From: Chthonomonadales bacterium
GTDB lineage: Bacteria; Armatimonadota; Chthonomonadetes; Chthonomonadales; CAJBBX01
DNA length: 64,000 bases
Assembly: GCA_027459625.1 (NCBI GenBank)
Contig: DAIDHP010000005.1
Location: 62,001 to 126,000 of the forward strand
Direction: 5' to 3'
Shown: positions 1 to 64,000 of the stretch, in pieces
Layout of the letters: every line of letters starts with the position of its first letter
Numbering within the stretch: the first letter of the stretch is position 1
Notes under the pieces: generated by a model
Database searches by the model: none
What the model was told of the DNA's origin: nothing
The model's input: the letters and a program-made list of their open reading frames with translations, nothing else
Made by a program: the position numbers and the translations under genes

Positions 1-1227
1 CAAGGTGACGCCTTCCGTCGCAAGCAAGGCGGTGTATTGGCGGATGAGAGCGTTTCTAGGTTCCGTGAGGATGCGTTTGAAGTCCGCCTCCGTCAAACTT
101 TCCAATTCCACGCGAATGGGAAGTCGCCCCTGCAATTCCGGGATCAAATCCGAGGGGCGGGAGATATGAAAAGCCCCTGCGGCGATGAAAAGAATATGAT
201 TGGTGCGTATGGAGCCGAACTTTGTGGCGACGGTGGAGCCTTCTATGATCGGCAACAAGTCTCTTTGAACGCCCTCACGCGAGACGTCCGGCCCATGACC
301 GCTCTCTCGCCCGGCAATTTTGTCCAGTTCATCCACGAAGATGATCCCGTTTTGCTCGGCTCTTTGAATTGCCTCCCGCACCACGACATCATGATCCACC
401 ATCGCGGAGGCCTCTTCCTGGGCGAAGATATTACGCGCCTCGCCAATGGTGACGGTCCTCTTCTTCTTGCCGCGGTTCATGAGGCTTCCAAAAGCGTTTT
501 GGAGATCCATCATCCCCATCTCCTCCATGCCTTGAGGGGAAAACACTTGGAGGAATGGAGTCTCACGCTGTTCGACTTCAATCTCTAATTCATCTTCGTC
601 CCTTACTCCAGACTGTATCTGTTCCAATAGTCTCGTCCGAATGCGTCTCTCACGTTCCTCACGCTGCTTTTCCACTTGCGCATCATCCTGCTCGATAGAT
701 GATGCGGCGTCAGGGGTGGCATTCGGTGCGGGCTGGGCTCCGAAAAGCGAACCAAAAGTCTCGCGTATCATGGCTGCGCTATCTTTGACTTCGTTCTTGC
801 TAGATTTGCGATGTATCGGTTGCAGTATATCCACTATGCGTTGATTGGCGCGCTTTACTGCGGCATCCTGAACCTCTGCGAGCTTCTCCCCCTCCACCAT
901 TCTCACCGCCACCTGCACCAAGTCGCGAACCATGGAATCCACATCCCTGCCCACATACCCCACTTCGGTGAACTTCGTCGCCTCCACCTTTATAAACGGA
1001 GCGTTCGAAAGGTTCGCAAGCCGTCTGGCGATCTCCGTCTTCCCCACACCCGTGGGACCGATCATCAGGATGTTTTTGGGAATGACCTCGTCGCGCAAAT
1101 CCTCATCCAACAGACGTCGGCGATAACGATTTCGCAAAGCCACGGCGACCGCCCTCTTTGCAGCCTGTTGACCAACAATATATTTATCCAGTTCCGCAAC
1201 CACCTGAATGGGGGTTAAATCTTCCAT
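1..1227 (-). CDS. hslU: HslU, ATPase subunit of HslVU protease (3' end cut by window edge)
   Basis: AAA+ unfoldase that feeds substrates to the HslV peptidase in the cytoplasm. The first 409 residues are visible; the usual length is about 440-470, so roughly the last 50-60 lie outside the window. It starts at ATG 1227 with M-E-D-L-T-P and the family's N-terminal phrase on residues including D-K-Y-I-V-G-Q. Walker A reads GPTGVGKTE, followed by the pore-region signature [17 protein letters not shown]; Walker B reads [12 protein letters not shown] Glu/Arg-rich intermediate (I) domain lies between Walker A and Walker B, and the visible end has the sensor-2-side phrase [10 protein letters not shown]. 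No hslV lies directly upstream, unlike the common hslV-hslU arrangement. Identification is firm. Confidence 0.96.
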
Positions 1228-1503
1228 ATACCTATCCTCAGCTTTCGCTGTATGCATTTTGGACATTATAACTTTAATCGAACTACAGCGTCAACAGATT
1301 AGCTTGGAGGCATAAATCATCAACTCTCTCTCGGAACACCTGAATAAAATGATGGAAACCTTATCCCGGAAAATCAATCATGCACCATACACGCCTCCCA
1401 AGGTTTGAACACACTCTTGGCACGCTCTATTTTACCATGGGCTCTTTGACGGTTAGGAAGGCATAAAAACAGACTAACCGTCATTGAGCCTATCGAAATC
1501 AAG
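1228..1503. other. Intergenic region with an isolated inverted repeat
   Basis: This stretch lies upstream of hslU and downstream of the M32 peptidase gene. A 10-bp inverted repeat (TGACGGTTAG at 1447-1456, complement at 1474-1483) sits 20 bp after the peptidase stop codon. It has a 17-nt spacer and no T-run after it on either strand, so it is only a possible mRNA 3'-end structure. I see no CIRCE-type heat-shock operator in front of hslU. Confidence 0.4.
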
Positions 1504-3009
1504 TCAGATATCGTATATTTGAGAGTATTTGGACTGCAGATACTCCAAAAAGTGTTTCGGGTTTAGCGGCTCTCCCGTGACGGTTGGAATCAATTCCCTT
1601 GAGAAGTATCTACTCCCATGACGATGCACATTCTCCCGCAGCCAATCCAATAGCGGGGCGAAATCCCCTTTTCGAATATGCTCCTCCGGATTCGCGATAT
1701 CCTTCCTCATGGAGCGCCATAGCTGCGCCGAGAGCAGATTCCCGAGCGTGTATGTTGGAAAATACCCGATCATTCCTCCCGCCCAATGGATATCTTGCAA
1801 CACTCCATGCGTGTCATTCGGCGGAGTAATTCCTAACATCGATTCCATTTTGGCGTTCCACGCCTCGGGAAGATCCTTTATGGTGATCTTGCCCGACAAG
1901 ATGTCCCTCTCCATCTGAAACCTTAACAGTATATGAAGATTGTAGGTGACTTCGTCCGCCTCAACCCGAATGAACGAGGGATGCACTCGGTTGATCGAAC
2001 GATGAAATCGAGCTGCGTCGCAGGATTCGAACGGAACGGGGAAAGTCTCCTGGAGAAGCGGAAGAACGAACTCGCAGAACGGCAGACTTCTTCCCACGAT
2101 ATTCTCCCAGAAGCGAGACTGGCTCTCATGCACTCCCAGCGACGCCGCACCGCCAATGGGGGTGTTGTCGAATTCCGCAGGGATATTCTGGTCGTACATG
2201 GCGTGCCCCGATTCATGCATGGAGCCAAAGAGGGCGGGTTCAAGACGGTCCGGAGAGAAACGAGTGGTGATACGCACGTCGTCGCGGGAGAAACCGCAAC
2301 AGAATGGATGGACGGTGGGATCCTGCCGTCCTCGGTTTAAATCGTATCCCAAACTGGCAACCACTTTCAAAGTGAGCTTATTCTGTTTGTAGGATGGATA
2401 ATCGCCTGTTATCGGCGAGTTATCCCCTTTGGGCGTTGCACCGGCGATGGCGCGAACCATATCCACCAATGGCTTTTCCAGTTGCTGGAACACCGCCTCG
2501 ATATCCATCGTTTTCGCCCCGCGTTCATACATGTCCAATAGAGTGTCGTAGGGCTCCTCCTCGTATCCCAGATGTTGTATCATTTGGTTCAATAAATCCA
2601 AGGTTTTATCGAGATACGGGGCGAAATCGGAATATTTGTTTTCCGCTCGCGCACGAGTCCAAACGTCTTCGGAAAGTGTCGTGTGGCGGGAGAACTCCTC
2701 TGCAAGGGCGGTCGGGATTTTCACAGCGTGATCGTAACTACGGCGGACGTTACGCAGGATTTTCGCCTCGTTCGAATCGGGATCGATTCCCGCGCATTCG
2801 TTTTCCGACTTCTCCAACAGTATTCCCATCTCTTCGCTGATGAACATCTCGTGCGTCAACTTGCTGAGATACGCCAACTGTTCCGACCTTGCAGGCGCCC
2901 CTCCCGGAGGCATGTAGGTGCGCATATCCCATCCCAATACCGCCGCGGCACGGTGCAATTGACCGATATCGGCTAGTCGTTTTTTTAAAACCTCTAAATT
3001 TTCACCCAT
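1504..3009 (-). CDS. M32 family metallocarboxypeptidase (Taq carboxypeptidase type)
   Basis: Cytoplasmic zinc carboxypeptidase that trims C-terminal residues from peptides. The 501 residues match the family's usual length of about 500. The zinc motif HESGH is at residues 265-269. Other family blocks are HPF (about 234), DVRITTRF (about 244) and HESQSRFWEN, which follows the zinc motif and supplies the third ligand. No signal peptide is visible. I chose the ATG at 3009 because an AAGGGA Shine-Dalgarno lies 6 nt upstream and the protein then begins with the family's LKKRLADIGQL helix; an in-frame ATG at 3045 would add 12 Lys/Arg-rich residues. The gene stands alone between hslU and the sialidase gene. 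Confidence 0.93.
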   Translation of the reverse strand: MGENLEVLKKRLADIGQLHRAAAVLGWDMRTYMPPGGAPARSEQLAYLSKLTHEMFISEEMGILLEKSENECAGIDPDSNEAKILRNVRRSYDHAVKIPTALAEEFSRHTTLSEDVWTRARAENKYSDFAPYLDKTLDLLNQMIQHLGYEEEPYDTLLDMYERGAKTMDIEAVFQQLEKPLVDMVRAIAGATPKGDNSPITGDYPSYKQNKLTLKVVASLGYDLNRGRQDPTVHPFCCGFSRDDVRITTRFSPDRLEPALFGSMHESGHAMYDQNIPAEFDNTPIGGAASLGVHESQSRFWENIVGRSLPFCEFVLPLLQETFPVPFESCDAARFHRSINRVHPSFIRVEADEVTYNLHILLRFQMERDILSGKITIKDLPEAWNAKMESMLGITPPNDTHGVLQDIHWAGGMIGYFPTYTLGNLLSAQLWRSMRKDIANPEEHIRKGDFAPLLDWLRENVHRHGSRYFSRELIPTVTGEPLNPKHFLEYLQSKYSQIYDI

Positions 3010-3144
3010 TGTTTTTTCCCTTTTATTTGGTTTTCGCCTTTTCATGCAATGGAAAGATAGCCGTTCCCGTTGATACTATATCTGAAATATTTCACGGAAT
3101 GGAAGAGGCGACGGATGAAGCTTTTACACCAAATGATGAACAGG

Positions 3145-4293
3145 CTATTTGTCTATCCATCCCAGAGAGAAGCGAGCGAATACAATGCGACTGTAGCCGT
3201 CCGCTTCAAACAGACACCCGATCTCCCCATCCCGCAGTTCCGTCAAAGCCGAGTATTCATATTCCCCCGCATATAACTGACGATGGATTTTCCAGCTAGC
3301 CCCGTCGTCGTCGCTTCTGTATATGGCGCCATTCACTCGCTTTGTGTAACTACGAGGTCCGGCGTAGAGCAAACACTCCGTATGCGGGCTGCCGGGGGAG
3401 ACATATCTTAACACGGAGCCCATGCAACATGGGTCCGGAATATCCTTCAAATCCTCCACTTTCGACCAAGTCATTCCGCCGTCATGGCTTACACAGGTTT
3501 GCCGAACAGGATCGCCCGCCCATCTTCTTACGATAAACCGAAGGGAGCCATCCCGTAATTCAACCAATTGGGCTTCGTTCACATTACTGATTTTTTTCCC
3601 CGAACTGTCCGTAACGAAACCTCCCGGAGCGGTATCGCCCATTTTCCAAGTCTTCCCGTGATCGTCACTATATACCGCGTAAATACGCCATTCATCGAAC
3701 GGGCCTTCATTGAATGGGAAGACCAATCGTCCGGCGTATCGCCCTTTCGATATCTGCACACCTATCCCTGGTCCGACCGCATCGGTGGTGACGATGGTGG
3801 GGCGTTTGGTTTCGCGAGTGATATCGACTGGCTTCGTCCACGTGACACCGTCATCCTTGCTGCTGATGATGTAATTGCGCACGATGTTCTCCCCTGTCAC
3901 ACCGGGCGTAAGCTTTTTACTCGTCTCGTTTAGCCCGGGTGGATAGGATTGGAACATAAGGAATATAACGCCCGTGTCGCGATCCACAACGGCGCAAGGG
4001 TTGTTCAAGGACCGTGCGCCATCGGAGGCGATCACGGTGAGGTGCCCCCAAGTTCGCCCGTCATTCTCGCTTCGTTTAAGAATAATTTTGTTCTCCGCCT
4101 GATCCGAGTTAGCGGAGCGTCCTTCCGCGAAAGCAAGAACCGTCCCCTTGTTCGTCACCGCAACGGATGGGATTCGGATCGACTTGAAACCTCCTTCGCT
4201 AGCCGTGAAAACCGTAGTGAACCCCGTTTCTCCGCCAGACGATGCGATCAGGGGGAGGGCGAGTAGAAGTGAAAGCGTTTGTATAAGATGCAT
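3145..4293 (-). CDS. Secreted exo-alpha-sialidase (GH33, six-bladed propeller)
   Basis: Predicted to release terminal sialic acids from glycans outside the cytoplasm. A hydrophobic signal peptide covers residues 1-20 and ends near a Ser-Ser-Gly-Gly stretch. The arginine-triad motif R-I-P is at residues 40-42. Five Asp-boxes of the S-x-D-x-G-x-x-W type follow (NDGRTW, KDDGVTW, DDHGKTW, HDGGMTW, DDDGASW), as expected for a beta-propeller sialidase. Near the C-terminus, EYEYSALTEL is the right context for the nucleophile tyrosine. The length of 382 residues fits a single catalytic domain without a carbohydrate-binding module. Start ATG 4293 has GGAGGGG 10 nt upstream. Substrate is inferred from family; other BNR-repeat glycosidases are possible. 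Confidence 0.85.
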   Translation of the reverse strand: MHLIQTLSLLLALPLIASSGGETGFTTVFTASEGGFKSIRIPSVAVTNKGTVLAFAEGRSANSDQAENKIILKRSENDGRTWGHLTVIASDGARSLNNPCAVVDRDTGVIFLMFQSYPPGLNETSKKLTPGVTGENIVRNYIISSKDDGVTWTKPVDITRETKRPTIVTTDAVGPGIGVQISKGRYAGRLVFPFNEGPFDEWRIYAVYSDDHGKTWKMGDTAPGGFVTDSSGKKISNVNEAQLVELRDGSLRFIVRRWAGDPVRQTCVSHDGGMTWSKVEDLKDIPDPCCMGSVLRYVSPGSPHTECLLYAGPRSYTKRVNGAIYRSDDDGASWKIHRQLYAGEYEYSALTELRDGEIGCLFEADGYSRIVFARFSLGWIDK

Positions 4294-4830
4294 GATCCCG
4301 TGTCCCCTCCGAAAACAGTTTTGAAATTATAGACTATGAGAGCGTAAAGCTCAAGCATGCAGGGGGGATTCAGGAGGGAAGTTTGTGGTTTTACATTTAA
4401 AGGAGAATGACGGAACCGAATAGGTACATTAAATTGCAGGCAAGAACATCTAATTTTAGAGTTAGAGATATTGTTAGAGCATGAATATACGAATTAAATT
4501 TTTATCTATTGAACTGTATTTTACATCACTTTTCACGCTTCTGTCACACTTCTGTCACACTTCGCAGATTATAATGAATTCAATAAGGTTGTCTTCTCAT
4601 GTTTTGCTATCATTCCATCAACGCCTTCGGATGAAAACTTGTTTTCCGATGTGATGATTTTCGGTATGATATGCAACCTTAGCTTCATTTTCAAACGTGT
4701 TCGCTCTTTTGTTGAAATAGATGCTTTTAGATCCTAACCTAAGCGGACCATTTCGGAAACAGTTGGAAGTGATCGATATGTTAGTGCGAATACATGTTAC
4801 TTGATCTGTTATCTGTCAAAGGAGGAAATG
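4294..4830. other. AT-rich intergenic region between divergent genes
   Basis: About 540 bp separate the sialidase gene from the lipoprotein gene, which are divergently transcribed. The half nearest the lipoprotein gene is markedly AT-rich. It holds a short direct repeat, TTCTGTCACAC, twice in a row at about 4540-4560. No ORF with coding character and no clear -35/-10 pair could be assigned with confidence. Confidence 0.35.
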
Positions 4831-5988
4831 ATGAACATCGTAAAAATCTATGCATGGCTGATCGTATTATTGGTTGTATCTATGGGCTTAGCAGGATGCG
4901 GCGGAGGCGGCGGAGATAATACAACTTCCTCCGCAGGCGTTTTCGTAAAAGTGGATCAGCAAAATATTGTACTGAACCCGGGATCAAACCAAACATTCAC
5001 AGCCACGGTAACTGGCGCTACTAATACAGCGGTCACATGGAAGGCTCAGAAAGGGAGCATAACCGCCGCTGGTGTTTACACTGCTCCAGAAACTGCTGGA
5101 ACCGACACGGTTACAGCAACCAGCGTTGCAGACCCAACCAAAAGCGGCTCATCAACAGTTACTGTCCAACAGCCTGCCGGTATCACAGTAAAGGTTAATC
5201 AACAGGGATTGATTTTGAATGCGGGCGCCACCCAGACATTCACTGCAACTGTGACAGGAAGTTCCAATACCGCAGTCACATGGACCGCATTGCATGGCTC
5301 CATCACCTCCGCCGGCTTCTACACCGCCCCAGCGACTGCTGGAACCGACACCATCACCGCTACCAGCGTTGCAGATCCAACCAAGAGTGGCAGCAGCATT
5401 GTCACAATTCAGAATATCGGAGTCACCATATCACCGAACAGCACTGCACTCGCGCCATCCACCTCAAAAACATTTACCGCAACCGTGAGCGGCTCCTCCA
5501 ACCAGGCAGTCACTTGGACTGCCTCAGGCGGAGTGATCACCTCCTCCGGCGTATACACGGCACCTTCAACCGCTGGCACATACATTATAAAAGCGACCAG
5601 CCAAGCGAATTCCTCTGCAAGCGGCTCCGCCACTGTAACCGTGCCCGCCGCGCCTTATGTCATCAGCACATTCAGCGTGAGTAAATACATCCCTGGCGTT
5701 GCGTTTACTGTCACACTCAACGCAGTACCAAGCGCTTCGAATTCCGCCTATGCAGTCGAAGATCATATACCAACGGGCTGGGTTATATCAAACATGAGTG
5801 ATAACGGGACATATGATTCCATAAATAATAAGGTTAAATGGGTTTTCTTAGATGCAACACCTCGTGTTCTAACATACACCATCACACCGCCGGCAACCGC
5901 TTCCGGAACGGTGACTTTCACAGGAGATGGGTCGTTTGACTATACAACTATTGATACCATAGGCGATCGAACGATATCCAATCAATAG
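4831..5988 (+). CDS. Lipoprotein with three Ig-like repeats and a YAVED-type C-terminal module
   Basis: Surface-anchored protein of unknown ligand. The 385 residues start with a lipoprotein signal ending in lipobox L-A-G-C, followed by a glycine run. Three roughly 75-residue BIG2-like Ig repeats follow; each has the pattern N-P-G-S-x-Q-T-F-T-A-T-V, T-W-x-A and A-G-V/F-Y-T-A-P. The last 110 residues (from about nt 5660) form a module with Y-A-V-E-D-H-I-P-x-G-W, V-K-W and L-T-Y-T-I-T-P-P. This module recurs twice in the next gene. ATG 4831 is preferred over ATG 4828 because AAAGGAGG ends 5 nt before it. A 13-bp hairpin separates it from the beta-helix gene, and the two probably form one transcript. 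Confidence 0.8.
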   Translation: MNIVKIYAWLIVLLVVSMGLAGCGGGGGDNTTSSAGVFVKVDQQNIVLNPGSNQTFTATVTGATNTAVTWKAQKGSITAAGVYTAPETAGTDTVTATSVADPTKSGSSTVTVQQPAGITVKVNQQGLILNAGATQTFTATVTGSSNTAVTWTALHGSITSAGFYTAPATAGTDTITATSVADPTKSGSSIVTIQNIGVTISPNSTALAPSTSKTFTATVSGSSNQAVTWTASGGVITSSGVYTAPSTAGTYIIKATSQANSSASGSATVTVPAAPYVISTFSVSKYIPGVAFTVTLNAVPSASNSAYAVEDHIPTGWVISNMSDNGTYDSINNKVKWVFLDATPRVLTYTITPPATASGTVTFTGDGSFDYTTIDTIGDRTISNQ

Positions 5989-5995
5989 TGTGAGA

Positions 5996-6039
5996 GGATG
6001 GCCGCAAGACAAGGATCCCTTTAGAACTTGCGGCCATCC
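5996..6039 (+). promoter_or_regulatory. Perfect 13-bp hairpin between lipoprotein and beta-helix genes
   Basis: GGATGGCCGCAAG (5996-6008) is perfectly complementary to 6027-6039 with an 18-nt loop. No T-run follows, so it is not a standard intrinsic terminator. It begins 8 bp after the stop codon of the lipoprotein gene and ends 12 bp before the Shine-Dalgarno GGAG of the beta-helix gene. A role in mRNA processing, partial termination or setting the ratio of the two proteins is inference. Confidence 0.6.
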
Positions 6040-6062
6040 CAAATCATAAAGGAGAATAAGTG

Positions 6063-9000
6063 ATGGATTCCATAGAGACTACAGCGGAGAGGCGATACTC
6101 CATCCGCTCATGGATAAGATCAACAAAGATTCGCAGTGCATCTGCGCTGCGAAAGATCCGATTGCTCATGATGGCGATTGGTATGGCTACGCTCATGATG
6201 GCAGCCATCTCCCCTTCATTGGCGACAACATGGTACGTGAGATATGATGGCAGTGATACGGTGAACAACGGACAGAGCTGGTCCACCCCATTTCGCAGCA
6301 TAGGGCATGCGCTCCAATCCGCATCCTCTGGGGATCAGGTGCATGTCGCGACCAATCCAAATTCCGGAGGATATGTTGAAACTCTGACTGTTCCGTCGGG
6401 GGTGCAACTCATGGGGGGATACAAGGGAACGGGATCCGACCCGGATACCCAGGACCCCGTAAAATATCCCACGATTATTAACGGAACCAATAACAATGGA
6501 AACAGTGTCATATCTATTTCAAACGCAGGAATGGAAACTAGCGTGAACGGGTTCATTATCACACATGGAAGTGGTAATGATGGGGCGGGAATTTATCTGA
6601 ATGCGGCATCAGTAAAAATTCAGAACAATATTATAGAATATAATAAATGCGTGGATGGGATAAATGGAGGAGCGGGTATTTTATGTAACAACAATTCAAA
6701 CGCTATTATATCCAACAATATAATCATTAATAATATATCTGTTTATAGTAATGGTGGAGGTATTAGTTGTTCATATTCATCGCCTATCATTACCGATAAT
6801 CTTATTAAAGGAAACTATTCAAATACTGGTGGCGGTTTGTATTTCGAGTCTTCTTCCGCTACAGTTATGCGAAATCGTATTTATGGAAATGTAGCAACTT
6901 ATACTGGTGGGGCGATTGATTGTGAATACTCGCCTATGCTCATTTGCGATAATTTGATCTATGGTAATACATCGAATAGCACTGGAGGTGTGAATCTGAA
7001 TAATTCTTCTGCCATTGTCACCAACAATTCTTTCGTCAAAAACAGCTCTTGGATGTTGTGGGCCGGGGGGGCCGTCACTATGATATCAAGCAGCTTTAGC
7101 AACAATGTGGCTCATCCCAAACTGGGAAACAACATCATCACTGATAATTCATCAGGCGTATATTGCGACAAGTACACCATTCCCACCATCTCCAATAACT
7201 GTGTATATCAAAATGCGGCATATGATTACCAAGGAACAGCCTCCTCCGGCTTCGATATCAAAGCCGACCCGCTCTTCCTGGACGCACAGGATGGCGACTT
7301 CCACATTAGCGCAGGATCGCCATGCCGGGACCAGGGTTCCAACAGCTATGTTTCCGCCGGCGAAACGGACATTGACGGCGATAACAGGATCTGGCCCAAT
7401 GGAGGAACCGTGGATATAGGGGCGGACGAGTATGTGGGGGCCAGAACGGTTGTTAAGGAGTTCAGCACCTACTATGTCAATCATTCAACCGGAAATGATG
7501 CCAATGACGGCAAAAGCTGGGCCACAGCGCTGAAGACCATCACCACTGCACTTCAAACTGCTCAGCCCTGCGATCAGGTCTGGGTTGCCGCGGGAACCTA
7601 CATGGAAAACATCACCATGAAAAACGGGGTGGCGTTGTACGGCGGATTTGCTGGAAATGAAACGCTTCTCAATCAGAGAAACTGGGTGAAAAATATTACG
7701 ACGATAAATGGAAGTCAGAATGGCAGTGTGGTCACCGCAGACCAAGTTGGTTCGATCGCATCTTTGGACGGTTTTACTGTTACCAATGGTCAAGCAGATG
7801 GTGGTGGAATATATTGTAGTTCATCCTCCCCAAGTATATCAAATGATATTATCACAATGAATTTATGTTCTACAGGAATATGGGGCGGGGGCGGGATAAA
7901 TTGTACAAATTCATCGCCGATGATCTTTTCAAACACAATTATTAATAATAAAGCAAATAATTGTGATGGGGGCGGAATTTTTCTCAGTAACTCATCTCCT
8001 GTACTATCAAACAATACCATATCTGGAAATACCTCTACATATAGCGGAGGGGGTATATGTTGTAATGATTCGTTGCCTATTATATCTCGAAATATGATAA
8101 AGAATAACACAGCATACAGGGGAGGAGGCATGTATATACAGTACGGAAGCAATTTCGATATTACCGCCAATGTAATAACGAACAATTCATCTACTGGAGA
8201 TGGAGGCGGATTATATATAGACAGCTCATCCCCCGTTGTCACCAGCAATGTAATCGCATCGAACAGCGCGTTATCAGCGGGAGGAATATACCTGCATGCC
8301 TCAGCAGCCCATTTGGTGAACAATACAATCGTCTCCAATAACGCCTCCACACAATACGACGCTGGTGCGATTGAGATGTTTGACGATATGCATCAATTGC
8401 GCCCATTAATTGCAAATAACATTATCGCGTCGAATTCTTCCGGAGTGCTTCTCGATGATCCCACAAGCAGCCAGCCAGACCCGGATCATAACTGCTGGTA
8501 CAATAACGGAGGATTTAAGAACTGGAGTCCCATTTCTCTTGCGGGAGCCGGCGACTTAACGGAAAATCCGGATATCAATTCCACGTATCATCTTCTTGTC
8601 AATTCACCCTGCATCAATAAAGGTTTCAATCATACCGAGATATCCGATCCGGGGGACATTGATTTTGACGGTAATCCTAGGATCGTGAACGGTACCGTGG
8701 ATATTGGCGCTGATGAATATCAAAATAACCTGATAGGCACGGTAATAACGGTCTCCAATGTCAGCGGACAAACAGGAAGCTCCGTCACTCTGACCGCGTC
8801 ACTTAAGCGAACCGATACCAACGCTGTCATCGCGGGCAAGACCATCACGTTCAAGGTCGACAGCACTACCGTGGGCACGGCGACCACAAACTCCAGCGGC
8901 GGCGCAACACACGCCTACTCCATACCAACCAACGCTACAACGGGCAATCGCACGATCACGGCATCCTTCGCGGGGGACACGACTTACTCCGCATGCAGCG

Positions 9001-11210
9001 GCACGGGGACGCTAACCGTATCCACCACCGTTGCAACCTCCATCGTTGTAAATAACGCTTCCGGAAAGCCGGGAAGCTCCGTCACTCTGACCGCGGCGCT
9101 AAAGCGATCCGATACCAACGCTGTCATCGCGGGCAAGACCATCACGTTCAAGGTCGACAGCACTACCGTGGGCACGGCGACCACAAACTCCAGCGGCGTC
9201 GCAACACACGCCTACTCCATACCAACCAACGCTACAACGGGCAATCGCACGATCACGGCATCCTTCGCGGGGGACACGACTTACTCCGCATGCAGCGGCA
9301 CGGGGACGCTCACTGTTACAAAAGCGGCGACGACTATCGCAACCGCTCTAACAGTGCCGAATGTTTCAGGCGTGCAGGGCAAGGCGGTCAGCCTCACTGC
9401 AACGCTCAAGAGAACAGACACAAACGCTGTTGTTGGAAGCAAAACCATTACCTTCAAGGTGGACAACACCCAGGTGGGCACAGCGACCACAAACTCCAGC
9501 GGGGTCGCCACTCTCAGTTACACCATACCTTCCACCGCCGCTGCGGGAAGCCACACCATCACCGCCTCCTTTGCGGGGGACACAACTTACACAGCCAGCA
9601 GCGGCACGGGGACGCTCACCGTGACCGCAGGCTCAAAGACCATCGCCACTGCAATAACGGTGCCGAACGTTTCAGGCGTGCAGGGCAAGGCGGTCAACCT
9701 CACTGCAACGCTCAAGAGAACCGACACAAACGCCGTCGTTGGAAGCAAAACCATTACCTTCAAGGTGGACAACACCCAGGTGGGAACGGCGACTACTAAT
9801 GCAAGCGGGGTTGCCACTCTCAGCTACACCATAGCGTCCACCGCCACTGCCGGTAGCCACACCATCACCGCCTCCTTTGCGGGGGACACAACTTACACAG
9901 CCAGCAGCGGCACGGGGACGCTCACAGTTACAACAACCTCGTCAACCATTGCTACAGCGTTAATAGTGGCAGATTCCGCTGGAGGGAAAGGTCAGTCTGT
10001 GGGACTATACACTACGCTGAAACGAACGGATAACAGCGCAGGCATCCCCTCCGAAACTGTGACTTTCAATGTTGATAATGTGAAAGCAGGCGTTGCCACA
10101 ACTGATTCCAATGGCGTTGCCACCATCGAATACGCCATTCCATCCAGCTCCACAGTTGGTGATCACACCGTTTCTGTAAACTTTGCCGGTGAGGGCTCTT
10201 TTAAGGCATCTTCAAGCACCGCAAAGCTAACAGTAACCACCAACATTGCTAATCGAATTCTTCCCGCAGGTTACGCCCCAGGGGTTCAACTTGGCGTAAG
10301 CATATCAGTCAAACTTTCGAATGGCGTCCTGGCTTATGCTGTCCAGGATACGCCTCCAGCGGGTTGGATTGTGGATACTTCCTCCATCAGTGATTCAGGA
10401 GTATTTGACTCAAGCGTCGGCGAGGTTAAATGGGGTCCGTTTTTCGATTCCCAGTCACGGACATTGACTTACAAGGTCACACCTCCCTCCTCCTCCAAAG
10501 GAATGGCGACTTTCACTGGAAGTGTTGCCACGGATAATTCGGATGAGGCTATCGGAGGGGATTCCACAATAACAACTGTCACTGGAGACCATCCCGCCGA
10601 TACCAATAACGATTGGAGACTAATCATCGGAGAGGTTGTCTCCTATGCATCGGCATGGAAAAAAGGCGATAATTGGCCAGTCGGTCCGAACCCCATACCC
10701 ATTAACTATGTTACCAATGCAGCCTTAATTTGGCTGCACGGAGAGTTTTATCATTTGGATCCATCTCAACCCGCTCCGGCATGTTGGGTACCGGGGGCGA
10801 GCAAGGGATTGAGCATAGCCGAAATTCATAAGGCAAGGGCCAATCGCCATGATAGATCCGGAAGTGTTTTGAGCAAAGCCGTTATGTCTTGCAAGACGGG
10901 TTATTACATTGCTGGTCATCCCGTGCGCATGACGATTCAGGTGCATCCCGCCATTGGCTCCGGAGTATTCGCTGTCGAGGAAAAAATACCAGTGAAATGG
11001 GTTCCCATTTCCATCGGGGAGGGGGGTGTTTTTGACAAACATAACTCTGCACTGCGATGGGGACCGTTTTTCGGGAGTGCGCCAAAATCCATTGAATACA
11101 CTTTGTTGGCACCGTATAGATCGAGAGGAATTCAAAAGTTCAATGGAACGCTATCTGTTGATGGCTCCTCCATTGCAATACAGGAAAACCTAATGTCTCA
11201 ACACAAATAG
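6063..11210 (+). CDS. Giant secreted protein: two beta-helix regions, five Ig-like repeats, dockerin-like and YAVED-type modules
   Basis: 1715 residues, probably exported and surface-associated. A long basic N-terminus precedes a hydrophobic export segment at about residues 38-58. Two Asn/Ser/Gly-rich right-handed beta-helix regions (about 60-460 and 470-890) each open with T-W/Y-Y-V and a G-x-S-W phrase and end with D-I-G-A-D-E-Y, as in pectate-lyase-like adhesins or polysaccharide lyases. Five Ig-like repeats of about 99-102 residues follow (T-I-T-F-K-V-D, A-S-F-A-G-D-T-T-Y). Then come a YAVED-type module, a dockerin-like segment (A-D-T-N-N-D-W-R and G-E-V) and a second YAVED-like module. 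Start ATG 6063 has GGAG 8 nt upstream. Catalytic or adhesive function cannot be decided by eye. Confidence 0.75.
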   Translation: MDSIETTAERRYSIRSWIRSTKIRSASALRKIRLLMMAIGMATLMMAAISPSLATTWYVRYDGSDTVNNGQSWSTPFRSIGHALQSASSGDQVHVATNPNSGGYVETLTVPSGVQLMGGYKGTGSDPDTQDPVKYPTIINGTNNNGNSVISISNAGMETSVNGFIITHGSGNDGAGIYLNAASVKIQNNIIEYNKCVDGINGGAGILCNNNSNAIISNNIIINNISVYSNGGGISCSYSSPIITDNLIKGNYSNTGGGLYFESSSATVMRNRIYGNVATYTGGAIDCEYSPMLICDNLIYGNTSNSTGGVNLNNSSAIVTNNSFVKNSSWMLWAGGAVTMISSSFSNNVAHPKLGNNIITDNSSGVYCDKYTIPTISNNCVYQNAAYDYQGTASSGFDIKADPLFLDAQDGDFHISAGSPCRDQGSNSYVSAGETDIDGDNRIWPNGGTVDIGADEYVGARTVVKEFSTYYVNHSTGNDANDGKSWATALKTITTALQTAQPCDQVWVAAGTYMENITMKNGVALYGGFAGNETLLNQRNWVKNITTINGSQNGSVVTADQVGSIASLDGFTVTNGQADGGGIYCSSSSPSISNDIITMNLCSTGIWGGGGINCTNSSPMIFSNTIINNKANNCDGGGIFLSNSSPVLSNNTISGNTSTYSGGGICCNDSLPIISRNMIKNNTAYRGGGMYIQYGSNFDITANVITNNSSTGDGGGLYIDSSSPVVTSNVIASNSALSAGGIYLHASAAHLVNNTIVSNNASTQYDAGAIEMFDDMHQLRPLIANNIIASNSSGVLLDDPTSSQPDPDHNCWYNNGGFKNWSPISLAGAGDLTENPDINSTYHLLVNSPCINKGFNHTEISDPGDIDFDGNPRIVNGTVDIGADEYQNNLIGTVITVSNVSGQTGSSVTLTASLKRTDTNAVIAGKTITFKVDSTTVGTATTNSSGGATHAYSIPTNATTGNRTITASFAGDTTYSACSGTGTLTVSTTVATSIVVNNASGKPGSSVTLTAALKRSDTNAVIAGKTITFKVDSTTVGTATTNSSGVATHAYSIPTNATTGNRTITASFAGDTTYSACSGTGTLTVTKAATTIATALTVPNVSGVQGKAVSLTATLKRTDTNAVVGSKTITFKVDNTQVGTATTNSSGVATLSYTIPSTAAAGSHTITASFAGDTTYTASSGTGTLTVTAGSKTIATAITVPNVSGVQGKAVNLTATLKRTDTNAVVGSKTITFKVDNTQVGTATTNASGVATLSYTIASTATAGSHTITASFAGDTTYTASSGTGTLTVTTTSSTIATALIVADSAGGKGQSVGLYTTLKRTDNSAGIPSETVTFNVDNVKAGVATTDSNGVATIEYAIPSSSTVGDHTVSVNFAGEGSFKASSSTAKLTVTTNIANRILPAGYAPGVQLGVSISVKLSNGVLAYAVQDTPPAGWIVDTSSISDSGVFDSSVGEVKWGPFFDSQSRTLTYKVTPPSSSKGMATFTGSVATDNSDEAIGGDSTITTVTGDHPADTNNDWRLIIGEVVSYASAWKKGDNWPVGPNPIPINYVTNAALIWLHGEFYHLDPSQPAPACWVPGASKGLSIAEIHKARANRHDRSGSVLSKAVMSCKTGYYIAGHPVRMTIQVHPAIGSGVFAVEEKIPVKWVPISIGEGGVFDKHNSALRWGPFFGSAPKSIEYTLLAPYRSRGIQKFNGTLSVDGSSIAIQENLMSQHK
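8740..10237 (+). repeat. Five tandem Ig-domain coding repeats
   Basis: The segment starting ACCATCACGTTCAAGG or its close variant recurs at 8841, 9138, 9444 and 9750, giving periods of 297, 306 and 306 bp; a fifth unit is more diverged. Units 1 and 2 are nearly identical at the DNA level over long stretches, and so are units 3 and 4. This points to recent pairwise duplication inside the gene. Such repeats are prone to length variation and assembly collapse. Confidence 0.85.
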
Positions 11211-11291
11211 GGTTCGTTACTGCAAAATGGGTGCAAAGATAAAATAAAATACTGCTCACATCTTCACAATCTAGAAGAGGGGTTGCGCCAC

Positions 11292-11326
11292 AAAAAGAGG
11301 GGAACGGAGATTTCCGCCCCCCTCTT
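11292..11326 (-). terminator. Intrinsic terminator of the prepilin gene at 11343
   Basis: AAGAGGGG (11295-11302) pairs with CCCCTCTT (11319-11326), with an inner CGGA/TCCG stem. On the minus strand it is followed by TTTTT. It lies 17 bp beyond the prepilin stop codon. Confidence 0.8.
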
Positions 11327-11342
11327 GCATATCGCACTTCTC

Positions 11343-12137
11343 TCACAGCGGTTCCTGGGATGGCGGCCAACCCGTGGCGGGAATGGTCGTCCACTTGCTG
11401 CCATAGTTAATCTCCTTGGCGTGCCCATCGAAAAATACGGCGTTGTAGCCTCTCGGATGGTTGCCAGGGTTGTTGGATATTCCCGCTGAGATAGCGTCCT
11501 GCCCCTCCCATCCGAAAACACCACGCTCCGTGAACAGTATCCGTTCCGAAGTTATTTGCGACAGCAGATTCGGCGGATCGTTATCCCAAAGGTCTATCGT
11601 TCCCTTTCCGGGATACACCTCCATCGGGAAGCCGCTTATGTTTTGGGGAGTGTTGTATATCCAGTTGACAAAATAATGATAAGATTCCAAACCCTGATTT
11701 GCGTTAGCGTCCGATGCCGTGTAATATGGATCATCCGGACAATACCAGATTTGGGTGCTTTTAGTATACGGGTATAGCTGCACCAGCATCAGCATTTCGT
11801 AAAAGTCGCGTCCGTAGGAGCAACCTGTCAACGGCCGAGCCCCAGGCCGCGGTATGAACCCCCGCATGTCCCCGAAACAGTCCGCGCCAGGATCCGGTTG
11901 GTCGTCGTTCACCTCCCAGTTTTTGGGGCTTGGATAGGTTCCATAGGCGAACAGTTGGTCGTAATCCTCCGCATACATCAATTCCCCCAAGCCAATCTGC
12001 TTCAAATTGGAGATGCATGTTGTGACTCTTGCAGATTCCCGCGCCTGAGCGAATACCGGGAATAGAATGGCGGCGAGGATGGCTATTATCGCTATAACCA
12101 CAAGCAACTCAATCAAAGTAAAACCGTTTCTTTTCAT
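11343..12137 (-). CDS. DUF1559-type prepilin-like protein (H-x9-DG)
   Basis: Type II/IV pseudopilin-like protein processed by a prepilin peptidase. The N-terminus [18 protein letters not shown] has the cleavage glycine, Glu5 and hydrophobic helix, ending [11 protein letters not shown]. The globular domain has paired cysteines, and near the C-terminus the H-P-R..F-F-D-G motif has nine residues between His and Asp-Gly. Length is 264 residues, normal for the family. I prefer ATG 12137 because GAAAGGG lies 8 nt upstream; ATG 12143 would leave only 2 nt. It is followed by an intrinsic terminator and preceded by two tiny membrane-protein genes in the same direction. Exact role (pilus subunit, secretion pseudopilin or surface protein) is unknown. 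Confidence 0.88.
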
Positions 12138-12195
12138 CCCCATAACCCTTTCGAAATAATAAAGGATGCGTTACAATCATCAGGTCAGAAAAAAA

Positions 12196-12441
12196 TTAAT
12201 TCCCCGTCGTGGTTTTGGTTCCGGGAAACGCGGTGCTTGCCCCATTCGAGGAAGCGTTCGGCGTGACACCGCCCATGCGTTTCTGAAACTCCTGTTGAAC
12301 GCTTGCGGGCATTCCCGGCGGTTTTTCACCAGCCCTGCTACCTCCCGAACTCTTTCCGCTCACAAGGAAAAACACCCCGACAGCAATAACAATCACCACA
12401 ACAACAGCAATGATAATCGCAGGCGAAATCTCCTTTTTCAC
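12196..12441 (-). CDS. Tiny single-pass membrane protein, prepilin-associated
   Basis: 81 residues: M-K-K-E-I-S-P, a strongly hydrophobic helix of valines and isoleucines (about residues 8-28), then a Ser/Gly/Pro/Thr-rich tail. The N-terminus matches that of the 58-residue protein encoded just upstream (12482-12658), so the two are paralogues. Both sit between two DUF1559 prepilin genes on the same strand. A similar protein (23410-23682) follows another prepilin gene. The tail probably faces the periplasm with the short N-terminus inside, which is inference. No named family was recognised. Confidence 0.75.
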   Translation of the reverse strand: MKKEISPAIIIAVVVVIVIAVGVFFLVSGKSSGGSRAGEKPPGMPASVQQEFQKRMGGVTPNASSNGASTAFPGTKTTTGN

Positions 12442-12481
12442 TAAATCACCTCCCTTCCAAGCAGGATTTTCAAATTATATC

Positions 12482-12658
12482 TCAGTTTCCGCCAACCACT
12501 TTCGCACCTGGAAACGCTTTCTCAAGTTTTGCTTTGTCTGCCGCGGATAACTGCGAGGATGGCTTGTGAAAGAATACAAAGTACCCCACTACGCATATCA
12601 CAATTAAGAACACCGCCAAAATGACACCCATCGTTAACGGGCTAATCTCCTTCTTCAC
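12482..12658 (-). CDS. 58-residue single-pass membrane protein, paralogue of the 12196 gene
   Basis: Short gene starting at GTG 12658, with GGAGG 6 nt upstream. The product begins M-K-K-E-I-S-P-L-T-M, has one transmembrane helix (about residues 10-31) and a short polar tail with AADKAKLEKAFPGAKVVGGN. The shared M-K-K-E-I-S-P start, the good ribosome binding site and its position between the prepilin genes support it as real. Function unknown. Confidence 0.7.
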   Translation of the reverse strand: MKKEISPLTMGVILAVFLIVICVVGYFVFFHKPSSQLSAADKAKLEKAFPGAKVVGGN

Positions 12659-12771
12659 GTCTGTCCTCCATCAAGTTTTATTGATTCTGAAATGATGCCG
12701 AATTCATCTCTTATTCTCCGTTAATGCGGTAACAAAAAAGAATTTCGGCATTCACTCATCTTTAAAGGCTC

Positions 12772-13497
12772 TTACGGAACGCTAGGATTACTCGGTTCGC
12801 GATCCCATTGTGTGTATTTGGTCAGCCACCAACCGTTGAAAGGCATGGAAGAATTCGGAACGGCATTCGCAGGAGGATTCTGTTTCAGTGTCTGAGCGAT
12901 TGTCTCCCATTTGGCGTGTCCATCGTAAAACGCCCAATTCAACCCCCCGTTATGACGCGCCGTCGTTGGGTCGCAGGATGGTCCCGTTTCACGAAATATT
13001 GAGCTTTGATTTGCGCACATGCTATTATTGTCAGGTGTGAAGTTCGGCGGATACGTCTCAGGGTTTGAAACCCCTGGCCCCGCCTCCGTGAAAACAATAA
13101 AATTCGACGGATCCTCAACATTGGCGTCAGTGCATGGCGTATCCCACCAGCCCACGTCCGCCGCCATTACGTAAAGCAGATAACTCTTTGTAAGATTTTG
13201 GGGATTATCTTCAGGCCAAATCATATTGACAGGTTGACTCTCCGAAGGACATACGAAAACCGCGCTGTTTTTTATGTAGGGATAGACTTCCGTCGGCCAG
13301 AAATATTGCGCCCAAGCCCAGAGCATGGGGGGATTCTGGTCAAAATCCTGTGTGTACATATTGTAACCCAACCCTAATTGCTTCATGTTGCTCAGACAGG
13401 AGATCGCACGAGCCTTTTCTCTCGCTTGGGCGAACACAGGGAATAGAATTGCTGCTAGTATCGCGATAATAATCAAAGTAAAACCTTTTCTCTTCAT
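12772..13497 (-). CDS. DUF1559-type prepilin with a 7-residue deletion that removes Glu5
   Basis: 241 residues from ATG 13497 (GGAAGG just upstream). It carries the prepilin start M-K-R-K-G-F-T-L, but then reads [10 protein letters not shown] instead of the expected [11 protein letters not shown]. Seven residues, including the conserved Glu5 of mature pilins, are missing in frame. The rest is intact, including paired cysteines and the H-N-G..F-Y-D-G motif with nine residues between His and Asp-Gly. A near-perfect sigma-70 promoter lies upstream (13575-13603). Loss of Glu5 should affect N-methylation and assembly and shortens the membrane helix, so it may be non-functional as a pilin or specialised. 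Confidence 0.82.
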
Positions 13498-13574
13498 CCC
13501 ACATCCTTCCTTTCCGTGAAAAACTTCCCCTCTTCCGCAACATCCGCGGAAGCGTAGTTTCAATGCATATAAGC

Positions 13575-13603
13575 ATTATATAACAGTGAAACTTAAATGT
13601 CAA
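13575..13603 (-). promoter_or_regulatory. Sigma-70 promoter of the prepilin gene at 12772
   Basis: On the minus strand TTGACA (13603-13598) and TATAAT (13580-13575) are both perfect matches with 17-bp spacing. The -10 box is 78 bp before the ATG at 13497. Confidence 0.8.
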
Positions 13604-13720
13604 CAAGATTTTTTATTTGTCCAACAAATATTTTTTCGCCGTTATCCATCCATTGAAGACACGCGAATAAAAATAGGGCATAATGAAAAACAATCGATTT
13701 GGATGTTTGGAGGTATTCGT

Positions 13721-14230
13721 ATGAAACGCATTCTCTTTATCGCCGCCCTGCTGATGATCGCCACATTCGCTTGCAACGGCGCATCCGCCGTCTCACTCAC
13801 TCCGGCGATGCAAAATCAATTCATTGAAGTGCAGGATTTTCTGCAGGCGCACAGGAGGCCGAACACCCTGGTTTCCGTGGTAGGTTATCTTGTGCTCGCC
13901 ACCGGGGAGAAGGACGGCGCCATCAGGTTGTCCCTTGTCGATTCCGTGGACCACGTTCTTAGTCCCCGAGACGCACTGACTTACGCCAAAGGCGGAGCGA
14001 CAGTGATTATCTCGAAAGCTTTCGTGTTGCATCACAAGAATTGGGAGTTGAACGCCAAGGGATTGATGAAATTTGTGATGTATGTTCGCACCGCAAAAGG
14101 AATCAGGAAGCTGCACGATTCCCCCGCCCAAGTGCGAGTGACCGGAGACACAATTAAAATAAAAGGCTTGATCAAGCCGTTGAAAAAACTGGAATACTCG
14201 GATGAAAACGGGAATTGGAGGAACTTCTAA
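13721..14230 (+). CDS. Secreted protein of unknown function
   Basis: 169 residues. A signal peptide covers residues 1-22 (M-K-R-I-L-F-I, then a hydrophobic stretch ending A-C-N-G-A-S-A). The mature part has a V-V-G-Y-L-V-L-A-T-G-E-K-D-G-A-I segment followed by L-S-L-V-D-S-V-D-H-V, resembling a small OB-like or beta-barrel fold, but no family was recognised. Start ATG 13721 has GGAGG 8 nt upstream. It stands alone, divergent from the prepilin operon and convergent with the LCP gene, and ends in a shared terminator at 14371-14394. Confidence 0.7.
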   Translation: MKRILFIAALLMIATFACNGASAVSLTPAMQNQFIEVQDFLQAHRRPNTLVSVVGYLVLATGEKDGAIRLSLVDSVDHVLSPRDALTYAKGGATVIISKAFVLHHKNWELNAKGLMKFVMYVRTAKGIRKLHDSPAQVRVTGDTIKIKGLIKPLKKLEYSDENGNWRNF

Positions 14231-14365
14231 ACGCCGAGGATGACTGCACGATTCAAAACGTCAGGTTAAAATCGCGCATTTGAATGCTCTATGAAAACCC
14301 TGTCACGCGAATGTTTCAATCACTCATCCACAGTTGAACTTTCGATTAAAACATCTCGGCGCCAA

Positions 14366-14398
14366 GGAAAAAGAGCGTCCCATCGGACGCTCTTTTCT
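14366..14398. terminator. Bidirectional intrinsic terminator
   Basis: AAGAGCGTCC (14371-14380) pairs perfectly with 14385-14394 around a 4-nt loop. It is flanked by an A-run on the left and a T-run on the right, so it can stop both the plus-strand gene ending at 14230 and the minus-strand LCP gene ending at 14398. Confidence 0.88.
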
Positions 14399-15783
14399 TA
14401 TCCGTTTCCCGCAGCCGCACCGCCGCCGTTATCCGTTCCCGGTGATGGTTCCGGCGAAGGTGTTTGTGTTGGAGTTTGCACAGGATTCTCTACGCTTCCG
14501 GATGAGGGAGGGGGTTCCGTTCCGGTGTTAGAAGGGGTCTGCAGATCCGCGCCTGCCGTCGGCGTATTGAGATCTGTGACGGGTTCTATTTTCTTCGTCT
14601 TTGATACAGCCACCTGGCTTCGAACGCTTCTTATTCGACGACGAATATAATGATAGCCCCCACCGCGCTCATACGGAGCGTTCAGTTCAGCGACATGTTC
14701 CGGACTGGGTACGTTGACGTTCACGATCGCGTCAGGCTGGTCCGCGTAGAATATGCGCTTAATCATTGCGGCGGATTTGTCCGCATAGATCGTAACAAAG
14801 CTTGGACCTTCGAAAGAGGGCAGCATTTCCAGCTTGATGTCCTGTTTTGGCAACTGTCTGGCGTAATTCGCGATCGCCAACATCTGATTGTCAGTTAAAC
14901 CTGTTGTTGTAAGTTGATCCCTTATTTTGTCTATGACCTGCGGAAGCTTTAGAAAAACGGAGGGAGATTCGATCTTCTCGCGTAATGCCTCAATAAATTC
15001 ATGTTGTCGCTCGGACCGCATGAAATCGCTATCGCAATGACGGATACGCACAAATCCCATCGCTTGATATCCATCAAGATGCTGGAAACCCTTTTTCAGA
15101 TGAATGTGAAGATGTCCCCAGTTGTCATCGTAATTCAGATTCTTATCCACGTAAAGATCGATTCCACCTATCGCGTCCACAATGTCCTGGAATCCGCTGA
15201 TATTCATCTCGACGGTTGCATCTATGGGGATGTCGAGGGATTGTTCAACTGTTTTTACACTAAGCGGAGATCCACCCCAGGAGCACGCCGCGTTTATTTT
15301 GTGCACTCCGGGATGATCCGGAATGTACACCGCTGAATCCCTTGGAATGGTTATTCCTGTGATTTGGTTGTTCGCGAAGTCGATGTGCGCCACCAGGATG
15401 GAATCGCTCCTTGCTCCGGCTACGCTCATGGTATCCTTGTTGGTCCAGTCCCGATCAACCCCAAGAACGAGTATGTTGATATAAGGCTTGTTTTTGAACT
15501 GAACGGCAGGGGTCCAATTCTGCAGGAGGTTGCCGCTCAACAGCCCAGACAAAATGGCCAACTTGTTATTGTTAAATGTGTTTCTGATGAATTTGCTATG
15601 GTAAAGAACACCCATAACAGTTCCCGCCGCCATGAATATCAAGCAGGCGATCACCCCCATGGATATCCCGAAAATACGAAGCTTTTTGCCTCTCTCCTCG
15701 ATTCGTCTCCTCACGCGAGAATTATTCGCCACACTCGAAACGTCCTTTTTGGAAGAACCGCCATTTATTTTTCTTTCAGACAC
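14398..15783 (-). CDS. LCP family (LytR-CpsA-Psr) glycopolymer transferase-like protein
   Basis: 461 residues. LCP enzymes move polyprenyl-linked glycopolymers to the cell wall or other acceptors at the outer face of the inner membrane. There is a basic cytoplasmic N-terminus and one transmembrane helix (about residues 38-60). The LCP domain has LVLGVDRD, GARSDSILVAHID, GITIPRDSAV and FVRIRHCDSDFMRSERQHEF, containing the family's conserved Asp and Arg residues. The C-terminal 50-60 residues are Pro/Thr/Ser/Gly-rich, probably a disordered spacer. GTG 15783 is preferred because AAGGGGG lies 9 nt upstream; TTG 15804 has its GGAG with no spacing. The partner polymer is unknown. Confidence 0.88.
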   Translation of the reverse strand: MSERKINGGSSKKDVSSVANNSRVRRRIEERGKKLRIFGISMGVIACLIFMAAGTVMGVLYHSKFIRNTFNNNKLAILSGLLSGNLLQNWTPAVQFKNKPYINILVLGVDRDWTNKDTMSVAGARSDSILVAHIDFANNQITGITIPRDSAVYIPDHPGVHKINAACSWGGSPLSVKTVEQSLDIPIDATVEMNISGFQDIVDAIGGIDLYVDKNLNYDDNWGHLHIHLKKGFQHLDGYQAMGFVRIRHCDSDFMRSERQHEFIEALREKIESPSVFLKLPQVIDKIRDQLTTTGLTDNQMLAIANYARQLPKQDIKLEMLPSFEGPSFVTIYADKSAAMIKRIFYADQPDAIVNVNVPSPEHVAELNAPYERGGGYHYIRRRIRSVRSQVAVSKTKKIEPVTDLNTPTAGADLQTPSNTGTEPPPSSGSVENPVQTPTQTPSPEPSPGTDNGGGAAAGNG

Positions 15784-16224
15784 TCTGTCAACCCCCTTGT
15801 GCAACTCCGCTCATTATATCAGGTCATTCGCAATTTCGCTTTTTTTACGCATCATTGATCTTGAGAAAAACCGCATGCGCCTGATTTCATCTTTTTTGAA
15901 ACACCGCCAAGAGACAATTCGCATTTACGAGAGGATGGTCACCTTCAAAAAGCTCTAAAAGAGATTCATCCCATTTCTCAAATGCAAAATATGTCACAAA
16001 CCACTCAATATTAATATATCACGCGAATACGTCCAAGTCAAGGAAAAACGGGGGAGATTCGTGAAATTCATGCAATGATGCAGAAACAAATTACAAACAA
16101 CCCGGCGCAAGGAGCTGAAATTCAATCTCGCAATACTCTCTAAAAATCCTGCGGCGCAGGTTGTTTCCAAAATTTCCTTCTGCTATAATTCCCAAACGAC
16201 ACAGAAACGACGGAAGGTGTGCTG
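15784..16224. other. Intergenic region between LCP and dnaA genes
   Basis: The LCP gene and dnaA diverge here. The middle part (about 15970-16060) is AT-rich with the stretch AATATTAATATATC. I find no TTATCCACA-type DnaA box. The dnaA promoter lies at the right end (16161-16189). Confidence 0.4.
16161..16189 (+). promoter_or_regulatory. Candidate dnaA promoter
   Basis: TTGTTT (16161-16166) and TATAAT (16184-16189) are separated by 17 bp. The -10 box ends 35 bp before the dnaA ATG. Confidence 0.6.
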
Positions 16225-17658
16225 ATGCCCGGCGAACAAATGGAATTGGGAGAGGATGAGCAGTTATTCATGCTGAGACGAGCATGGGATAACGCGCTGC
16301 ATACTCTCTCCGGAAAAATTTGCAAGGTCACATTCGAAAGCTATATCCGCACGGCGGTGCCGATCGCTTTGGATGGCGAAACGGCGACCATCGGTTGTCC
16401 GAGCCCGTTCGCCAGGGAGTGGTTCAAGAAATATCTGAATCAGATCCAAAACGTCTTGAGCGGATATCTGGGCACGCCCGTACAAATCAGCCTTCAAATT
16501 CTGCCGACGCCTCAGGATCCGAAAAACGACGGTGTCAGAACCGGAAAGAGAAACGATTCCGCACATGAGTTAACGCCTCGCCCGAAGCCCTTTCGCAGAC
16601 CGAATATCGATCTATCCTTCATTTCAATAAACGAAAGATATCGTTTCGACAATTTCGTCATTGATCGTAGCAATCGTTTGGCGCATGCGGGGGCGATGTC
16701 CGTGGCTCGTAATCCAGGCAAGGAGTATAACCCTCTCTTCATCTACGGAGGATGCGGACTGGGAAAGACGCATCTTCTTCACGCCATTGGGCGAGCCGCG
16801 AAAGACAAGGATGCCGACGTACAGGTCGCCTTTGTGGATGGCGAGATGTTCACGCAGCATTACGTATCCGCGATACGCGAACGTAAAGTCGACGAACTGC
16901 GAAGATCTTATCGTCAAGTGGATTTCTGGCTTGTGGATGATATTCAGTTCATTGCGAGAGGGGAGCAGACCAAGGAAGAGTTTTTCCACACCTTTAACGC
17001 ATTATACCAAACAGGCAAACAGATAGTTATCACAAGCGATTGCAGCCCGCGCGAACTGAAATCCATGGATGAACGATTGCGCTCGCGTTTCGGGTCGGGA
17101 TTGATCGCGGATATCAACCCTCCCGAATTGGAAACCCGCGTGGCGATTCTAGAAAACAAGTGCATGGAGGAGCATTGGGAGATTCCGTCCGATCTCCTTT
17201 ATCACATCGCATCCGCGATTCAATCTAATATGAGGGCACTGGAAGGCGCTCTCACTAAACTTGTGGCGTGTTCCTCCGTTTTGAACATTCCGCTCACAAC
17301 GGACTTAGCCCAAAACATCTTAAAAGACTATTTTATAGACAGCGACGCCACATCGAGAGCGAAAACGGTCCCGATTGATCGCATCCTGCAAACCGTGTCC
17401 GATAAATTAAATGTGAGCGTACCCAACATCGTTAGCGAAAAGCGCAACAAGGAAATCACCACGGCTCGCCAAATCGTTATGTTCCTTGCAAGAGAGCTAA
17501 CAAACGCTTCGCTTATACAAATCGGCGCCGCCACAGGTGGAAAAAACCATACCACCGTTCAAAGATCCATCGCCAAAGTGGAAAGCGAACTGCCACACGA
17601 TTCGAATTTGGCGCAAACGATCACCCAAATTCGATCGGAACTCACCCACCGCTCATAA
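16225..17658 (+). CDS. dnaA: Chromosomal replication initiator DnaA
   Basis: Binds DnaA boxes at the origin, melts the DNA and loads the helicase. All four domains are visible in 477 residues: the N-terminal domain with AWDNALHTLSGKICKVTFESY, a linker with Arg/Pro, the AAA+ domain and the DNA-binding HTH. Walker A is GGCGLGKTHL, Walker B LVDDIQFI, and the box VI sensor region DERLRSRFGSGL. The C-terminal signature is ATGGKNHTTVQRSIAKVE. ATG 16225 is 7 nt after GGAAGG; GTG 16219 would leave 1 nt. Downstream it is followed not by dnaN but by a repeat-rich spacer and recF. Confidence 0.97.
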   Translation: MPGEQMELGEDEQLFMLRRAWDNALHTLSGKICKVTFESYIRTAVPIALDGETATIGCPSPFAREWFKKYLNQIQNVLSGYLGTPVQISLQILPTPQDPKNDGVRTGKRNDSAHELTPRPKPFRRPNIDLSFISINERYRFDNFVIDRSNRLAHAGAMSVARNPGKEYNPLFIYGGCGLGKTHLLHAIGRAAKDKDADVQVAFVDGEMFTQHYVSAIRERKVDELRRSYRQVDFWLVDDIQFIARGEQTKEEFFHTFNALYQTGKQIVITSDCSPRELKSMDERLRSRFGSGLIADINPPELETRVAILENKCMEEHWEIPSDLLYHIASAIQSNMRALEGALTKLVACSSVLNIPLTTDLAQNILKDYFIDSDATSRAKTVPIDRILQTVSDKLNVSVPNIVSEKRNKEITTARQIVMFLARELTNASLIQIGAATGGKNHTTVQRSIAKVESELPHDSNLAQTITQIRSELTHRS

Positions 17659-18095
17659 CGCCGAATTCGCACAAGGAGTGTGCGAAAGTATGTGCGCCAC
17701 CGCCAATCCTGTGCGAAAGCCTCAAAAATCATTTTTTTCGCTATGGAATCGCACAAGCGACGCACAAGCGACGAAACACACTACATTACAACATACGTTG
17801 AATATTAAGAAATGATTAAGGATTCATCGAACGTTAACAACCATCGGATTGGAAAAATTCCACATTCAGGAATTAACGCAGGTAGTTTTGCACATCACAA
17901 GCGGGTAATAATAAAAGACTAAGTCTTTATATATAATATGGATTACACTTCCGTTCTTCGTGCTGTGCGAAACGGTTATTAAGATTGCGGTATGATTCAA
18001 TCGTATATATCCAATGAAACGTACCATTCAAAATTCGTGTAAGGTCGAAAAGTACCGAACCTGCGCGGGTTCATGGGTGCGCGCAAGAGAGGCAT
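17659..18095 (+). other. Candidate oriC: dnaA-recF spacer with TGTGCGAAA-type repeats
   Basis: The 437-bp spacer contains TGTGCGAAA at 17679-17687, 17710-17718 and 17964-17972, and the inverse ATTCGCACA at 17665-17673. The first pair forms an 8-bp palindrome (TTCGCACA/TGTGCGAA) around 5 nt. There is also AATCGCACA at 17747-17755 and an 11-bp tandem duplication CGCACAAGCGA at 17750-17771. A sequence fitting the relaxed DnaA-box consensus TTWTNCACA (TTTTGCACA) is at 17886-17894, next to an AT-rich stretch with a 7-bp palindrome (AAAGACT/AGTCTTT, about 17914-17928). Position beside dnaA supports oriC; the unusual box sequence is inference. Confidence 0.55.
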
Positions 18096-19223
18096 ATGCT
18101 TCTACGTGAAGTGGAACTGGTCAATTTTCGAAACATCCCCGAATTAAAGCTAACCCCCAATCCGGGATTAAATCTGCTGGTGGGGGAAAACGGGCAGGGT
18201 AAAAGTAATTTCCTCGAAGCATTGTTGATCATGGCGATCACTAAAAGCCTTCGCGCTGGAAAGGACTCTGAGCTGATCCGTATCGGAGAGGATAACTCCT
18301 TGGTAAGATGCACAGTGGAAAGGGAGATCGATTCCGACGCACGTCTTGAAATGCTGTTCTCCAGGACGGAACGCAAATACATCCGAATCAACGGCTCCAA
18401 ACACACTCGATCTTTGGATATACTAGGATACATGAACGCGGTCTTTTTCGGTTCGATGGATTTGGATATCGTCTCGGGAGAGCCAACCTATCGCAGACGC
18501 TATCTGAATATGGAGATATCCCAGATCAGCCCGCGTTACTGTATGGATATAAGCTCTTTGAAGAAGACTTTGGAACAGAGGAATCATCTGCTCAAGGAGA
18601 TGCGGGATCACCCTGGCAGGGATTACGCACTTGACGCGTGGGATTCACAACTGGTTCAATACGGATCGGATATTATCTCTCGTCGGGAGAGTATCCTAGG
18701 GCGACTGAACCCTATCGCATCAAATATTCACACCTATCTTACGGATGGAGCTGAAAACCTTGAAATAAGGTATTTACCGAGTTTCCCCTTTCCATCCGGA
18801 GCGAAACCGGAGGAGATAAGATGTAGATTTACGGATGAGTTGACAAGCAAACGCTCCGAGGAGATCAGAAGAGGTGTCACATTAATTGGACCTCAAAGAG
18901 ATGATATACTTTTTGTGGTGGATGGCAAGGATGCTCGTCTTTACGCCTCTCAAGGACAGCAGAGAACCGTAACCCTTAGCTTGAAGCTGGCGGAGTATGA
19001 GTTAATTAATGAATTTGCAGGGGAACCTCCCATCGTGCTACTAGACGACGTTTTATCGGATTTGGATGATTCACGCCGCAATCAATTGTTGAATTGGGTG
19101 TTTGGAAGGTGTCAATCCTTTATTACATGCACAAATCTAAGATCGTTCACGACGGAAATGCTAGAGAGAGCGGATGTATACCGTGTGAACGACGGTGACG
19201 TTAAAAAGATCAACGTTGAATAA
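18096..19223 (+). CDS. recF: RecF DNA replication/repair ATPase
   Basis: SMC-like ABC ATPase that helps load RecA at ssDNA gaps. The 375 residues fit the family. N-terminal ELVNFRNIPEL is followed by Walker A GENGQGKSNFLEA. The C-terminal half carries the ABC signature LYASQGQQRTVTLSLKLAE and Walker B PIVLLDDVLSDLDDSRR. The ATG at 18096 is preceded by AAGAGAGG. The gene follows the candidate origin and overlaps the next gene by 29 nt, so the two are co-transcribed. Confidence 0.96.
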   Translation: MLLREVELVNFRNIPELKLTPNPGLNLLVGENGQGKSNFLEALLIMAITKSLRAGKDSELIRIGEDNSLVRCTVEREIDSDARLEMLFSRTERKYIRINGSKHTRSLDILGYMNAVFFGSMDLDIVSGEPTYRRRYLNMEISQISPRYCMDISSLKKTLEQRNHLLKEMRDHPGRDYALDAWDSQLVQYGSDIISRRESILGRLNPIASNIHTYLTDGAENLEIRYLPSFPFPSGAKPEEIRCRFTDELTSKRSEEIRRGVTLIGPQRDDILFVVDGKDARLYASQGQQRTVTLSLKLAEYELINEFAGEPPIVLLDDVLSDLDDSRRNQLLNWVFGRCQSFITCTNLRSFTTEMLERADVYRVNDGDVKKINVE

Positions 19224-19794
19224 GATAAAGAATCAATCGAATGATCTGGTGCGCAACACGATATCCGGATTGCCGGGCGCCGTGCATATTTTGCAGAGTC
19301 TGGCTTTCGTCCATTGGCAGGAAGTGGTAGGGGAAAAAGCTGCAGCCGCGTCGGAACCGGAAGAGGTTCGTGACGGCGTACTGATCGTTCGCACAAAAAG
19401 CTCCGTCTGGTCCAATGAATTGAGTCTGCTGAAAACTCATATCATCGAGGAGTTAAACCGGAAAATCGGCGCCAAAGTCATCAAAAATATCGCATTCAAG
19501 GCTAAGGGGTTAAGTAAAAAGAATGCGAAATCGGAAGTCTCCGACGATCCAACGGAGGAGGAGCTGAAACTCACTCTTTTACAAGAGGACGAGAAAATGG
19601 ATTTGGAAAGGGATTTGGCTAGTCTCGATTCGATACCCATTGAAGACTTACGCAGCGCTTTACAAGACAAAATGATCCATGATCGTAAATTACGGCGTTG
19701 GAGATTAAATCACGGTTGGAAAAAATGCGCCAGATGTACGGCGGTGCACAAAACTGTGCACCGCTTGTGTCCTATCTGCAGGTTGAATCAGTGA
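19195..19794 (+). CDS. DUF721/DciA-like protein with a C-terminal zinc ribbon
   Basis: DciA is the ancestral loader or operator of the replicative helicase in bacteria lacking DnaC/DnaI. The N-terminal 100 residues match the DUF721 pattern: W..VVGE..A, then G.L.V.T.SS.W..EL, then L..KIG..VIKNI.F. An acidic, Lys/Glu-rich linker follows. The last 22 residues form a C-x2-C...C-x2-C ribbon (C178, C181, C192, C195), which standard DciA lacks. The start could be GTG 19195, which overlaps recF, or TTG 19216; neither has a strong Shine-Dalgarno. The recF-dciA pairing next to the origin agrees with a replication role. Confidence 0.75.
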   Translation: MTLKRSTLNKIKNQSNDLVRNTISGLPGAVHILQSLAFVHWQEVVGEKAAAASEPEEVRDGVLIVRTKSSVWSNELSLLKTHIIEELNRKIGAKVIKNIAFKAKGLSKKNAKSEVSDDPTEEELKLTLLQEDEKMDLERDLASLDSIPIEDLRSALQDKMIHDRKLRRWRLNHGWKKCARCTAVHKTVHRLCPICRLNQ

Positions 19795-19902
19795 GTAAAC
19801 CGGGTTATTGCAGAGCGGCTTCATCGAATATGAACCCTTCGACATAGGTGTCATTCCCGAACTAAGCAATTCCCTGGATTCACGGAAAGGAAGGCATACC
19901 AA

Positions 19903-21246
19903 ATGAGTGATCTATCCTGGAGTCGATTTCAATTTGGATTCACCGTGTCTTACCACTATCTATTCCCTCAATTAACCATGGGCCTCGCGCTTCTTATTGT
20001 TATTTTCAAGGTGTTGGCGTTACGCAGGAATGACACCCATTTCGATGACATTGCAAAATTTTGGGCGAAGATATTCGCCATCAATTTCGCAATGGGCGTG
20101 GTGACCGGAATTCCCATGGAGTTTCAGTTTGGAACGAACTGGGGTCAGTTCTCCAATCGCGCAGGAGGCGTTGTGGGACTTCCTTTGGCGATGGAGGGTT
20201 TGTTCGCATTCTTCGCCGAATCCTCCTTTCTCGGTCTCTTCCTTTTCGGAGAGAGGAAGTTAGGGCCGAAGGGACATTTGGGTGCTGCGATCATGGTGTT
20301 GGTCGGTTCCTGGCTCTCCGGTTATTTCATTATCGCCACCAACGCGTTCATGCAGCACCCGGTGGGATATCGTACGACATCAAACGGACTGTTCGAACTC
20401 TCGAATTTCACCGCGTTCATCTTTAATCCCTGGGCGATCTGGCAATATTGCCATAACATGTGCGCATCCGTTGTCACCTCCTCCTTTGTTGTCACGGCGG
20501 TAGGCTCATTTTGGGTGTTGATGGGATGGTACAAGGAGCACGCCACACGCATCCTAAAAGTGAGCATCAGCGTTGGATTGCTGTTCAGTCTCCTGCAACT
20601 TTTTCCTACAGGGGACAGACAGGGCAAAATGGTTGCGTACTATCAACCCACTGCACTTGCGGGAATGGAGGGAAAATACCAGAGCAGCGCGCCTGCGGAT
20701 CTGGTCATCATAGGACAACCCGATGTGGATGACCAAACTCTGCAGAATCCCATCGTGGTTCCCAAGGTGCTGAGCTTCCTCGCCTACGGTTCCTTCGGAG
20801 CCGAGGTGAAAGGGTTGGACGCTTTTCCGCGCGATCAGTGGCCGGATAATGTCGAGTTGCTCTATTATGTCTATCATATCATGGTGGGGCTGGGCACGAT
20901 GCTGATAGGGGTTATGTTTTTAAGCTTCATTCTCCTAAGGATGGGGAGGCTTTTCACGTCACGATGGATGCTATGGATTTTGATGCTGGCGTTTCCATTC
21001 CCGTACATCGCCACAATCGCCGGCTGGATGACTGCGGAACTTGGCAGACAGCCTTGGGTGGTGTGGCAATTGATGCGCACTTCTCAGGGAACATCCCCTT
21101 ACGTAAGCGGCGGCAATGTGGCGTTTAGCACGCTTGGTTTTATGGGGTTGTACGCCTTGTTGAGCTTTATTTTCCTCTTCCTTGTGGGAAGAGTTGTGGC
21201 TCAAGGTCCGGAATCGAAACATGTTCCAGTCGGGAAGGAGGCTTGA
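19903..21246 (+). CDS. cydA: Cytochrome bd quinol oxidase subunit I
   Basis: Inner-membrane subunit that oxidises quinol and carries haems b558, b595 and d; it reduces O2 at high affinity. The 447 residues have about nine transmembrane helices. Family markers are FQFGFTVSYHYLFPQLTMG with the N-terminal haem ligand His, the GVVTGIPMEFQFGTNW segment and the GWMTAELGRQPW block that follows the Q-loop. The Q-loop is of the short type. The ATG at 19903 has GGAAAGGAAGG upstream. cydB starts 1 bp after the stop codon. No cydX or cydDC genes follow. Confidence 0.96.
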   Translation: MSDLSWSRFQFGFTVSYHYLFPQLTMGLALLIVIFKVLALRRNDTHFDDIAKFWAKIFAINFAMGVVTGIPMEFQFGTNWGQFSNRAGGVVGLPLAMEGLFAFFAESSFLGLFLFGERKLGPKGHLGAAIMVLVGSWLSGYFIIATNAFMQHPVGYRTTSNGLFELSNFTAFIFNPWAIWQYCHNMCASVVTSSFVVTAVGSFWVLMGWYKEHATRILKVSISVGLLFSLLQLFPTGDRQGKMVAYYQPTALAGMEGKYQSSAPADLVIIGQPDVDDQTLQNPIVVPKVLSFLAYGSFGAEVKGLDAFPRDQWPDNVELLYYVYHIMVGLGTMLIGVMFLSFILLRMGRLFTSRWMLWILMLAFPFPYIATIAGWMTAELGRQPWVVWQLMRTSQGTSPYVSGGNVAFSTLGFMGLYALLSFIFLFLVGRVVAQGPESKHVPVGKEA

Positions 21247-21247
21247 G

Positions 21248-22288
21248 ATGCAAACGGTCTGGTTTATTATTTTCTCTGTGATGCTCGCAGTCTACGTGGT
21301 CTTGGACGGATTTGATTTCGGCGCGGGCATCGTGCATCTGTGCGTGGCGAAAACCGATTCGGAAAGAAGAACCGTTCTTGCGGCGATCGGGCCGGTTTGG
21401 GATGGAAACGAAGTTTGGCTGCTGGCTTCCGGAGGAGTGCTGGTGTTCGCATTCCCGAAAGCCTATGCAGCGGGGTTCAGCGGTTTCTATATGGCGTTGA
21501 TGATGGTTCTGTGGCTTCTTATCCTTAGGGGTGTCTCCATAGAGTTCAGATCCAAGGAGAAAAACCACTTATGGCGCAGTTTTTGGGACGGCGTCTTCTT
21601 CTTCTCCTCCACATTGATGTCGATCGTGCTGGGGGCGGCTTTGGGGAACGTGATACGAGGAGTGCCGGTGGACTCCACCGGATATTTCGCCGGACCGCTA
21701 TTCACCAATTTCCTTTTGGGACCGCATCCAGGAGTTTTGGATTGGTACACGGTGCTGGTGGGCGTCTTTGCCGCTTTAACTCTCGCCGGGCACGGTATCC
21801 TCTATCTCATTTGGAAAACCGATGGCGAGGTCCAAAAACGCGCCATCGGTTTGGCGAATCCAACTTGGGGCGCCGTACTCCTGGTCGGAATCCTCGCCAC
21901 TATCGCCACGTGGATCGTTCGTCCGGAAATATACACCAACATAGCCGCCCGACCGTGGATTATTATACTGGTTGACGGAGTGGTTGGGGGTTTAATCTCC
22001 GTATTTGTAAACATAAAATCCGGCAAGGAGCTTGGAGCGTTTTTGGGATCCGCCTGTTTTATCGTTTCGCTGCTTGCAGCCACGGCGGCGGGATTGTATC
22101 CCAACATATTGGTGTCCACGCTTTCGCAGGCGGATAACATCACGGCGTTTAACGCCTCATCCGGTGAGTATGGCCTGCATGTTGGGCTGGGATGGTGGAT
22201 CCTGGCGATTATGCTCACCACCGGATATTTCATCTATCTCTTCCACTCATTTAGAGGGAAAGTTGAACTGAAGGAGGAAGGGTATTGA
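21248..22288 (+). CDS. cydB: Cytochrome bd quinol oxidase subunit II
   Basis: Second integral-membrane subunit of the bd oxidase, needed for stable assembly of the haem d site. The 346 residues begin MQTVWFIIFSVMLAVYVVLD, then GFDFGAGIVHL, the usual CydB start. IGPVWDGNEVWLLASGG is the conserved first-loop block. About eight hydrophobic helices follow. ATG 21248 is preceded by GAAGGAGG inside the end of cydA, so translation is coupled. A weak hairpin follows the stop. Confidence 0.95.
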   Translation: MQTVWFIIFSVMLAVYVVLDGFDFGAGIVHLCVAKTDSERRTVLAAIGPVWDGNEVWLLASGGVLVFAFPKAYAAGFSGFYMALMMVLWLLILRGVSIEFRSKEKNHLWRSFWDGVFFFSSTLMSIVLGAALGNVIRGVPVDSTGYFAGPLFTNFLLGPHPGVLDWYTVLVGVFAALTLAGHGILYLIWKTDGEVQKRAIGLANPTWGAVLLVGILATIATWIVRPEIYTNIAARPWIIILVDGVVGGLISVFVNIKSGKELGAFLGSACFIVSLLAATAAGLYPNILVSTLSQADNITAFNASSGEYGLHVGLGWWILAIMLTTGYFIYLFHSFRGKVELKEEGY

Positions 22289-22294
22289 AATCTT

Positions 22295-22322
22295 CGGGAC
22301 AACGGCGTCCCGATTTAAAAAA
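22295..22322 (+). terminator. Weak terminator-like hairpin after cydB
   Basis: CGGGAC (22295-22300) pairs with GTCCCG (22307-22312). It is followed by ATTTAAAAAAA rather than a clean T-run, so efficiency is doubtful. Confidence 0.45.
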
Positions 22323-22347
22323 ATAATTGTATCGTTATAGTTTTTTC

Positions 22348-22376
22348 TTGACGCAACATAATCAGTGTGTTAAAAT
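22348..22376 (+). promoter_or_regulatory. Sigma-70 promoter of the split prepilin gene
   Basis: TTGACG (22348-22353) and TAAAAT (22371-22376) are separated by 17 bp, and lie 117 bp before the ATG at 22493. An intact promoter suggests the interrupted gene is still transcribed. Confidence 0.65.
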
Positions 22377-22492
22377 ATCTGCATTAGCCTCACGTTGCAA
22401 CTGTCTTGCTTCGCGGAAGTATTGATGAACTATTGTATCGACCCGACTGTATTGTTATCGACATATGTATTAGTTCAGGAGGCAGACTTATT

Positions 22493-23332
22493 ATGAAACG
22501 AAAAGGTTTTACGTTAATTGAGTTGTTAGTCGTCATCGCAATAATAGCGATTCTGGCCGCAATTCTGTTCCCTGTCTTTGCGCAGGCTCGTGAAAAAGCC
22601 CGCGCCATCACCTGCGTCTCCAATATGAACCAGTTGGGACTTGGCTTGATTATGTACCAACAGGACTACGATGACAATTTCTGCCCGCCTCTTGCTTGAA
22701 TGCCGGTTGGAAATTTCGACCCGACCAATAGTCCGATGACTTGGGACCGCCTTATCTATCCGTATACAAAGTCGGTTCAGCTCATTACTTGTCCCAGCGA
22801 TATCTATTCCACCCCCACTGTGACGACCATGGGCACTTTGAAAAGGTCATATACAATGCCAGGGAACATGGGATGGTGCTGGTTCTGCGGTAATGGAGGA
22901 ATAGAGAACAACTATTCGTGCAGCAACGGAGGGAGTTTCGGATGCGAGTTCACCGTTCCCACTGCGGCGGCGCAGTATCCATCCATCACAGTTATGCTCT
23001 ATGAGCGTGATAACTACGTGGGGAACGGCGGATGGTGGAACTGGGACTGCGTGGGGGATGGCACAAATGAAATGGCGCTCAGGCACACAGGAGATTCCAA
23101 TTTACTCTATGCCGATGGTCATGTGCATGTAGTGCATGGATATCCGAACAATGATTGCTGCTGGTCAGGTTCAGGGCAATATCCGATTTTACCAGGATAC
23201 ACCTGCTGGCCGCCTACAACATCCACTTCGGCATCCCGATGGTCAGGCAACTGGCACGATGTTATTCCGGAGCACGATGGCATAGACGTATCATGCCCGG
23301 GAGGCACGCAGCATACACCGGGAGTGGACTAA
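22493..23332 (+). pseudogene. DUF1559-type prepilin gene interrupted by an in-frame TGA
   Basis: The reading frame starts at ATG 22493 (Shine-Dalgarno AGGAGG at 22478-22483) with a complete prepilin N-terminus [19 protein letters not shown]. It stops at TGA 22697-22699 after residue 68. The codon directly after the TGA is ATG, and the same frame runs on to 23332 with the rest of a normal family member. That includes PYTKSVQLITCPSD and R-H-T-G..Y-A-D-G with nine residues between His and Asp-Gly. A single TGG-to-TGA change would explain it, since Trp would fit. Alternatives are readthrough, reinitiation at the abutting ATG, or a sequencing error. TGA is an ordinary stop elsewhere here (cydA, cydB). 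Confidence 0.8.
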
Positions 23333-23409
23333 TTCCGTCATTGAACGATTCATGCGCCCGGAAAGAATTGATTTATTTTATATTTATTAGACAAGGAGGT
23401 ATGTGATTT

Positions 23410-23682
23410 ATGAATAAGCAATTGTCAGGTCCGGTGGTTGTTGTCATTGTTATCGTTGTTGTCATTCTCCTGGTATTCGTGGGATACAAGGTGATGAAAC
23501 CTGCAGGTTATCAGCCCTCCCCGAGAACCCAATCCGCTCCAAATTACGGAACGCAGCCAAGCGCTTCGACTAACACTGGCGGGGCGACTAGCCAGGGACG
23601 ACAATACACAATGCCACCGAAAGGCGCGGAGTCCGGAGCGCCCGCCGGCTACGCTCAACCATCGCATTCTTCGAACAAGTGA
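23410..23682 (+). CDS. Small single-pass membrane protein, prepilin-associated
   Basis: 90 residues: M-N-K-Q-L-S-G-P, a valine/isoleucine-rich transmembrane helix (about residues 8-28), then a Pro/Ser/Gln/Gly-rich, probably disordered tail. The layout matches the 81- and 58-residue proteins at 12196-12658. Like them it lies beside a DUF1559 prepilin gene, 77 bp after it. GGAGG precedes the ATG by 11 nt. A strong terminator follows. Function unknown. Confidence 0.75.
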   Translation: MNKQLSGPVVVVIVIVVVILLVFVGYKVMKPAGYQPSPRTQSAPNYGTQPSASTNTGGATSQGRQYTMPPKGAESGAPAGYAQPSHSSNK

Positions 23683-23733
23683 TTTTCGGCGATCCCGAAA
23701 AGTGTTGTTGCAACGTAAAAGGCTAATAAACAA

Positions 23734-23767
23734 CCCCCCTCGAAAACAATCGAGGGGGGATTCTTTT
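23734..23767. terminator. Strong intrinsic terminator between convergent genes
   Basis: CCCCCCTCGA (23734-23743) pairs perfectly with 23750-23759 around AAACAA, followed by TTCTTTTT on the plus strand. It ends the membrane-protein transcript and may also serve the convergent isomerase-like gene. Confidence 0.88.
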
Positions 23768-23825
23768 TGCGAAGAGGTTGGTTCACGCTTGTTTGTGCGG
23801 GAACCAGGCGTATAATCGCGCGATC

Positions 23826-24725
23826 TTACCTCTCCTTGGAGAGTTTCTCGCACTCCTTACTGAACCATTCGCAACATTGCTGAACGTTATTGTACAACTC
23901 CTGACCGGAGGTGCGTTCGTATTCGATGGAGAAGACTCCATGGAAATGCTGATCTTTCAGCCATTGCAACATACCTGCATCGTCGCATTCTCCGGTTCCC
24001 CACGGAACATCATTCTTATCCGCGTTCAAGTCCTTAAAGTGAAGACTGATGATGTGACCTTTCAGCTCCTTGAGGCAATCCAGCGGATTCAATCCGGAAC
24101 GATACCAATGCCCGGTGTCCGCACATGCTCCGATGCGATTGGAACAACCCTTGATAGTCTGAAGCACGGTCTCCGGGTTCCAGTAGTAATCCGGTTTTGG
24201 ATGGTCATGGATGGCTACATTGATCTTGTACTCGTTGCAAAGCTTGTTGATAATCGGCATCTCTTGTGCGATCGCACTGGGGTCCGGCTCGCTTACGATC
24301 GTCTGCAATTTCAATTTCTTTGCGAAATCGAAAACCTTGCGGTCATCCGCTTCATTGGGACCAAGTCCCACAACACCGTAATTGATGGGCGTGATGCCAT
24401 CAGCCTTAAGTTTGGCGATCACTTCATCCACGATGTTTTCCGGGGCGTTATGGTCAAACGCCATGGAATTTTCCGGGGACAATCTTTGTCCGGGATAAAG
24501 CTCAATGTATTTGATACCGAGCTTTTTCAGGTTGTCGATGGTTTCAAACAGAGTAAGATCACGAAAAGTCCATGCCTGGCAACAGAGCTTCCAACCAAGT
24601 TTGTTCATTGCCGCATAGTCCAACTTCACTGGCGCGGCGGAGTTGTCTTGTGCGCGCACCTGTTTCACAGGGGCGAAAAACGCCAATCCGCACAGTGCAA
24701 GTGTCAAACAAACGACGGAACGCAT
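23826..24725 (-). CDS. Secreted sugar phosphate isomerase/epimerase-like TIM barrel
   Basis: 299 residues with a signal peptide (about residues 1-24, ending V-R-A). The rest is the xylose isomerase-like TIM barrel fold: CCQAWTFRDLTLFETIDNLK, then KYIELYPGQRLSPEN, GVVGLGPNEADDRKVFDFAK, HDHPKPDYYWNPETVLQTI, GACADTGHWYRSGLNPLDCL and SLHFKDLN. The Glu, His, Asp and Glu residues in these blocks would bind a divalent metal. Secreted members of this type are common in glycan-degrading bacteria; the substrate is unknown. ATG 24725 is chosen because AAAAGGAG lies 8 nt upstream; TTG 24731 is too close. Confidence 0.82.
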   Translation of the reverse strand: MRSVVCLTLALCGLAFFAPVKQVRAQDNSAAPVKLDYAAMNKLGWKLCCQAWTFRDLTLFETIDNLKKLGIKYIELYPGQRLSPENSMAFDHNAPENIVDEVIAKLKADGITPINYGVVGLGPNEADDRKVFDFAKKLKLQTIVSEPDPSAIAQEMPIINKLCNEYKINVAIHDHPKPDYYWNPETVLQTIKGCSNRIGACADTGHWYRSGLNPLDCLKELKGHIISLHFKDLNADKNDVPWGTGECDDAGMLQWLKDQHFHGVFSIEYERTSGQELYNNVQQCCEWFSKECEKLSKER

Positions 24726-24755
24726 TTTCAAGTCTCCTTTTAAATTATTTACGAA

Positions 24756-24840
24756 GGTAATTGCAAATATTGGCGTTCAAGCGTATCACGACGATTTTTA
24801 ACCTTGAGCAATAAATAAGAAAGTGAATTTTGCAATCGCC
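24756..24840. repeat. Dispersed 85-bp inverted-repeat element, copy 1
   Basis: Begins GGTAATTGCAAATATTGG and ends GTGAATTTTGCAATCGCC, so its ends are imperfect inverted repeats. It lies in the spacer upstream of the isomerase-like gene. It is one of six candidate copies in this window with similar ends and length. Confidence 0.6.
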
Positions 24841-25119
24841 TGTCTTTGGATACACTTGCATTATATACGAATATCACAGGATGATGCAAAAGAGATTTCG
24901 ATCTGATTTGCACAAGCTCTCACAAATCATCCATATCATGCGGAATCCGCATCTCTGAAGGTAAACTTTATTCATGCATGGGTATTGCGATATTCGCTGA
25001 TAGTTCGTCTCTCGTAGGGTTCACGAAGGAATATTTGTGATGAACTCCCTCCGCAACGCCCAAATGAACGCAAAAACCAGTTATTCGTAAAACCGAAAGG
25101 ATGAATTCGAGGAAAAATC
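24841..25119. other. Remaining spacer before rph
   Basis: Together with the repeat at 24756-24840, this is a 394-bp gene-free stretch between divergent genes. No gene, clear promoter pair or further repeat was recognised. Confidence 0.35.
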
Positions 25120-25836
25120 ATGCCAAGACCTGACGGACGCGCCAATAACGAAATGCGATTCGCTCGCATCACTCCCCATTATATGAAGTTCGCTGAAGGC
25201 TCATGTCTGATTGAAATGGGGGAGACCAAAGTGGTATGCACCGCTTCGGTGGAGGAGAAAGTTCCCCCTTTTCTTAAAAATAGCGGGAAGGGATGGGTCA
25301 CTGCGGAGTATTCCATGCTTCCTCGATCCTGCCGCGAGAGAACTCAACGCGAAACGAAGGGGTTGGGCGGAAGAACGATGGAGATTCAGAGGCTTGTGGG
25401 ACGCTCCCTGCGAGGCGTGGTGGACACCTCTATGCTTGGAGAGCGAACCATCATGATGGATTGCGATGTCCTTCAAGCGGATGGAGGCACCCGCACCGCA
25501 TCCGTGACCGGGGCGTATGTGGCGTTAAGCCTTGCCGTTCAATGGCTTTTAAAGGAGAAACTTATCAAACGCAATCCGATACTCGATATGCTTGCCGCCA
25601 TCAGCGTCGGCGCCGTGTCGGGGGATGAACTTCTCGATCTCTGCTACGAAGAGGATAAAAACGCAGCGGTGGATATGAATGTCATCATGACGGATAAGGG
25701 AAGATTTGTGGAGCTACAAGGCACGGCGGAAGGCGCTCCGTTTGACAGAGGCCGCTTGAACCGATTGCTTGACTTGGCGCAATCGGGAATACAACAACTG
25801 TTAAAACTGCAAAAAGAGGCGTTGCAATTGAAATAG
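25120..25836 (+). CDS. rph: Ribonuclease PH
   Basis: Phosphorolytic 3'-5' exoribonuclease that trims tRNA 3' ends. The 238 residues match the family. Blocks are [65 protein letters not shown], the phosphate-site region [20 protein letters not shown], and late [20 protein letters not shown]. The ATG at 25120 is preceded by GAGG 7-8 nt upstream. The gene is monocistronic with a hairpin just after it. Confidence 0.96.
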
Positions 25837-25840
25837 ACAT

Positions 25841-25876
25841 AGGGGCGACATGCGAGCCGCCCCTGTTATTTGCTTT
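25841..25876 (+). terminator. Probable rph terminator
   Basis: AGGGGCG (25841-25847) pairs with CGCCCCT (25858-25864) over a 10-nt loop and is followed by the T-rich GTTATTTGCTTTT. It begins 4 bp after the rph stop codon. Confidence 0.65.
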
Positions 25877-25895
25877 TAAACTCCCGCTCTGTGAT

Positions 25896-26132
25896 TTAGG
25901 CTTGGAGATTCAACCTTCCGTTGGAGCTTGGCTTGGTGTCACCTGAGGGTGCGTTGCTGATTTGCTCCATTGCGAGTTTGCGTTTCGCCTGCATATCGCC
26001 CTTTTGAGCCTCCATTTTTGTCACGCTCAACGGCTCGGATACCTCCTCCGCCACATTTGTCATCGCTTTGCTTATGGAGCTGGCGTTGCTCACCTGGGCA
26101 AGAGCCGAAGATGTGATGCTGGAAATGTTCAT
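25896..26132 (-). CDS. Small protein of unknown function, paralogue of the 26433 gene
   Basis: 78 residues starting M-N-I-S-S-I-T-S-S, preceded by AGGAGG 5-6 nt before the ATG. No signal peptide or membrane helix. The centre reads AEEVSEPLSVTKMEAQKGD, then QAKRKLA, and the end is NGRLNLQA. The neighbouring gene at 26433 encodes a protein with the same start (M-S-I-S-S-I-S-S), core (EPLSVTENEAKEGDQQA) and end (NGSGILNIKA). Both have good ribosome binding sites, so they are real and arose by duplication. The Ser-rich start recalls small flagellar or motility-associated peptides, but I recognise no family. Confidence 0.75.
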   Translation of the reverse strand: MNISSITSSALAQVSNASSISKAMTNVAEEVSEPLSVTKMEAQKGDMQAKRKLAMEQISNAPSGDTKPSSNGRLNLQA

Positions 26133-26432
26133 GATTACCTCCTATAATAACAAACCAGAGTGACAATGAATGTCTTTTCAGGTAATGGCAATATTCGCAT
26201 AATTCAACGAACATGCAAACATTGATGTTCGCGTGATTTCAGTTTTATGCACTTACCTTACTTCAATATCGGTTATCTGGATGTAATCTGAATGGCAAGC
26301 GGGTATATCTTAGAGAACTCTTAACCGTGGGGTGCACAATTCCATACGAGTCAAGGAAATCATACATAGGTATGCAGAGGCGATAATCCCATCGCCCCTG
26401 CCTCTCCCCTGTCAGTCGCTCAAATGTCCGAA
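26133..26432. other. Spacer between the two paralogous small genes
   Basis: 300 bp without a gene. A hairpin with GCAG-GGCGAT on one arm and ATCGCC-CTGC on the other (about 26374-26402) lies some 30 bp after the stop codon of the 26433 gene. No T-run follows it on the minus strand, so termination is doubtful. Confidence 0.4.
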
Positions 26433-26654
26433 TTACGCCTTAATGTTGAGAATTCCGCTCCCGTTGGAGCTATTGGGAGAGATACCTTCGCTCGCCAATT
26501 TCTGAATGGCTTGCTGATCCCCCTCCTTGGCCTCGTTTTCCGTAACGCTTAACGGTTCCGTCGCCTCTTCGGCGGCGCTCGAACCTCCCTTGGCTGACGC
26601 CACGGGAATGGATGATGGATTGATCATCGCGGATGAAATGCTCGAAATACTCAT
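26433..26654 (-). CDS. Small protein of unknown function, paralogue of the 25896 gene
   Basis: 73 residues from ATG 26654, with AAGGAG 6 nt upstream; an ATG at 26675 lacks such a site. The sequence has a Ser-rich N-terminus, an Ala/Gly/Ser linker, the core AEEATEPLSVTENEAKEGD and a C-terminal L-N-I-K-A. The core E-P-L-S-V-T-x-x-E-A-x-x-G-D-x-Q-A-x-x-K-L-A is shared with the 25896 product, which marks it as the functional part. Likely cytoplasmic or surface-released without a classical signal. Role unknown. Confidence 0.75.
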   Translation of the reverse strand: MSISSISSAMINPSSIPVASAKGGSSAAEEATEPLSVTENEAKEGDQQAIQKLASEGISPNSSNGSGILNIKA

Positions 26655-27012
26655 TTTTATCTCCTTGGTTTCCATAGTTCCGAACGATACGAAACATACA
26701 TAAGTTTTATCGGTATTTAGTTTTGAAAACTATATCCTTTTTTTACTCCCGATATGATCCTTTTTCACGTGTCGGAGTGAATTCAAGGCTGCAATCCTCA
26801 CGGGGTAAATGTATGAGACTGAAACAAAAGAGATGATATGGAACATCGGCGAAATACGATGCGGTCGCGATCAGCCGTTAGAGATGAATCTGAAACCGGA
26901 GATCACTCCTCTGATAAGAGGCGGTAAAGTATGATTTAGTCGCATGCCCAAGGATTGACGCGCGAGGGGTCGGCACATCAGCGGATGGTGGCTTGAGCAT
27001 GGGCGGGGTGTG
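26655..27012. other. Gene-free spacer
   Basis: 358 bp between the small paralogue and the 3' end of the GH95-like gene. No coding character, promoter or convincing repeat was seen. Confidence 0.3.
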
Positions 27013-29826
27013 TCATGCAGGAATGAGTTTGACACTCTCCCCTTTTCTAGTTTTGAACGTGAAACGATCCCCTTGGCGTCTCTCCGCCTTATTGCCGCCA
27101 TGCAAGACGCGCACCGCCTTGCCCGCCCATGGATTTTGCATGGTGCAATCCTCGCCTTTTTCACTGAAGAGCTCCAAGTTAGTCACCATACCGTTTTTCA
27201 ATTCCGCTGATACGAGGAAAGCCCCATAGGCGCGAAGATTTCCAAACTTCGCGTCAAGCTTTTCAGGCCAGACGGGAAACAGACGCAACACCCCATCGTA
27301 ACTCTGCAGCAGCATCTCGTTCAGTGCGAGGAATCCCCCGCAGGTTTCTATTCCCCCTCCTCCGTAAAAAAGAATGAGGTTCGGATAGGCGTGGGTCGCG
27401 CATTGATCCTTCAAATGTTGCAAAATCGTTGTTGGGTCATATCCCACTCTCACGGCGGCGGTGTAGAAGGAGGAAAAAGCGTTTCCGTCAACCCAGCGAG
27501 CCATCTCCTCCACCATGTTTCGGCTGATATGGAGCAACTTGGGGTCGCTATCCAGACCTATCGCTCCCGCAGGGAAGATATGCTGCACGCCCAGATCGTT
27601 TCCATCGTTCCAAGCCATCCCTTTTTCGGTGTAACGGAATACCGTCTTGCCGTTTCTTTCCTGCAATGGATAATCGGAGAGATTGGCGAGGATATGGCGC
27701 CATTTATCTCTTTTATCCGCATCCACATTTAAAGCCGAGCTGAATCGCAACATAGCCTTGAATAACGTGTGGATAAGCCCTAAAGAGAGAACTCCGTTCA
27801 TGTCGGGTCCGGACCCTTCGTGAATGGAGTCGTCGTAATCCACATAGCGTCCGTTTTCATATCGAAGGTAGTTCTCCCAGAATGTCGCCACCTCTCTGAG
27901 AAAAGGATAGCCGATGGTTTTAAGCCATTTGATATCTTGAGTGTAATCGTAATGGGTGATGTAATCCAGAGCCGCATATGCCGCATCTGATCGTTGTCCC
28001 CAGTCCTGCCAGCCCTCCGTCATGAGTTCCCAGGGACCTATATGCGTGGGGTAGTGAACGCCTTTCCATCCATGCGTTTTCGCCATCTCTCGACCCATGG
28101 GCATGAACGAGTTAATGGCTGCGTAATAAGGATCTGCAAGATCGGCGTGGTTTGAGGAATAGACAATATAGTAAGGCGCCTCGAAGTTGTAGTTGAGGGT
28201 GTAATCCCCGTGCCAGGCTGGGGTGTCCGTGGTTAACCAGTTGCCCCATAGCCCCGGAGCGATCTTACCGGGGCGGCTGCAGCAACCGAGAATATAGAGA
28301 GCTCCGTACCAATGCTTCTCAATCAGCTTATCCGGTATCTCTATAAATGATTTGCTCCAGAATTTCCCCCACCACTTCAGATGAGTTTGATACAGATGCG
28401 TGATCTCTCCAAGCGTGATGGACTCCGCTCTCTTTCTCGCCGCCGCTTGGTGATCCTTGGCGTTCAGATCGCTCAAAATGGATGTAACCAAGTATGCGGG
28501 GCGTCCGCCTGACAATTCGAATTGGAGCGATTGTCCGTCTCGCACAACGGAGCGTGCGCCTATTACGCACGTCGCCACGGTTACGGAGCGTCCACTTGAG
28601 GAACGATGCGCATTCGCCCTCTCGGAGAAGGTGATCAGCGCCGATTTGGCGTCGCACTCCCAATTGGTCACTCGATTATTGTTTGAAGCCACCTCCACAC
28701 CGTCAACATATATGGCGATTTGAGCTCCGTTGTAGGTTCCGGTTACTAGCCGCCATCGATTCATATCAATTCTGAACGTGGTTTGAACGTATTGATCTCC
28801 CACCGCCATGCGAATATATCCGTCTGATAAGCCCAGACTGTAAGCCTTGCTCCACTCCCCTTTGCTAACGATATAATTGGCTTCGTTTGAGAATCCCGAT
28901 GTGTAAACCCAGGCGGAGATAGTTAATTCGTTCGCGAGATGCAACGGACCCAAATCGACGAAAGCCCCTTTGCCGTCGAAGCGTATCGTCTCCCCCGTTT
29001 TCCCCTGAACAGGCGAGCCATCGGTCACTCGTGCATTTGAGTGGGCGTTTTCAGGCCAGCTTAGCTCCAATCCTCTCGTCGGAGGAGAACCCGAGGCCAG
29101 CTTCCGGATCTCTTGCAGTGTCAAGGCTCTGTTGTAAATCCGCACGTCATCCAAGATGCCATCAAAATACCATCGCCCGCCGTTAAACTGCTCGCGTCCG
29201 ATATCGACATGATTATCGTTCTCTCGGATCGATTGTCGTATATCGTAATTGATGTCCGCAAAGCACGAATTGGCTCCATGAGTGGTGATCTCTGTCACCA
29301 TCAGGTTTTCGGTGTCCGCTATCCAAGTTCGCATTGCCACACTTATATCGTTTGTCGCGAAAACGCCTCTGACCTCCCCGTGAGCGATATCCTGCTCCTG
29401 ATGGTAACTTGCGCCGTTGAGGAGAGGAAAGGCGATTTGCAAGGCGCCCACCGTGATCACCTCGGGATCAACGGTTTGCCAAAAATCGTTCTTGCCGATA
29501 TGAAACGATTGGTTTTCTGGCGGACCTGAGAGAGTGACACCCACATCTCCGTTTCCCAATAACGGACCGTCAGGCATCAAATTCGTTGGTGTGTTGTGGG
29601 GAGGCTGGGTGAAAACGGCCGTATGCTTTGAGACGATATTCAAGGACGAAACTTCTGTGGTTTGCATGCGTATGATGGAAGCCTCTCCTAGTGATTGATT
29701 AGTGAGGATCGGTTCCAAGGCGAGCCCTGTCACCAAAACAGTTTTCATGAATTGGCGTCGACTTATCGGATCCATTTTGTGCGCGATTTGGATATGACGC
29801 CGATTCACATTGGTGACACGTCTCAT
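27013..29826 (-). CDS. Tat-exported GH95-like glycosidase with an inserted LamG domain
   Basis: 937 residues. The Tat signal is SRRQFMKTVLVTGLAL. The N-terminal beta-sandwich has PLLGNGDVGVTLSG and is interrupted by a LamG (concanavalin-like) domain. The C-terminal (alpha/alpha)6 barrel has GDYTLNYNFEAPYY and GPWELMTEGWQDWGQRSDAAYAA-like blocks; a Gly/Glu-rich GGGGIETCGGF follows. This resembles clan GH-L enzymes, especially GH95 alpha-L-fucosidases/galactosidases. The LamG part is out of order: its C-terminal strands (IGREQFNGG, FDGILDDVRIYNRAL) come before its N-terminal strands (GKGAFVDLG, LTISAWVYTSG). Start is uncertain: ATG 29826 is taken, ATG 29775 is possible. It lies 58 bp after the GH31 gene, probably in one operon. 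Confidence 0.72.
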   Translation of the reverse strand: MRRVTNVNRRHIQIAHKMDPISRRQFMKTVLVTGLALEPILTNQSLGEASIIRMQTTEVSSLNIVSKHTAVFTQPPHNTPTNLMPDGPLLGNGDVGVTLSGPPENQSFHIGKNDFWQTVDPEVITVGALQIAFPLLNGASYHQEQDIAHGEVRGVFATNDISVAMRTWIADTENLMVTEITTHGANSCFADINYDIRQSIRENDNHVDIGREQFNGGRWYFDGILDDVRIYNRALTLQEIRKLASGSPPTRGLELSWPENAHSNARVTDGSPVQGKTGETIRFDGKGAFVDLGPLHLANELTISAWVYTSGFSNEANYIVSKGEWSKAYSLGLSDGYIRMAVGDQYVQTTFRIDMNRWRLVTGTYNGAQIAIYVDGVEVASNNNRVTNWECDAKSALITFSERANAHRSSSGRSVTVATCVIGARSVVRDGQSLQFELSGGRPAYLVTSILSDLNAKDHQAAARKRAESITLGEITHLYQTHLKWWGKFWSKSFIEIPDKLIEKHWYGALYILGCCSRPGKIAPGLWGNWLTTDTPAWHGDYTLNYNFEAPYYIVYSSNHADLADPYYAAINSFMPMGREMAKTHGWKGVHYPTHIGPWELMTEGWQDWGQRSDAAYAALDYITHYDYTQDIKWLKTIGYPFLREVATFWENYLRYENGRYVDYDDSIHEGSGPDMNGVLSLGLIHTLFKAMLRFSSALNVDADKRDKWRHILANLSDYPLQERNGKTVFRYTEKGMAWNDGNDLGVQHIFPAGAIGLDSDPKLLHISRNMVEEMARWVDGNAFSSFYTAAVRVGYDPTTILQHLKDQCATHAYPNLILFYGGGGIETCGGFLALNEMLLQSYDGVLRLFPVWPEKLDAKFGNLRAYGAFLVSAELKNGMVTNLELFSEKGEDCTMQNPWAGKAVRVLHGGNKAERRQGDRFTFKTRKGESVKLIPA

Positions 29827-29863
29827 ATTCTCTTTCATCCAGTAATAATATAAAAGCGGTACG

Positions 29864-29885
29864 GGGGCGTGGCATGCCACGCCCC
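29864..29885. repeat. 22-bp perfect palindrome between two glycosidase genes
   Basis: Each half is GGGGCGTGGCA or its complement. It ends at the stop codon (TAG, 29887-29885) of the GH31 gene and lies 38 bp before the next start. It looks like a REP-type palindrome or mRNA-stabilising hairpin; no T-run follows. Confidence 0.7.
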
Positions 29886-32671
29886 TACGGTTGTCGTATC
29901 TCCACCCTCTCACCATGATACTCCATTACCTTATCCGCAGGTTCCGTAAAATCGTTGCCGGCGCCGTGATTCGGGCGCACCCAAACGATGCGGAAGGTGC
30001 GTTTTTCCAGCATGTCCGGGAAGCTGCCTTTTCGAGCGTCAAGCACCAAAACCCTCTCCTTGTCGTTCCAACGGATGGGAATGGTGGCGTACGCCCCATG
30101 CTCATAGTTGTAGTTGTCGTTTTCGTCCTCGTAAAGGGTGAACGCCCCATCTGCTCCCGGATAGATGCGCAGTTCGATCGGATCGCAGGGGGTTTCGGTG
30201 GAGTATTGGTCAATTGGCCCCAAGGGCAGGATCGAGCCGGTGCGAACATAGATGGGCAGCGTGTCCAACGGCGCGTCGACTTGAATGGAGTGTCCCCCTT
30301 GATGACGCTTGCCCGTCCAAAAGTCAAACCATGCGGATCCCTTGGGCGCATAAACGGACCTGGAAACGGCACCCGCCTTGATGACAGGGTTGATCATGAG
30401 CGCGGGTCCGAAGAGGTACTGATCCGCGATATCGTGCGCTTTCGCATCATTCGGGAAATCCATCACCAATCCCCGCATCATGCTGTACCCATCGTTCGTC
30501 ACCATCCACGAAACGGAATAGATATAGGGAAGGAGGCGATACCGAAGTCGGTCATACTTGATCAGGATCTTTTCCGCATCCGGTCCGAATCGCCACATCT
30601 CCTTCGGGTAGTTCGTGCCGTGAACGCGGAACATGGGGCAGAAGGATCCGAACTGGAACCATCGCACAAACAGCTCCCGGTAAGCGGGATCCTGAGGGTT
30701 GCCGCTGAAGAACCCGCCGATGTCCGTGTTCCAATAGGGGATGCCGCTGAGGCTGAAATTAAGCCCCGCCGGAATCTGTTTGGCGAAGACATCCCAGGTG
30801 CCAGTGATGTCCCCCGACCAAGTCACGGCGGAATTGCGCTGCTGTCCGGTGTATGCGGAGCGCGTGAGGATGAAAACCCTCTTTTTGGAGGTGACGGATC
30901 GCTGACCCTGGTAGACGGCGGTGGTGGTCATCAGGGGATAGGCGTTGTAGACGAACTCCCCGTATCCCGCATAGGTCTTGATATTGCGAAACTCGCCCCA
31001 AACTCCTCCAAGTTCCGGTTCCGTGGCGTCCAGCCACCATCCATCCACGCCTCGAGAGAACAACTCCTTGTTCATCTGCTGCCAGTAGAGGCGCCTCCCC
31101 AGCGGGTTGAAGGCGTCGTAATACCGGTCCCCCCCGGTGACAGGGTAAAGCACGCCTGCTTCGTCCAGTTGACGGTAGTTGGAGCTTCCCTCCTGGAATT
31201 TCGCCCACACGGAAATCATGAAGTGCATATGCTCGTCGTGAAGCTGCCGTATCATCTGTGTGGGATGGGGGTAGCGCTTTGGATCGAATTTATGCGATCC
31301 CCAAGGATACGGCGACCAGTAAAACCAGTCCTGGATGATGGCGTCGATGGGGATGCGCAGGGATCGGTACTCGCCAGCAACGCCAAGTATCTCCTCCTGG
31401 CTGTTGTAATGCTCCTTGCATTGCCAGAAGCCCCACGCCCATTTCGGGAACATGGGCGCCTCGCCGGTGAGCCACCGGTACTCCGCGATCGCGGTGTCGA
31501 GTTCCGGACCGTAGATGAAATAGTAATCGATTCCCTCGCCCACTTCGGATTTCCATGAGAGAATGTGTTGTTTGGAGGGCGGGATCCATAGCAACTGAGC
31601 CACGGCGAACCCCCCGGCTTGGAAATACTCCACTTTAATCGGATATCGACGGTTGGCTTCGAGCTTAATGCGGGCGGTGTTCACGGCGGCGGGGTGTACC
31701 GACCAGTTATCCACAAGAAGCTTGTTATCCACCCAAAGGCGCATTCCATCATCGCAAGTCGTCTGAAAACCGTATTCCCCCGCCTCACCCGTCAATATCT
31801 CTCCGGTCCAGCGCACGCTGAAGTTATCCGGACCCATGCCTTGGGCGGGAGACCCGTTCCAGTTGAAGTCGATGCCGGGATCCGTGCGGGTGGTCTGGAG
31901 GTGATCGAAGTTCTGTCCCGTGTAATACTCCCCCGTCAATCCACCCGGTTGATTTTCCGCATTGAACAGATGGGAGGGCGGGATGGTTTGAATGGCGCTA
32001 TCCACATTCACGTCCGTGATCGCGGGATTGTCCCAGAGGATGCCGTACCCCATGCTGGACATCATCACCGGGACGGCGACGTGCATGTTTTGCTGCTGGA
32101 GGTGGACGGTGGCCCCTCGATAGTTCATCAAGCCCTGCTGATGCTGTCCCAACCCGTAGATCGCCTCGCCATCCTGAAGCTGGAATTTCTGGGATACCTT
32201 ATAGGTCTTTTCCCCTTTGAACGCGGTCGGGGTGCAGCTTCTTCCGCCAGAAGGCAATTCCTTCAGGATCGGTTTGCCATGGCGATCGAAAAAGAATACC
32301 GCCCCGGTTGCGCGGTTTACATGAGCCTGAATGACGCCCGTGGAGATGATAAGCGCATCCTTGGTATCTTTATATTTCCAATCGAGAGGTTTGGGATCGC
32401 GAATGACCGAGGGAACCTTCTGGGCTGGGAAGGAGGATAACGGGGTGAATGTGACTCGGATGATTCGATCCGTGTAGACCCTCACGCGCATCCAGCCGGA
32501 ATCGGTTCTCATGCGAACCTCGTGCGGATGATGGGAGATATCCGAAACGGGGCCGTTCCCCGTATCGGTTAGCTCCGCGGAAAGCGAGTCGCCCGTTGAT
32601 AAAGCGGATAGGAGCCCAAACGCCCCGGTGGTGAGTAGAAATTGTCGCCGGTTAAACCTTGTATCGCTCAT
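29885..32671 (-). CDS. Tat-exported GH31 glycosidase with PA14 domain (alpha-xylosidase-like)
   Basis: 928 residues. The Tat signal has NRRQFLLTTGAFGLLSAL. The N-terminal GH31 beta-sandwich carries an inserted PA14 domain (about residues 240-370: GGLTGEYYTGQNFDHL, then FQTTCDDGMRLWVDNKLLVD and YPIKVEYFQ). The barrel has the nucleophile motif GWWLDATEPE and the acid/base region TWSGDITGTW; the C-terminal part has beta-domains with RTGSILPLGP. Several GH31 alpha-xylosidases acting on xyloglucan carry PA14 at this position, which suggests that activity, but substrate is inference. ATG 32671 is chosen because AAGGA lies 8 nt upstream and the Tat motif then starts at residue 8. First gene of a two-gene operon with the GH95-like enzyme. 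Confidence 0.88.
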   Translation of the reverse strand: MSDTRFNRRQFLLTTGAFGLLSALSTGDSLSAELTDTGNGPVSDISHHPHEVRMRTDSGWMRVRVYTDRIIRVTFTPLSSFPAQKVPSVIRDPKPLDWKYKDTKDALIISTGVIQAHVNRATGAVFFFDRHGKPILKELPSGGRSCTPTAFKGEKTYKVSQKFQLQDGEAIYGLGQHQQGLMNYRGATVHLQQQNMHVAVPVMMSSMGYGILWDNPAITDVNVDSAIQTIPPSHLFNAENQPGGLTGEYYTGQNFDHLQTTRTDPGIDFNWNGSPAQGMGPDNFSVRWTGEILTGEAGEYGFQTTCDDGMRLWVDNKLLVDNWSVHPAAVNTARIKLEANRRYPIKVEYFQAGGFAVAQLLWIPPSKQHILSWKSEVGEGIDYYFIYGPELDTAIAEYRWLTGEAPMFPKWAWGFWQCKEHYNSQEEILGVAGEYRSLRIPIDAIIQDWFYWSPYPWGSHKFDPKRYPHPTQMIRQLHDEHMHFMISVWAKFQEGSSNYRQLDEAGVLYPVTGGDRYYDAFNPLGRRLYWQQMNKELFSRGVDGWWLDATEPELGGVWGEFRNIKTYAGYGEFVYNAYPLMTTTAVYQGQRSVTSKKRVFILTRSAYTGQQRNSAVTWSGDITGTWDVFAKQIPAGLNFSLSGIPYWNTDIGGFFSGNPQDPAYRELFVRWFQFGSFCPMFRVHGTNYPKEMWRFGPDAEKILIKYDRLRYRLLPYIYSVSWMVTNDGYSMMRGLVMDFPNDAKAHDIADQYLFGPALMINPVIKAGAVSRSVYAPKGSAWFDFWTGKRHQGGHSIQVDAPLDTLPIYVRTGSILPLGPIDQYSTETPCDPIELRIYPGADGAFTLYEDENDNYNYEHGAYATIPIRWNDKERVLVLDARKGSFPDMLEKRTFRIVWVRPNHGAGNDFTEPADKVMEYHGERVEIRQP

Positions 32672-33306
32672 GATGCGAATCCTTGTCGCGGATGAATCGC
32701 CAAGACGGTGCAACGCCGACTTCGACGTTTGAAAGTGTATTGCGGGTCTGAATAAATGATAATAACAATGATTGCGGTGGAAGCGAGTTACATGGTGAAA
32801 GAATAGCACAAAACAGGCGAATATTGGAACGCGGCGGATGGGGCCGTGATGTGGCAAGGGGTCGGTAACGCGAGGATAGAATAGCCATCATTGTTTGATT
32901 ACTGCATACGAGGAATGAAGGAATATGTTTTATTAAGAAAAATAATAAAATCTATATTTTGGTGTGGATTATCCTTTTATTTATTAAACACATACTTAAA
33001 AACGAAGTAAGATTATTAAGTATGTCTATATTTTTAAATATTATGGATCCTCGCTGTTTAGTGTGGGTATACGACAGGCGGGTATCTCTGCATTGAACTC
33101 AATCCATCCCGAAAAACGATGTCCAATGGAGTTTGCCGATACGCTTGCAAAACCCGAAGGAGGATGTGTTGCGGGCGAACCGAGCTATAAATATTCAACC
33201 CCTTTAGGGGTTGGGGGATGGCTTTCAATCCATTTGGGATATCGTACCTCGGGATTCATCCCGATGGGAATACGGAGCGGAACCATGATAAACGCCGTCT
33301 TATTCC
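32672..33306. other. Long spacer with several palindromes
   Basis: 635 bp. The left part holds the GH31 leader; 32930-33040 is very AT-rich. Two short hairpins follow: CAACCCC/GGGGTTG around TTTA (33196-33213) and CGGGAT/ATCCCG around TC (about 33249-33262). No intact gene was seen. The palindromes sit just before a truncated membrane-protein gene, so this may be a site of past insertion or deletion. Confidence 0.4.
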
Positions 33307-33648
33307 ATGTCGGCGCCTTGGATTGTCCTCGCCAATTTTTTCAACTCCCCATTGGTGGTTCATGGACCGGATCACTCCATGATTGATCTGGCGTTCACCC
33401 TGCTTTCCGTTGTATTGGTCATATATTCCTGGGGAATAATGCGTGGGAGTTATGTGATCTATTCCGCATTGACTCTGCTGGTGATCATCTCCTCGGGACT
33501 GCTGGTCTCCATGATGCGTTACGATTTGGATATCTTTCCGTTTTTTCTCTCCCTTGCGCTGATGACTCGGCGCGGACGCCTGCGGGAATCGATAACTCCC
33601 CTGTTCGCATGTCTCTCCGGGTTTTTCATGGCTCTTTTCGCTTTGTGA
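33307..33648 (+). pseudogene. C-terminal remnant of a PIG-V/GPI18-like membrane mannosyltransferase
   Basis: 113 codons with three or four hydrophobic helices. The stretch D-L-A-F-T-L-L, then S-Y-V-I-Y-S-A-L-T-L-L, S-S-G-L-L-V-S-M-M-R-Y and F-P-F-F-L-S-L-A resembles the last third of PIG-V-type glycosyltransferases, which usually have 400 or more residues. No Shine-Dalgarno precedes the ATG, and no matching upstream frame supplies the missing N-terminus. It is best read as a truncated relic. A genuine small membrane protein is the alternative. The resemblance is by eye. Confidence 0.4.
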
Positions 33649-33674
33649 CGCTGGGTGGCATAATGATTACTTGA

Positions 33675-33750
33675 GGTGATTGCGAAGTTCAATAAATCGA
33701 ACCGAGTTCGTCTATTATTGGATACTCCGGCGATCCGAATTTTGGACTCG
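33675..33750. repeat. Dispersed inverted-repeat element, degenerate copy
   Basis: Begins GGTGATTGCGAAGTTCAA and has CCGAATTTTGGACTCG near its right end, about 76 bp in all. It is more diverged than the copies at 24756, 38186 and 39351. It lies just upstream of the sigma factor promoter. Confidence 0.45.
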
Positions 33751-33797
33751 TTGAACTTTGGATTACTTGTATGACACGCCTTAATATTAAAAAACGC

Positions 33798-33825
33798 TTG
33801 ACAAATACATGAATTTTGATATAAT
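33798..33825 (+). promoter_or_regulatory. Sigma-70 promoter of the sigma factor gene
   Basis: TTGACA (33798-33803) and TATAAT (33820-33825) are perfect boxes with 16-bp spacing, 50 bp before the ATG at 33876. Confidence 0.75.
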
Positions 33826-33875
33826 TGCTTTGCGTTTCGTTGCGTGATTGTACCATCTCTGGAAGGAGGCGCTGT

Positions 33876-34484
33876 ATGACCCGCTACAATCCCGAATACG
33901 AGGAAAATACTCCGCGCTCAGATCAAACAGAAAGAGAGAGACAATGCGTCAGCCTTTCCGAAGCTGTGTGCGAGGTTTGCCTGACGCACGCAATACGGAA
34001 ATGGACGTACCTGTTACACATCTCGTCGGAGGACGCCAAGGATTGCGCCCAGGAGTTTCTCATAAAGGCTTTTTGCAAGAGCGTTGAGATACACAAGAGG
34101 AGGGAAAACAGGACATGCAACCAAAGATATATCCACGAATGCGCGAAAAACCATGCGATCGATTATAGCGACAAGCTTCATCAACGCAACGATTCCGAGG
34201 TTCATTTCACTTCGCGGGAATGGGAGGAGTTGCGGCATGGCTCGTATCCCATCGATCCGGTGCAGGAACTGTTACGCGATGAGTTTTGGGAAAGGATGGA
34301 CGGCTTAGCGGCGTACCTCACCCCGAGCCAGCATGACCTATATTGGCGATATTACCGAAACGGGGAATCGACAACGGATATCGCTTTCTCCATGAAGCAA
34401 TCCGAGCAGTCCGTAAGGCAGGGGCTCTATCGAATTCGGCGCCGTTTTAATCGGATTGCCTCGTATCGGCGAAATTTGAAGTGA
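33876..34484 (+). CDS. RNA polymerase sigma factor, sigma-70/ECF type
   Basis: 202 residues with two sigma regions. Region 2 is at about residues 35-110 (SSEDAKDCAQEFLIKAFCKS, then CNQRYIHECAKNHAIDY). Region 4 is a helix-turn-helix at about 150-195 (LTPSQHDLYWRYYRNGESTT, then SEQSVRQGLYRIRRRFNRI). Region 3 is absent, as in ECF factors. No anti-sigma factor gene follows; downstream is a tRNA gene. The strong house-keeping promoter and AAGGAGG 6 nt before ATG 33876 argue for real expression. Regulon unknown. Confidence 0.82.
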   Translation: MTRYNPEYEENTPRSDQTERERQCVSLSEAVCEVCLTHAIRKWTYLLHISSEDAKDCAQEFLIKAFCKSVEIHKRRENRTCNQRYIHECAKNHAIDYSDKLHQRNDSEVHFTSREWEELRHGSYPIDPVQELLRDEFWERMDGLAAYLTPSQHDLYWRYYRNGESTTDIAFSMKQSEQSVRQGLYRIRRRFNRIASYRRNLK

Positions 34485-34590
34485 GTGCGAGGCAAGTAAC
34501 CCCTATATTTTCCGGAGCAGGATTTGAGAGCGAACCCATGGGCGGGTGACCACACGTTTCCATGTGTATGGGTAACACCGTGAAAAATGT

Positions 34591-34620
34591 TTGACATCCC
34601 CTTCCATCATGCTCTATAAT
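34591..34620 (+). promoter_or_regulatory. Promoter of tRNA-Leu
   Basis: TTGACA (34591-34596) and TATAAT (34615-34620) with 18-bp spacing, 10 bp before the tRNA. Confidence 0.8.
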
Positions 34621-34630
34621 ATACATCTAT

Positions 34631-34713
34631 GCCGGAGTGGTGGAATGGCAGACACGGGTGACTCAAAATCACTTGCGGGCAACCGCGTGGGGGTTCGACT
34701 CCCTTCTCCGGCA
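34631..34713 (+). tRNA. tRNA-Leu (anticodon CAA)
   Basis: 83 nt. The acceptor stem GCCGGAG/CTCCGGC is perfect with discriminator A. The anticodon loop CTCAAAA gives anticodon CAA. A variable arm with GCGG/CCGC is long, as in class II tRNAs, and the T-loop reads GGTTCGACTCC. The 3' CCA is not encoded (TCCA follows the discriminator). Confidence 0.95.
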
Positions 34714-34725
34714 TCCAACATTTCC

Positions 34726-34986
34726 TTAAATCCCCGTCCTGTTTCTTGCGGATACGATTCCTCCCGCGATAATGCATAAAACACCCATGCCGGCGAAGCA
34801 ATACGCTGTAATGGGGGTGTAGAAGCGGAAAAGAAGCGCGGACGCAGCCCAGCAGAGGCTGGAGACGCCGAGAGCGACGCGAGCCGACCGACGGTTATCA
34901 GACTTCCTGATCGCCTTGCCGAAATGCAGCAGGCTAGTGAGTGCGAACAATACAGCCATCCCGATCCAAAGAGCGGGCTCGGACAT
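34726..34986 (-). CDS. Small integral membrane protein
   Basis: 86 residues with three hydrophobic helices (about residues 3-22, 40-56 and 58-80). No family recognised. ATG 34986 is chosen because GGAGGAGG ends 5 nt upstream; an ATG at 35010 lacks a site. It lies between the tRNA and the TIM-barrel glycosidase gene on the same strand as the latter, 87 bp after it. Confidence 0.65.
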   Translation of the reverse strand: MSEPALWIGMAVLFALTSLLHFGKAIRKSDNRRSARVALGVSSLCWAASALLFRFYTPITAYCFAGMGVLCIIAGGIVSARNRTGI

Positions 34987-35073
34987 GCAAACCTCCTCCA
35001 ATTTTTTCATTTCCGCGGAACGGAGGTCATACCATGCATTTGAAGCCTCGCTCCCGCCAAATACGGAAATAGT

Positions 35074-37113
35074 TTATCCCTTTTTAAGCCGAATCATACG
35101 TATGGACCGAGGCGGAATATGGAAAGTAGCGGTGAGTGTCTCCGGCAGGGGAAGATGTCTCTTGAGGAAATCCTCTTCGCGCAATCTCAATGGGAAATCG
35201 ACGGCGTTGGTTCGGGAGTCGTTGAGGATCAGGATGCGATCCTTGAAAAGGCTTAAATAGACATTCGGTATGTTACCGGGATTGAGATCCATGGTGTTCA
35301 TCATCCCTGCGCTGTCGTAAAGCGTTCGGTTAACCGAGAACTCCATCATGCATTGCGCGAAACGCTCCATATTGGAGTCGTCCGCCTGTATCAGCAGCAA
35401 TTTCCCGGCGCCGAGGGAATGGAGAGAGTCCCGCCAAACTCGCCGATAATCCCGAGTGCAGTCACCGGCGGAAATGCCATGGAGCCATGTAACCTCTCGT
35501 CCCTCCAGATCGTACGTCTCGCCGTTTTTTCGGCGGATCAACACCCCTCCGGCATGCACCCATTGGCGGATCATATCCAGCGTTTTCGCTTCGGCGAAGG
35601 CTCCCTCCACCCACGCCAGCGTTTTAATCCCCATCGCCTGCAATGCGCCGTCCTGTATCATTTGCTCGTCAATGAGCTCATAATCCAGACGATAGCGCAG
35701 ATGTTCGCCAAGTTCATACGTCATTATGGGCCAATCCGTTGACGCCTCCAGCCAGAAGGAGGAGCTTGGAAAGAGGTATGCGAAATCCGTGATGGAGCGA
35801 TCGCCATTCAGTTGCTTTTTGTACTCCCTGAATTCCGGTATGGCGCCCTTTAGGTTGTCGGGATAGTCGAAATAGACTTGGCATCCGTTCGTAGAGTCCA
35901 TCCAGATGCGTTTCGTCTCATCCATGGGGTCGACCGTTCCCGGCGGTTCGGTGTAATAGGGGGTTTTGTAGAAATGGCAGGCGCTGGAGACCCTGCGCGT
36001 GGCGAAATAACCGATCGCTCCGGGTGTCTGCGCACAGGCGTTGATCTTCTTCAGCATCTTCACATGTCTGCTGGTGTCGTTGCCGTAACTGCACTGCTCG
36101 CTGCCGTATCCAAGGCTGCCCACCAGCCTTTTCCCAGGGAAGTGACGGCGGATTACCTCGCATATGGCGCTGAAGCATATATCCACGTGATCCTGATACC
36201 AATTCACGAAATCCAACCATCGGCGCCGAGCCTGTACGTTTGCATGGTTACGGCCTAGCGTGGCTGTGGCGTAATTCACCGCCTCCGGCATGGAGATATC
36301 CTGTTCATTTGCGAATTCAGTTCCCCACGCCTTGTTCAACGCCTTAAGGGAGCTGTAGCGTTCGAGAAAAACTCGCCTGAAATCAGCCTTTGCGTGTGGA
36401 TCGGCGCACCAGAAGCCCGGTCCGAAATGCTCTTGCGGCACGAGCCAGGTGGTCATTCCGTTCGGATAACCCATCTCGCCGTACTCCGACGGATATCCCA
36501 CGCGCAGGAAGTCGATGCGTGAACCGAGAGAGTGACTCAGTGCTGCGTAAAACCTATCGTAAATCTCTTCAAATCGAGGGTCCCATGGCGACAATTGCCT
36601 TGTCGTCACCCCGTCCTCCAAACGCGCGTAAGGGGTGAAATCCGCGCCCTCCTTCGCCCATTTCGGGGGGAAGTGCACCCAGCAGAAGACGACGTATTTG
36701 AATCCCGCGTCGTTCAGCCTCTTGGCGTTGTTCGCATAGTATGCAAAGTCCCATGTCCCTTTGTTACTTTCCGCCAAACACCACGCAAGGTAATCCACGT
36801 CCGCGAAAACGCTGATACTGCGCAGGGTGGAGAGGAGGGTGACGTCCACCTCCTCCTTCGGCAGGGCGGACTCCTTCGCCGTGCCCCAGTATATCATGAA
36901 GGGCGTTACGCTGAGATTGCCGGTGTAGAAGGGGATGAGGGTTGCGCCAATGGAATCGGTGGCTGTCGCCGTAGAATCGAGAAGCGCATGGGTGTCCTGA
37001 AGCCCTGCAAGCAGAAAACCCGTTGCCATTCCCACCTTTCCGAGAAACTCTCTTCGCGAGGAACCGGAAATCCTCCTCGGAACATTCTTACCACCGGATG
37101 GTTCCTTTCGCAT
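35074..37113 (-). CDS. Tat-exported TIM-barrel glycosidase (GH42-like/clan GH-A type)
   Basis: 679 residues. The Tat signal is SSRREFLGKVGMATGFLLAG. The catalytic part resembles beta-galactosidase/beta-amylase-like TIM barrels: WCLAESNKGTWDFAYY, FCWVHFPPKWA, RVGYPSEYGEMGYPNG with a possible acid/base Glu, and PYYTEPPGTVDPMDE with a possible nucleophile Glu. A trimerisation-like Rossmann region (WVEGAFAEAKTLDMIRQWV, HAGGVLI) and a C-terminal beta-domain follow, as in GH42. The family could not be fixed by eye. ATG 37113 has GGGGG 5 nt upstream. Substrate unknown; the setting of glycosidases favours plant or algal glycans. Confidence 0.65.
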   Translation of the reverse strand: MRKEPSGGKNVPRRISGSSRREFLGKVGMATGFLLAGLQDTHALLDSTATATDSIGATLIPFYTGNLSVTPFMIYWGTAKESALPKEEVDVTLLSTLRSISVFADVDYLAWCLAESNKGTWDFAYYANNAKRLNDAGFKYVVFCWVHFPPKWAKEGADFTPYARLEDGVTTRQLSPWDPRFEEIYDRFYAALSHSLGSRIDFLRVGYPSEYGEMGYPNGMTTWLVPQEHFGPGFWCADPHAKADFRRVFLERYSSLKALNKAWGTEFANEQDISMPEAVNYATATLGRNHANVQARRRWLDFVNWYQDHVDICFSAICEVIRRHFPGKRLVGSLGYGSEQCSYGNDTSRHVKMLKKINACAQTPGAIGYFATRRVSSACHFYKTPYYTEPPGTVDPMDETKRIWMDSTNGCQVYFDYPDNLKGAIPEFREYKKQLNGDRSITDFAYLFPSSSFWLEASTDWPIMTYELGEHLRYRLDYELIDEQMIQDGALQAMGIKTLAWVEGAFAEAKTLDMIRQWVHAGGVLIRRKNGETYDLEGREVTWLHGISAGDCTRDYRRVWRDSLHSLGAGKLLLIQADDSNMERFAQCMMEFSVNRTLYDSAGMMNTMDLNPGNIPNVYLSLFKDRILILNDSRTNAVDFPLRLREEDFLKRHLPLPETLTATFHIPPRSIRMIRLKKG

Positions 37114-37151
37114 TGTAACCCCCTATTTGATGTCGCCTAGTCGCGAATGGA

Positions 37152-38030
37152 TTATGGTTGGATGACGGCTCTTTTGCGAAGAGGGTGATTTTTCCTCAGA
37201 AACCCTTTCCAGCGATGAGTGCGCCATGCGATCGCCTTCTCCGCAGTCGACCAAAGACCCGCCATTTTAATGGTGTCCTCGATCTCTCTCCAGCCATCGC
37301 AGGACATCTCGGCGAGCCAATAGATCATTTCGTAATCAAGGACATAGTCAGGAACGGATTTGTTGGCGAGAACTCCGTGAATGCGAACCACGCCCTCCTT
37401 GCCATAACGATAGGACAAACCGTTTCTATGCAAGGAACCGTATAGCCATTCTATTTGCGTATCGTTTTCAGTCTGATGAAACACCTGTTTCAGAAATCCC
37501 CATCGCGAGCTTAACTCCTCCTCCGTATGGAAGCCCGGGGTTTTTAGATATCTTTCCCAGACCGAGATATCCCGGTTTTCCCGTTTGGCCTTTTTGTCCA
37601 GAATATCCTTCGCATGGAGATCGTACAGACTTCTCCAATGCAATCTACGCCATTCCGACGCGTCGATTTCGTAATGATCGCATCCGCGTTTACGCATCTC
37701 ATCGTCCACGACACCTCCGCGATGCGGCTGAGCGTGCATTTTTCGCAGACCCGATCCGTATCCGTGCACATAATGCGCCAGCTCATGAACCAGAGTGGAA
37801 TCCACGACGTATTCGGGGACTGCGGGATAGGCGAACAGTTTATTGATGAGAATGTGACACTCTTCATTGACGGAGTAGATGGATCCGAAGCGGTATCTGG
37901 CTCGCGAGCCAAATCGTATGCGGATCGGATAGCCCCGATTGACATCGGAATAGTGAAGCTCGATCAATCTCTCCAGTCGTTTTTTAAGCCAATCGTCCGT
38001 TCTCAAGCCATTGCCATTCATAGGACTCAC
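37152..38030 (-). CDS. SprT-like zinc metallopeptidase-like protein with a degenerate second copy
   Basis: 292 residues from GTG 38030 (GGAGG 4 nt upstream); ATG 38021 is the alternative. The first half has IRIRFGSRARYRFGSIY, then VPEYVVDSTLVHELAHYVHG with zinc motif H82-E83-x2-H86, as in SprT/WLM/YgjP-type peptidases. A second part (about 200-242) repeats the pattern LSYRYG..., then VPDYVLDYEMIYWLAEM, but its His-Glu-His ligands are replaced. So the protein looks internally duplicated with one inactive copy. Such folds act on DNA-protein crosslinks or small peptides; the function here is unknown. No signal peptide. It is 38 bp upstream of the TIM-barrel glycosidase gene. Confidence 0.72.
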   Translation of the reverse strand: MSPMNGNGLRTDDWLKKRLERLIELHYSDVNRGYPIRIRFGSRARYRFGSIYSVNEECHILINKLFAYPAVPEYVVDSTLVHELAHYVHGYGSGLRKMHAQPHRGGVVDDEMRKRGCDHYEIDASEWRRLHWRSLYDLHAKDILDKKAKRENRDISVWERYLKTPGFHTEEELSSRWGFLKQVFHQTENDTQIEWLYGSLHRNGLSYRYGKEGVVRIHGVLANKSVPDYVLDYEMIYWLAEMSCDGWREIEDTIKMAGLWSTAEKAIAWRTHRWKGFLRKNHPLRKRAVIQP

Positions 38031-38185
38031 TTTTCCTCCGCAAAAAAAATAACACATTAATCCAATGGGGACTGGTATTTGCGAAATTCGCCACCCGGGT
38101 GTCATCCCGAAAGTGATATGTTTGGTGATCGCCATTGTTTCCGAATGATGTAATTACATCCGAATGCAAAAAAATCCTTATGGCA

Positions 38186-38268
38186 GGTGATAGTAAAAAT
38201 CGCGTTTCATTTTTTCGCGTATGCCGCGTTGAGTGCGCACAGCCTCGATTTCCGATTTTTGCAACACC
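38186..38268. repeat. Dispersed 83-bp inverted-repeat element, copy 2
   Basis: Begins GGTGATAGTAAAAATCGCG and ends CCGATTTTTGCAACACC, so its ends are imperfect inverted repeats. Its right end, read on the minus strand, matches the left end of the copy at 50813 (TTGCAAAAATCGGAA, then GAGGCTG). Confidence 0.62.
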
Positions 38269-38543
38269 TTATGTTCTGTAAACAAGGATTCGAAAAACCA
38301 TATGGAGGTGAGGAATGGACGACAAAAGCCTGGCGAGGGGCGTTGCGTCTTGACGGGGTGAATCCATGTCGTCATCCCTCATACCCTGTCAAAAGGGGAA
38401 TGGGAGATGACTGGGTAATGCATCCATTCACTTGATTGTATCCAATCTTCTCATGACTGTCAAGCAAACAAACAGTAAATACTGCTATACGGAGCTCGGT
38501 AATCCCTCCCCGAAAAATATTTTCAAAAAAACTCTCCTGGTTC

Positions 38544-38573
38544 TTGACAGGCAACATATTGGGATGATATGAT
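38544..38573 (+). promoter_or_regulatory. Candidate nrdR promoter
   Basis: TTGACA (38544-38549) and TATGAT (38568-38573), 18-bp spacing. Just downstream, CCACAAGATATTGG resembles part of an NrdR box, which would allow autoregulation; the match is imperfect. Confidence 0.55.
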
Positions 38574-38649
38574 TATATGTCCACAAGATATTGGTAAATT
38601 GATGATACATATTGAGCGGACATCTTATGTTGAAAGGTTGATGAAAGCA

Positions 38650-39123
38650 ATGCTTTGTCCTTACTGCGGTTCGAGAGAAGATCATGTGTTGGATTCAAGA
38701 GAGGCCGCCGACGGTAAGATCATACGACGCAGACGCGAGTGCAAGGAATGCAGCCGTCGATTCACCACTTTCGAACAGATTGAGGAGACGCAGCTTTACG
38801 TTGTGAAGAGCAATGCGAGTAGGGAGCCGTTTAGCAGGGATAAAGTGTTGAAGGGTTTGCATTTGGCGTGCACCGGCCGCCCCGTCAACTCGAGCGACCT
38901 GGAGGAGATAGCGGATGATATCGAACGCATGCTCTATAACCGTCTTGAGAAAGAGGTGCACTCCAGAGAGATCGGCGACCTCGTGATGGAGCGACTAAGG
39001 ACGCTGGATCAGGTTGCATATGTTCGTTTCGCCTCGGTGTACAAACAGTTCGAAGACGCAACGGAGTTTCGGGATATCGTTAACATGCTCACGCGAAAAT
39101 CCAAGAAGGAAACGGAGAAGTGA
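38650..39123 (+). CDS. nrdR: Transcriptional repressor NrdR
   Basis: ATP/dATP-sensing repressor of ribonucleotide reductase genes. The N-terminal zinc ribbon CPYCGSRE ... CKECSRRFTTFE is followed by an ATP-cone (about residues 45-135: VVKSNASREPFSRDKVLKGL, RPV, IERMLYNRLEKEVHSREIGDLVMERLR, DQVAYVRFASVYKQF). Length 157 residues is normal. ATG 38650 gives the standard M-L-C-P-Y-C start; ATG 38641 has AAAGG nearer and is possible. The class II RNR gene follows, its likely target. Confidence 0.94.
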   Translation: MLCPYCGSREDHVLDSREAADGKIIRRRRECKECSRRFTTFEQIEETQLYVVKSNASREPFSRDKVLKGLHLACTGRPVNSSDLEEIADDIERMLYNRLEKEVHSREIGDLVMERLRTLDQVAYVRFASVYKQFEDATEFRDIVNMLTRKSKKETEK

Positions 39124-39126
39124 GGG

Positions 39127-39342
39127 ATGCAATCCGGATCTAAAAAACTATTCCGCATGGATTGCTCTTTCCTCGCATGGTATATACAAAAAGAGGGAAG
39201 GGTGAATCTTTCGGAACGACATATTGACGTAGGTGAAAGAGCGGTGGAATTCGCCCCCTTCACTTTCAATGATGTTCCGAAAGTACTGGATGCGGATTTG
39301 CCGCCCATTGTATTAAAGCCTCAATCCAACATGAAAAGCTGA
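39127..39342 (+). CDS. Doubtful 71-residue ORF after nrdR
   Basis: Starts 3 bp after the nrdR stop. GAGG is only 1 nt from the ATG, so initiation would depend on coupling. No family, signal or helix was recognised, and residue use is not clearly coding. Could be a small coupled gene or chance. Confidence 0.25.
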   Translation: MQSGSKKLFRMDCSFLAWYIQKEGRVNLSERHIDVGERAVEFAPFTFNDVPKVLDADLPPIVLKPQSNMKS

Positions 39343-39350
39343 TCCACTCA

Positions 39351-39434
39351 GGTGATTGCAAAATTCGATTTTCGAGGTTACCCCAAGCGTGAAATGGACG
39401 GGATTAATCGTCATTTCCGAATTTTGCAATTGCA
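39351..39434. repeat. Dispersed 84-bp inverted-repeat element, copy 3
   Basis: Begins GGTGATTGCAAAATTCG and ends CGAATTTTGCAATTGCA. The arms pair over GCAAAATTCG exactly, making it the best-preserved copy. It lies in the spacer before nrdJ. Confidence 0.65.
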
Positions 39435-39461
39435 GCCGTAAGGTTTATATATATGGAATAG

Positions 39462-39540
39462 GTGCAAACTTCAACCAGCCGGGTTACTTTCAAGCGTGAT
39501 AAGCGCGATAATTATCCGGCTCTCGAAATTTTGCAATTAC
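39462..39540. repeat. Dispersed element, partial copy next to copy 3
   Basis: The right arm CGAAATTTTGCAATTAC (39524-39540) is clear. The left end GGTGCAAACTTCAACC is degenerate. The interior TTACTTTCAAGCGTGA resembles TTACCCCAAGCGTGA of copy 3, so the two copies are related beyond their ends. Confidence 0.5.
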
Positions 39541-39568
39541 TCTTATTAACTAGGGAAGGTTGAGCGGG

Positions 39569-42352
39569 ATGAATCAAGACGAATATAACGGAAGAAGTGA
39601 TGCCGCGGTGCACGCTTTTAGCACGAAGGAATCCAACGATGCCCCGAAAGGCATTCGTCTGGAGCGGCGATATACCAAGCTTGGTCAGGATGTCTGGGCG
39701 ACGGTGGAATGGGAGAAGCGTTCGGCGATCATCACCGGGGGCAAGGGGGAGGTGGTATTCGAGCAACACGACATTGACGCCCCGCAATCCTGGTCGCAGC
39801 AGGCGATCAAGGTGGTCGCCTCCAAATATTTTCGGGGTCACTTAAACGCGCCGGATCGTGAAAAAAGCGTCAGGCAGCTTATCCAAAGAGTCTCTTACAC
39901 CATAGCGGATTGGGGTGGAAGGAAGCGGTATTTCGCAACTGAAGAGGACACTCTCGCATTTCGTGACGAGTTAACATATCTTCTGCTACATCAGATGGCG
40001 GCGTTTAATTCGCCCGTTTGGTTCAACGTCGGTTTGGAGGATCAGCCTCAGCCGCAATGCTCCGCTTGCTTCATCAACTCCGTCGAGGACACCATGGAGA
40101 GCATCCTCACCCTCGCGAAAACGGAGGGCATGCTCTTCAAGTTCGGCTCCGGCACCGGAACGAATCTTTCCTCGCTCCGCTCCTCCAAGGAGACTCTTCA
40201 AGGAGGGGGCACGGCTTCCGGTCCTGTTTCCTTCATGCGCGGGTTCGATGCCTTTGCGGGGGTCATCAAGTCCGGGGGTAAAACTCGTCGCGCCGCGAAG
40301 ATGGTGATTTTGAATGTGGACCATCCCGACATTCGTCATTTCATCACCTGTAAGGCGGACGAGGAGAAAAAGGCTTGGGCGTTGATAGACTCCGGATATG
40401 ACGGCAATTTCAATGTGCACGGCGGCGCTTACGATAGCGTCAGTTATCAGAACGCCAATCACTCCGTGCGCGTTACGGACGATTTCATGGAGGCTTTTCT
40501 CGCGGGAAGAGAGTGGCACACCCGCAATGTGAAGGGCGGAGCCATCGCGGAAACTTATAAGGCGAGAGATGTGATGGAGTGGATTTCCGACAGCGCATGG
40601 ATATGCGGCGATCCTGGGATGCAATATGACACCACGATTAATAGATGGCATACCTGCAAGGCTACCGGCCCCATTCGCGCCAGCAATCCCTGCAGCGAGT
40701 TCATGTTCCTGGACGATACGAGCTGCAATCTCGCCTCATTGAACCTGATGCAATTCCGCAAGGAGGATCGTTCCATCGATCTTGAAAGCTTCCTGCATGC
40801 ATGCCGCATACTGATCACCGCTCAGGAAATCATTGTGGATGACGCGAGCTATCCCACGGAGCGTATCGGCTTGAACAGCCATGATTTCCGACCGCTTGGT
40901 TTGGGGTACGCCAATCTCGGAGCTCTTCTGATGGCTAACGGGTTGGCGTATGACAGCGACGCCGGGCGCGCCCTCGCTGCGGTGATCACAGCGATCATGA
41001 CGGGGGAGGCATATCGGCAATCCTCAATAATAGCCCGAGATCACGGTTGGGCGTTTCCGCGATATGCGGAGAACAGGGAATCCATGCTGGAAGTGATGCA
41101 TATGCATCGTGCCGCCATAGAGCATATCGATGAAAAATATTCGCCCGCACCTCTTCTGAACGCGGCGCGAAAGCGCTGGGATGAGGCGATTGAACTGGGG
41201 GAGAAGTACGGGTATCGCAACTCTCAAACAACCGTGCTCGCCCCAACAGGAACCATCGGATTCATGATGGATTGCGACACAACCGGAGTGGAGCCTGACA
41301 TAGCCATTGTGAAATACAAGACGCTTGTGGGCGGCGGATTGATGAAGCTGGTCAATAACACCGTTCCCGAGGCTTTGGAAAACCTAGGGTACTCACCACA
41401 GGAGATCAACGATATCCTGGAATATATCGACGCGAATGACACCATCGAAGGGGCGCCTCATCTGCTTAACGAGCATCTCTCGGTTTTCGACTGCGCCTTC
41501 GTTCCCGCCAACGGTTCCCGCTCCATTCATTACATGGGGCATGTTAAGATGATGGCAGCCGTTCAACCCTTTATTAGCGGAGCTATCAGCAAAACCGTGA
41601 ACCTGCCCAATGACGCATCCCGAGAGGATATCACCCAAGTGTACGTGGAGGGATGGAAACTTGGTCTGAAGGCGATCGCAGTTTATCGGGACGGTTCCAA
41701 ACACACTCAGCCTCTTAAAACCAAAAAGGCCGAGGGTGACAAAGACGCTTCATCCGCGAAGGGGGAAACGCCCGAGTTCATGCCGGTTCGCCGGAAATTA
41801 CCGGATGAGAGGAAGGCGATTACGCACAAGTTCAGTATCGCGGGGCACGAGGGATATATCACGGTCGGAATGTATGATGATGGAACCCCTGGCGAGATAT
41901 TCCTCACCATGAGCAAGGAGGGCTCCACGATCTCGGGGTTGATGGACACCATCGCCACGATGACCTCCCTCGCCCTGCAATACGGCGTTCCTTTGGAGAC
42001 GTTATGCAACAAGTTCGCTCATATGCGATTCGAACCTTCCGGTATGACGCCTAACCCTGAGATTCATTTCGCCAAGTCCATACCGGATTACATCTTTCGA
42101 TGGTTGGGCGTTAAATTCCTTCCGAGCGATTCCCAACCTCCCAAGGAGGAGAAATCGCTAAATGGAAATGGTTCCGTCACCATGGAAACGCGGGAGACGA
42201 AGCTTACATCAAGCGGGTTCAGCGCCAAGGAGGCGGAAATATTCCAGCTTCAATCCGACGCTCCCGCCTGCTCGGAATGCGGGGCGCTCATGGTGCGTAA
42301 CGGCGCCTGTTACAAATGTTTGAACTGCGGCGCCGTGCTGGGTTGTTCGTAA
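39569..42352 (+). CDS. nrdJ: Vitamin B12-dependent (class II) ribonucleotide reductase
   Basis: Makes deoxyribonucleotides using adenosylcobalamin, independent of oxygen. 927 residues. Blocks: NSPVWFNVG, KFGSGTGTNLSSLR, NPCSEFMFLDDTSCNLASLN with active-site Cys, LGLGYANLGALLMANG, ATG-binding-site APTGTIGFMMDCDTTGVEPD, a TSCPD-type domain near 740-850 (SIAGHEGYITVGMYDDG, FEPSGMTPNPEI) and a C-terminal zinc ribbon C-S-E-C-G...C-L-N-C-G. ATG 39569 is 9 nt after GGGAAGG; TTG 39560 is possible. Probably controlled by NrdR encoded upstream. Two copies of the dispersed repeat lie in its leader. Confidence 0.96.
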   Translation: MNQDEYNGRSDAAVHAFSTKESNDAPKGIRLERRYTKLGQDVWATVEWEKRSAIITGGKGEVVFEQHDIDAPQSWSQQAIKVVASKYFRGHLNAPDREKSVRQLIQRVSYTIADWGGRKRYFATEEDTLAFRDELTYLLLHQMAAFNSPVWFNVGLEDQPQPQCSACFINSVEDTMESILTLAKTEGMLFKFGSGTGTNLSSLRSSKETLQGGGTASGPVSFMRGFDAFAGVIKSGGKTRRAAKMVILNVDHPDIRHFITCKADEEKKAWALIDSGYDGNFNVHGGAYDSVSYQNANHSVRVTDDFMEAFLAGREWHTRNVKGGAIAETYKARDVMEWISDSAWICGDPGMQYDTTINRWHTCKATGPIRASNPCSEFMFLDDTSCNLASLNLMQFRKEDRSIDLESFLHACRILITAQEIIVDDASYPTERIGLNSHDFRPLGLGYANLGALLMANGLAYDSDAGRALAAVITAIMTGEAYRQSSIIARDHGWAFPRYAENRESMLEVMHMHRAAIEHIDEKYSPAPLLNAARKRWDEAIELGEKYGYRNSQTTVLAPTGTIGFMMDCDTTGVEPDIAIVKYKTLVGGGLMKLVNNTVPEALENLGYSPQEINDILEYIDANDTIEGAPHLLNEHLSVFDCAFVPANGSRSIHYMGHVKMMAAVQPFISGAISKTVNLPNDASREDITQVYVEGWKLGLKAIAVYRDGSKHTQPLKTKKAEGDKDASSAKGETPEFMPVRRKLPDERKAITHKFSIAGHEGYITVGMYDDGTPGEIFLTMSKEGSTISGLMDTIATMTSLALQYGVPLETLCNKFAHMRFEPSGMTPNPEIHFAKSIPDYIFRWLGVKFLPSDSQPPKEEKSLNGNGSVTMETRETKLTSSGFSAKEAEIFQLQSDAPACSECGALMVRNGACYKCLNCGAVLGCS

Positions 42353-42405
42353 TATCACATCTTCGGAACGATCGCTTTATCATTCATCACGAAAGGAGCG
42401 GGGCG

Positions 42406-42825
42406 ATGTTGAAAATTGTGGAACTGCATCCGGGCGACACCCCGGGCAAGGAATACGTCGTGTTGCAAAATCTCGGCATATCGACCGTATCTCTCAAAGG
42501 CTGGGCTTTAACAGGGGATGCATGGCTCTCGGGGAATGCCGGAAAGTCGGCTCAGGAGACTTATATCTTCACGGATGACGTGCCCATCAAGCCCTACACT
42601 CGGGTAGTGCTTTTTACGGGTGGCGGGGTGGACGGATGGACCCCCACCACGGATGGAAAACAGGCGCTTCTCATCTACTGGAACCGTGGGGAGGCGATTT
42701 GGTCCCGATGCTCCTATGTGCACCTGCTCCAAGTTGCGGCGTCCCGAAAAGTGGTCAAATTCGAGGAGACGGATTACAACCGTTCGGAGGCGGATCGAAC
42801 GGCCAGTCATTCTGTGGCTTATTGA
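42406..42825 (+). CDS. Lamin-tail-domain (LTD)-like protein
   Basis: 139 residues from ATG 42406, with AAAGGAG 7 nt upstream. The pattern IVELHPGDTPGKEYVVLQNL, then S-L-K-G-W-A-L-T-G-D and late V-V-L-F-T-G-G-G is that of the Ig-like lamin-tail domain. Unlike most bacterial LTD proteins it has no signal peptide or extra domain. It follows nrdJ by 53 bp on the same strand and may be co-transcribed. Role unknown. Confidence 0.6.
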   Translation: MLKIVELHPGDTPGKEYVVLQNLGISTVSLKGWALTGDAWLSGNAGKSAQETYIFTDDVPIKPYTRVVLFTGGGVDGWTPTTDGKQALLIYWNRGEAIWSRCSYVHLLQVAASRKVVKFEETDYNRSEADRTASHSVAY

Positions 42826-43021
42826 GAGGATGGCATGATTCGGCAAAAGAAGCTTGTATCTTTTCTATCACGCTTGATGAAATGCCGAAAAAACGACGAT
42901 TGACATTATTTTATAAGAATAAATAAATATACCGAAGATGAAACTTATTAAAGAATTCGCTGCGTATCTTAAATGTATTCGTTCACCTTATGACGGATGA
43001 TACATTCTTAGGGAGGTTAAC

Positions 43022-43435
43022 ATGATTAAAAAGGCTTTTTCGTGGGTCGTGGCGGTTCTTTTAATAGGTGGAGCGGCATATGGGGTGGCTCAAGCCAAAA
43101 CGAAGGCTCATCCCAAATCCAAGGCGATTCACAAGCTTGTTCTGGTGCGTGTTTGCCCAATCACCGATCAATGGGTGAAGGGAAAAGGCGCAGGCAGCGA
43201 AGTGGTTGGCAAGTATAAAGTGCTTTTCTGTTGCAAAAGCTGTCCCCCAATGTTCAATAAGCTGTCTCAAAAGCAGAAGTATCAAAAGATTGCCATGGCT
43301 CTGAAGAAACAGCATATGATGATGATGAAGATGAAGGGCATGAAGAGCATGAAAGGCATGAAGGGCATGAAAAATATGAAAAACATGTCCGGTATGAGCA
43401 AAGGATCTGGAGCGATGTGCCCGATGAAGAGCTAA
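43022..43435 (+). CDS. Exported Cys/Met-rich protein, probably metal-binding
   Basis: 137 residues. A signal peptide ends at A-Q-A (about residue 25). A short domain has C45-P-I-T and Y-K-V-L-F-C-C-K-S-C (C70, C71, C74), resembling TRASH/YHS metal-binding modules. The C-terminal third (about 98-137) is Met/Lys-rich, with the triplet G-M-K repeated and a closing C-P-M-K-S. Met-rich tracts often bind Cu(I), so a periplasmic copper chaperone or store is inferred. GGGAGG lies upstream of ATG 43022, and a perfect terminator follows. Confidence 0.65.
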   Translation: MIKKAFSWVVAVLLIGGAAYGVAQAKTKAHPKSKAIHKLVLVRVCPITDQWVKGKGAGSEVVGKYKVLFCCKSCPPMFNKLSQKQKYQKIAMALKKQHMMMMKMKGMKSMKGMKGMKNMKNMSGMSKGSGAMCPMKS

Positions 43436-43484
43436 GCCTATATTTGGTTTTGGAAGCTTAAAACATTCTTGTGTGAAATCGAGT

Positions 43485-43519
43485 AAACGGCGCCCATAAT
43501 AATATGGGCGCCGTTTTAT
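43485..43519 (+). terminator. Intrinsic terminator
   Basis: A 13-bp perfect stem (AAACGGCGCCCAT at 43485-43497 with 43504-43516) around AATAAT ends in TTTT. Confidence 0.88.
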
Positions 43520-43685
43520 GCGCACGTTCTCCAACTGTGTTCATTTTGAGATTCAAAAAAGGTGGGCGGAGCGCGGATGGAAGTAATTCCAAGGTGGTTC
43601 CATTTTAGGAAGATTTTCGATAAGTTAAATACTACGCGGTTTTCAATAATGCTTCACTTTGAGAACGAGAGCGACAAACACCCGA

Positions 43686-46127
43686 ATGAGCGCTGAAAAA
43701 CCCCAGTTGAATCGTCTTGAGATTATGCGCGCCCTGAAATACTCCAACTGGGACGCCGTGTACGCCACTGCATTCGTCATTCTAACTGGCGGAGCTTTTC
43801 TAACTGGTTTCGCTCTTTATCTCAGGGCGAACGACTTCTGGATGGGGATCATCTTCTCCGTCCCCATGCTGGCGGGACTGTTTCAAATTGTCTCCTCCTA
43901 TTTCGTGGAGTTGAGCGGAAATAGAAAGAGATTCTGCGGTACCTATTCTTTGATAGGTCGAATCCTTTTTCTGCCCATCCTTTTAATCCCTTTCATAGTT
44001 CCTCCTCATTTTCGGTTCCTTGTTTTCGCCATACTTTTCCTGCTATCCAATGTGCTTCTTAGCATCACGCAACCGGCTTGGTCCTCATGGATATCCGATC
44101 TGGTTCCTCAGGATATGAGAGGGCGTTATTTTGGTAAGCGGAATATGCTAGGCGGACTGACTACTCTTATCATCTCCATGCCTGCGGGTTGGTTTCTGGA
44201 TCAGTCCACAAAGTATCACCGTTTTCCGGAGAGAATCGGGTTCGCCTGTTTGTTCGCCACCGCAGTTGTGTGCGCTTTGATGAGTTTTGCGGCGTTGATG
44301 CATCAGGCGGAGCCTCCCATGGTTCGGAGCGATGTGAACCACACAGCCGGCTTGAAAGGGGCGCTCTCCTTCTATCGAATGCCATTTCTGGATCGTGAGT
44401 TTCGCGCATACGTATTGTTTGGCGGCTTGTTCGCTTTCTCCCAGTTCTTCGCCGCGCCATTTTTTCTCGTGTATCAGTTGGAAAAACTAAAATTCAGTTA
44501 CACCATCATCCAGTTATTCACGGTATACACTAGCCTCTTATCCATGATATCCTTGCCCTTGTGGGGTTACATCGGGGACAAGTTCGGGAACAAACCCATT
44601 ATTGCTATCTCAACCGCTGGGGTGGCGCTATTGCCTCTCATATGGGATTTCACTACGCGCAAACATCTTTTGATGGCGTACTTGATTGTTACGTTCATCA
44701 ATACCGCATCAGGGGTGTTCTGGGCGGGTGTGGGATTAGGGCAGTTCAATCTTCTGATAGCATCCACTCCTATGAAGAACAAATCCGTTTACGTTGGGGC
44801 GTGGTCCGCAGTAGTGGGATTGGCGGGGGGTGTCGCCCCGATTCTAAGCGGAATAATGATGACAGCCTTTAAGCCGGTGCATTTTGTCGTCGAGGATATC
44901 CTTGTCGGGAATTACCAGATCGTGTTTTTCATCAACACCATCTTCCGCTTTGTGGCGCTCGCCTCTTTGAAGCCGGTGGTGGAGAGGGGCTCGGCAAGCG
45001 CCAAAGAGGTTTTGGCACAGCTCGGCAGCGCCCCGGTTGGCTCCTGGAAGCAAATTAGACGCTTGCAAAAATCGTCTAACGAAGGGGAGAAACTGGAGGC
45101 GGCGCAATCATTAAAAAGCAGTCGCACCACGTTGGCTGTGGATGAACTCGTAGCAGCTTTGGACGATCCCAGCCTGCATGTGCGTGAAGAGGCGGCGATT
45201 GCGTTGGGGGAGATCAGGGATATTCGAGCGACACCCGCCTTGCTGTCGAAACTCGCCGATCCTGCGTCAGGTATCGTGGAGGAGTGCGCACTGGCGTTGG
45301 GCTCTATCGGGGATTCCCAAGCGGTGAATGCCTTGGGCGAGGTTCTTGAAACGGGTGAGACCATCGATAGTCTCGCCGCAGCCAAAGCCATCGGGAAGAT
45401 AAGATGCGCTGAGTCTCAGGAGTTGCTTCTTAAAGCTTTGAATTCCGAAACGACAAAAAACAAGCCGGGATTGGCGGAGGCTTGCATTCGAGCGTTGGGG
45501 AATTCAGGATCGGAACGGGTTGCGAGAGAGCTTGAACAGTATTTGGAAAACGGTAATGCATCCTTGCAACGCGCCGTTGTGCGGGCATTGGGGGATATCG
45601 GCTCCGCGAGATCCGCTTCCGCATTGATGAAACTCTTGGATAAGCAAAACGATTCCGCCATGATCTCACGCATTGCTGTATCGCTGGCGATGTGCGGCGC
45701 CTCGGAATCCATCCCAAACCTGTTGGCGTCGCTGGAAGTCGTTCACTCTCCCGTGGCGCGAAAACAGATCATTAACGCGATCGGGAACCTGGTAGGCGTC
45801 GAGGATCGGCTCTATCCGAGTCTCGCAATGGAAAGTTACGATAGAGATCAAGCAGTGTCAAGGATTTTTCAGGAGATGCTCAGGAAAGACCGAGCGGCAA
45901 GCAGGGAATCCTTTAGCGCCAAGAGAAGATACCGATCCCTTCAATTGGCGGCGGAACACTATCAGGACGGGCGGTTCGTGGAGGCTGCGCAGATACTGAT
46001 ACGATATGCAAGCGATCAAAAGGAATCAAAAAGCGTTCAGGCTATCGTCGACTGGATGGAGAAATGGACGCGCGAGGGCGTGATGGGTTCGGAGGAATTC
46101 CTGTTATTGCTCTTGGTGTTCAAATAG
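43686..46127 (+). CDS. MFS transporter fused to HEAT-like repeats
   Basis: 813 residues. Residues about 20-430 form a 12-helix major facilitator domain; the loop after helix 4 has the MFS-type DLVPQDMRGRYFGKRN and GDKFGNK occurs in the second half. The soluble C-terminal half (about 450-700) contains seven or more PBS-lyase-type HEAT repeats such as VDELVAALDDPSLHVREEAA, IALGEIRD, ALGSIGDSQAVNALGEVLE and VRALGDIGSARSASALMKLL. The last 60 residues may be another helical-repeat segment. ATG 43686 is chosen; TTG 43659 is possible and neither has a clear Shine-Dalgarno. Substrate unknown; the repeats probably bind a partner protein on the cytoplasmic side. Confidence 0.8.
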   Translation: MSAEKPQLNRLEIMRALKYSNWDAVYATAFVILTGGAFLTGFALYLRANDFWMGIIFSVPMLAGLFQIVSSYFVELSGNRKRFCGTYSLIGRILFLPILLIPFIVPPHFRFLVFAILFLLSNVLLSITQPAWSSWISDLVPQDMRGRYFGKRNMLGGLTTLIISMPAGWFLDQSTKYHRFPERIGFACLFATAVVCALMSFAALMHQAEPPMVRSDVNHTAGLKGALSFYRMPFLDREFRAYVLFGGLFAFSQFFAAPFFLVYQLEKLKFSYTIIQLFTVYTSLLSMISLPLWGYIGDKFGNKPIIAISTAGVALLPLIWDFTTRKHLLMAYLIVTFINTASGVFWAGVGLGQFNLLIASTPMKNKSVYVGAWSAVVGLAGGVAPILSGIMMTAFKPVHFVVEDILVGNYQIVFFINTIFRFVALASLKPVVERGSASAKEVLAQLGSAPVGSWKQIRRLQKSSNEGEKLEAAQSLKSSRTTLAVDELVAALDDPSLHVREEAAIALGEIRDIRATPALLSKLADPASGIVEECALALGSIGDSQAVNALGEVLETGETIDSLAAAKAIGKIRCAESQELLLKALNSETTKNKPGLAEACIRALGNSGSERVARELEQYLENGNASLQRAVVRALGDIGSARSASALMKLLDKQNDSAMISRIAVSLAMCGASESIPNLLASLEVVHSPVARKQIINAIGNLVGVEDRLYPSLAMESYDRDQAVSRIFQEMLRKDRAASRESFSAKRRYRSLQLAAEHYQDGRFVEAAQILIRYASDQKESKSVQAIVDWMEKWTREGVMGSEEFLLLLLVFK

Positions 46128-46323
46128 AATTCATCCCCGATCGCCCTCCTCCGAAAATTCACAAAAGATTAATCTTCTCTTAAACCCCTTTTAACCTTCG
46201 CCTCTTATAATAAACACGATAATGAAACCCGGGGACGCATTCCGCAAAGGCGCGGTGTCAAAGGCGATATGGCTGTTCTTGAGGCTTCCTTTCACACTTG
46301 AACGATTCTGAAAGGAGATGGAA

Positions 46324-47253
46324 GTGTTTACGAAAAGACAATATCGAAAAGGTTTCACGCTTATTGAGCTACTCGTAGTTATCGCGATTATAGCGATATT
46401 GGCTGCGATACTCTTCCCTGTTTTCGCTCAGGCGCGATCCAAGGCGGAGCAGGCGGTTTGCCTGTCCAATATGAAGCAAATGGGCTTGGCCACTATGATG
46501 TATCTTCAGGACTACGACGGCACATTTTACCCGCATCGCTGGAACTCCGGACCGGGAACCAATCCTATGATCCCAATCACCGGAGGAGCGAACAGCCCCA
46601 TCAATGGCGCGGCGACAATGAAAACCTTCTGGATTAGCATCCTACAGCCCTACATGAAGAGTTTAGACATCTTTAAGTGTCCGGATAATCCAAACGCCTG
46701 GGTTGGCACGAACACCGATGGGGTTCAATGCGGTGGATCGGATAACAACACGAACGTGGGATGCGGAGGCGTGGGATATGGCGGACAAAACAGCTACGGC
46801 CATAACGATCTCTGGCTCAGCCCCGCCAATCGTTACGCCGACAACTCCAGTGCTGTCTCGGTGGTGAACCAAGCGGCGGTGCCGCGATCCATCGTGCTCA
46901 TTTGCGATGCAACCTACTATGGCGCGGGGCCGGATGTCGCCAACGTCACCGGACATCTTATCAACGAGGCGGCGAACGGGGCGGACCTCAGCTATGCGAA
47001 TTACCAATCGCCTTTCTATCAGAATTACTGGAAGAACATCGGCAATTCGAAATGGAGTTGGAATGTGCAAAACGGACAGTGGGTGGACACTCCGTCCGCT
47101 CAAGCACTTACCGACGGCGCCTCAAGACACATGGGAATGGTAAACTGTGTCTTTACGGACGGTCATGCGAAGGCCATACCCTACGCCCAATTGATAGATA
47201 ATATCTGTTACTGGGCGACGGATCAGAATGCACCTCACCCCAATTGTAACTAG
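46324..47253 (+). CDS. DUF1559-type prepilin-like protein (H-x9-DG)
   Basis: 309 residues. The start [16 protein letters not shown] contains the cleavage glycine and Glu5, followed by the helix ending [11 protein letters not shown]. The globular domain has C-L-S-N-M-K-Q-M-G and ends with R-H-M-G..F-T-D-G, nine residues between His and Asp-Gly. AAAGGAG is 6 nt before GTG 46324 but abuts ATG 46318, so GTG is preferred. It is monocistronic, with a strong terminator after it and no small membrane protein beside it, unlike the other prepilin loci here. Confidence 0.86.
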
Positions 47254-47464
47254 AGGATATCTTGTACATAAGCTCGGTCATCCAGACTTGAGATGAGAGC
47301 GCAATGCAAGTCTGAATGATTGAACGGATGGAAATCGCATCCTTCGTGCGTCGGAGAGCTTCCCAATGACGGATGATACGGTTCCGGAAGACATATATAG
47401 GGTCAGGACAGCCATAACAGCGGATAGAATTCCCGCATTCAATTAAGAATAAGCCGCCCCCTTT

Positions 47465-47499
47465 GGAGGATGACCGACCAGGCATCCTCCGTTTTTTTA
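47465..47499 (+). terminator. Intrinsic terminator downstream of the prepilin gene
   Basis: GGAGGATG (47465-47472) pairs with CATCCTCC (47483-47490), followed by GTTTTTTTA. It lies 210 bp after the stop codon at 47253. Confidence 0.85.
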
Positions 47500-47618
47500 G
47501 TGTATGGGGGATAGGTGACAACTCATACAGGCGCATGGATCAAACTCCGCACTCTTTCGTCGAAGAGGGCTGGGATATATTTCAATCTTCCCAACTAAAT
47601 TCAAGAGACAGGAGAAAA

Positions 47619-48185
47619 TCAATATACGTAGGGGATGAGTCTTTTTACTCGGGTCATGTAAGCCGCATATGCGTCCGGGAAATGCGATAGCATTAGAGAT
47701 TCTTCCTGCCTGAGTTTTATGAGAAAACCGCAAAGTATGAACACCCAACCCAAAATCTCTCCAAAACGTCCCGTTGCCATAGCCGTTCCAAGCACCAGCA
47801 TCAGCATACCGGTGTAAATAGGATGACGGACCCAGCGATAGGGACCATACTCCACCAATGTATGGTTCTCTTTGATAACCACATCGCCGCTCCAGTTCCC
47901 GCCGATGGTGCGTCGCGCCCAAATGGCTACCGCCAATCCTAACAAACAGAAAACATCCGCCGTAATCATTAGAACGGCGTCATGCGGCACAATGCGCGCG
48001 CCAATAAAACGAAGGTACGTTTTGGGAGTGGGTGCAAAGAGCAAAATCAATCCCAGAATCACCGGAAGTCTGTTTTTTATCAGCGCCGCAACCCCTAGCC
48101 GCTCCGCCGTTTTCTTCACTCCGATGGCGCTAACGCCCCAATACACGACAAATACTATCCAACAAATGGAGATGACGAAATCCAT
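47619..48185 (-). CDS. ICMT/PEMT-type membrane methyltransferase
   Basis: 188 residues with four or five transmembrane helices. The C-terminal half has the isoprenylcysteine/phospholipid methyltransferase block LVEYGPYRWVRHPIYTGMLM, then RQEESLMLSHFPDAYAAYM and RLIPY, which binds S-adenosylmethionine at the membrane. Substrate in bacteria is often unknown and could be a lipid or small molecule. Start ATG 48185 has AAGGA about 10 nt upstream. Monocistronic. Confidence 0.82.
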   Translation of the reverse strand: MDFVISICWIVFVVYWGVSAIGVKKTAERLGVAALIKNRLPVILGLILLFAPTPKTYLRFIGARIVPHDAVLMITADVFCLLGLAVAIWARRTIGGNWSGDVVIKENHTLVEYGPYRWVRHPIYTGMLMLVLGTAMATGRFGEILGWVFILCGFLIKLRQEESLMLSHFPDAYAAYMTRVKRLIPYVY

Positions 48186-48427
48186 TCCAAATAAATCCTT
48201 AACTCCACTGGTAATTGCAATAGTCGCACAACTCGCTTTCTATAACTCCACCATCGTGGATGACGCCATTACAGATTGCTTTGGAAAAATAAAAATCGGT
48301 TCGCCATGCGTTCCAAAATAGATGCTATTCTATTATAGCGACCACCTTTTTGTCGAATCCCATCGAAAGCGAATTGAAAGAGGATTGCGATAACGTTCTC
48401 ATATCCTATACTGGAGGATACCTTCAA

Positions 48428-50800
48428 ATGTCACGAAATCGGATAATGAATAGCGGCGCACGTTTCCTGGCGGCTATCGTCGTTTTCGCATGTCTCCTCA
48501 TCGAAATCCTCACGCCGGTTCACGCCCAAAATCTGGGAAACACGATGATGTGGCGTCTTCCCGATTGGGGAGGACGGCCAACGATGAGCGCCGTTCAAGG
48601 GGAGGGGTTTCGCTTGACCCTGCCTGAGGGGCGCACTTGGGCGGCGGTAACTCGCATCGTTCCCGTGAATGTCGACAAAACTCCGATCCTCGCAATCGAG
48701 GTCAAATCCCTTGGTCAAGGGGCGTCCTGGGCTTTGAAGATGGACAATCGCCCGTATGACCCTCAAAACCCCCATGACATCGAAGGGAATCCGCCCGGAG
48801 GAGATAAAACCGGATTGTTTTTGGCGAACCTCAGGGAGATGGGAGGATGGAAAGGCAGGCAAAACATCGAACTGCGCCTCTTCGTCGTTGGTCAACCCGG
48901 CGCCACAGTGACATTTGGCCACATCTTCCTTGCCTCGTCCACTAATAACGGAGGGACGGCGAAAATCAAGGAGAATGAGGTGTTACGCGTCGGTGATTGG
49001 AGTTGCGGATTCTCCGCTTCGACATCCCAATTCATTATAGGGAATGCTCAAGCGAATGGCGGAATATCGATTTCCATGCCATATGAGTCCTCGATACAAT
49101 CTTATTCTCTGAAAAAGGAAAGTAAAGCCAATACGATCATTGTGAATTCTTCCAAGGATTGGGCGGATTTTCAAACGCGGATGACCGTGACGCCGGGTCG
49201 AACGCCAATCCTCCACTGGACAGTGAGCGCCGACTGGAAACAACCTCACGCTTTGCCTTCGGAGGGTCCTGAATGCCATTACATGGCGAGCTTATCGGTC
49301 AACGGTGAGGCAAACGCCCAATCGTATCTTCTGTCCGCGCATCAGTTCGGACAGGCGGGATATGAAACCGGCGAGGCTTTTCTTCCCGCCAACCCGTTTA
49401 TAGGCGGGACCGCGCTGTATGTGGAGAACTACTTGGCGTTAGACCCCTATTTCGAAACTGCGCATGTCTCCCCCGACGCGGCGGTAAAAGCGGAGATGAG
49501 CGGTTTCGGCTATCGAATTCCGGTGAATTCGCAACTAAAATTTCCCGCAGGAACACACCTATTACTTGCTGATAGTTATCTGATCCTGCAACCCGGTGAC
49601 AGCGTGCAGCCTCTTGAGTTATCGGAGAGATACCTAAGTATGATCACTGCGATTTACCATGAGCTTCCCCATCCCCCGACGGTTCAAACGGATTGGAACG
49701 ACGTGGCGCAAAAGACTTTGCATGATCTCACTCTCCCCGCATGTGTCGCCAACACGGAAAAAAGCTATTTTCGGAACTATGTGAATGAGCCTTGGGATTC
49801 CGGCGTCGAGGAGTTAATGACACAGTTGGATCCCTTTGTCGCCACGTTAAGGTACGAACGTAAAAAAGGAGACCAAGCGCCTTGGGTGGGGCAGGTCGCC
49901 CATGACTTAGGGTTTTTTTATCTCCCATCACTCCACTGGCTAAGTGATTGGAACATGGGTGACCAACCGACAAAGGCGGATAGCTGGTACCTGATATTTC
50001 CCTTGATACAGCTCTCATGCGCTGCGATTCTCGGAAACAGGCAGGCGGAGGATTTGGTTCGGGAATCCTTGCCGTATCTGATTACCTACGCCCACGTCTG
50101 CGACTATCAATTTCCCGTATTCTACAACCCTCGGACGATGGGTTCGCATGAATACTCGGAGCCGGATTGCACCGGGGCGTACGCCTATCTTATGCTGCAG
50201 GCGGATAAGCTATTCAAGGAGGGAAGTTACCTTAACGAGGCTAAGGCTGCCTTGAAGCATATCGCGCCATACGGTATGAACTATTCCTACGAAATGCATC
50301 TCACGGCGTTATCCGCCGCCGCTTGTGCAAGGATGTGGCAGATAACCGGAGATGAATCCTACCTCAAACTGAGTCTCATACCGGTGGCGAATTTCATTCG
50401 TCATTGCTGGTTATGGGACGCAAGTTACGGATATCACAAAAAAAACAGCTACTTCTTCGCAGTGAGCGCCATGCCCGGCGCCTACATCGCGGCGTTCGAG
50501 GAGTATCAGAGCATGATGGCATTGGAGGAGTATGAACGAATTGCGTCCGCACACATACCCTCCGACGCACGGGAGATGGTTTCGGAGTTTTTAAAATACG
50601 CCCCAACGGTTTTAAGATTCACCCTGCCTCCGTTTATGGCGAAGGGGTCCGTCACTGCGATGAACGGTCGAAACCATCCGAACGACCTCTCTCTTTACAT
50701 ACCGGTGGAGGATGTGAATGACGGTTGGACCCTGTCGGGAGGAGTGGGGCAGGAGATATACGGTTGCGGCTTTCCTATGGTGTTGGCAACTCAAAAATAG
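48428..50800 (+). CDS. Large secreted protein of unknown function, probable alpha/alpha-toroid
   Basis: 790 residues. A signal peptide covers about residues 1-32 (hydrophobic, ending V-H-A). Residues 40-180 look like a carbohydrate-binding beta-sandwich. Residues 200-380 are beta-rich. The C-terminal half is helical with aromatic and acidic blocks such as PWDSGVEELMTQLDPFVATL, HDLGFFYLPSLHW and PDCTGAYAYLMLQADKLFKE, typical of six-hairpin glycosidase-like folds. No catalytic family was recognised. ATG 48428 has GGAGG 9 nt upstream. The neighbourhood of glycan-active enzymes suggests a polysaccharide role, which is inference. Confidence 0.6.
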   Translation: MSRNRIMNSGARFLAAIVVFACLLIEILTPVHAQNLGNTMMWRLPDWGGRPTMSAVQGEGFRLTLPEGRTWAAVTRIVPVNVDKTPILAIEVKSLGQGASWALKMDNRPYDPQNPHDIEGNPPGGDKTGLFLANLREMGGWKGRQNIELRLFVVGQPGATVTFGHIFLASSTNNGGTAKIKENEVLRVGDWSCGFSASTSQFIIGNAQANGGISISMPYESSIQSYSLKKESKANTIIVNSSKDWADFQTRMTVTPGRTPILHWTVSADWKQPHALPSEGPECHYMASLSVNGEANAQSYLLSAHQFGQAGYETGEAFLPANPFIGGTALYVENYLALDPYFETAHVSPDAAVKAEMSGFGYRIPVNSQLKFPAGTHLLLADSYLILQPGDSVQPLELSERYLSMITAIYHELPHPPTVQTDWNDVAQKTLHDLTLPACVANTEKSYFRNYVNEPWDSGVEELMTQLDPFVATLRYERKKGDQAPWVGQVAHDLGFFYLPSLHWLSDWNMGDQPTKADSWYLIFPLIQLSCAAILGNRQAEDLVRESLPYLITYAHVCDYQFPVFYNPRTMGSHEYSEPDCTGAYAYLMLQADKLFKEGSYLNEAKAALKHIAPYGMNYSYEMHLTALSAAACARMWQITGDESYLKLSLIPVANFIRHCWLWDASYGYHKKNSYFFAVSAMPGAYIAAFEEYQSMMALEEYERIASAHIPSDAREMVSEFLKYAPTVLRFTLPPFMAKGSVTAMNGRNHPNDLSLYIPVEDVNDGWTLSGGVGQEIYGCGFPMVLATQK

Positions 50801-50812
50801 TTGAAAACTGAG

Positions 50813-50895
50813 GCGTTTGCAAAAATCGGAAGATGAGGCTGGCTTCGGCCATCACACATGTAACCAAACTCCCTGATAGCGAATATCGCAATTAC
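50813..50895. repeat. Dispersed 83-bp inverted-repeat element, copy 4
   Basis: Begins GGCGTTTGCAAAAATCGG and ends CGAATATCGCAATTAC. The stretch after its left end matches copy 2 read in reverse. It lies between the secreted-protein gene and the methyltransferase gene and ends 26 bp before the latter. Confidence 0.58.
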
Positions 50896-50921
50896 ATGAA
50901 TAACGAGGATTTCAAAGAGAA

Positions 50922-51743
50922 ATGAATAATGCATTCAACGCTGCCAACGTGGAACGTTTCAGCGGTTACGCTGATCTGTACGATCGCTTTCGCCCTCAAC
51001 CCCCGGCGGATATAACGAGGATTTTAATGCAATACCTAGTTTCGGGCGTTGTGAACCGGGTTGTGGACCTTGGCAGCGGAACGGGACTTTTCACGCGAAT
51101 ATGGATCGGCAAAACCCGCGAGGTTATCGGGATCGAGCCAAACCCCGGAATGCGCGGAGTCGCGCTGGCTTCCTCCCCTTCCGAGGAACAGGGGACCGTT
51201 ATCCGCTACATCGAAGGTCACTCGGCCGACACCACCCTTGCAGATGGCTCCGCGGATATCGTCGCCTGCTCGCAATCGTTTCATTGGATGGACCCTGTCA
51301 CGACTCTTGCGGAGGTGAACCGAATATTGCGTTCAGGCGGGTTGTTCGCCACGGTGGATTGTGACTGGCCCCCGGTCATCACTCCCTTGGCGGAGATGAC
51401 CTATCGGGAGACCACCGCGAAAATTAACGCATTGGAAAGAGAGCTTGGCACAACCGAGCCGATAAAGCGTTGGCGCAAGGACAAGCACCTTGCAAATATC
51501 CGAGAATCGGGATACTTTCAGTATGTAAGAGAGATATGCATGCATCAAATGGAAATGGGCGATGCGGAACGGTTGGTGGGTTTGTTGCTGAGTCAGGGGA
51601 GCGTGGAAACGCTTTTAAAAGCCGGATTGTCCGAAGAGAAATTGGGTTTGGAGGAAATGCGTATAAAATGCAGGCGCATTATGGGGAATGCGCCATCCCC
51701 ATGGTATTTCAGCTACAGGATTCGCATTGGGGTGAAGGGGTAG
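50922..51743 (+). CDS. Class I SAM-dependent methyltransferase
   Basis: 273 residues. Motif I VVDLGSGTGLFTRIW, motif II VIGIEPNPGMRG, motif post-II FHWMDPVTTLAEVNRILRSG are those of UbiE/type-11 methyltransferases. The N-terminal F-S-G-Y-A-D-L-Y-D-R-F-R-P is also typical. Substrate unknown. Start ATG 50922 is preceded by AAAGAG. It is alone on its transcript and starts just after a copy of the dispersed repeat. Confidence 0.85.
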   Translation: MNNAFNAANVERFSGYADLYDRFRPQPPADITRILMQYLVSGVVNRVVDLGSGTGLFTRIWIGKTREVIGIEPNPGMRGVALASSPSEEQGTVIRYIEGHSADTTLADGSADIVACSQSFHWMDPVTTLAEVNRILRSGGLFATVDCDWPPVITPLAEMTYRETTAKINALERELGTTEPIKRWRKDKHLANIRESGYFQYVREICMHQMEMGDAERLVGLLLSQGSVETLLKAGLSEEKLGLEEMRIKCRRIMGNAPSPWYFSYRIRIGVKG

Positions 51744-51765
51744 ATGTAAAAAAACCTCAGGATGT

Positions 51766-51794
51766 TTGACATTTGCATTGTTTGCGGATATACT
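51766..51794 (+). promoter_or_regulatory. Sigma-70 promoter of the 51887 gene
   Basis: TTGACA (51766-51771) and TATACT (51789-51794), 17-bp spacing, 93 bp before the TTG start. Confidence 0.7.
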
Positions 51795-51886
51795 ACACGC
51801 TTGCAATAAAGGATTGCGAGAAGTCCATGGAAATATGCATGGAGAGGAAACGATACGCTTTGATGTGATCCGAAAAGGGGTTTGAA

Positions 51887-52129
51887 TTGCTAAAATATTT
51901 CAATAGTTTTATTGTGATTGGCGTAATTCTATTCGTGTTAAGCATTGCGGGGTTCGCCACGAATAGCGTTCTTATATCGGAGCCAGGACAACCGATCAAT
52001 CATTACGCTAGTCTGGAGTATCTTGCGGGGGCGATAATCATGTTGGCGAACGGCTTTCTTACGCTTAAATCATATGATGAAAAGCCCGTCACACAGCAGC
52101 CCTCCCAGAAGAAAACCTCCGATAAATAG
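51887..52129 (+). CDS. Small membrane protein with two helices
   Basis: 80 residues starting at TTG 51887, with AAGGGG 6 nt upstream. Two hydrophobic helices (about residues 7-27 and 43-62) with a short loop between them and a Lys/Gln-rich tail. No family recognised. The good promoter and ribosome binding site support it. Confidence 0.65.
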   Translation: MLKYFNSFIVIGVILFVLSIAGFATNSVLISEPGQPINHYASLEYLAGAIIMLANGFLTLKSYDEKPVTQQPSQKKTSDK

Positions 52130-52166
52130 ATATTAGACATTTTGTCTGTAACGGAAAGGACAATGA

Positions 52167-52448
52167 ATGAGAGTCGATGAGCAACATTTAAAGGAAGTGA
52201 CCTGTTGCGAATGCAAAAAGCCGATATCCACCATTCCGGTATGGCTTGCCGGAGCCAAGGTGAAGTTTCAGTGCGAGGAGTGCCGTCAGAAGCATCCGCG
52301 CATTCCCGGAATGGCGGATGTGGATATTCATCGCAACTTGCATGATCTTGAAGAGCTGAGCCCCATCGCCGCAGCCGCTGAAATCACTTTGGAGGAAGAC
52401 GAGTTGGAAGAGGATTCCGGCGAGGAGATCGAAGATTACACCGAATAA
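52167..52448 (+). CDS. Small zinc-ribbon protein with acidic tail
   Basis: 93 residues. V-T-C-C-E-C-K-K and F-Q-C-E-E-C-R-Q give a C-x2-C ... C-x2-C zinc ribbon at about residues 13-42. The last 25 residues are almost all Glu and Asp. AAAGGA precedes the ATG. Possible RNA-polymerase- or ribosome-associated factor, but this is a guess; unknown function. Confidence 0.6.
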   Translation: MRVDEQHLKEVTCCECKKPISTIPVWLAGAKVKFQCEECRQKHPRIPGMADVDIHRNLHDLEELSPIAAAAEITLEEDELEEDSGEEIEDYTE

Positions 52449-52470
52449 ACTCGTAACAGCAAAGGAAAAT

Positions 52471-52512
52471 GGCGTCGGAGGGGATCCCCTACCGACGCCT
52501 AATTTTATTTCT
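52471..52512. terminator. Bidirectional terminator
   Basis: GGCGTCGG (52471-52478) pairs with CCGACGCC (52492-52499); the inner AGGGGATCCCCT extends the stem. TAATTTTATTT follows on the plus strand. It serves the zinc-ribbon gene and the convergent PrcB-like gene. Confidence 0.8.
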
Positions 52513-52972
52513 CGTTGAATTCGATTTGCGTGTTCGCAGGGAGCTTAGGCACCGCCTTCATGGCGAAGGGATAGGTGATCATCTGCACAACTATCATCCC
52601 TTTGGATGGCGAGATCAGTTTGACAGGGATGAAATGCTTTCCGTTCTTCTTTTGCAAATCCTCAATCTCCACCGCGTATCCACCGGTGGGTTTCATGCCC
52701 GCAAACACCGCCACCACGTCGTACTTGGAGAAATCCACTTTCGGCACGGAAACATCCTTGTCGCCGTTGTATCTCTTCCATAAGTCGCTGAAGGCCTTTT
52801 CATCATGAATGATCACAGTCTCTTTTTGCTTGATCGAACTCCGCAGTCCGGAGCAGGAAAAGAAGGGCTTATTTTTATCCATCGGTTTTCCTTGATCGCC
52901 TCGAACCGCAACCCCCGCCAAACTGAATAGTAAAATCATCGAGCCATAGCATGCAAGGCGTCTGTTTGTCAT
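52505..52972 (-). CDS. Exported PrcB-like protein
   Basis: 155 residues with a signal peptide (about residues 1-24). The core has KVDFSKYDVVAVFAGMKPTG, then GYAVEIEDL and V-V-Q-M-I-T-Y-P-F, which matches the PrcB C-terminal domain, a partner of an extracytoplasmic protease in spirochaetes. No protease gene is adjacent. ATG 52972 is chosen because GGGGGTGG lies 5 nt upstream. Confidence 0.68.
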   Translation of the reverse strand: MTNRRLACYGSMILLFSLAGVAVRGDQGKPMDKNKPFFSCSGLRSSIKQKETVIIHDEKAFSDLWKRYNGDKDVSVPKVDFSKYDVVAVFAGMKPTGGYAVEIEDLQKKNGKHFIPVKLISPSKGMIVVQMITYPFAMKAVPKLPANTQIEFNEK

Positions 52973-53174
52973 CAAGACCACCCCCTTCCATGCGAAGCAG
53001 ACAACCTTCAAATAACGATGAATTCAAAGATCATCAAGCAATTAGACTACGGAAACCGTTGTTTGTTACGGAAAAGCCACTCCCCTCCATACTTATACGA
53101 AAGATATGGGAGGGAATGCCCGAATTGAAATATTCAGTGTCACTACGACATCCCGTTTCGAACATGCGATAGAA

Positions 53175-53202
53175 CAAAACCCGCCATCCAATGGATGACG
53201 GG
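53175..53202 (-). terminator. Terminator of the haem-motif porin gene
   Basis: CCCGCCATCC (53180-53189) pairs with GGATGACGGG (53193-53202), one G-U pair, with TTTTG following on the minus strand. It lies 17 bp after the stop codon. Confidence 0.75.
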
Positions 53203-53219
53203 GGGAAAAAATCATAGGA

Positions 53220-54461
53220 TCAAAGGAAGAAAGTTACCATCCCGATGATGGAATCGTATCCAGGCCGAATTTGCTGCCGGTATTCCAATTGATATTGAGC
53301 GGAATGGGTGTGAGGCACATACGCCCAGCCCAGAGTATACGCCTCCGTTGTTTCATTGGCGGGGGAGCCTATTTGATCGGATCCTTTCGCATTATCAAAA
53401 CGTAACAGCATCGCGTAACGACTACCCACATAGAGGTCCCCCTCGATAATGCTGCCGAAGCTTCTCGCCGTCTCTCCGGATACGTCAATTCGATCCTTTC
53501 CCCAGACCCCCCCGAAATTTAATTCCGCCGTCAAAGGAAGTCTTTTCCCTTTGGCTTGAACCAGAGTATGGTCCAAGCTTCCGAAAACTCCGATACGGTC
53601 ATACAGATCGTTGAACGAGGAGGAGGTGACAACTCCGCCGCCATTCGTCAGGGCGGGAAACGGTGTTTTCCCATGGTAGTAGAATGCGGATAGGGAGGTT
53701 CCGCTGAAACCGGGAATATAATCCCCTTGTATCAAGTAATCGGCTGCACGATGTCCTTGCAAGGTCACATCCCCCTGTCCCTGGGAGTTAAGACCATTGA
53801 GCCATGAGAACTTCACATCGGTGTTGGGAGTGTTATAACCAATCTCCACCCCTCTCTCCAAACCGCTCAAGGCGAAATTGCCCTGATTTGCGCCAACGAA
53901 TGGTCCGTTCGCCCCGAATATCATCGAATCGCTGATCGAAAAATTCCGGTCGCCCATCAGTTTGAATCCGGTGAGTATGGGAATTTGACCCGCTTTGATG
54001 GTAAAGAACCCGCTTGGTGATCCGAAATTGTACTGCCCCCACGCCTCGGAAAAACCCGATTGCGCCTCCGTTTGCGATGAGAACTCATACATCACCATTG
54101 TTGAGAGATGATTGTCAATCGGAGTCGCCAGTTGCACTTCCGCTCCGTCCGCGTTAAATCCGCTGTCACCGCCTGGATTTGTGTCGCGTGCTGAGATGGT
54201 GGTCATGAATGTCATAGTATCACTCAGTGTTGGCTTAGCCAGTTTCATTCCTGCGATACGAAAACCGTTGCGAAGAAATTGGTAGCCGAATGGGTTGAGC
54301 CTCGGAATCATCGTATGGCAGGCGCTGCAGGAAAGTCCGTATCGGTGTGCGAACGGAGGTAATGCCATTGTCCTTCGAACAGACGCACTTGTTAGCAAGA
54401 GCGCCATGGGCACCCAGATTAAACTCTTTGCTCCATGGCGCTTGCATCCTGTCACAAACAT
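53220..54461 (-). CDS. Outer-membrane beta-barrel protein with N-terminal haem c motif
   Basis: 413 residues. After a signal peptide (cleaved near M-A-L-P) comes AHRYGLSCSACHTMIPRLNP, with a CxxCH haem-attachment motif (C-S-A-C-H) and N-P-F-G. The remaining 350 residues are alternating amphipathic strands rich in Gly, Ser and aromatic residues, closing with V-T-F-F-L, as expected of a porin-like barrel. Proteins of this type are thought to link periplasmic electron carriers to the outer membrane, but their role is poorly known. ATG 54461 has GGAGG upstream. A TGTGA/TCACA palindrome lies 140 bp before it. Confidence 0.75.
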   Translation of the reverse strand: MFVTGCKRHGAKSLIWVPMALLLTSASVRRTMALPPFAHRYGLSCSACHTMIPRLNPFGYQFLRNGFRIAGMKLAKPTLSDTMTFMTTISARDTNPGGDSGFNADGAEVQLATPIDNHLSTMVMYEFSSQTEAQSGFSEAWGQYNFGSPSGFFTIKAGQIPILTGFKLMGDRNFSISDSMIFGANGPFVGANQGNFALSGLERGVEIGYNTPNTDVKFSWLNGLNSQGQGDVTLQGHRAADYLIQGDYIPGFSGTSLSAFYYHGKTPFPALTNGGGVVTSSSFNDLYDRIGVFGSLDHTLVQAKGKRLPLTAELNFGGVWGKDRIDVSGETARSFGSIIEGDLYVGSRYAMLLRFDNAKGSDQIGSPANETTEAYTLGWAYVPHTHSAQYQLEYRQQIRPGYDSIIGMVTFFL

Positions 54462-54918
54462 CTCATCCTCCTTATATGAATGTATGTGTTGGGTCTTGAT
54501 CACATGGTGGCCTCATGACGTATGAACTTTCCAGACGGTTTCCGATATGACTACGGGGCGTATGCGGACGATCTTTCATGAAGTCACGTCTTCCTGAGTT
54601 ATTGTGATAACTATCACAATGTATTATACATGATTTATCCGATATAATATATAAGAAATGATAAATTAAAAAATAGTTTTCATATATCTAAGTTTTTATA
54701 CATACTGCATGTTAGTATATTCAAACATCTTTCAAGATTGAACGTAAGGCGAATCAAGATAGCGTATAATTTCACAAATGACATTCCACGCTTAGCGAGG
54801 GAATACGCCCCGTGCGACTCGCAGTGTTTGGAAATTTCACTTGTTCTTCATGGTAAGATTTGTTATAATGGGGGCAATGCAATGGCCGTGATCTGCGCGG
54901 AACGACAGGAGGACGGAA
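54462..54918. other. Spacer with a CRP/FNR-type palindrome
   Basis: About 457 bp between divergent genes. It holds the palindrome at 54601-54620; 54620-54720 is very AT-rich. No gene is visible. Confidence 0.5.
54601..54620. promoter_or_regulatory. Perfect CRP/FNR-family operator-like palindrome
   Basis: ATTGTGATA (54601-54609) is the exact complement of 54612-54620 around AC. It contains TGTGA-N6-TCACA, the CRP consensus half-sites in the correct spacing. It lies upstream of the haem-motif porin gene (minus) and far upstream of the small gene at 54919 (plus). Regulation by a CRP/FNR-like factor is inferred. Confidence 0.6.
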
Positions 54919-55116
54919 ATGATTATCATCGAAGGCAAGGGAACACTTAGCGTCACCGAACCCGGACATAGCGCCGGCACCTACTACGAACACGCCGAAA
55001 TCCACATCTACGGTGAAGTGGTGATCTTCATCGCCCATGGAAAGCATCACACCGCCGCCACCACGATGTGCCTCATCGGCTGGGACAACCCGCCCGAAAT
55101 TCGCGAAGCCGCGTAG
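54919..55116 (+). CDS. Small His-rich protein of unknown function
   Basis: 65 residues from ATG 54919, with AGGAGG about 6-8 nt upstream. Beta-strand-like I-I-I-E-G-K-G-T-L-S-V and V-V-I-F-I-A-H-G-K-H-H-T; several His residues (E-H-A-E-I-H, H-G-K-H-H). No signal or membrane helix. No family recognised. Confidence 0.6.
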   Translation: MIIIEGKGTLSVTEPGHSAGTYYEHAEIHIYGEVVIFIAHGKHHTAATTMCLIGWDNPPEIREAA

Positions 55117-55122
55117 CGCGTC

Positions 55123-55665
55123 TTATGGCTGGGAAGCATCGATAGAGTTCGGATTAGTGGGGTAGTGTATTAGATACTGAGGGTGTTCGTTTGGATCAGC
55201 CCAAACGAACTTACATACTGGCACGCCATATTTGCCGTCCATTCGGACGTCCGCCAGTTTGCGTGGGCGCAGCATTATGTAGGTTTCAAATACTTCCACA
55301 TCGTAATTTTTATTGAATACGCCTTTCGCCTCGTTAAACGCTTGAAGCGAGATTTGCGCTATCTCACCGACAGGTATCATTGCGCCGCAGAAGAGAATGG
55401 CTTTTTTCGGGCTGGTGAAGAAAATACGAACGGGGTATCTTCTGGATCGAAAACGTTTTTGAAACATTTCGGCGAACTTGAGATGTCTTGCGTCTCGCCA
55501 ATTTCCCGGGCCTCCTCCGCCCACGGCTTTTAATATATCCTCTTGCGTGGGGCTCCATGACCCGTACGGATCATCTACGTGCTCACTGTTTTTGAACCAC
55601 AGGCGCCAGCACCCTGCGCTTACTGCGATTACGATTACGACCAAAGCGATGTGTTTGCCATTCAT
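55123..55665 (-). CDS. Membrane-anchored protein of unknown function, last gene of flagellar operon
   Basis: 180 residues. One N-terminal helix (about residues 5-22) anchors a soluble domain with PTQEDILKAVGGGG, then KKAILFCGAMIPVGEIAQIS. No family recognised. It starts 9 bp after the stop codon of the MotE-like gene, so it belongs to the flagellar transcript; a role at the basal body or in the cell envelope is inference. Confidence 0.6.
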   Translation of the reverse strand: MNGKHIALVVIVIAVSAGCWRLWFKNSEHVDDPYGSWSPTQEDILKAVGGGGPGNWRDARHLKFAEMFQKRFRSRRYPVRIFFTSPKKAILFCGAMIPVGEIAQISLQAFNEAKGVFNKNYDVEVFETYIMLRPRKLADVRMDGKYGVPVCKFVWADPNEHPQYLIHYPTNPNSIDASQP

Positions 55666-55674
55666 CTCATCACT

Positions 55675-56157
55675 TCATTTCATCAATTCCTTGGTGATAC
55701 GCACGGAACGATCCACCGGTAGGAGGGGCAATATTTTACTGACCTGCATGCTATCCATTTTGCCAAGCAATTTTACGACAATCGGATCTGGCAGTTTGGC
55801 GAGAATTTTCACTGCGTCCTGAGGTTGCATCTGCTCGTAAACCGATGCCAGATGCGCCGCATTCTCATCCGCGTTCGGATCCGGAGTGGGAACCGCGTTC
55901 GCCGCTGACGAAGCCGGGTAGCTTGGCGAGGACTTCATGGCAGCGGGATAGCTTAATGCTCCGGATGTCAGCCTGGAGTTAGCGTTGGAGGTGGTGAATG
56001 TGGGCGTGCTCGTGGTAGATGTCGGAGTTGAAGCCTGTTTCGACGCCTTGGCTGTTTTCTTCACGGACGCAAACGGACCCACCTTCGAATACATCAATCC
56101 GAAGACCACCCCGCCGATAATCAGTAACGGTATCAAAACCGCTAAAACATACTTCAA
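55675..56157 (-). CDS. MotE-like flagellar protein (MgtE-N-like domain)
   Basis: 160 residues. An N-terminal membrane helix, a Thr/Ser/Pro/Ala-rich linker (about 35-95), then a helical domain YEQMQPQDAVKILAKLPDP, VVKLLGKMDSMQVSKILPLL, which resembles the MgtE-N/MotE domain found in flagellar loci, where it acts as a periplasmic chaperone for the stator protein MotC or as an assembly factor. TTG 56157 start; AAGGAG is 11 nt upstream. It follows the lytic transglycosylase gene by 15 bp. Confidence 0.72.
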   Translation of the reverse strand: MKYVLAVLIPLLIIGGVVFGLMYSKVGPFASVKKTAKASKQASTPTSTTSTPTFTTSNANSRLTSGALSYPAAMKSSPSYPASSAANAVPTPDPNADENAAHLASVYEQMQPQDAVKILAKLPDPIVVKLLGKMDSMQVSKILPLLPVDRSVRITKELMK

Positions 56158-56172
56158 TGTATTCGCGACTCC

Positions 56173-56766
56173 TTATGGATTGGAGATCATTTGTAGAATC
56201 TTTTGAACGTATCGCTGTGTTTCCGGATAGGGTGGGACGCCGTGATATTTTTTCACGGCTCCGGAGCCGGCATTGTACGCGGCGAGAGCGAGAGGCAAAT
56301 CCCCGTTAAATAGTTTCAATTTATCGGAAAGTTGCTTTACCCCTGCAGCGATATTCTCATCGGGATCATATGGGTTACGCACTCCGTATTCGTTCAATTC
56401 TTCCGGCATCAATTGCATCAAACCCATCGCCCCTTTGGAGGAAACGCTTTTCGTATTCCCATCCGATTCAACCCGAATCACCGCCCTAACCAAGTTTGGA
56501 TTCAATCCATACTGGGCGCTGTATTTGGATATCAGGGATTCGATCTCGGGGGAAAACGGAGGGTTATCCGGTTTTACGTTCACTCCTCCCGTCGCCTCCG
56601 CCAACGCCACATTGAATGGCTTGTCGGATGGAAGGGTGGGAATACTCGCTCCATCCACATAGCTCTTATCTTGCAATACGGGTTGAGGTGCGGGAGGTTC
56701 CGAAGTCAAAGCTCGAATGCGCGCCTCTATCTCCGCTATGCGCGCTTGAACTGATTCGATACTCAT
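56173..56766 (-). CDS. Flagellar-operon lytic transglycosylase (SLT)
   Basis: 197 residues. N-terminal coiled coil, Pro-rich linker, then an SLT domain: YGLNPNLVRAVIRVESDGNT with catalytic Glu, S-S-K-G-A-M-G-L-M-Q-L-M-P, PYDPDENIAAGVKQLSD, and ALAAYNAGSGAV. It cleaves peptidoglycan to let the rod pass. No signal peptide is visible, so it may be exported by the flagellar system. Its ATG overlaps the fliJ stop codon (ATGA). Confidence 0.85.
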   Translation of the reverse strand: MSIESVQARIAEIEARIRALTSEPPAPQPVLQDKSYVDGASIPTLPSDKPFNVALAEATGGVNVKPDNPPFSPEIESLISKYSAQYGLNPNLVRAVIRVESDGNTKSVSSKGAMGLMQLMPEELNEYGVRNPYDPDENIAAGVKQLSDKLKLFNGDLPLALAAYNAGSGAVKKYHGVPPYPETQRYVQKILQMISNP

Positions 56767-57197
56767 TCCATTTCTCTCCTTCTTGCACGGATTGATGCGA
56801 TGTCGTCGAGTGTGTCCTGTTCGCTCTTGAGAGCCTCGCGCTTGTATATGAGCAGGTCGTTCTGTTTTATCCTATCGATGGACTCACGATCCTGTCTCGC
56901 CTTCACTAATTCGGTTCTGGCTTGATTCAAACGCGTCATGATCTCATTACGTATGATATTTTCATGCCGTATCTTCTCCCGCAACGCCTCCAAGTATCTT
57001 TCCCTTATCAAGGGGTCTCCTTCTAACGTCATTGGCGAAAGCGAGTAGGTATCTTTCACTGTGGCTTGGAGAAGGGCGATTCGGTCATCGCATTGGGAAA
57101 GCTCAATCTCCACTCTTCCAAAAGCGAGGGCTTTCATCTCTTCTATTATGGTTCGGTGTTTCAACACCGTTTCAAATCGGAATGCAAATTTACGCAT
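56763..57197 (-). CDS. fliJ: Flagellar export chaperone FliJ
   Basis: 144 residues, almost all alpha-helical coiled coil, starting MRKFAFRFETVLKHRTIIEE as usual for FliJ. It escorts export substrates and contacts the FliI ATPase ring. It lies directly downstream of fliI (62 bp) and overlaps the SLT gene by 4 nt. Confidence 0.8.
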   Translation of the reverse strand: MRKFAFRFETVLKHRTIIEEMKALAFGRVEIELSQCDDRIALLQATVKDTYSLSPMTLEGDPLIRERYLEALREKIRHENIIRNEIMTRLNQARTELVKARQDRESIDRIKQNDLLIYKREALKSEQDTLDDIASIRARRREME

Positions 57198-57259
57198 AAG
57201 CCATGTTTATACCGGTTGCTTGGAATTGAGTTCCATCCTCTTAAAGTCTTGAGTGATTA

Positions 57260-58606
57260 CTAAGTTATGAAAATTTCCTGTAACTTTTGCAATGACTTCT
57301 TATAGTCCGCTGATTCCGAGGAATCTTGTCGCAGGAATCCGCGTATATTGTCGATATGTCTTTTCGCGCGGTCGATGAGCGGGTTCGAACCCTCCACATA
57401 CGCGCCAATGTTAATCAGATCCTCCGCGTCGCGATAAGCCGCCAGTAAGGATCGCAACTCTCCCGCTGCAGTGCGATGCACCGAGGAGGTGATGGAGGGC
57501 ATAACACGGGAGACGCTCTGGAGGACGTCGATGGCGGGATAGTGGTTCTGGTGAGCCAATGCGCGAGACAGGACGATGTGTCCGTCCAATATCCCTCGGA
57601 CCGCATCCGCCACCGGTTCGTTCATGTCATCCCCTTCCACCAAAACCGTGTACAGCCCCGTAATGCTTCCCTTGTCCGAAGTGCCGGCTCTTTCAAGTAA
57701 TTTGGGCAGCAACGCGAAGACCGATGGGGTGTATCCCCTGGTAGCGGGAGGCTCCCCGATCGCCAATCCTACCTCCCTCTGCGCCAAGGCGAGGCGGGTG
57801 ACGGAATCCATCATCAGAATGACATCCGCCCCTTGGTCTCGGAAAAACTCCGCGATCGTCGTGGCGACCAATGCCGATTTTATTCTCACGAGAGCAGGCT
57901 GGTCGGACGTGGCAACCACCACCACGGATCTTGCCAATCCCTCCTCGCCCAACGATTCCTCTATGAAATCGCGCACCTCCCTGCCGCGCTCGCCGGTTAA
58001 TGCGATCACGTTCACATCCGCCTTGGAGTTGCGCGCGATCATACCGAGCGTGGTGCTCTTTCCCACACCGGATCCGGCGAATATCCCGACGCGTTGTCCT
58101 CTGCCAATGGTGAGGCAGGAATCGATGGCTCTTATCCCCATCGGGAGGGGATCGGTAATCCTTTTCCTCTGCAGCGAGTTTGGAGGGGAGGAGTTAACCG
58201 GATAGCTTTGGGCTGTTCGAAGGGAACCTTTGTCATCAATGGGATTGCCCAATCCATCCAGAACTCTGCCCAGTAGCTCCTCTCCGACGTTTATATGATG
58301 TATGGAACGAGTCGCCACGATCTCGCTGCCAGGCTTGATACCCTCCATCACCCCAAGCGGCATCAGCAACGCCCTGTTTTCGCGAAATCCCACCACCTCC
58401 GCTAAAACCGGAGGTTTAAAACGATCCACAATGATATTGCATATTTCGCCTATCATCGCGGAGGGACCGCAGGATTCTATCACCAAGCCGATTACCTGCA
58501 CCACCCTTCCGTTCATTTTTACGGAGTCGAATCGGCTCAGAGCCTGGCGATATCTGTCCAAATTGATAGGAGGAAGTGGTTCGGAAGGAATCTTTAAGTC
58601 TTGCAT
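57260..58606 (-). CDS. fliI: Flagellum-specific ATPase FliI
   Basis: Cytoplasmic ATPase of the flagellar export apparatus, 448 residues. Walker A GIFAGSGVGKSTTLGMI, Walker B region DVILMMDSVTRLALAQREVG, GEPPATRGYTPSVFALLP and ISL-family C-terminus EGSNPLIDRAKRHIDNIRGF. The ATG at 58606 has AAGGA upstream. It lies 22 bp after fliH and is co-transcribed. Confidence 0.95.
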   Translation of the reverse strand: MQDLKIPSEPLPPINLDRYRQALSRFDSVKMNGRVVQVIGLVIESCGPSAMIGEICNIIVDRFKPPVLAEVVGFRENRALLMPLGVMEGIKPGSEIVATRSIHHINVGEELLGRVLDGLGNPIDDKGSLRTAQSYPVNSSPPNSLQRKRITDPLPMGIRAIDSCLTIGRGQRVGIFAGSGVGKSTTLGMIARNSKADVNVIALTGERGREVRDFIEESLGEEGLARSVVVVATSDQPALVRIKSALVATTIAEFFRDQGADVILMMDSVTRLALAQREVGLAIGEPPATRGYTPSVFALLPKLLERAGTSDKGSITGLYTVLVEGDDMNEPVADAVRGILDGHIVLSRALAHQNHYPAIDVLQSVSRVMPSITSSVHRTAAGELRSLLAAYRDAEDLINIGAYVEGSNPLIDRAKRHIDNIRGFLRQDSSESADYKKSLQKLQEIFIT

Positions 58607-58628
58607 CGTGAGTTCCTTGCATCATACT

Positions 58629-59357
58629 TTAAGAAGTGGCGGTATTAATGGATCCGGTAGTGAACAGTTTCTCCACTTCCGCGAGTTGTGTCTCAATGCG
58701 CGAATCGATATTCCCTCCGCTCGTTTCCACCACGCATCCGCCCGGCGACACCCGTCTATCCTCAACGATCTCAAGATGGCGGATGCCATCCACCAACTGG
58801 GCTATATCCTCTCGCGCTCCGCGCACGGCCTCGAGATCGGAGCCGTTGACGCGAATGCGGATGTTATTGGTATCCACTATGCGTCTCATGGCGTTCTTAA
58901 TAACGGAGATCGCCACCTCGTGATTGATACGAGCCTCATCCTTGACAATCTTTTGCGCTATCTCAAGTGCGAACTGCACAATTTGAGGTTCCGCTTCGTT
59001 CCAAAGTCTCAATCTCTCTTCTTCAATCAAAGCGATGAAGTTTTCCAATTGAGATCGATAACGCTCCCTCTCCTCTGTCATTTGAGCGATGCCGTCTTCG
59101 AAACCTTGCCGGTATCCATCCTCCTTGCCTTGATTATAGCCCTCCTCTTTCGCTTGGGCGCGAATCGCTTTCGCTTGTTCCTTCGCTGCGAGGATGAGTC
59201 GTCGGCATTCCTTTTGGGTCTCCTCGCGGAGAATTTGGATATCCTCGGGCTCTGGCGGGGAGCCGAAAATCCGACTGCGTTCCTCCTCCGCGATCTGTTC
59301 GATATCCTCGAATATCGCCGCGTGAGTCTTTTCGGTGGTTTTTATAATTTTCGACAC
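58629..59357 (-). CDS. fliH: Flagellar assembly protein FliH
   Basis: 242 residues. Long helical, Glu/Gln/Arg-rich N-terminal half with GYNQGKEDGYRQGFEDGIAQ repeats of the G-x3-G type, then the C-terminal domain A-L-E-I-A-Q-K-I-V and RIRVNGSDLEAVRGA and VSPGGCVVETSGGNIDSRI. It inhibits and links FliI to the C-ring. GTG start at 59357, GGGAG 7 nt upstream. Gene order and motifs agree. Confidence 0.85.
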   Translation of the reverse strand: MSKIIKTTEKTHAAIFEDIEQIAEEERSRIFGSPPEPEDIQILREETQKECRRLILAAKEQAKAIRAQAKEEGYNQGKEDGYRQGFEDGIAQMTEERERYRSQLENFIALIEEERLRLWNEAEPQIVQFALEIAQKIVKDEARINHEVAISVIKNAMRRIVDTNNIRIRVNGSDLEAVRGAREDIAQLVDGIRHLEIVEDRRVSPGGCVVETSGGNIDSRIETQLAEVEKLFTTGSINTATS

Positions 59358-59372
59358 GATTTCACTCCCAAA

Positions 59373-60383
59373 CTACACGATTAATTCTTCGCCGCCTCCT
59401 CGGGCTACGATAATCTCCCCAGCCTCCTCCAGCCGGCGGATGATGCCGACGATCCGTTGTTGCGCCTCCTCCACGTTACGCAATCGGACGGGTCCCATGA
59501 ACTCCATCTCTTCCCGGAGCATATTGCTTGCGCGCTCGGACATATTCTTGAATATCCGATTTTGCACATCCTCCCCGACTCCTTTGAGAGCAAGCCCCAA
59601 CTCCTTGGTTTCAACCTCTCGGAGGACTTTCTGGATGGAGGCGTCATCCAAGAGAGTAATATCTTCAAATACGAACATTAGCTTCTTGACTTCGTCAGCA
59701 AGCTCCGGATTATTTTCCGAGAGCGTCTCCAAAATCGTCTTTTCCGTGGTTCGGTCCACCCAGTTCAGCACCTCAACCAACGCCTTCACGCCGCCCACCG
59801 CAGTGAATTTTTGCGTCACAACGGAGGACATCTTCTGCTGGAGAACTTTCTCTATCTGATTAATAACATCCGGCGGGGTGCGATCCATGATGGCGATGCG
59901 CCGCGCCACCTCCGCGCGCACCTCCTGCGGCAATCCCGATATCACAGCCGCAGCTTGATTTGGGGCGAGGTGAACCAATATCAAGGCGATTGTCTGCGGA
60001 TGCTCCTCTTGAAGGAAGGAAAGCAACTGAGCGGGATCGGCTTTCTTGATAAAATCAAACGGCATCACCTGAAGTGCTTGAACCACGCGGTTGATCAGGG
60101 AGTTCGCTCGATCCGCGCCATATGCGGATTCCAGGAAACGCCTTGCATGGTCGATTCCTCCCTCGGAGATGTACTCCTGCGCCATGCACATTTCGCGGAA
60201 CTCAGCGATCACTGCGTTTCGCTCAGAGGAACCCACCTGCCCTAGGCGCGCAACCTCGATCATCAGTTGCTCAACGTCCTGTTCCGCCATGTAGGGGAAA
60301 ATAGTGCTGGTGATCTCTGGTCCGAGAGCCATAATAAGAATAGCGGCTTTCTGTTTGTTAGATATTGTCAAGGTTCGAGCCAA
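59373..60383 (-). CDS. fliG: Flagellar motor switch protein FliG
   Basis: C-ring protein bridging the MS-ring and motor stator, 336 residues. The N-terminal domain ends with FLQEEHPQTIALILVHL. The middle domain has EVRAEVARRIAIMDRTPPDV, and the C-terminal domain EDITLLDDASIQKVLREVE, RNMSERA and EEMEFMGPVRLRNVEEAQQR. The charged torque helix residues are present. TTG start at 60383. 69 bp separate it from fliF, and fliH follows 15 bp later. Confidence 0.95.
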   Translation of the reverse strand: MARTLTISNKQKAAILIMALGPEITSTIFPYMAEQDVEQLMIEVARLGQVGSSERNAVIAEFREMCMAQEYISEGGIDHARRFLESAYGADRANSLINRVVQALQVMPFDFIKKADPAQLLSFLQEEHPQTIALILVHLAPNQAAAVISGLPQEVRAEVARRIAIMDRTPPDVINQIEKVLQQKMSSVVTQKFTAVGGVKALVEVLNWVDRTTEKTILETLSENNPELADEVKKLMFVFEDITLLDDASIQKVLREVETKELGLALKGVGEDVQNRIFKNMSERASNMLREEMEFMGPVRLRNVEEAQQRIVGIIRRLEEAGEIIVARGGGEELIV

Positions 60384-60452
60384 TATTCCTTCGCCATCCT
60401 TTCCTTACCATTCAATCAACGAGGAGCCCCGCACTCATAAGATATCTTAATA

Positions 60453-62120
60453 TTACTTATCCTCGCTCATCATGCTTTTGACAAGACGTGCTATAGTCTC
60501 CGGTTTTGATTTGGCGAGGTGCATGATGCTCTCCAGATTTGCATCAAACGCTTCCTCTATCACATCGAACGTGTGCACGTTCTCACCGGTATTCAATCCG
60601 ATTACCTTGGGCATTTCGCCTTCGGCCAAAATCATTTCATTCGGATCGTTTTGACCAACTGTCATATCCAGTCCGGCCGTCTGCATGCCGTTCCTTCCAT
60701 AACCGGCAATGCTTCCGCCGCCACCCGCCAGAGCCAATTCCCGGGATGGCATCATCGTGTGCCTCAACCCTCTAGCGAGGAGGATAAGCATCACGATGAT
60801 AAGCAATATCGGAACTATGTAGTTGACATACGTATGGATCATTGCGGATGTGGCTTGTTGTTTCGCAGCCTTCTTTTCGCTCAAAAATACGGATTGGTCG
60901 AAAGGCACCGATTGCACCACAACCTGACGATTTGGGGTGGAGGGAGAGGCGCCGATGTAATTCTGAATCATACTCTGCACCGCTTGGGCGGTGGATGGGG
61001 GGATCGAACTATCAAGCGCTATGGAAACTCTTAAATTTTGCACATCCCCCGGAGCCTTGACGGTTTGCGTATCCGAAGTGCTAACGCTATCGGTTTCCGT
61101 GGTTGTGGTGTGTGAATAGTTTCCGCCGCTGGTTTTCACGTTTCCAGAACCATACACCGGGGGTGCTGAGTTAGTGGAAGTGTTCGACGCTATTCCTGCG
61201 GGTTGCGCTCCGCCGGATATGGATCCGCCGCCGGTAAGTGTTTCCTCTTCAATAGATTTGGATGTGCGCTGGCCGGGAAGAACCGTGTGAACCGTTTGGG
61301 TTTGCTTGTCCATATCCAGGCTAGCTCTCACCAAAACGGAGGACTTATGCGGTCCCACGAGTTGATCGATCTGGGATTCTATCTGTCGCTTTAGCGCATC
61401 CGAGTAGGCTTTCTCATCGGAAATTCGGTCATTGGAGCCGGGCACCCCGGAACTCATCTCTTCACCATCCCAGAGAAGGTTCCCTTCGCCATCAACCAAT
61501 GTGATATTTTTCTCCGAGAGACCAGTGTACGCCGATTTGACCAGATCTACAATCGCCTTGATGTTGGCGTCCGTCAATTGGCTGCCTGGCTTCAAATGGA
61601 CGATAACGCTGGCTGAAGGGGCTTTCTGATCGATATTGACCAATGGAGAATCGTCACCCGGGGCGTATTTCACGCTTGCCGAGGAAACCGGGTCCAGCGA
61701 CTGGATGGCGTTTTCCATCTCGCCCTCCAGCGCCTCCCGTATCCGGCTCTTTTCCATCGCCTGTGTCTCTCCGAACGGAGCGTTTTCAAGCAAGGAGTAA
61801 CCGGGAGCTCCGGAATTGAGGAGACCCTGTCCCGCCAGTGTCATTTTAAGCTCAGGCTCATCGGCTTTTGGCACTTCAATCGACGTACCATCGTTACTGA
61901 TCCGAAACGGTACCTTCTGCTGCTTGAGCAAATCTAGAATTTTCGCGGAATCCGATGGCGCTGGATTGGATACAAGCGTTGTGTAATCCGGAGAATCCGC
62001 ATAAAAAACAAAACCGATCCCCACCATAATCATTGCCGCGAGCAGTGTCGCCACCATGATCTGATTGGTTCGGCTTGTATTCTGCCAAAGCTCTTTCAAC
62101 TTGCTTAGGCCATTTTCCAT
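60453..62120 (-). CDS. fliF: Flagellar MS-ring protein FliF
   Basis: 555 residues; two transmembrane helices (about 20-40 and 440-460) bracket the large periplasmic ring-building part. Blocks: FVFYADSPDYTTLVSNPAPS, PGYSLLENAPFGETQAMEKS, VKYAPGDDSPLV, and the C-terminal FliG-binding tail NLESIMHLAKSKPETIARLV. ATG 62120 has GGGGG 7 nt upstream; TTG 62141 is less likely. Length and order are normal. Confidence 0.95.
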   Translation of the reverse strand: MENGLSKLKELWQNTSRTNQIMVATLLAAMIMVGIGFVFYADSPDYTTLVSNPAPSDSAKILDLLKQQKVPFRISNDGTSIEVPKADEPELKMTLAGQGLLNSGAPGYSLLENAPFGETQAMEKSRIREALEGEMENAIQSLDPVSSASVKYAPGDDSPLVNIDQKAPSASVIVHLKPGSQLTDANIKAIVDLVKSAYTGLSEKNITLVDGEGNLLWDGEEMSSGVPGSNDRISDEKAYSDALKRQIESQIDQLVGPHKSSVLVRASLDMDKQTQTVHTVLPGQRTSKSIEEETLTGGGSISGGAQPAGIASNTSTNSAPPVYGSGNVKTSGGNYSHTTTTETDSVSTSDTQTVKAPGDVQNLRVSIALDSSIPPSTAQAVQSMIQNYIGASPSTPNRQVVVQSVPFDQSVFLSEKKAAKQQATSAMIHTYVNYIVPILLIIVMLILLARGLRHTMMPSRELALAGGGGSIAGYGRNGMQTAGLDMTVGQNDPNEMILAEGEMPKVIGLNTGENVHTFDVIEEAFDANLESIMHLAKSKPETIARLVKSMMSEDK

Positions 62121-62231
62121 CGAGTTACCCCCATATAACAACTTACGCCGGGTATATTTCGGGGAATATATCCGGTCAATTTACAATTCAATCTCCCTCC
62201 TGAACGCGTAGCGTTTGTTAAGGGATTCCCG

Positions 62232-62552
62232 TTATACTTGCGTCTGCATTATTTGCTGATAAGCTTCCACAATTTTGTTTCGAACCTGCACGGTTAAAGC
62301 GAGGGATGTGGATGCCTCCTCCATGGCGATCATAACCTGATGAATGTCTATGGGTTGTCCTTCGGCTAAACGCGTCATCATGTCATTCGCGTTTTGTTGC
62401 GATCCGTTCACCTCCGCGAGGGCTTCCGTCAGGAACTGTCCGAATGATTTCCCCGCTCCCTCGCCTGAAGGGATGGTTTTGGATAGCATATCCGGTTGAG
62501 CCCCGGAGGCGATGCCGTTTAAAATATCCGGGGATATTGTATCTATTCTCAT
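62232..62552 (-). CDS. fliE: Flagellar hook-basal body complex protein FliE
   Basis: 106 residues, small rod-to-MS-ring adapter. C-terminal half FGQFLTEALAEVNGSQQNAN and IDIHQVMIAMEEASTSLALT-VRNKIVEAYQQIM is the standard FliE pattern. It follows flgC by 5 bp and precedes fliF by 111 bp. Confidence 0.92.
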   Translation of the reverse strand: MRIDTISPDILNGIASGAQPDMLSKTIPSGEGAGKSFGQFLTEALAEVNGSQQNANDMMTRLAEGQPIDIHQVMIAMEEASTSLALTVQVRNKIVEAYQQIMQTQV

Positions 62553-62557
62553 CCCGA

Positions 62558-62989
62558 CTACGCCTTTCCTATGCTAAGTGCGCTCGATTGCATCTGTTTG
62601 GCGGAATCTATGGCGCTGACACCAGCCTCATATGCGCGAGTCGCTGATATTAAGTCTACCATCTCCATCACAGGTTCCACATTAGGCATCAACACATATC
62701 CGTCCTTACCCGCATCCGGATTGCCTGGATCGTACACTTTTTTCAATGGGGTGTTATCCGGCTGCACCGAAACCACCTCCACACCGTTGCCCATGGCGTT
62801 GTTGAGAAAAGAGCCGAAACCATCGTTTTTGAACCGCTCCTCCAGCACCACATGCTCTCTTCGATAGGGACCTCCGGATGGCGTGCGGGTGGTGTTGACA
62901 TTCGCCAAGTTGTTGCTGATGACATCCATCCTCAATCTTTCGGCTGTGAGACCGGAGGCGCTGATTCCGAGTGACCCGGATATGCTCAT
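62558..62989 (-). CDS. flgC: Flagellar basal-body rod protein FlgC
   Basis: 143 residues. N-terminal rod motif LGISASGLTAERLRMDVISN-N-L-A-N-V-N-T-T, and C-terminal P-N-V-E-P-V-M-E-M-V-D-L-I-S-A-T-R-A-Y-E, the proximal-rod protein signatures. Start at ATG 62989 with AAAGGAG upstream. It lies 42 bp after flgB. Confidence 0.93.
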   Translation of the reverse strand: MSISGSLGISASGLTAERLRMDVISNNLANVNTTRTPSGGPYRREHVVLEERFKNDGFGSFLNNAMGNGVEVVSVQPDNTPLKKVYDPGNPDAGKDGYVLMPNVEPVMEMVDLISATRAYEAGVSAIDSAKQMQSSALSIGKA

Positions 62990-63031
62990 GGGATATGCTC
63001 CTTTCCAAAAAATCCTATCTATCGTTTTGCA

Positions 63032-63427
63032 TTAAGTGACATTGATCGCCGTCTTAAGATTCGTGAAATAATAGGACATATACTCGCTCATCGTTTCGTA
63101 GCGCAATGTGTTTTCAGCTAACATCACCATTTCACGGTCGATATCCACGTTGTTCCCGTCAAGTCTTAGCGAGGAGCTTGTGTCCTCAATAGTATCCGGT
63201 GTAAAGGAGGATACATGAGTCTCCTTCACGCCTGTGTAGGGGTTATAGCTCTGGTTTATTGCGGAGGCAAGTTGCTGCTCGAAGGGAACTTCCTCCCTTT
63301 TGTACCCCGGAGTGTTGACATTTGCGATATTGTCGCTTATTGCGGTCTGTCGCGCCGCGAGACCGTTCAGCGCGTCCTCCGCTATTTTAAATGACGAATT
63401 GGAAAACAGGGATTCCAACATTGGCAT
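63032..63427 (-). CDS. flgB: Flagellar basal-body rod protein FlgB
   Basis: Proximal-rod protein, 131 residues from ATG 63427. N-terminal A-L-N-G-L-A-A-R-Q-T-A-I-S-D-N-I-A-N-V-N-T-P-G-Y motif and C-terminal N-N-V-D-I-D-R-E-M-V-M-L-A. The start is uncertain: a GTG at 63475 would add 16 residues, and the Shine-Dalgarno at ATG 63427 is weak. First gene of the basal-body operon. Confidence 0.9.
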   Translation of the reverse strand: MPMLESLFSNSSFKIAEDALNGLAARQTAISDNIANVNTPGYKREEVPFEQQLASAINQSYNPYTGVKETHVSSFTPDTIEDTSSSLRLDGNNVDIDREMVMLAENTLRYETMSEYMSYYFTNLKTAINVT

Positions 63428-63516
63428 GATCGCTTTCGTTAACTGGTTCGGTGTTTCCGAACTCTTGGGAGCCACTCGTATCGAGTTCCATGGTGGCTTC
63501 TTCGGTGTTACCCGTA

Positions 63517-63544
63517 TTATTGGCGGGTCATCACAGTATCTTTA
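63517..63544 (-). promoter_or_regulatory. Sigma-28-like promoter of the flagellar operon
   Basis: On the minus strand TAAAGATA (63544-63537) and GCCAATAA (63524-63517) are spaced by 12 bp, close to the FliA consensus TAAAGTTT-N11-GCCGATAA. It lies 90 bp before ATG 63427. An AT-only hairpin (TTGAAAAAAA at 63553-63562 with 63569-63578) just upstream may separate it from the preceding gene. Confidence 0.5.
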
Positions 63545-63619
63545 GGGGTTTTTTGAAAAAAAATAAACTTTTTTTCAATCGGTGAACTAATGAGATTTGT
63601 CAGGCTCAATTCGAAGCTC

Positions 63620-64000
63620 TTAAGGTTTCCATCGGTAAAGGATATTCTTCGCATGCCAATCCTCTTCCACCGTTATCAAGTATTCCCCATCCTTCAGCTG
63701 ACGCGCACAGATGCCATAGGGTATGTCCACCCATCCGCTTTTGCCTCCCACCTCCGGCCCCGGGGAGATGGAGCCGACATATTTCGCATCGGAGTTATCG
63801 TATACGCGCACCAAAGCGCTTTGCACCCCCACAGTGAATAGATATTTGCCGCACAAGCAGAAGGAGGCGGGTAACAGCGTGTCGCCTTTGGAATCGCTAT
63901 GCGACACAGGAAGAACCCATCTTGGCTTTCGATTTCCCTTCGACCAATTGTCGTATCGGGCGATAACTCTTCCGATCACCTTCCAGTAGCCATGGTCGTT
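63620..64000 (-). CDS. C-terminal part of an unknown protein (5' end cut by window edge)
   Basis: 127 codons are open from the right edge to the stop at 63620. The visible sequence has LPASFCLCGKYLFTVGVQSA, then Y-L-I-T-V-E-E-D-W-H-A-K-N, resembling the last blades of a quinoprotein- or WD-type beta-propeller. The true start lies outside the window. Family uncertain. Confidence 0.55.
   Translation of the reverse strand, partial: NDHGYWKVIGRVIARYDNWSKGNRKPRWVLPVSHSDSKGDTLLPASFCLCGKYLFTVGVQSALVRVYDNSDAKYVGSISPGPEVGGKSGWVDIPYGICARQLKDGEYLITVEEDWHAKNILYRWKP

Follow-up and report, generated by a model that had tools for sequence, protein, structure and literature searches.

A complete, circularly permuted LamG domain in the N-terminal β-sandwich of a predicted GH95-like glycosidase

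The locus and its enzyme

The window (the whole stretch of DNA analysed, 64,000 nucleotides) carries a GH95-like glycosidase gene with the following features, all on the minus strand.

27013–29916, minus strand: GH95-like glycosidase ORF, 967 residues as listed; matches to PF22124 and PF21307 and a weak TAT_signal match
29224–29634, minus strand: host N-terminal β-sandwich, segment 1 (about residues 95–231), preceding the insert; weak PF14498 match at residues 116–151 and alignment with the LamG-free L036, L011, L010 and L037
28672–29223, minus strand: entire permuted LamG insert (about residues 232–415); predicted single closed fold, dN/dS 0.06 against L009
29107–29229, minus strand: LamG C-terminal part, first in the chain (PF13385 positions 112–150); profile match
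28975–29106, minus strand: linker fusing the original LamG C- and N-termini (ASGSPPTRGLELSWPENAHSNARVTDG), with a reduced β1 region; sequence comparison
28651–28974, minus strand: LamG N-terminal part, second in the chain (PF13385 positions 2–115); profile match
28342–28671, minus strand: host N-terminal β-sandwich, segment 2 (about residues 416–525), following the insert; alignment with LamG-free relatives
27661–28305, minus strand: GH95-type (α/α)6 catalytic domain (PF22124 match, residues 538–752); N-x-N and acid Glu conserved
27031–27306, minus strand: GH95 C-terminal domain (PF21307, residues 871–962); Pfam match

A twin-arginine motif, MDPISRRQFMKT, is found at residue 48 of the listed frame, where nt 29775 is the likelier start, and on this motif the enzyme is judged to be of an exported type. 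The catalytic profile Glyco_hydro_95_cat (PF22124) was matched with an E value of 1.5e-29 (103.6 bits against a cut-off of 27) and Glyco_hydro_95_C (PF21307) with 4.8e-10, also over its cut-off. The N-domain profile PF14498 reached 18.3 bits, below its cut-off of 27.7, and for this reason the protein is called GH95-like here.

GH95 has been described as a catalytic domain flanked by two β-sandwiches, without a LamG domain (PMC10154630). The window protein resembles the GH95 enzyme AfcA in its succession of β-sandwich, (α/α)6 barrel and β-sandwich, but differs in the LamG insert, in the PF14498 score and in a Glu that replaces a conserved Asp. The general acid Glu (E566 of AfcA) and the N421/N423 pair, whose catalytic roles have been described in AfcA (PMC10154630), are conserved in the window protein. 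The N-x-N pair is present in half of the window-type group (five of ten members, the window protein included) and the other five have D-x-N. In the barrel's C-terminal motif (GGGGIETCGG near residue 850 of the window protein), all ten window-type homologues have Glu in place of the conserved Asp, as do many LamG-free relatives; most GH95s with an N-terminal LamG retain Asp. This replacement hints at a separate enzyme family, and α-L-fucosidase or a related activity is a putative assignment for this predicted enzyme.

The neighbouring gene (29885–32857, minus strand) encodes a GH31 enzyme in which a PA14 domain separates the N-terminal domain from the TIM barrel, so that two glycosidases with inserted accessory domains lie at this locus; as listed, the GH31 ORF shares about 30 bases with the start of the GH95-like ORF. 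Elsewhere in the window, an 822-residue protein (43659–46127, plus strand) joins an MFS-transporter-like part (PF07690) to HEAT repeats (PF13646, PF03130), an unusual fusion, and a 1716-residue protein (6060–11210, plus strand) combines a β-helix with five Ig-like Big_3_5 stretches.

Order and completeness of the LamG insert

An earlier, sequence-only reading had placed C-terminal LamG motifs ahead of N-terminal ones at 28672–29211. These coordinates proved correct, and all of the motifs were found in the ORF, on the minus strand, which that reading had left unstated. Their order is DIGREQFNGGRWYFDGILDDVRIYNRAL (about residues 236–266), then GKGAFVDLG and LTISAWVYTSG, then AIYVDGVEVASNNN (about residues 315–415).

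Laminin_G_3 (PF13385) matched the window protein in two stretches with a total E value of 2.4e-23. When the window's own genome was searched, the two pieces scored 32.7 bits (positions 112–150) and 59.1 bits (positions 2–115), both over the cut-off of 27.6; on the contig they lie at C5:91107-91229 and C5:90651-90974, the window being C5:62001-126000. As positions 112–150 stand ahead of positions 2–115, the canonical strand order of PF13385 is absent and the insert is filed as a permuted variant and not as a standard member of the family. The profile is covered essentially once, and the circular permutation is therefore complete. A local LamG profile of 200 positions, built from canonical domains, gave the same picture, matching with positions 157–199 and then 24–155, and separate half profiles placed the C-half ahead of the N-half; a search of the window protein with these N-half and C-half profiles found no extra LamG half. 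The permuted order is far beyond what chance would give. The cut falls in the loop that follows the "YVDG.xVAS" hairpin and precedes the 'xIGR' strand. Thus the insert is like Laminin_G_3 in that every profile position is present and an all-β single fold is predicted, but unlike it in order: the three solved structures that match best by sequence have the N-part ahead of the C-part, as is canonical.

Predicted structure

An AF2 model of the insert (199 residues, 28642–29238) showed one closed, mainly-β domain with a mean pLDDT of 88.4 and a pTM of 0.88, in which the strands and helix of the early C-part were mostly at pLDDT 91–97. The alignment had 42 rows: the window, L009 (a homologue from the same genus), tandem-array fragments that span the C-part of a copy and the N-part of its successor, and isolated LamG halves. 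The array fragments and halves are from phage and partly feed the known fold into the model; these rows were retrieved from viral contigs with a consensus LamG query, and the window insert itself, used as query against the viral contigs, gave no match. A full-length AF2 model from four alignment rows had a pLDDT of 42 and was discarded.

Foldseek aligned the longer part of the insert model with domain 4 of AbnA (3.3 Å over 137 columns) and with the LamG domain of PAPP-A2 (2.3 Å over 111 columns). Foldseek aligns in sequence order, and TM-scores against LamG-like solved folds were near 0.4–0.5, as would be expected if the rest of the domain were placed elsewhere along the chain. The insert is thus predicted to be a single jelly roll formed from both segments, as the sequence-only reading had anticipated for a permuted domain, and two partial folds were not seen.

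The AF2 model is of a monomer and its closure is compatible with a domain-swapped dimer too, in which the early C-part would complete the LamG of the neighbouring subunit. LamG-like domains often oligomerise, and the linkers of some members would permit such a swap. Against this, the monomer closes at the pTM given above, the short linker of the homologues L013–L015 does not favour an exchange, and intramolecular closure is easy because both new termini are in a single loop. We regard an intermolecular swap as very unlikely.

A still less probable explanation is that two tandem LamG remnants, each a separate partial fold, are decaying within the enzyme. Tandem LamG arrays do exist and present the same local order across the border between two domains, and the window linker resembles an inter-domain linker. 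The LamG parts, however, form one complementary set, with the halves never both doubled, in the 54 classified GH95-clan ORFs concerned; AF2 predicts a single closed fold; and in L013–L015 the linkers are of only a few residues. The insert is also under strong purifying selection: dN/dS between the window and L009 was 0.06 for the insert and 0.08 for the catalytic part, rough values as dS is near saturation, suggesting that the insert is about as constrained as the catalytic part. A tandem pair lacking its outer halves, which the sequence-only reading had offered as its other explanation, is better seen as the likely evolutionary route than as a competing structure; the full β1 region in the linkers of L115, L079 and L117 points to this route.

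Conservation and the empty site

The homologue search proposed with that reading recovered the same order in L009 and in eight further ORFs. L009, from an independent MAG of the same genus (isolate MAS4.bin79), is 81% identical over 938 residues without a gap. The eight ORFs share the insert at the same place, at about 30–50% identity and under three family codes: three are from genomes of another genus of the same family (L013–L015, about 49%) and five fall under two other family codes (L016–L019 and L038, about 30%). The permuted LamG is accordingly conserved over independent genomes, as is expected of a natural circular permutant and not of an artefact. Although the genome is a draft of 114 contigs, an assembly error or a recent rearrangement swapping two gene segments, which the sequence-only reading had named as a way in which its claim could fail, has a negligible probability, because the order is repeated without a gap at 81% identity in the independent MAG, as well as in the three genomes at about 49% and the five at about 30%.

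The LamG-free homologues L036, L037, L010 (Chitinophaga) and L011 (a Verrucomicrobia MAG) can be aligned both before and after the insert, and L036 is 57% identical over the catalytic part. As these relatives align across the gap, they define the empty insertion site. The earlier proposal of a permuted LamG entering through a loop of the host β-sandwich is thus supported by single complementary profile coverage, by homologues of several genera, under three family codes, that share the order, by relatives that close the gap, by the confident single-fold prediction and by a free-standing permuted copy (L104, below). The idea that the host strand behind the insert (SALHFGDRALPYAG in L019, for example) is a second LamG C-part was rejected, since the LamG-free L036 has the corresponding strand.

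A family of permuted LamG domains

A second permuted LamG was found in the same genome (L062, G000:C2:27108-27617), in a 971-residue enzyme with DUF5703_N (PF18961) and a GH95-type barrel. It is inserted after the sandwich strand SWVFV and before the barrel helix RGYLLQNYVQACGGRG, a site that differs from that in the window. DUF5703_N proteins of this kind share the loop cut and the GH95-type barrel with the window protein, but their LamG follows the last sandwich strand (SWVFV) and precedes the first barrel helix (RGYxLQRYxxACxGRG), and their LamG subfamily has the motif GRIxDKxTxGxxDGFLLDTxPGxxLRLIVG, which is absent from the window copy. In the DUF5703/GH95 LamG subfamily this motif is found in canonical and permuted copies at three different attachment points; its retention in both orders and at all three points suggests a function of the LamG itself and not to packing against the host.

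Permuted-LamG profiles were run against 291 genomes of the phylum and 289 sampled from the phylum of L011 (Verrucomicrobiota), and these scans together yielded dozens more ORFs with the same cut. Among 105 classified GH95-clan ORFs, 42, from the two phyla, have the DUF5703-type permuted insert and 10 the window-type insert. In L104 (G007:C168), a GH95 protein, the permuted LamG is at the N-terminus, directly behind the signal peptide and outside any host domain, and in L144 (G031:C81) it is the last domain, at the extreme C-terminus. Canonical-order LamGs were N-terminal in 12 of the 105 and C-terminal in three, and none was found inside the host enzyme among these 105 ORFs. A pattern of order by location in the GH95 clan, permuted inside and mostly canonical at the ends, is no more than suggestive, as permuted copies supplied the search profile and the ORFs share a common descent. 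Three ORFs that had at first seemed permuted (L114, L163 and L164) proved to be tandem, canonical or doubtful, and neither the careful tree nor the test includes them; the partial L125 was kept unclassified.

Origin of the permutation

In a tree of the catalytic domain, from which the insert was excluded, the DUF5703-type carriers formed one clade (100 SH-aLRT) and the window-type carriers lay far from it, with LamG-free lineages between. In a tree of de-permuted LamG sequences the window-type group fell with generic canonical LamGs whereas the DUF5703-type group joined the canonical LamGs found in GH95 enzymes (split 100/99). A single clade of all permuted LamGs was rejected (AU p = 0.0011, to be read with caution as the groups were named after the first tree). 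The cut in this loop thus probably arose two or more times. For the window-type insert by itself, one clade is not rejected by the LamG tree (p 0.42), and a single clade of its carriers is disfavoured by the host tree (p 0.014), which losses would explain too. For this insert the host trees require one gain and two losses, or else two separate gains.

The linkers of L115, L079, L117 and L116 are long and retain a full LamG beginning (GLLGDWTFD...), that is, β1. This region is reduced in the window and almost absent in L013–L015, where a few residues remain. Such a series is the trace expected of tandem duplication, trimming of the outer halves and then shortening of the junction, and from it we infer permutation by duplication. 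The starting point would be a tandem LamG pair, or a stretch cut from an array, in which the first copy loses its N-part and the last copy its C-part. The old termini would thereby be fused by a linker, shortened later, and the new termini, opened between the 'YVDG.xVAS' hairpin and the 'xIGR' strand, would join the host loop.

Role and significance

LamG-like domains are commonly accessory glycan binders in secreted glycosidases. By analogy of fold, the window LamG would most likely be an accessory module for glycan binding, tethered next to the catalytic barrel by two linkers. We are confident in the overall reading of the locus as encoding an exported GH95-like glycosidase with a complete permuted LamG in a loop of its N-terminal β-sandwich, which likely originated by duplication and most likely serves as a glycan-binding module. 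A wider proposal, to which we give slightly less than even credence, is that the permuted LamG constitutes an independent module with two or more origins by cuts in the same loop, that in the GH95 clan order follows location as a rule, and that permutation makes the jelly roll insertable or orients its binding face when it is tethered within a host.

The LamG fold and the principle of circular permutation are already known, and permutation in the concanavalin/LamG fold is a textbook matter of single cases. Natural permutation in the same broad fold is seen in concanavalin A relative to other legume lectins and in circularly permuted glucanases. The permutation of concanavalin A is a post-translational ligation, whereas in the window the gene itself is permuted and the domain is of LamG type and housed in another domain. 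The open-licence literature, to which the search was directed, yielded no relevant paper on LamG with circular permutation, on GH95 with LamG or on DUF5703, and no conserved family of permuted LamGs in the GH95 clan, inserted repeatedly and probably of more than one origin, was found there. What the present analysis adds is such a family, crossing phyla within one enzyme clan, with canonical sisters at the termini of related enzymes and probably a second origin by the same cut, so that how and why domains permute becomes directly testable. There is also a practical consequence, as domain annotation splits or overlooks permuted LamGs (Pfam gives two fragments) and a sequential structure search covers just the longer part.

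Other orders in viral and N-terminal LamG domains

A different permutation was observed in LamG proteins from viral contigs (L173, L176, L177, L186–L188 and L192 from IMG/VR, and also L165, L168, L169, L174, L178 and L181). Here strands 37–199 come first and β1 (GLVGYWKFDEGSGTTA) last, often at the extreme C-terminus of proteins of 240–250 residues; the tandem arrays L165 and L174 start without β1 and end with a spare β1. The N-terminal LamGs of GH95 enzymes (L128, L132, L154, L157, L160 and relatives) have no initial β1 and carry a conserved tail, PGVLGDWxF...IxPVAGTLxL, behind the C-part. The best tail scored 8.4 bits and a profile comparison gave P 0.0009, a weak hint that these domains may share the β1-last permutation.
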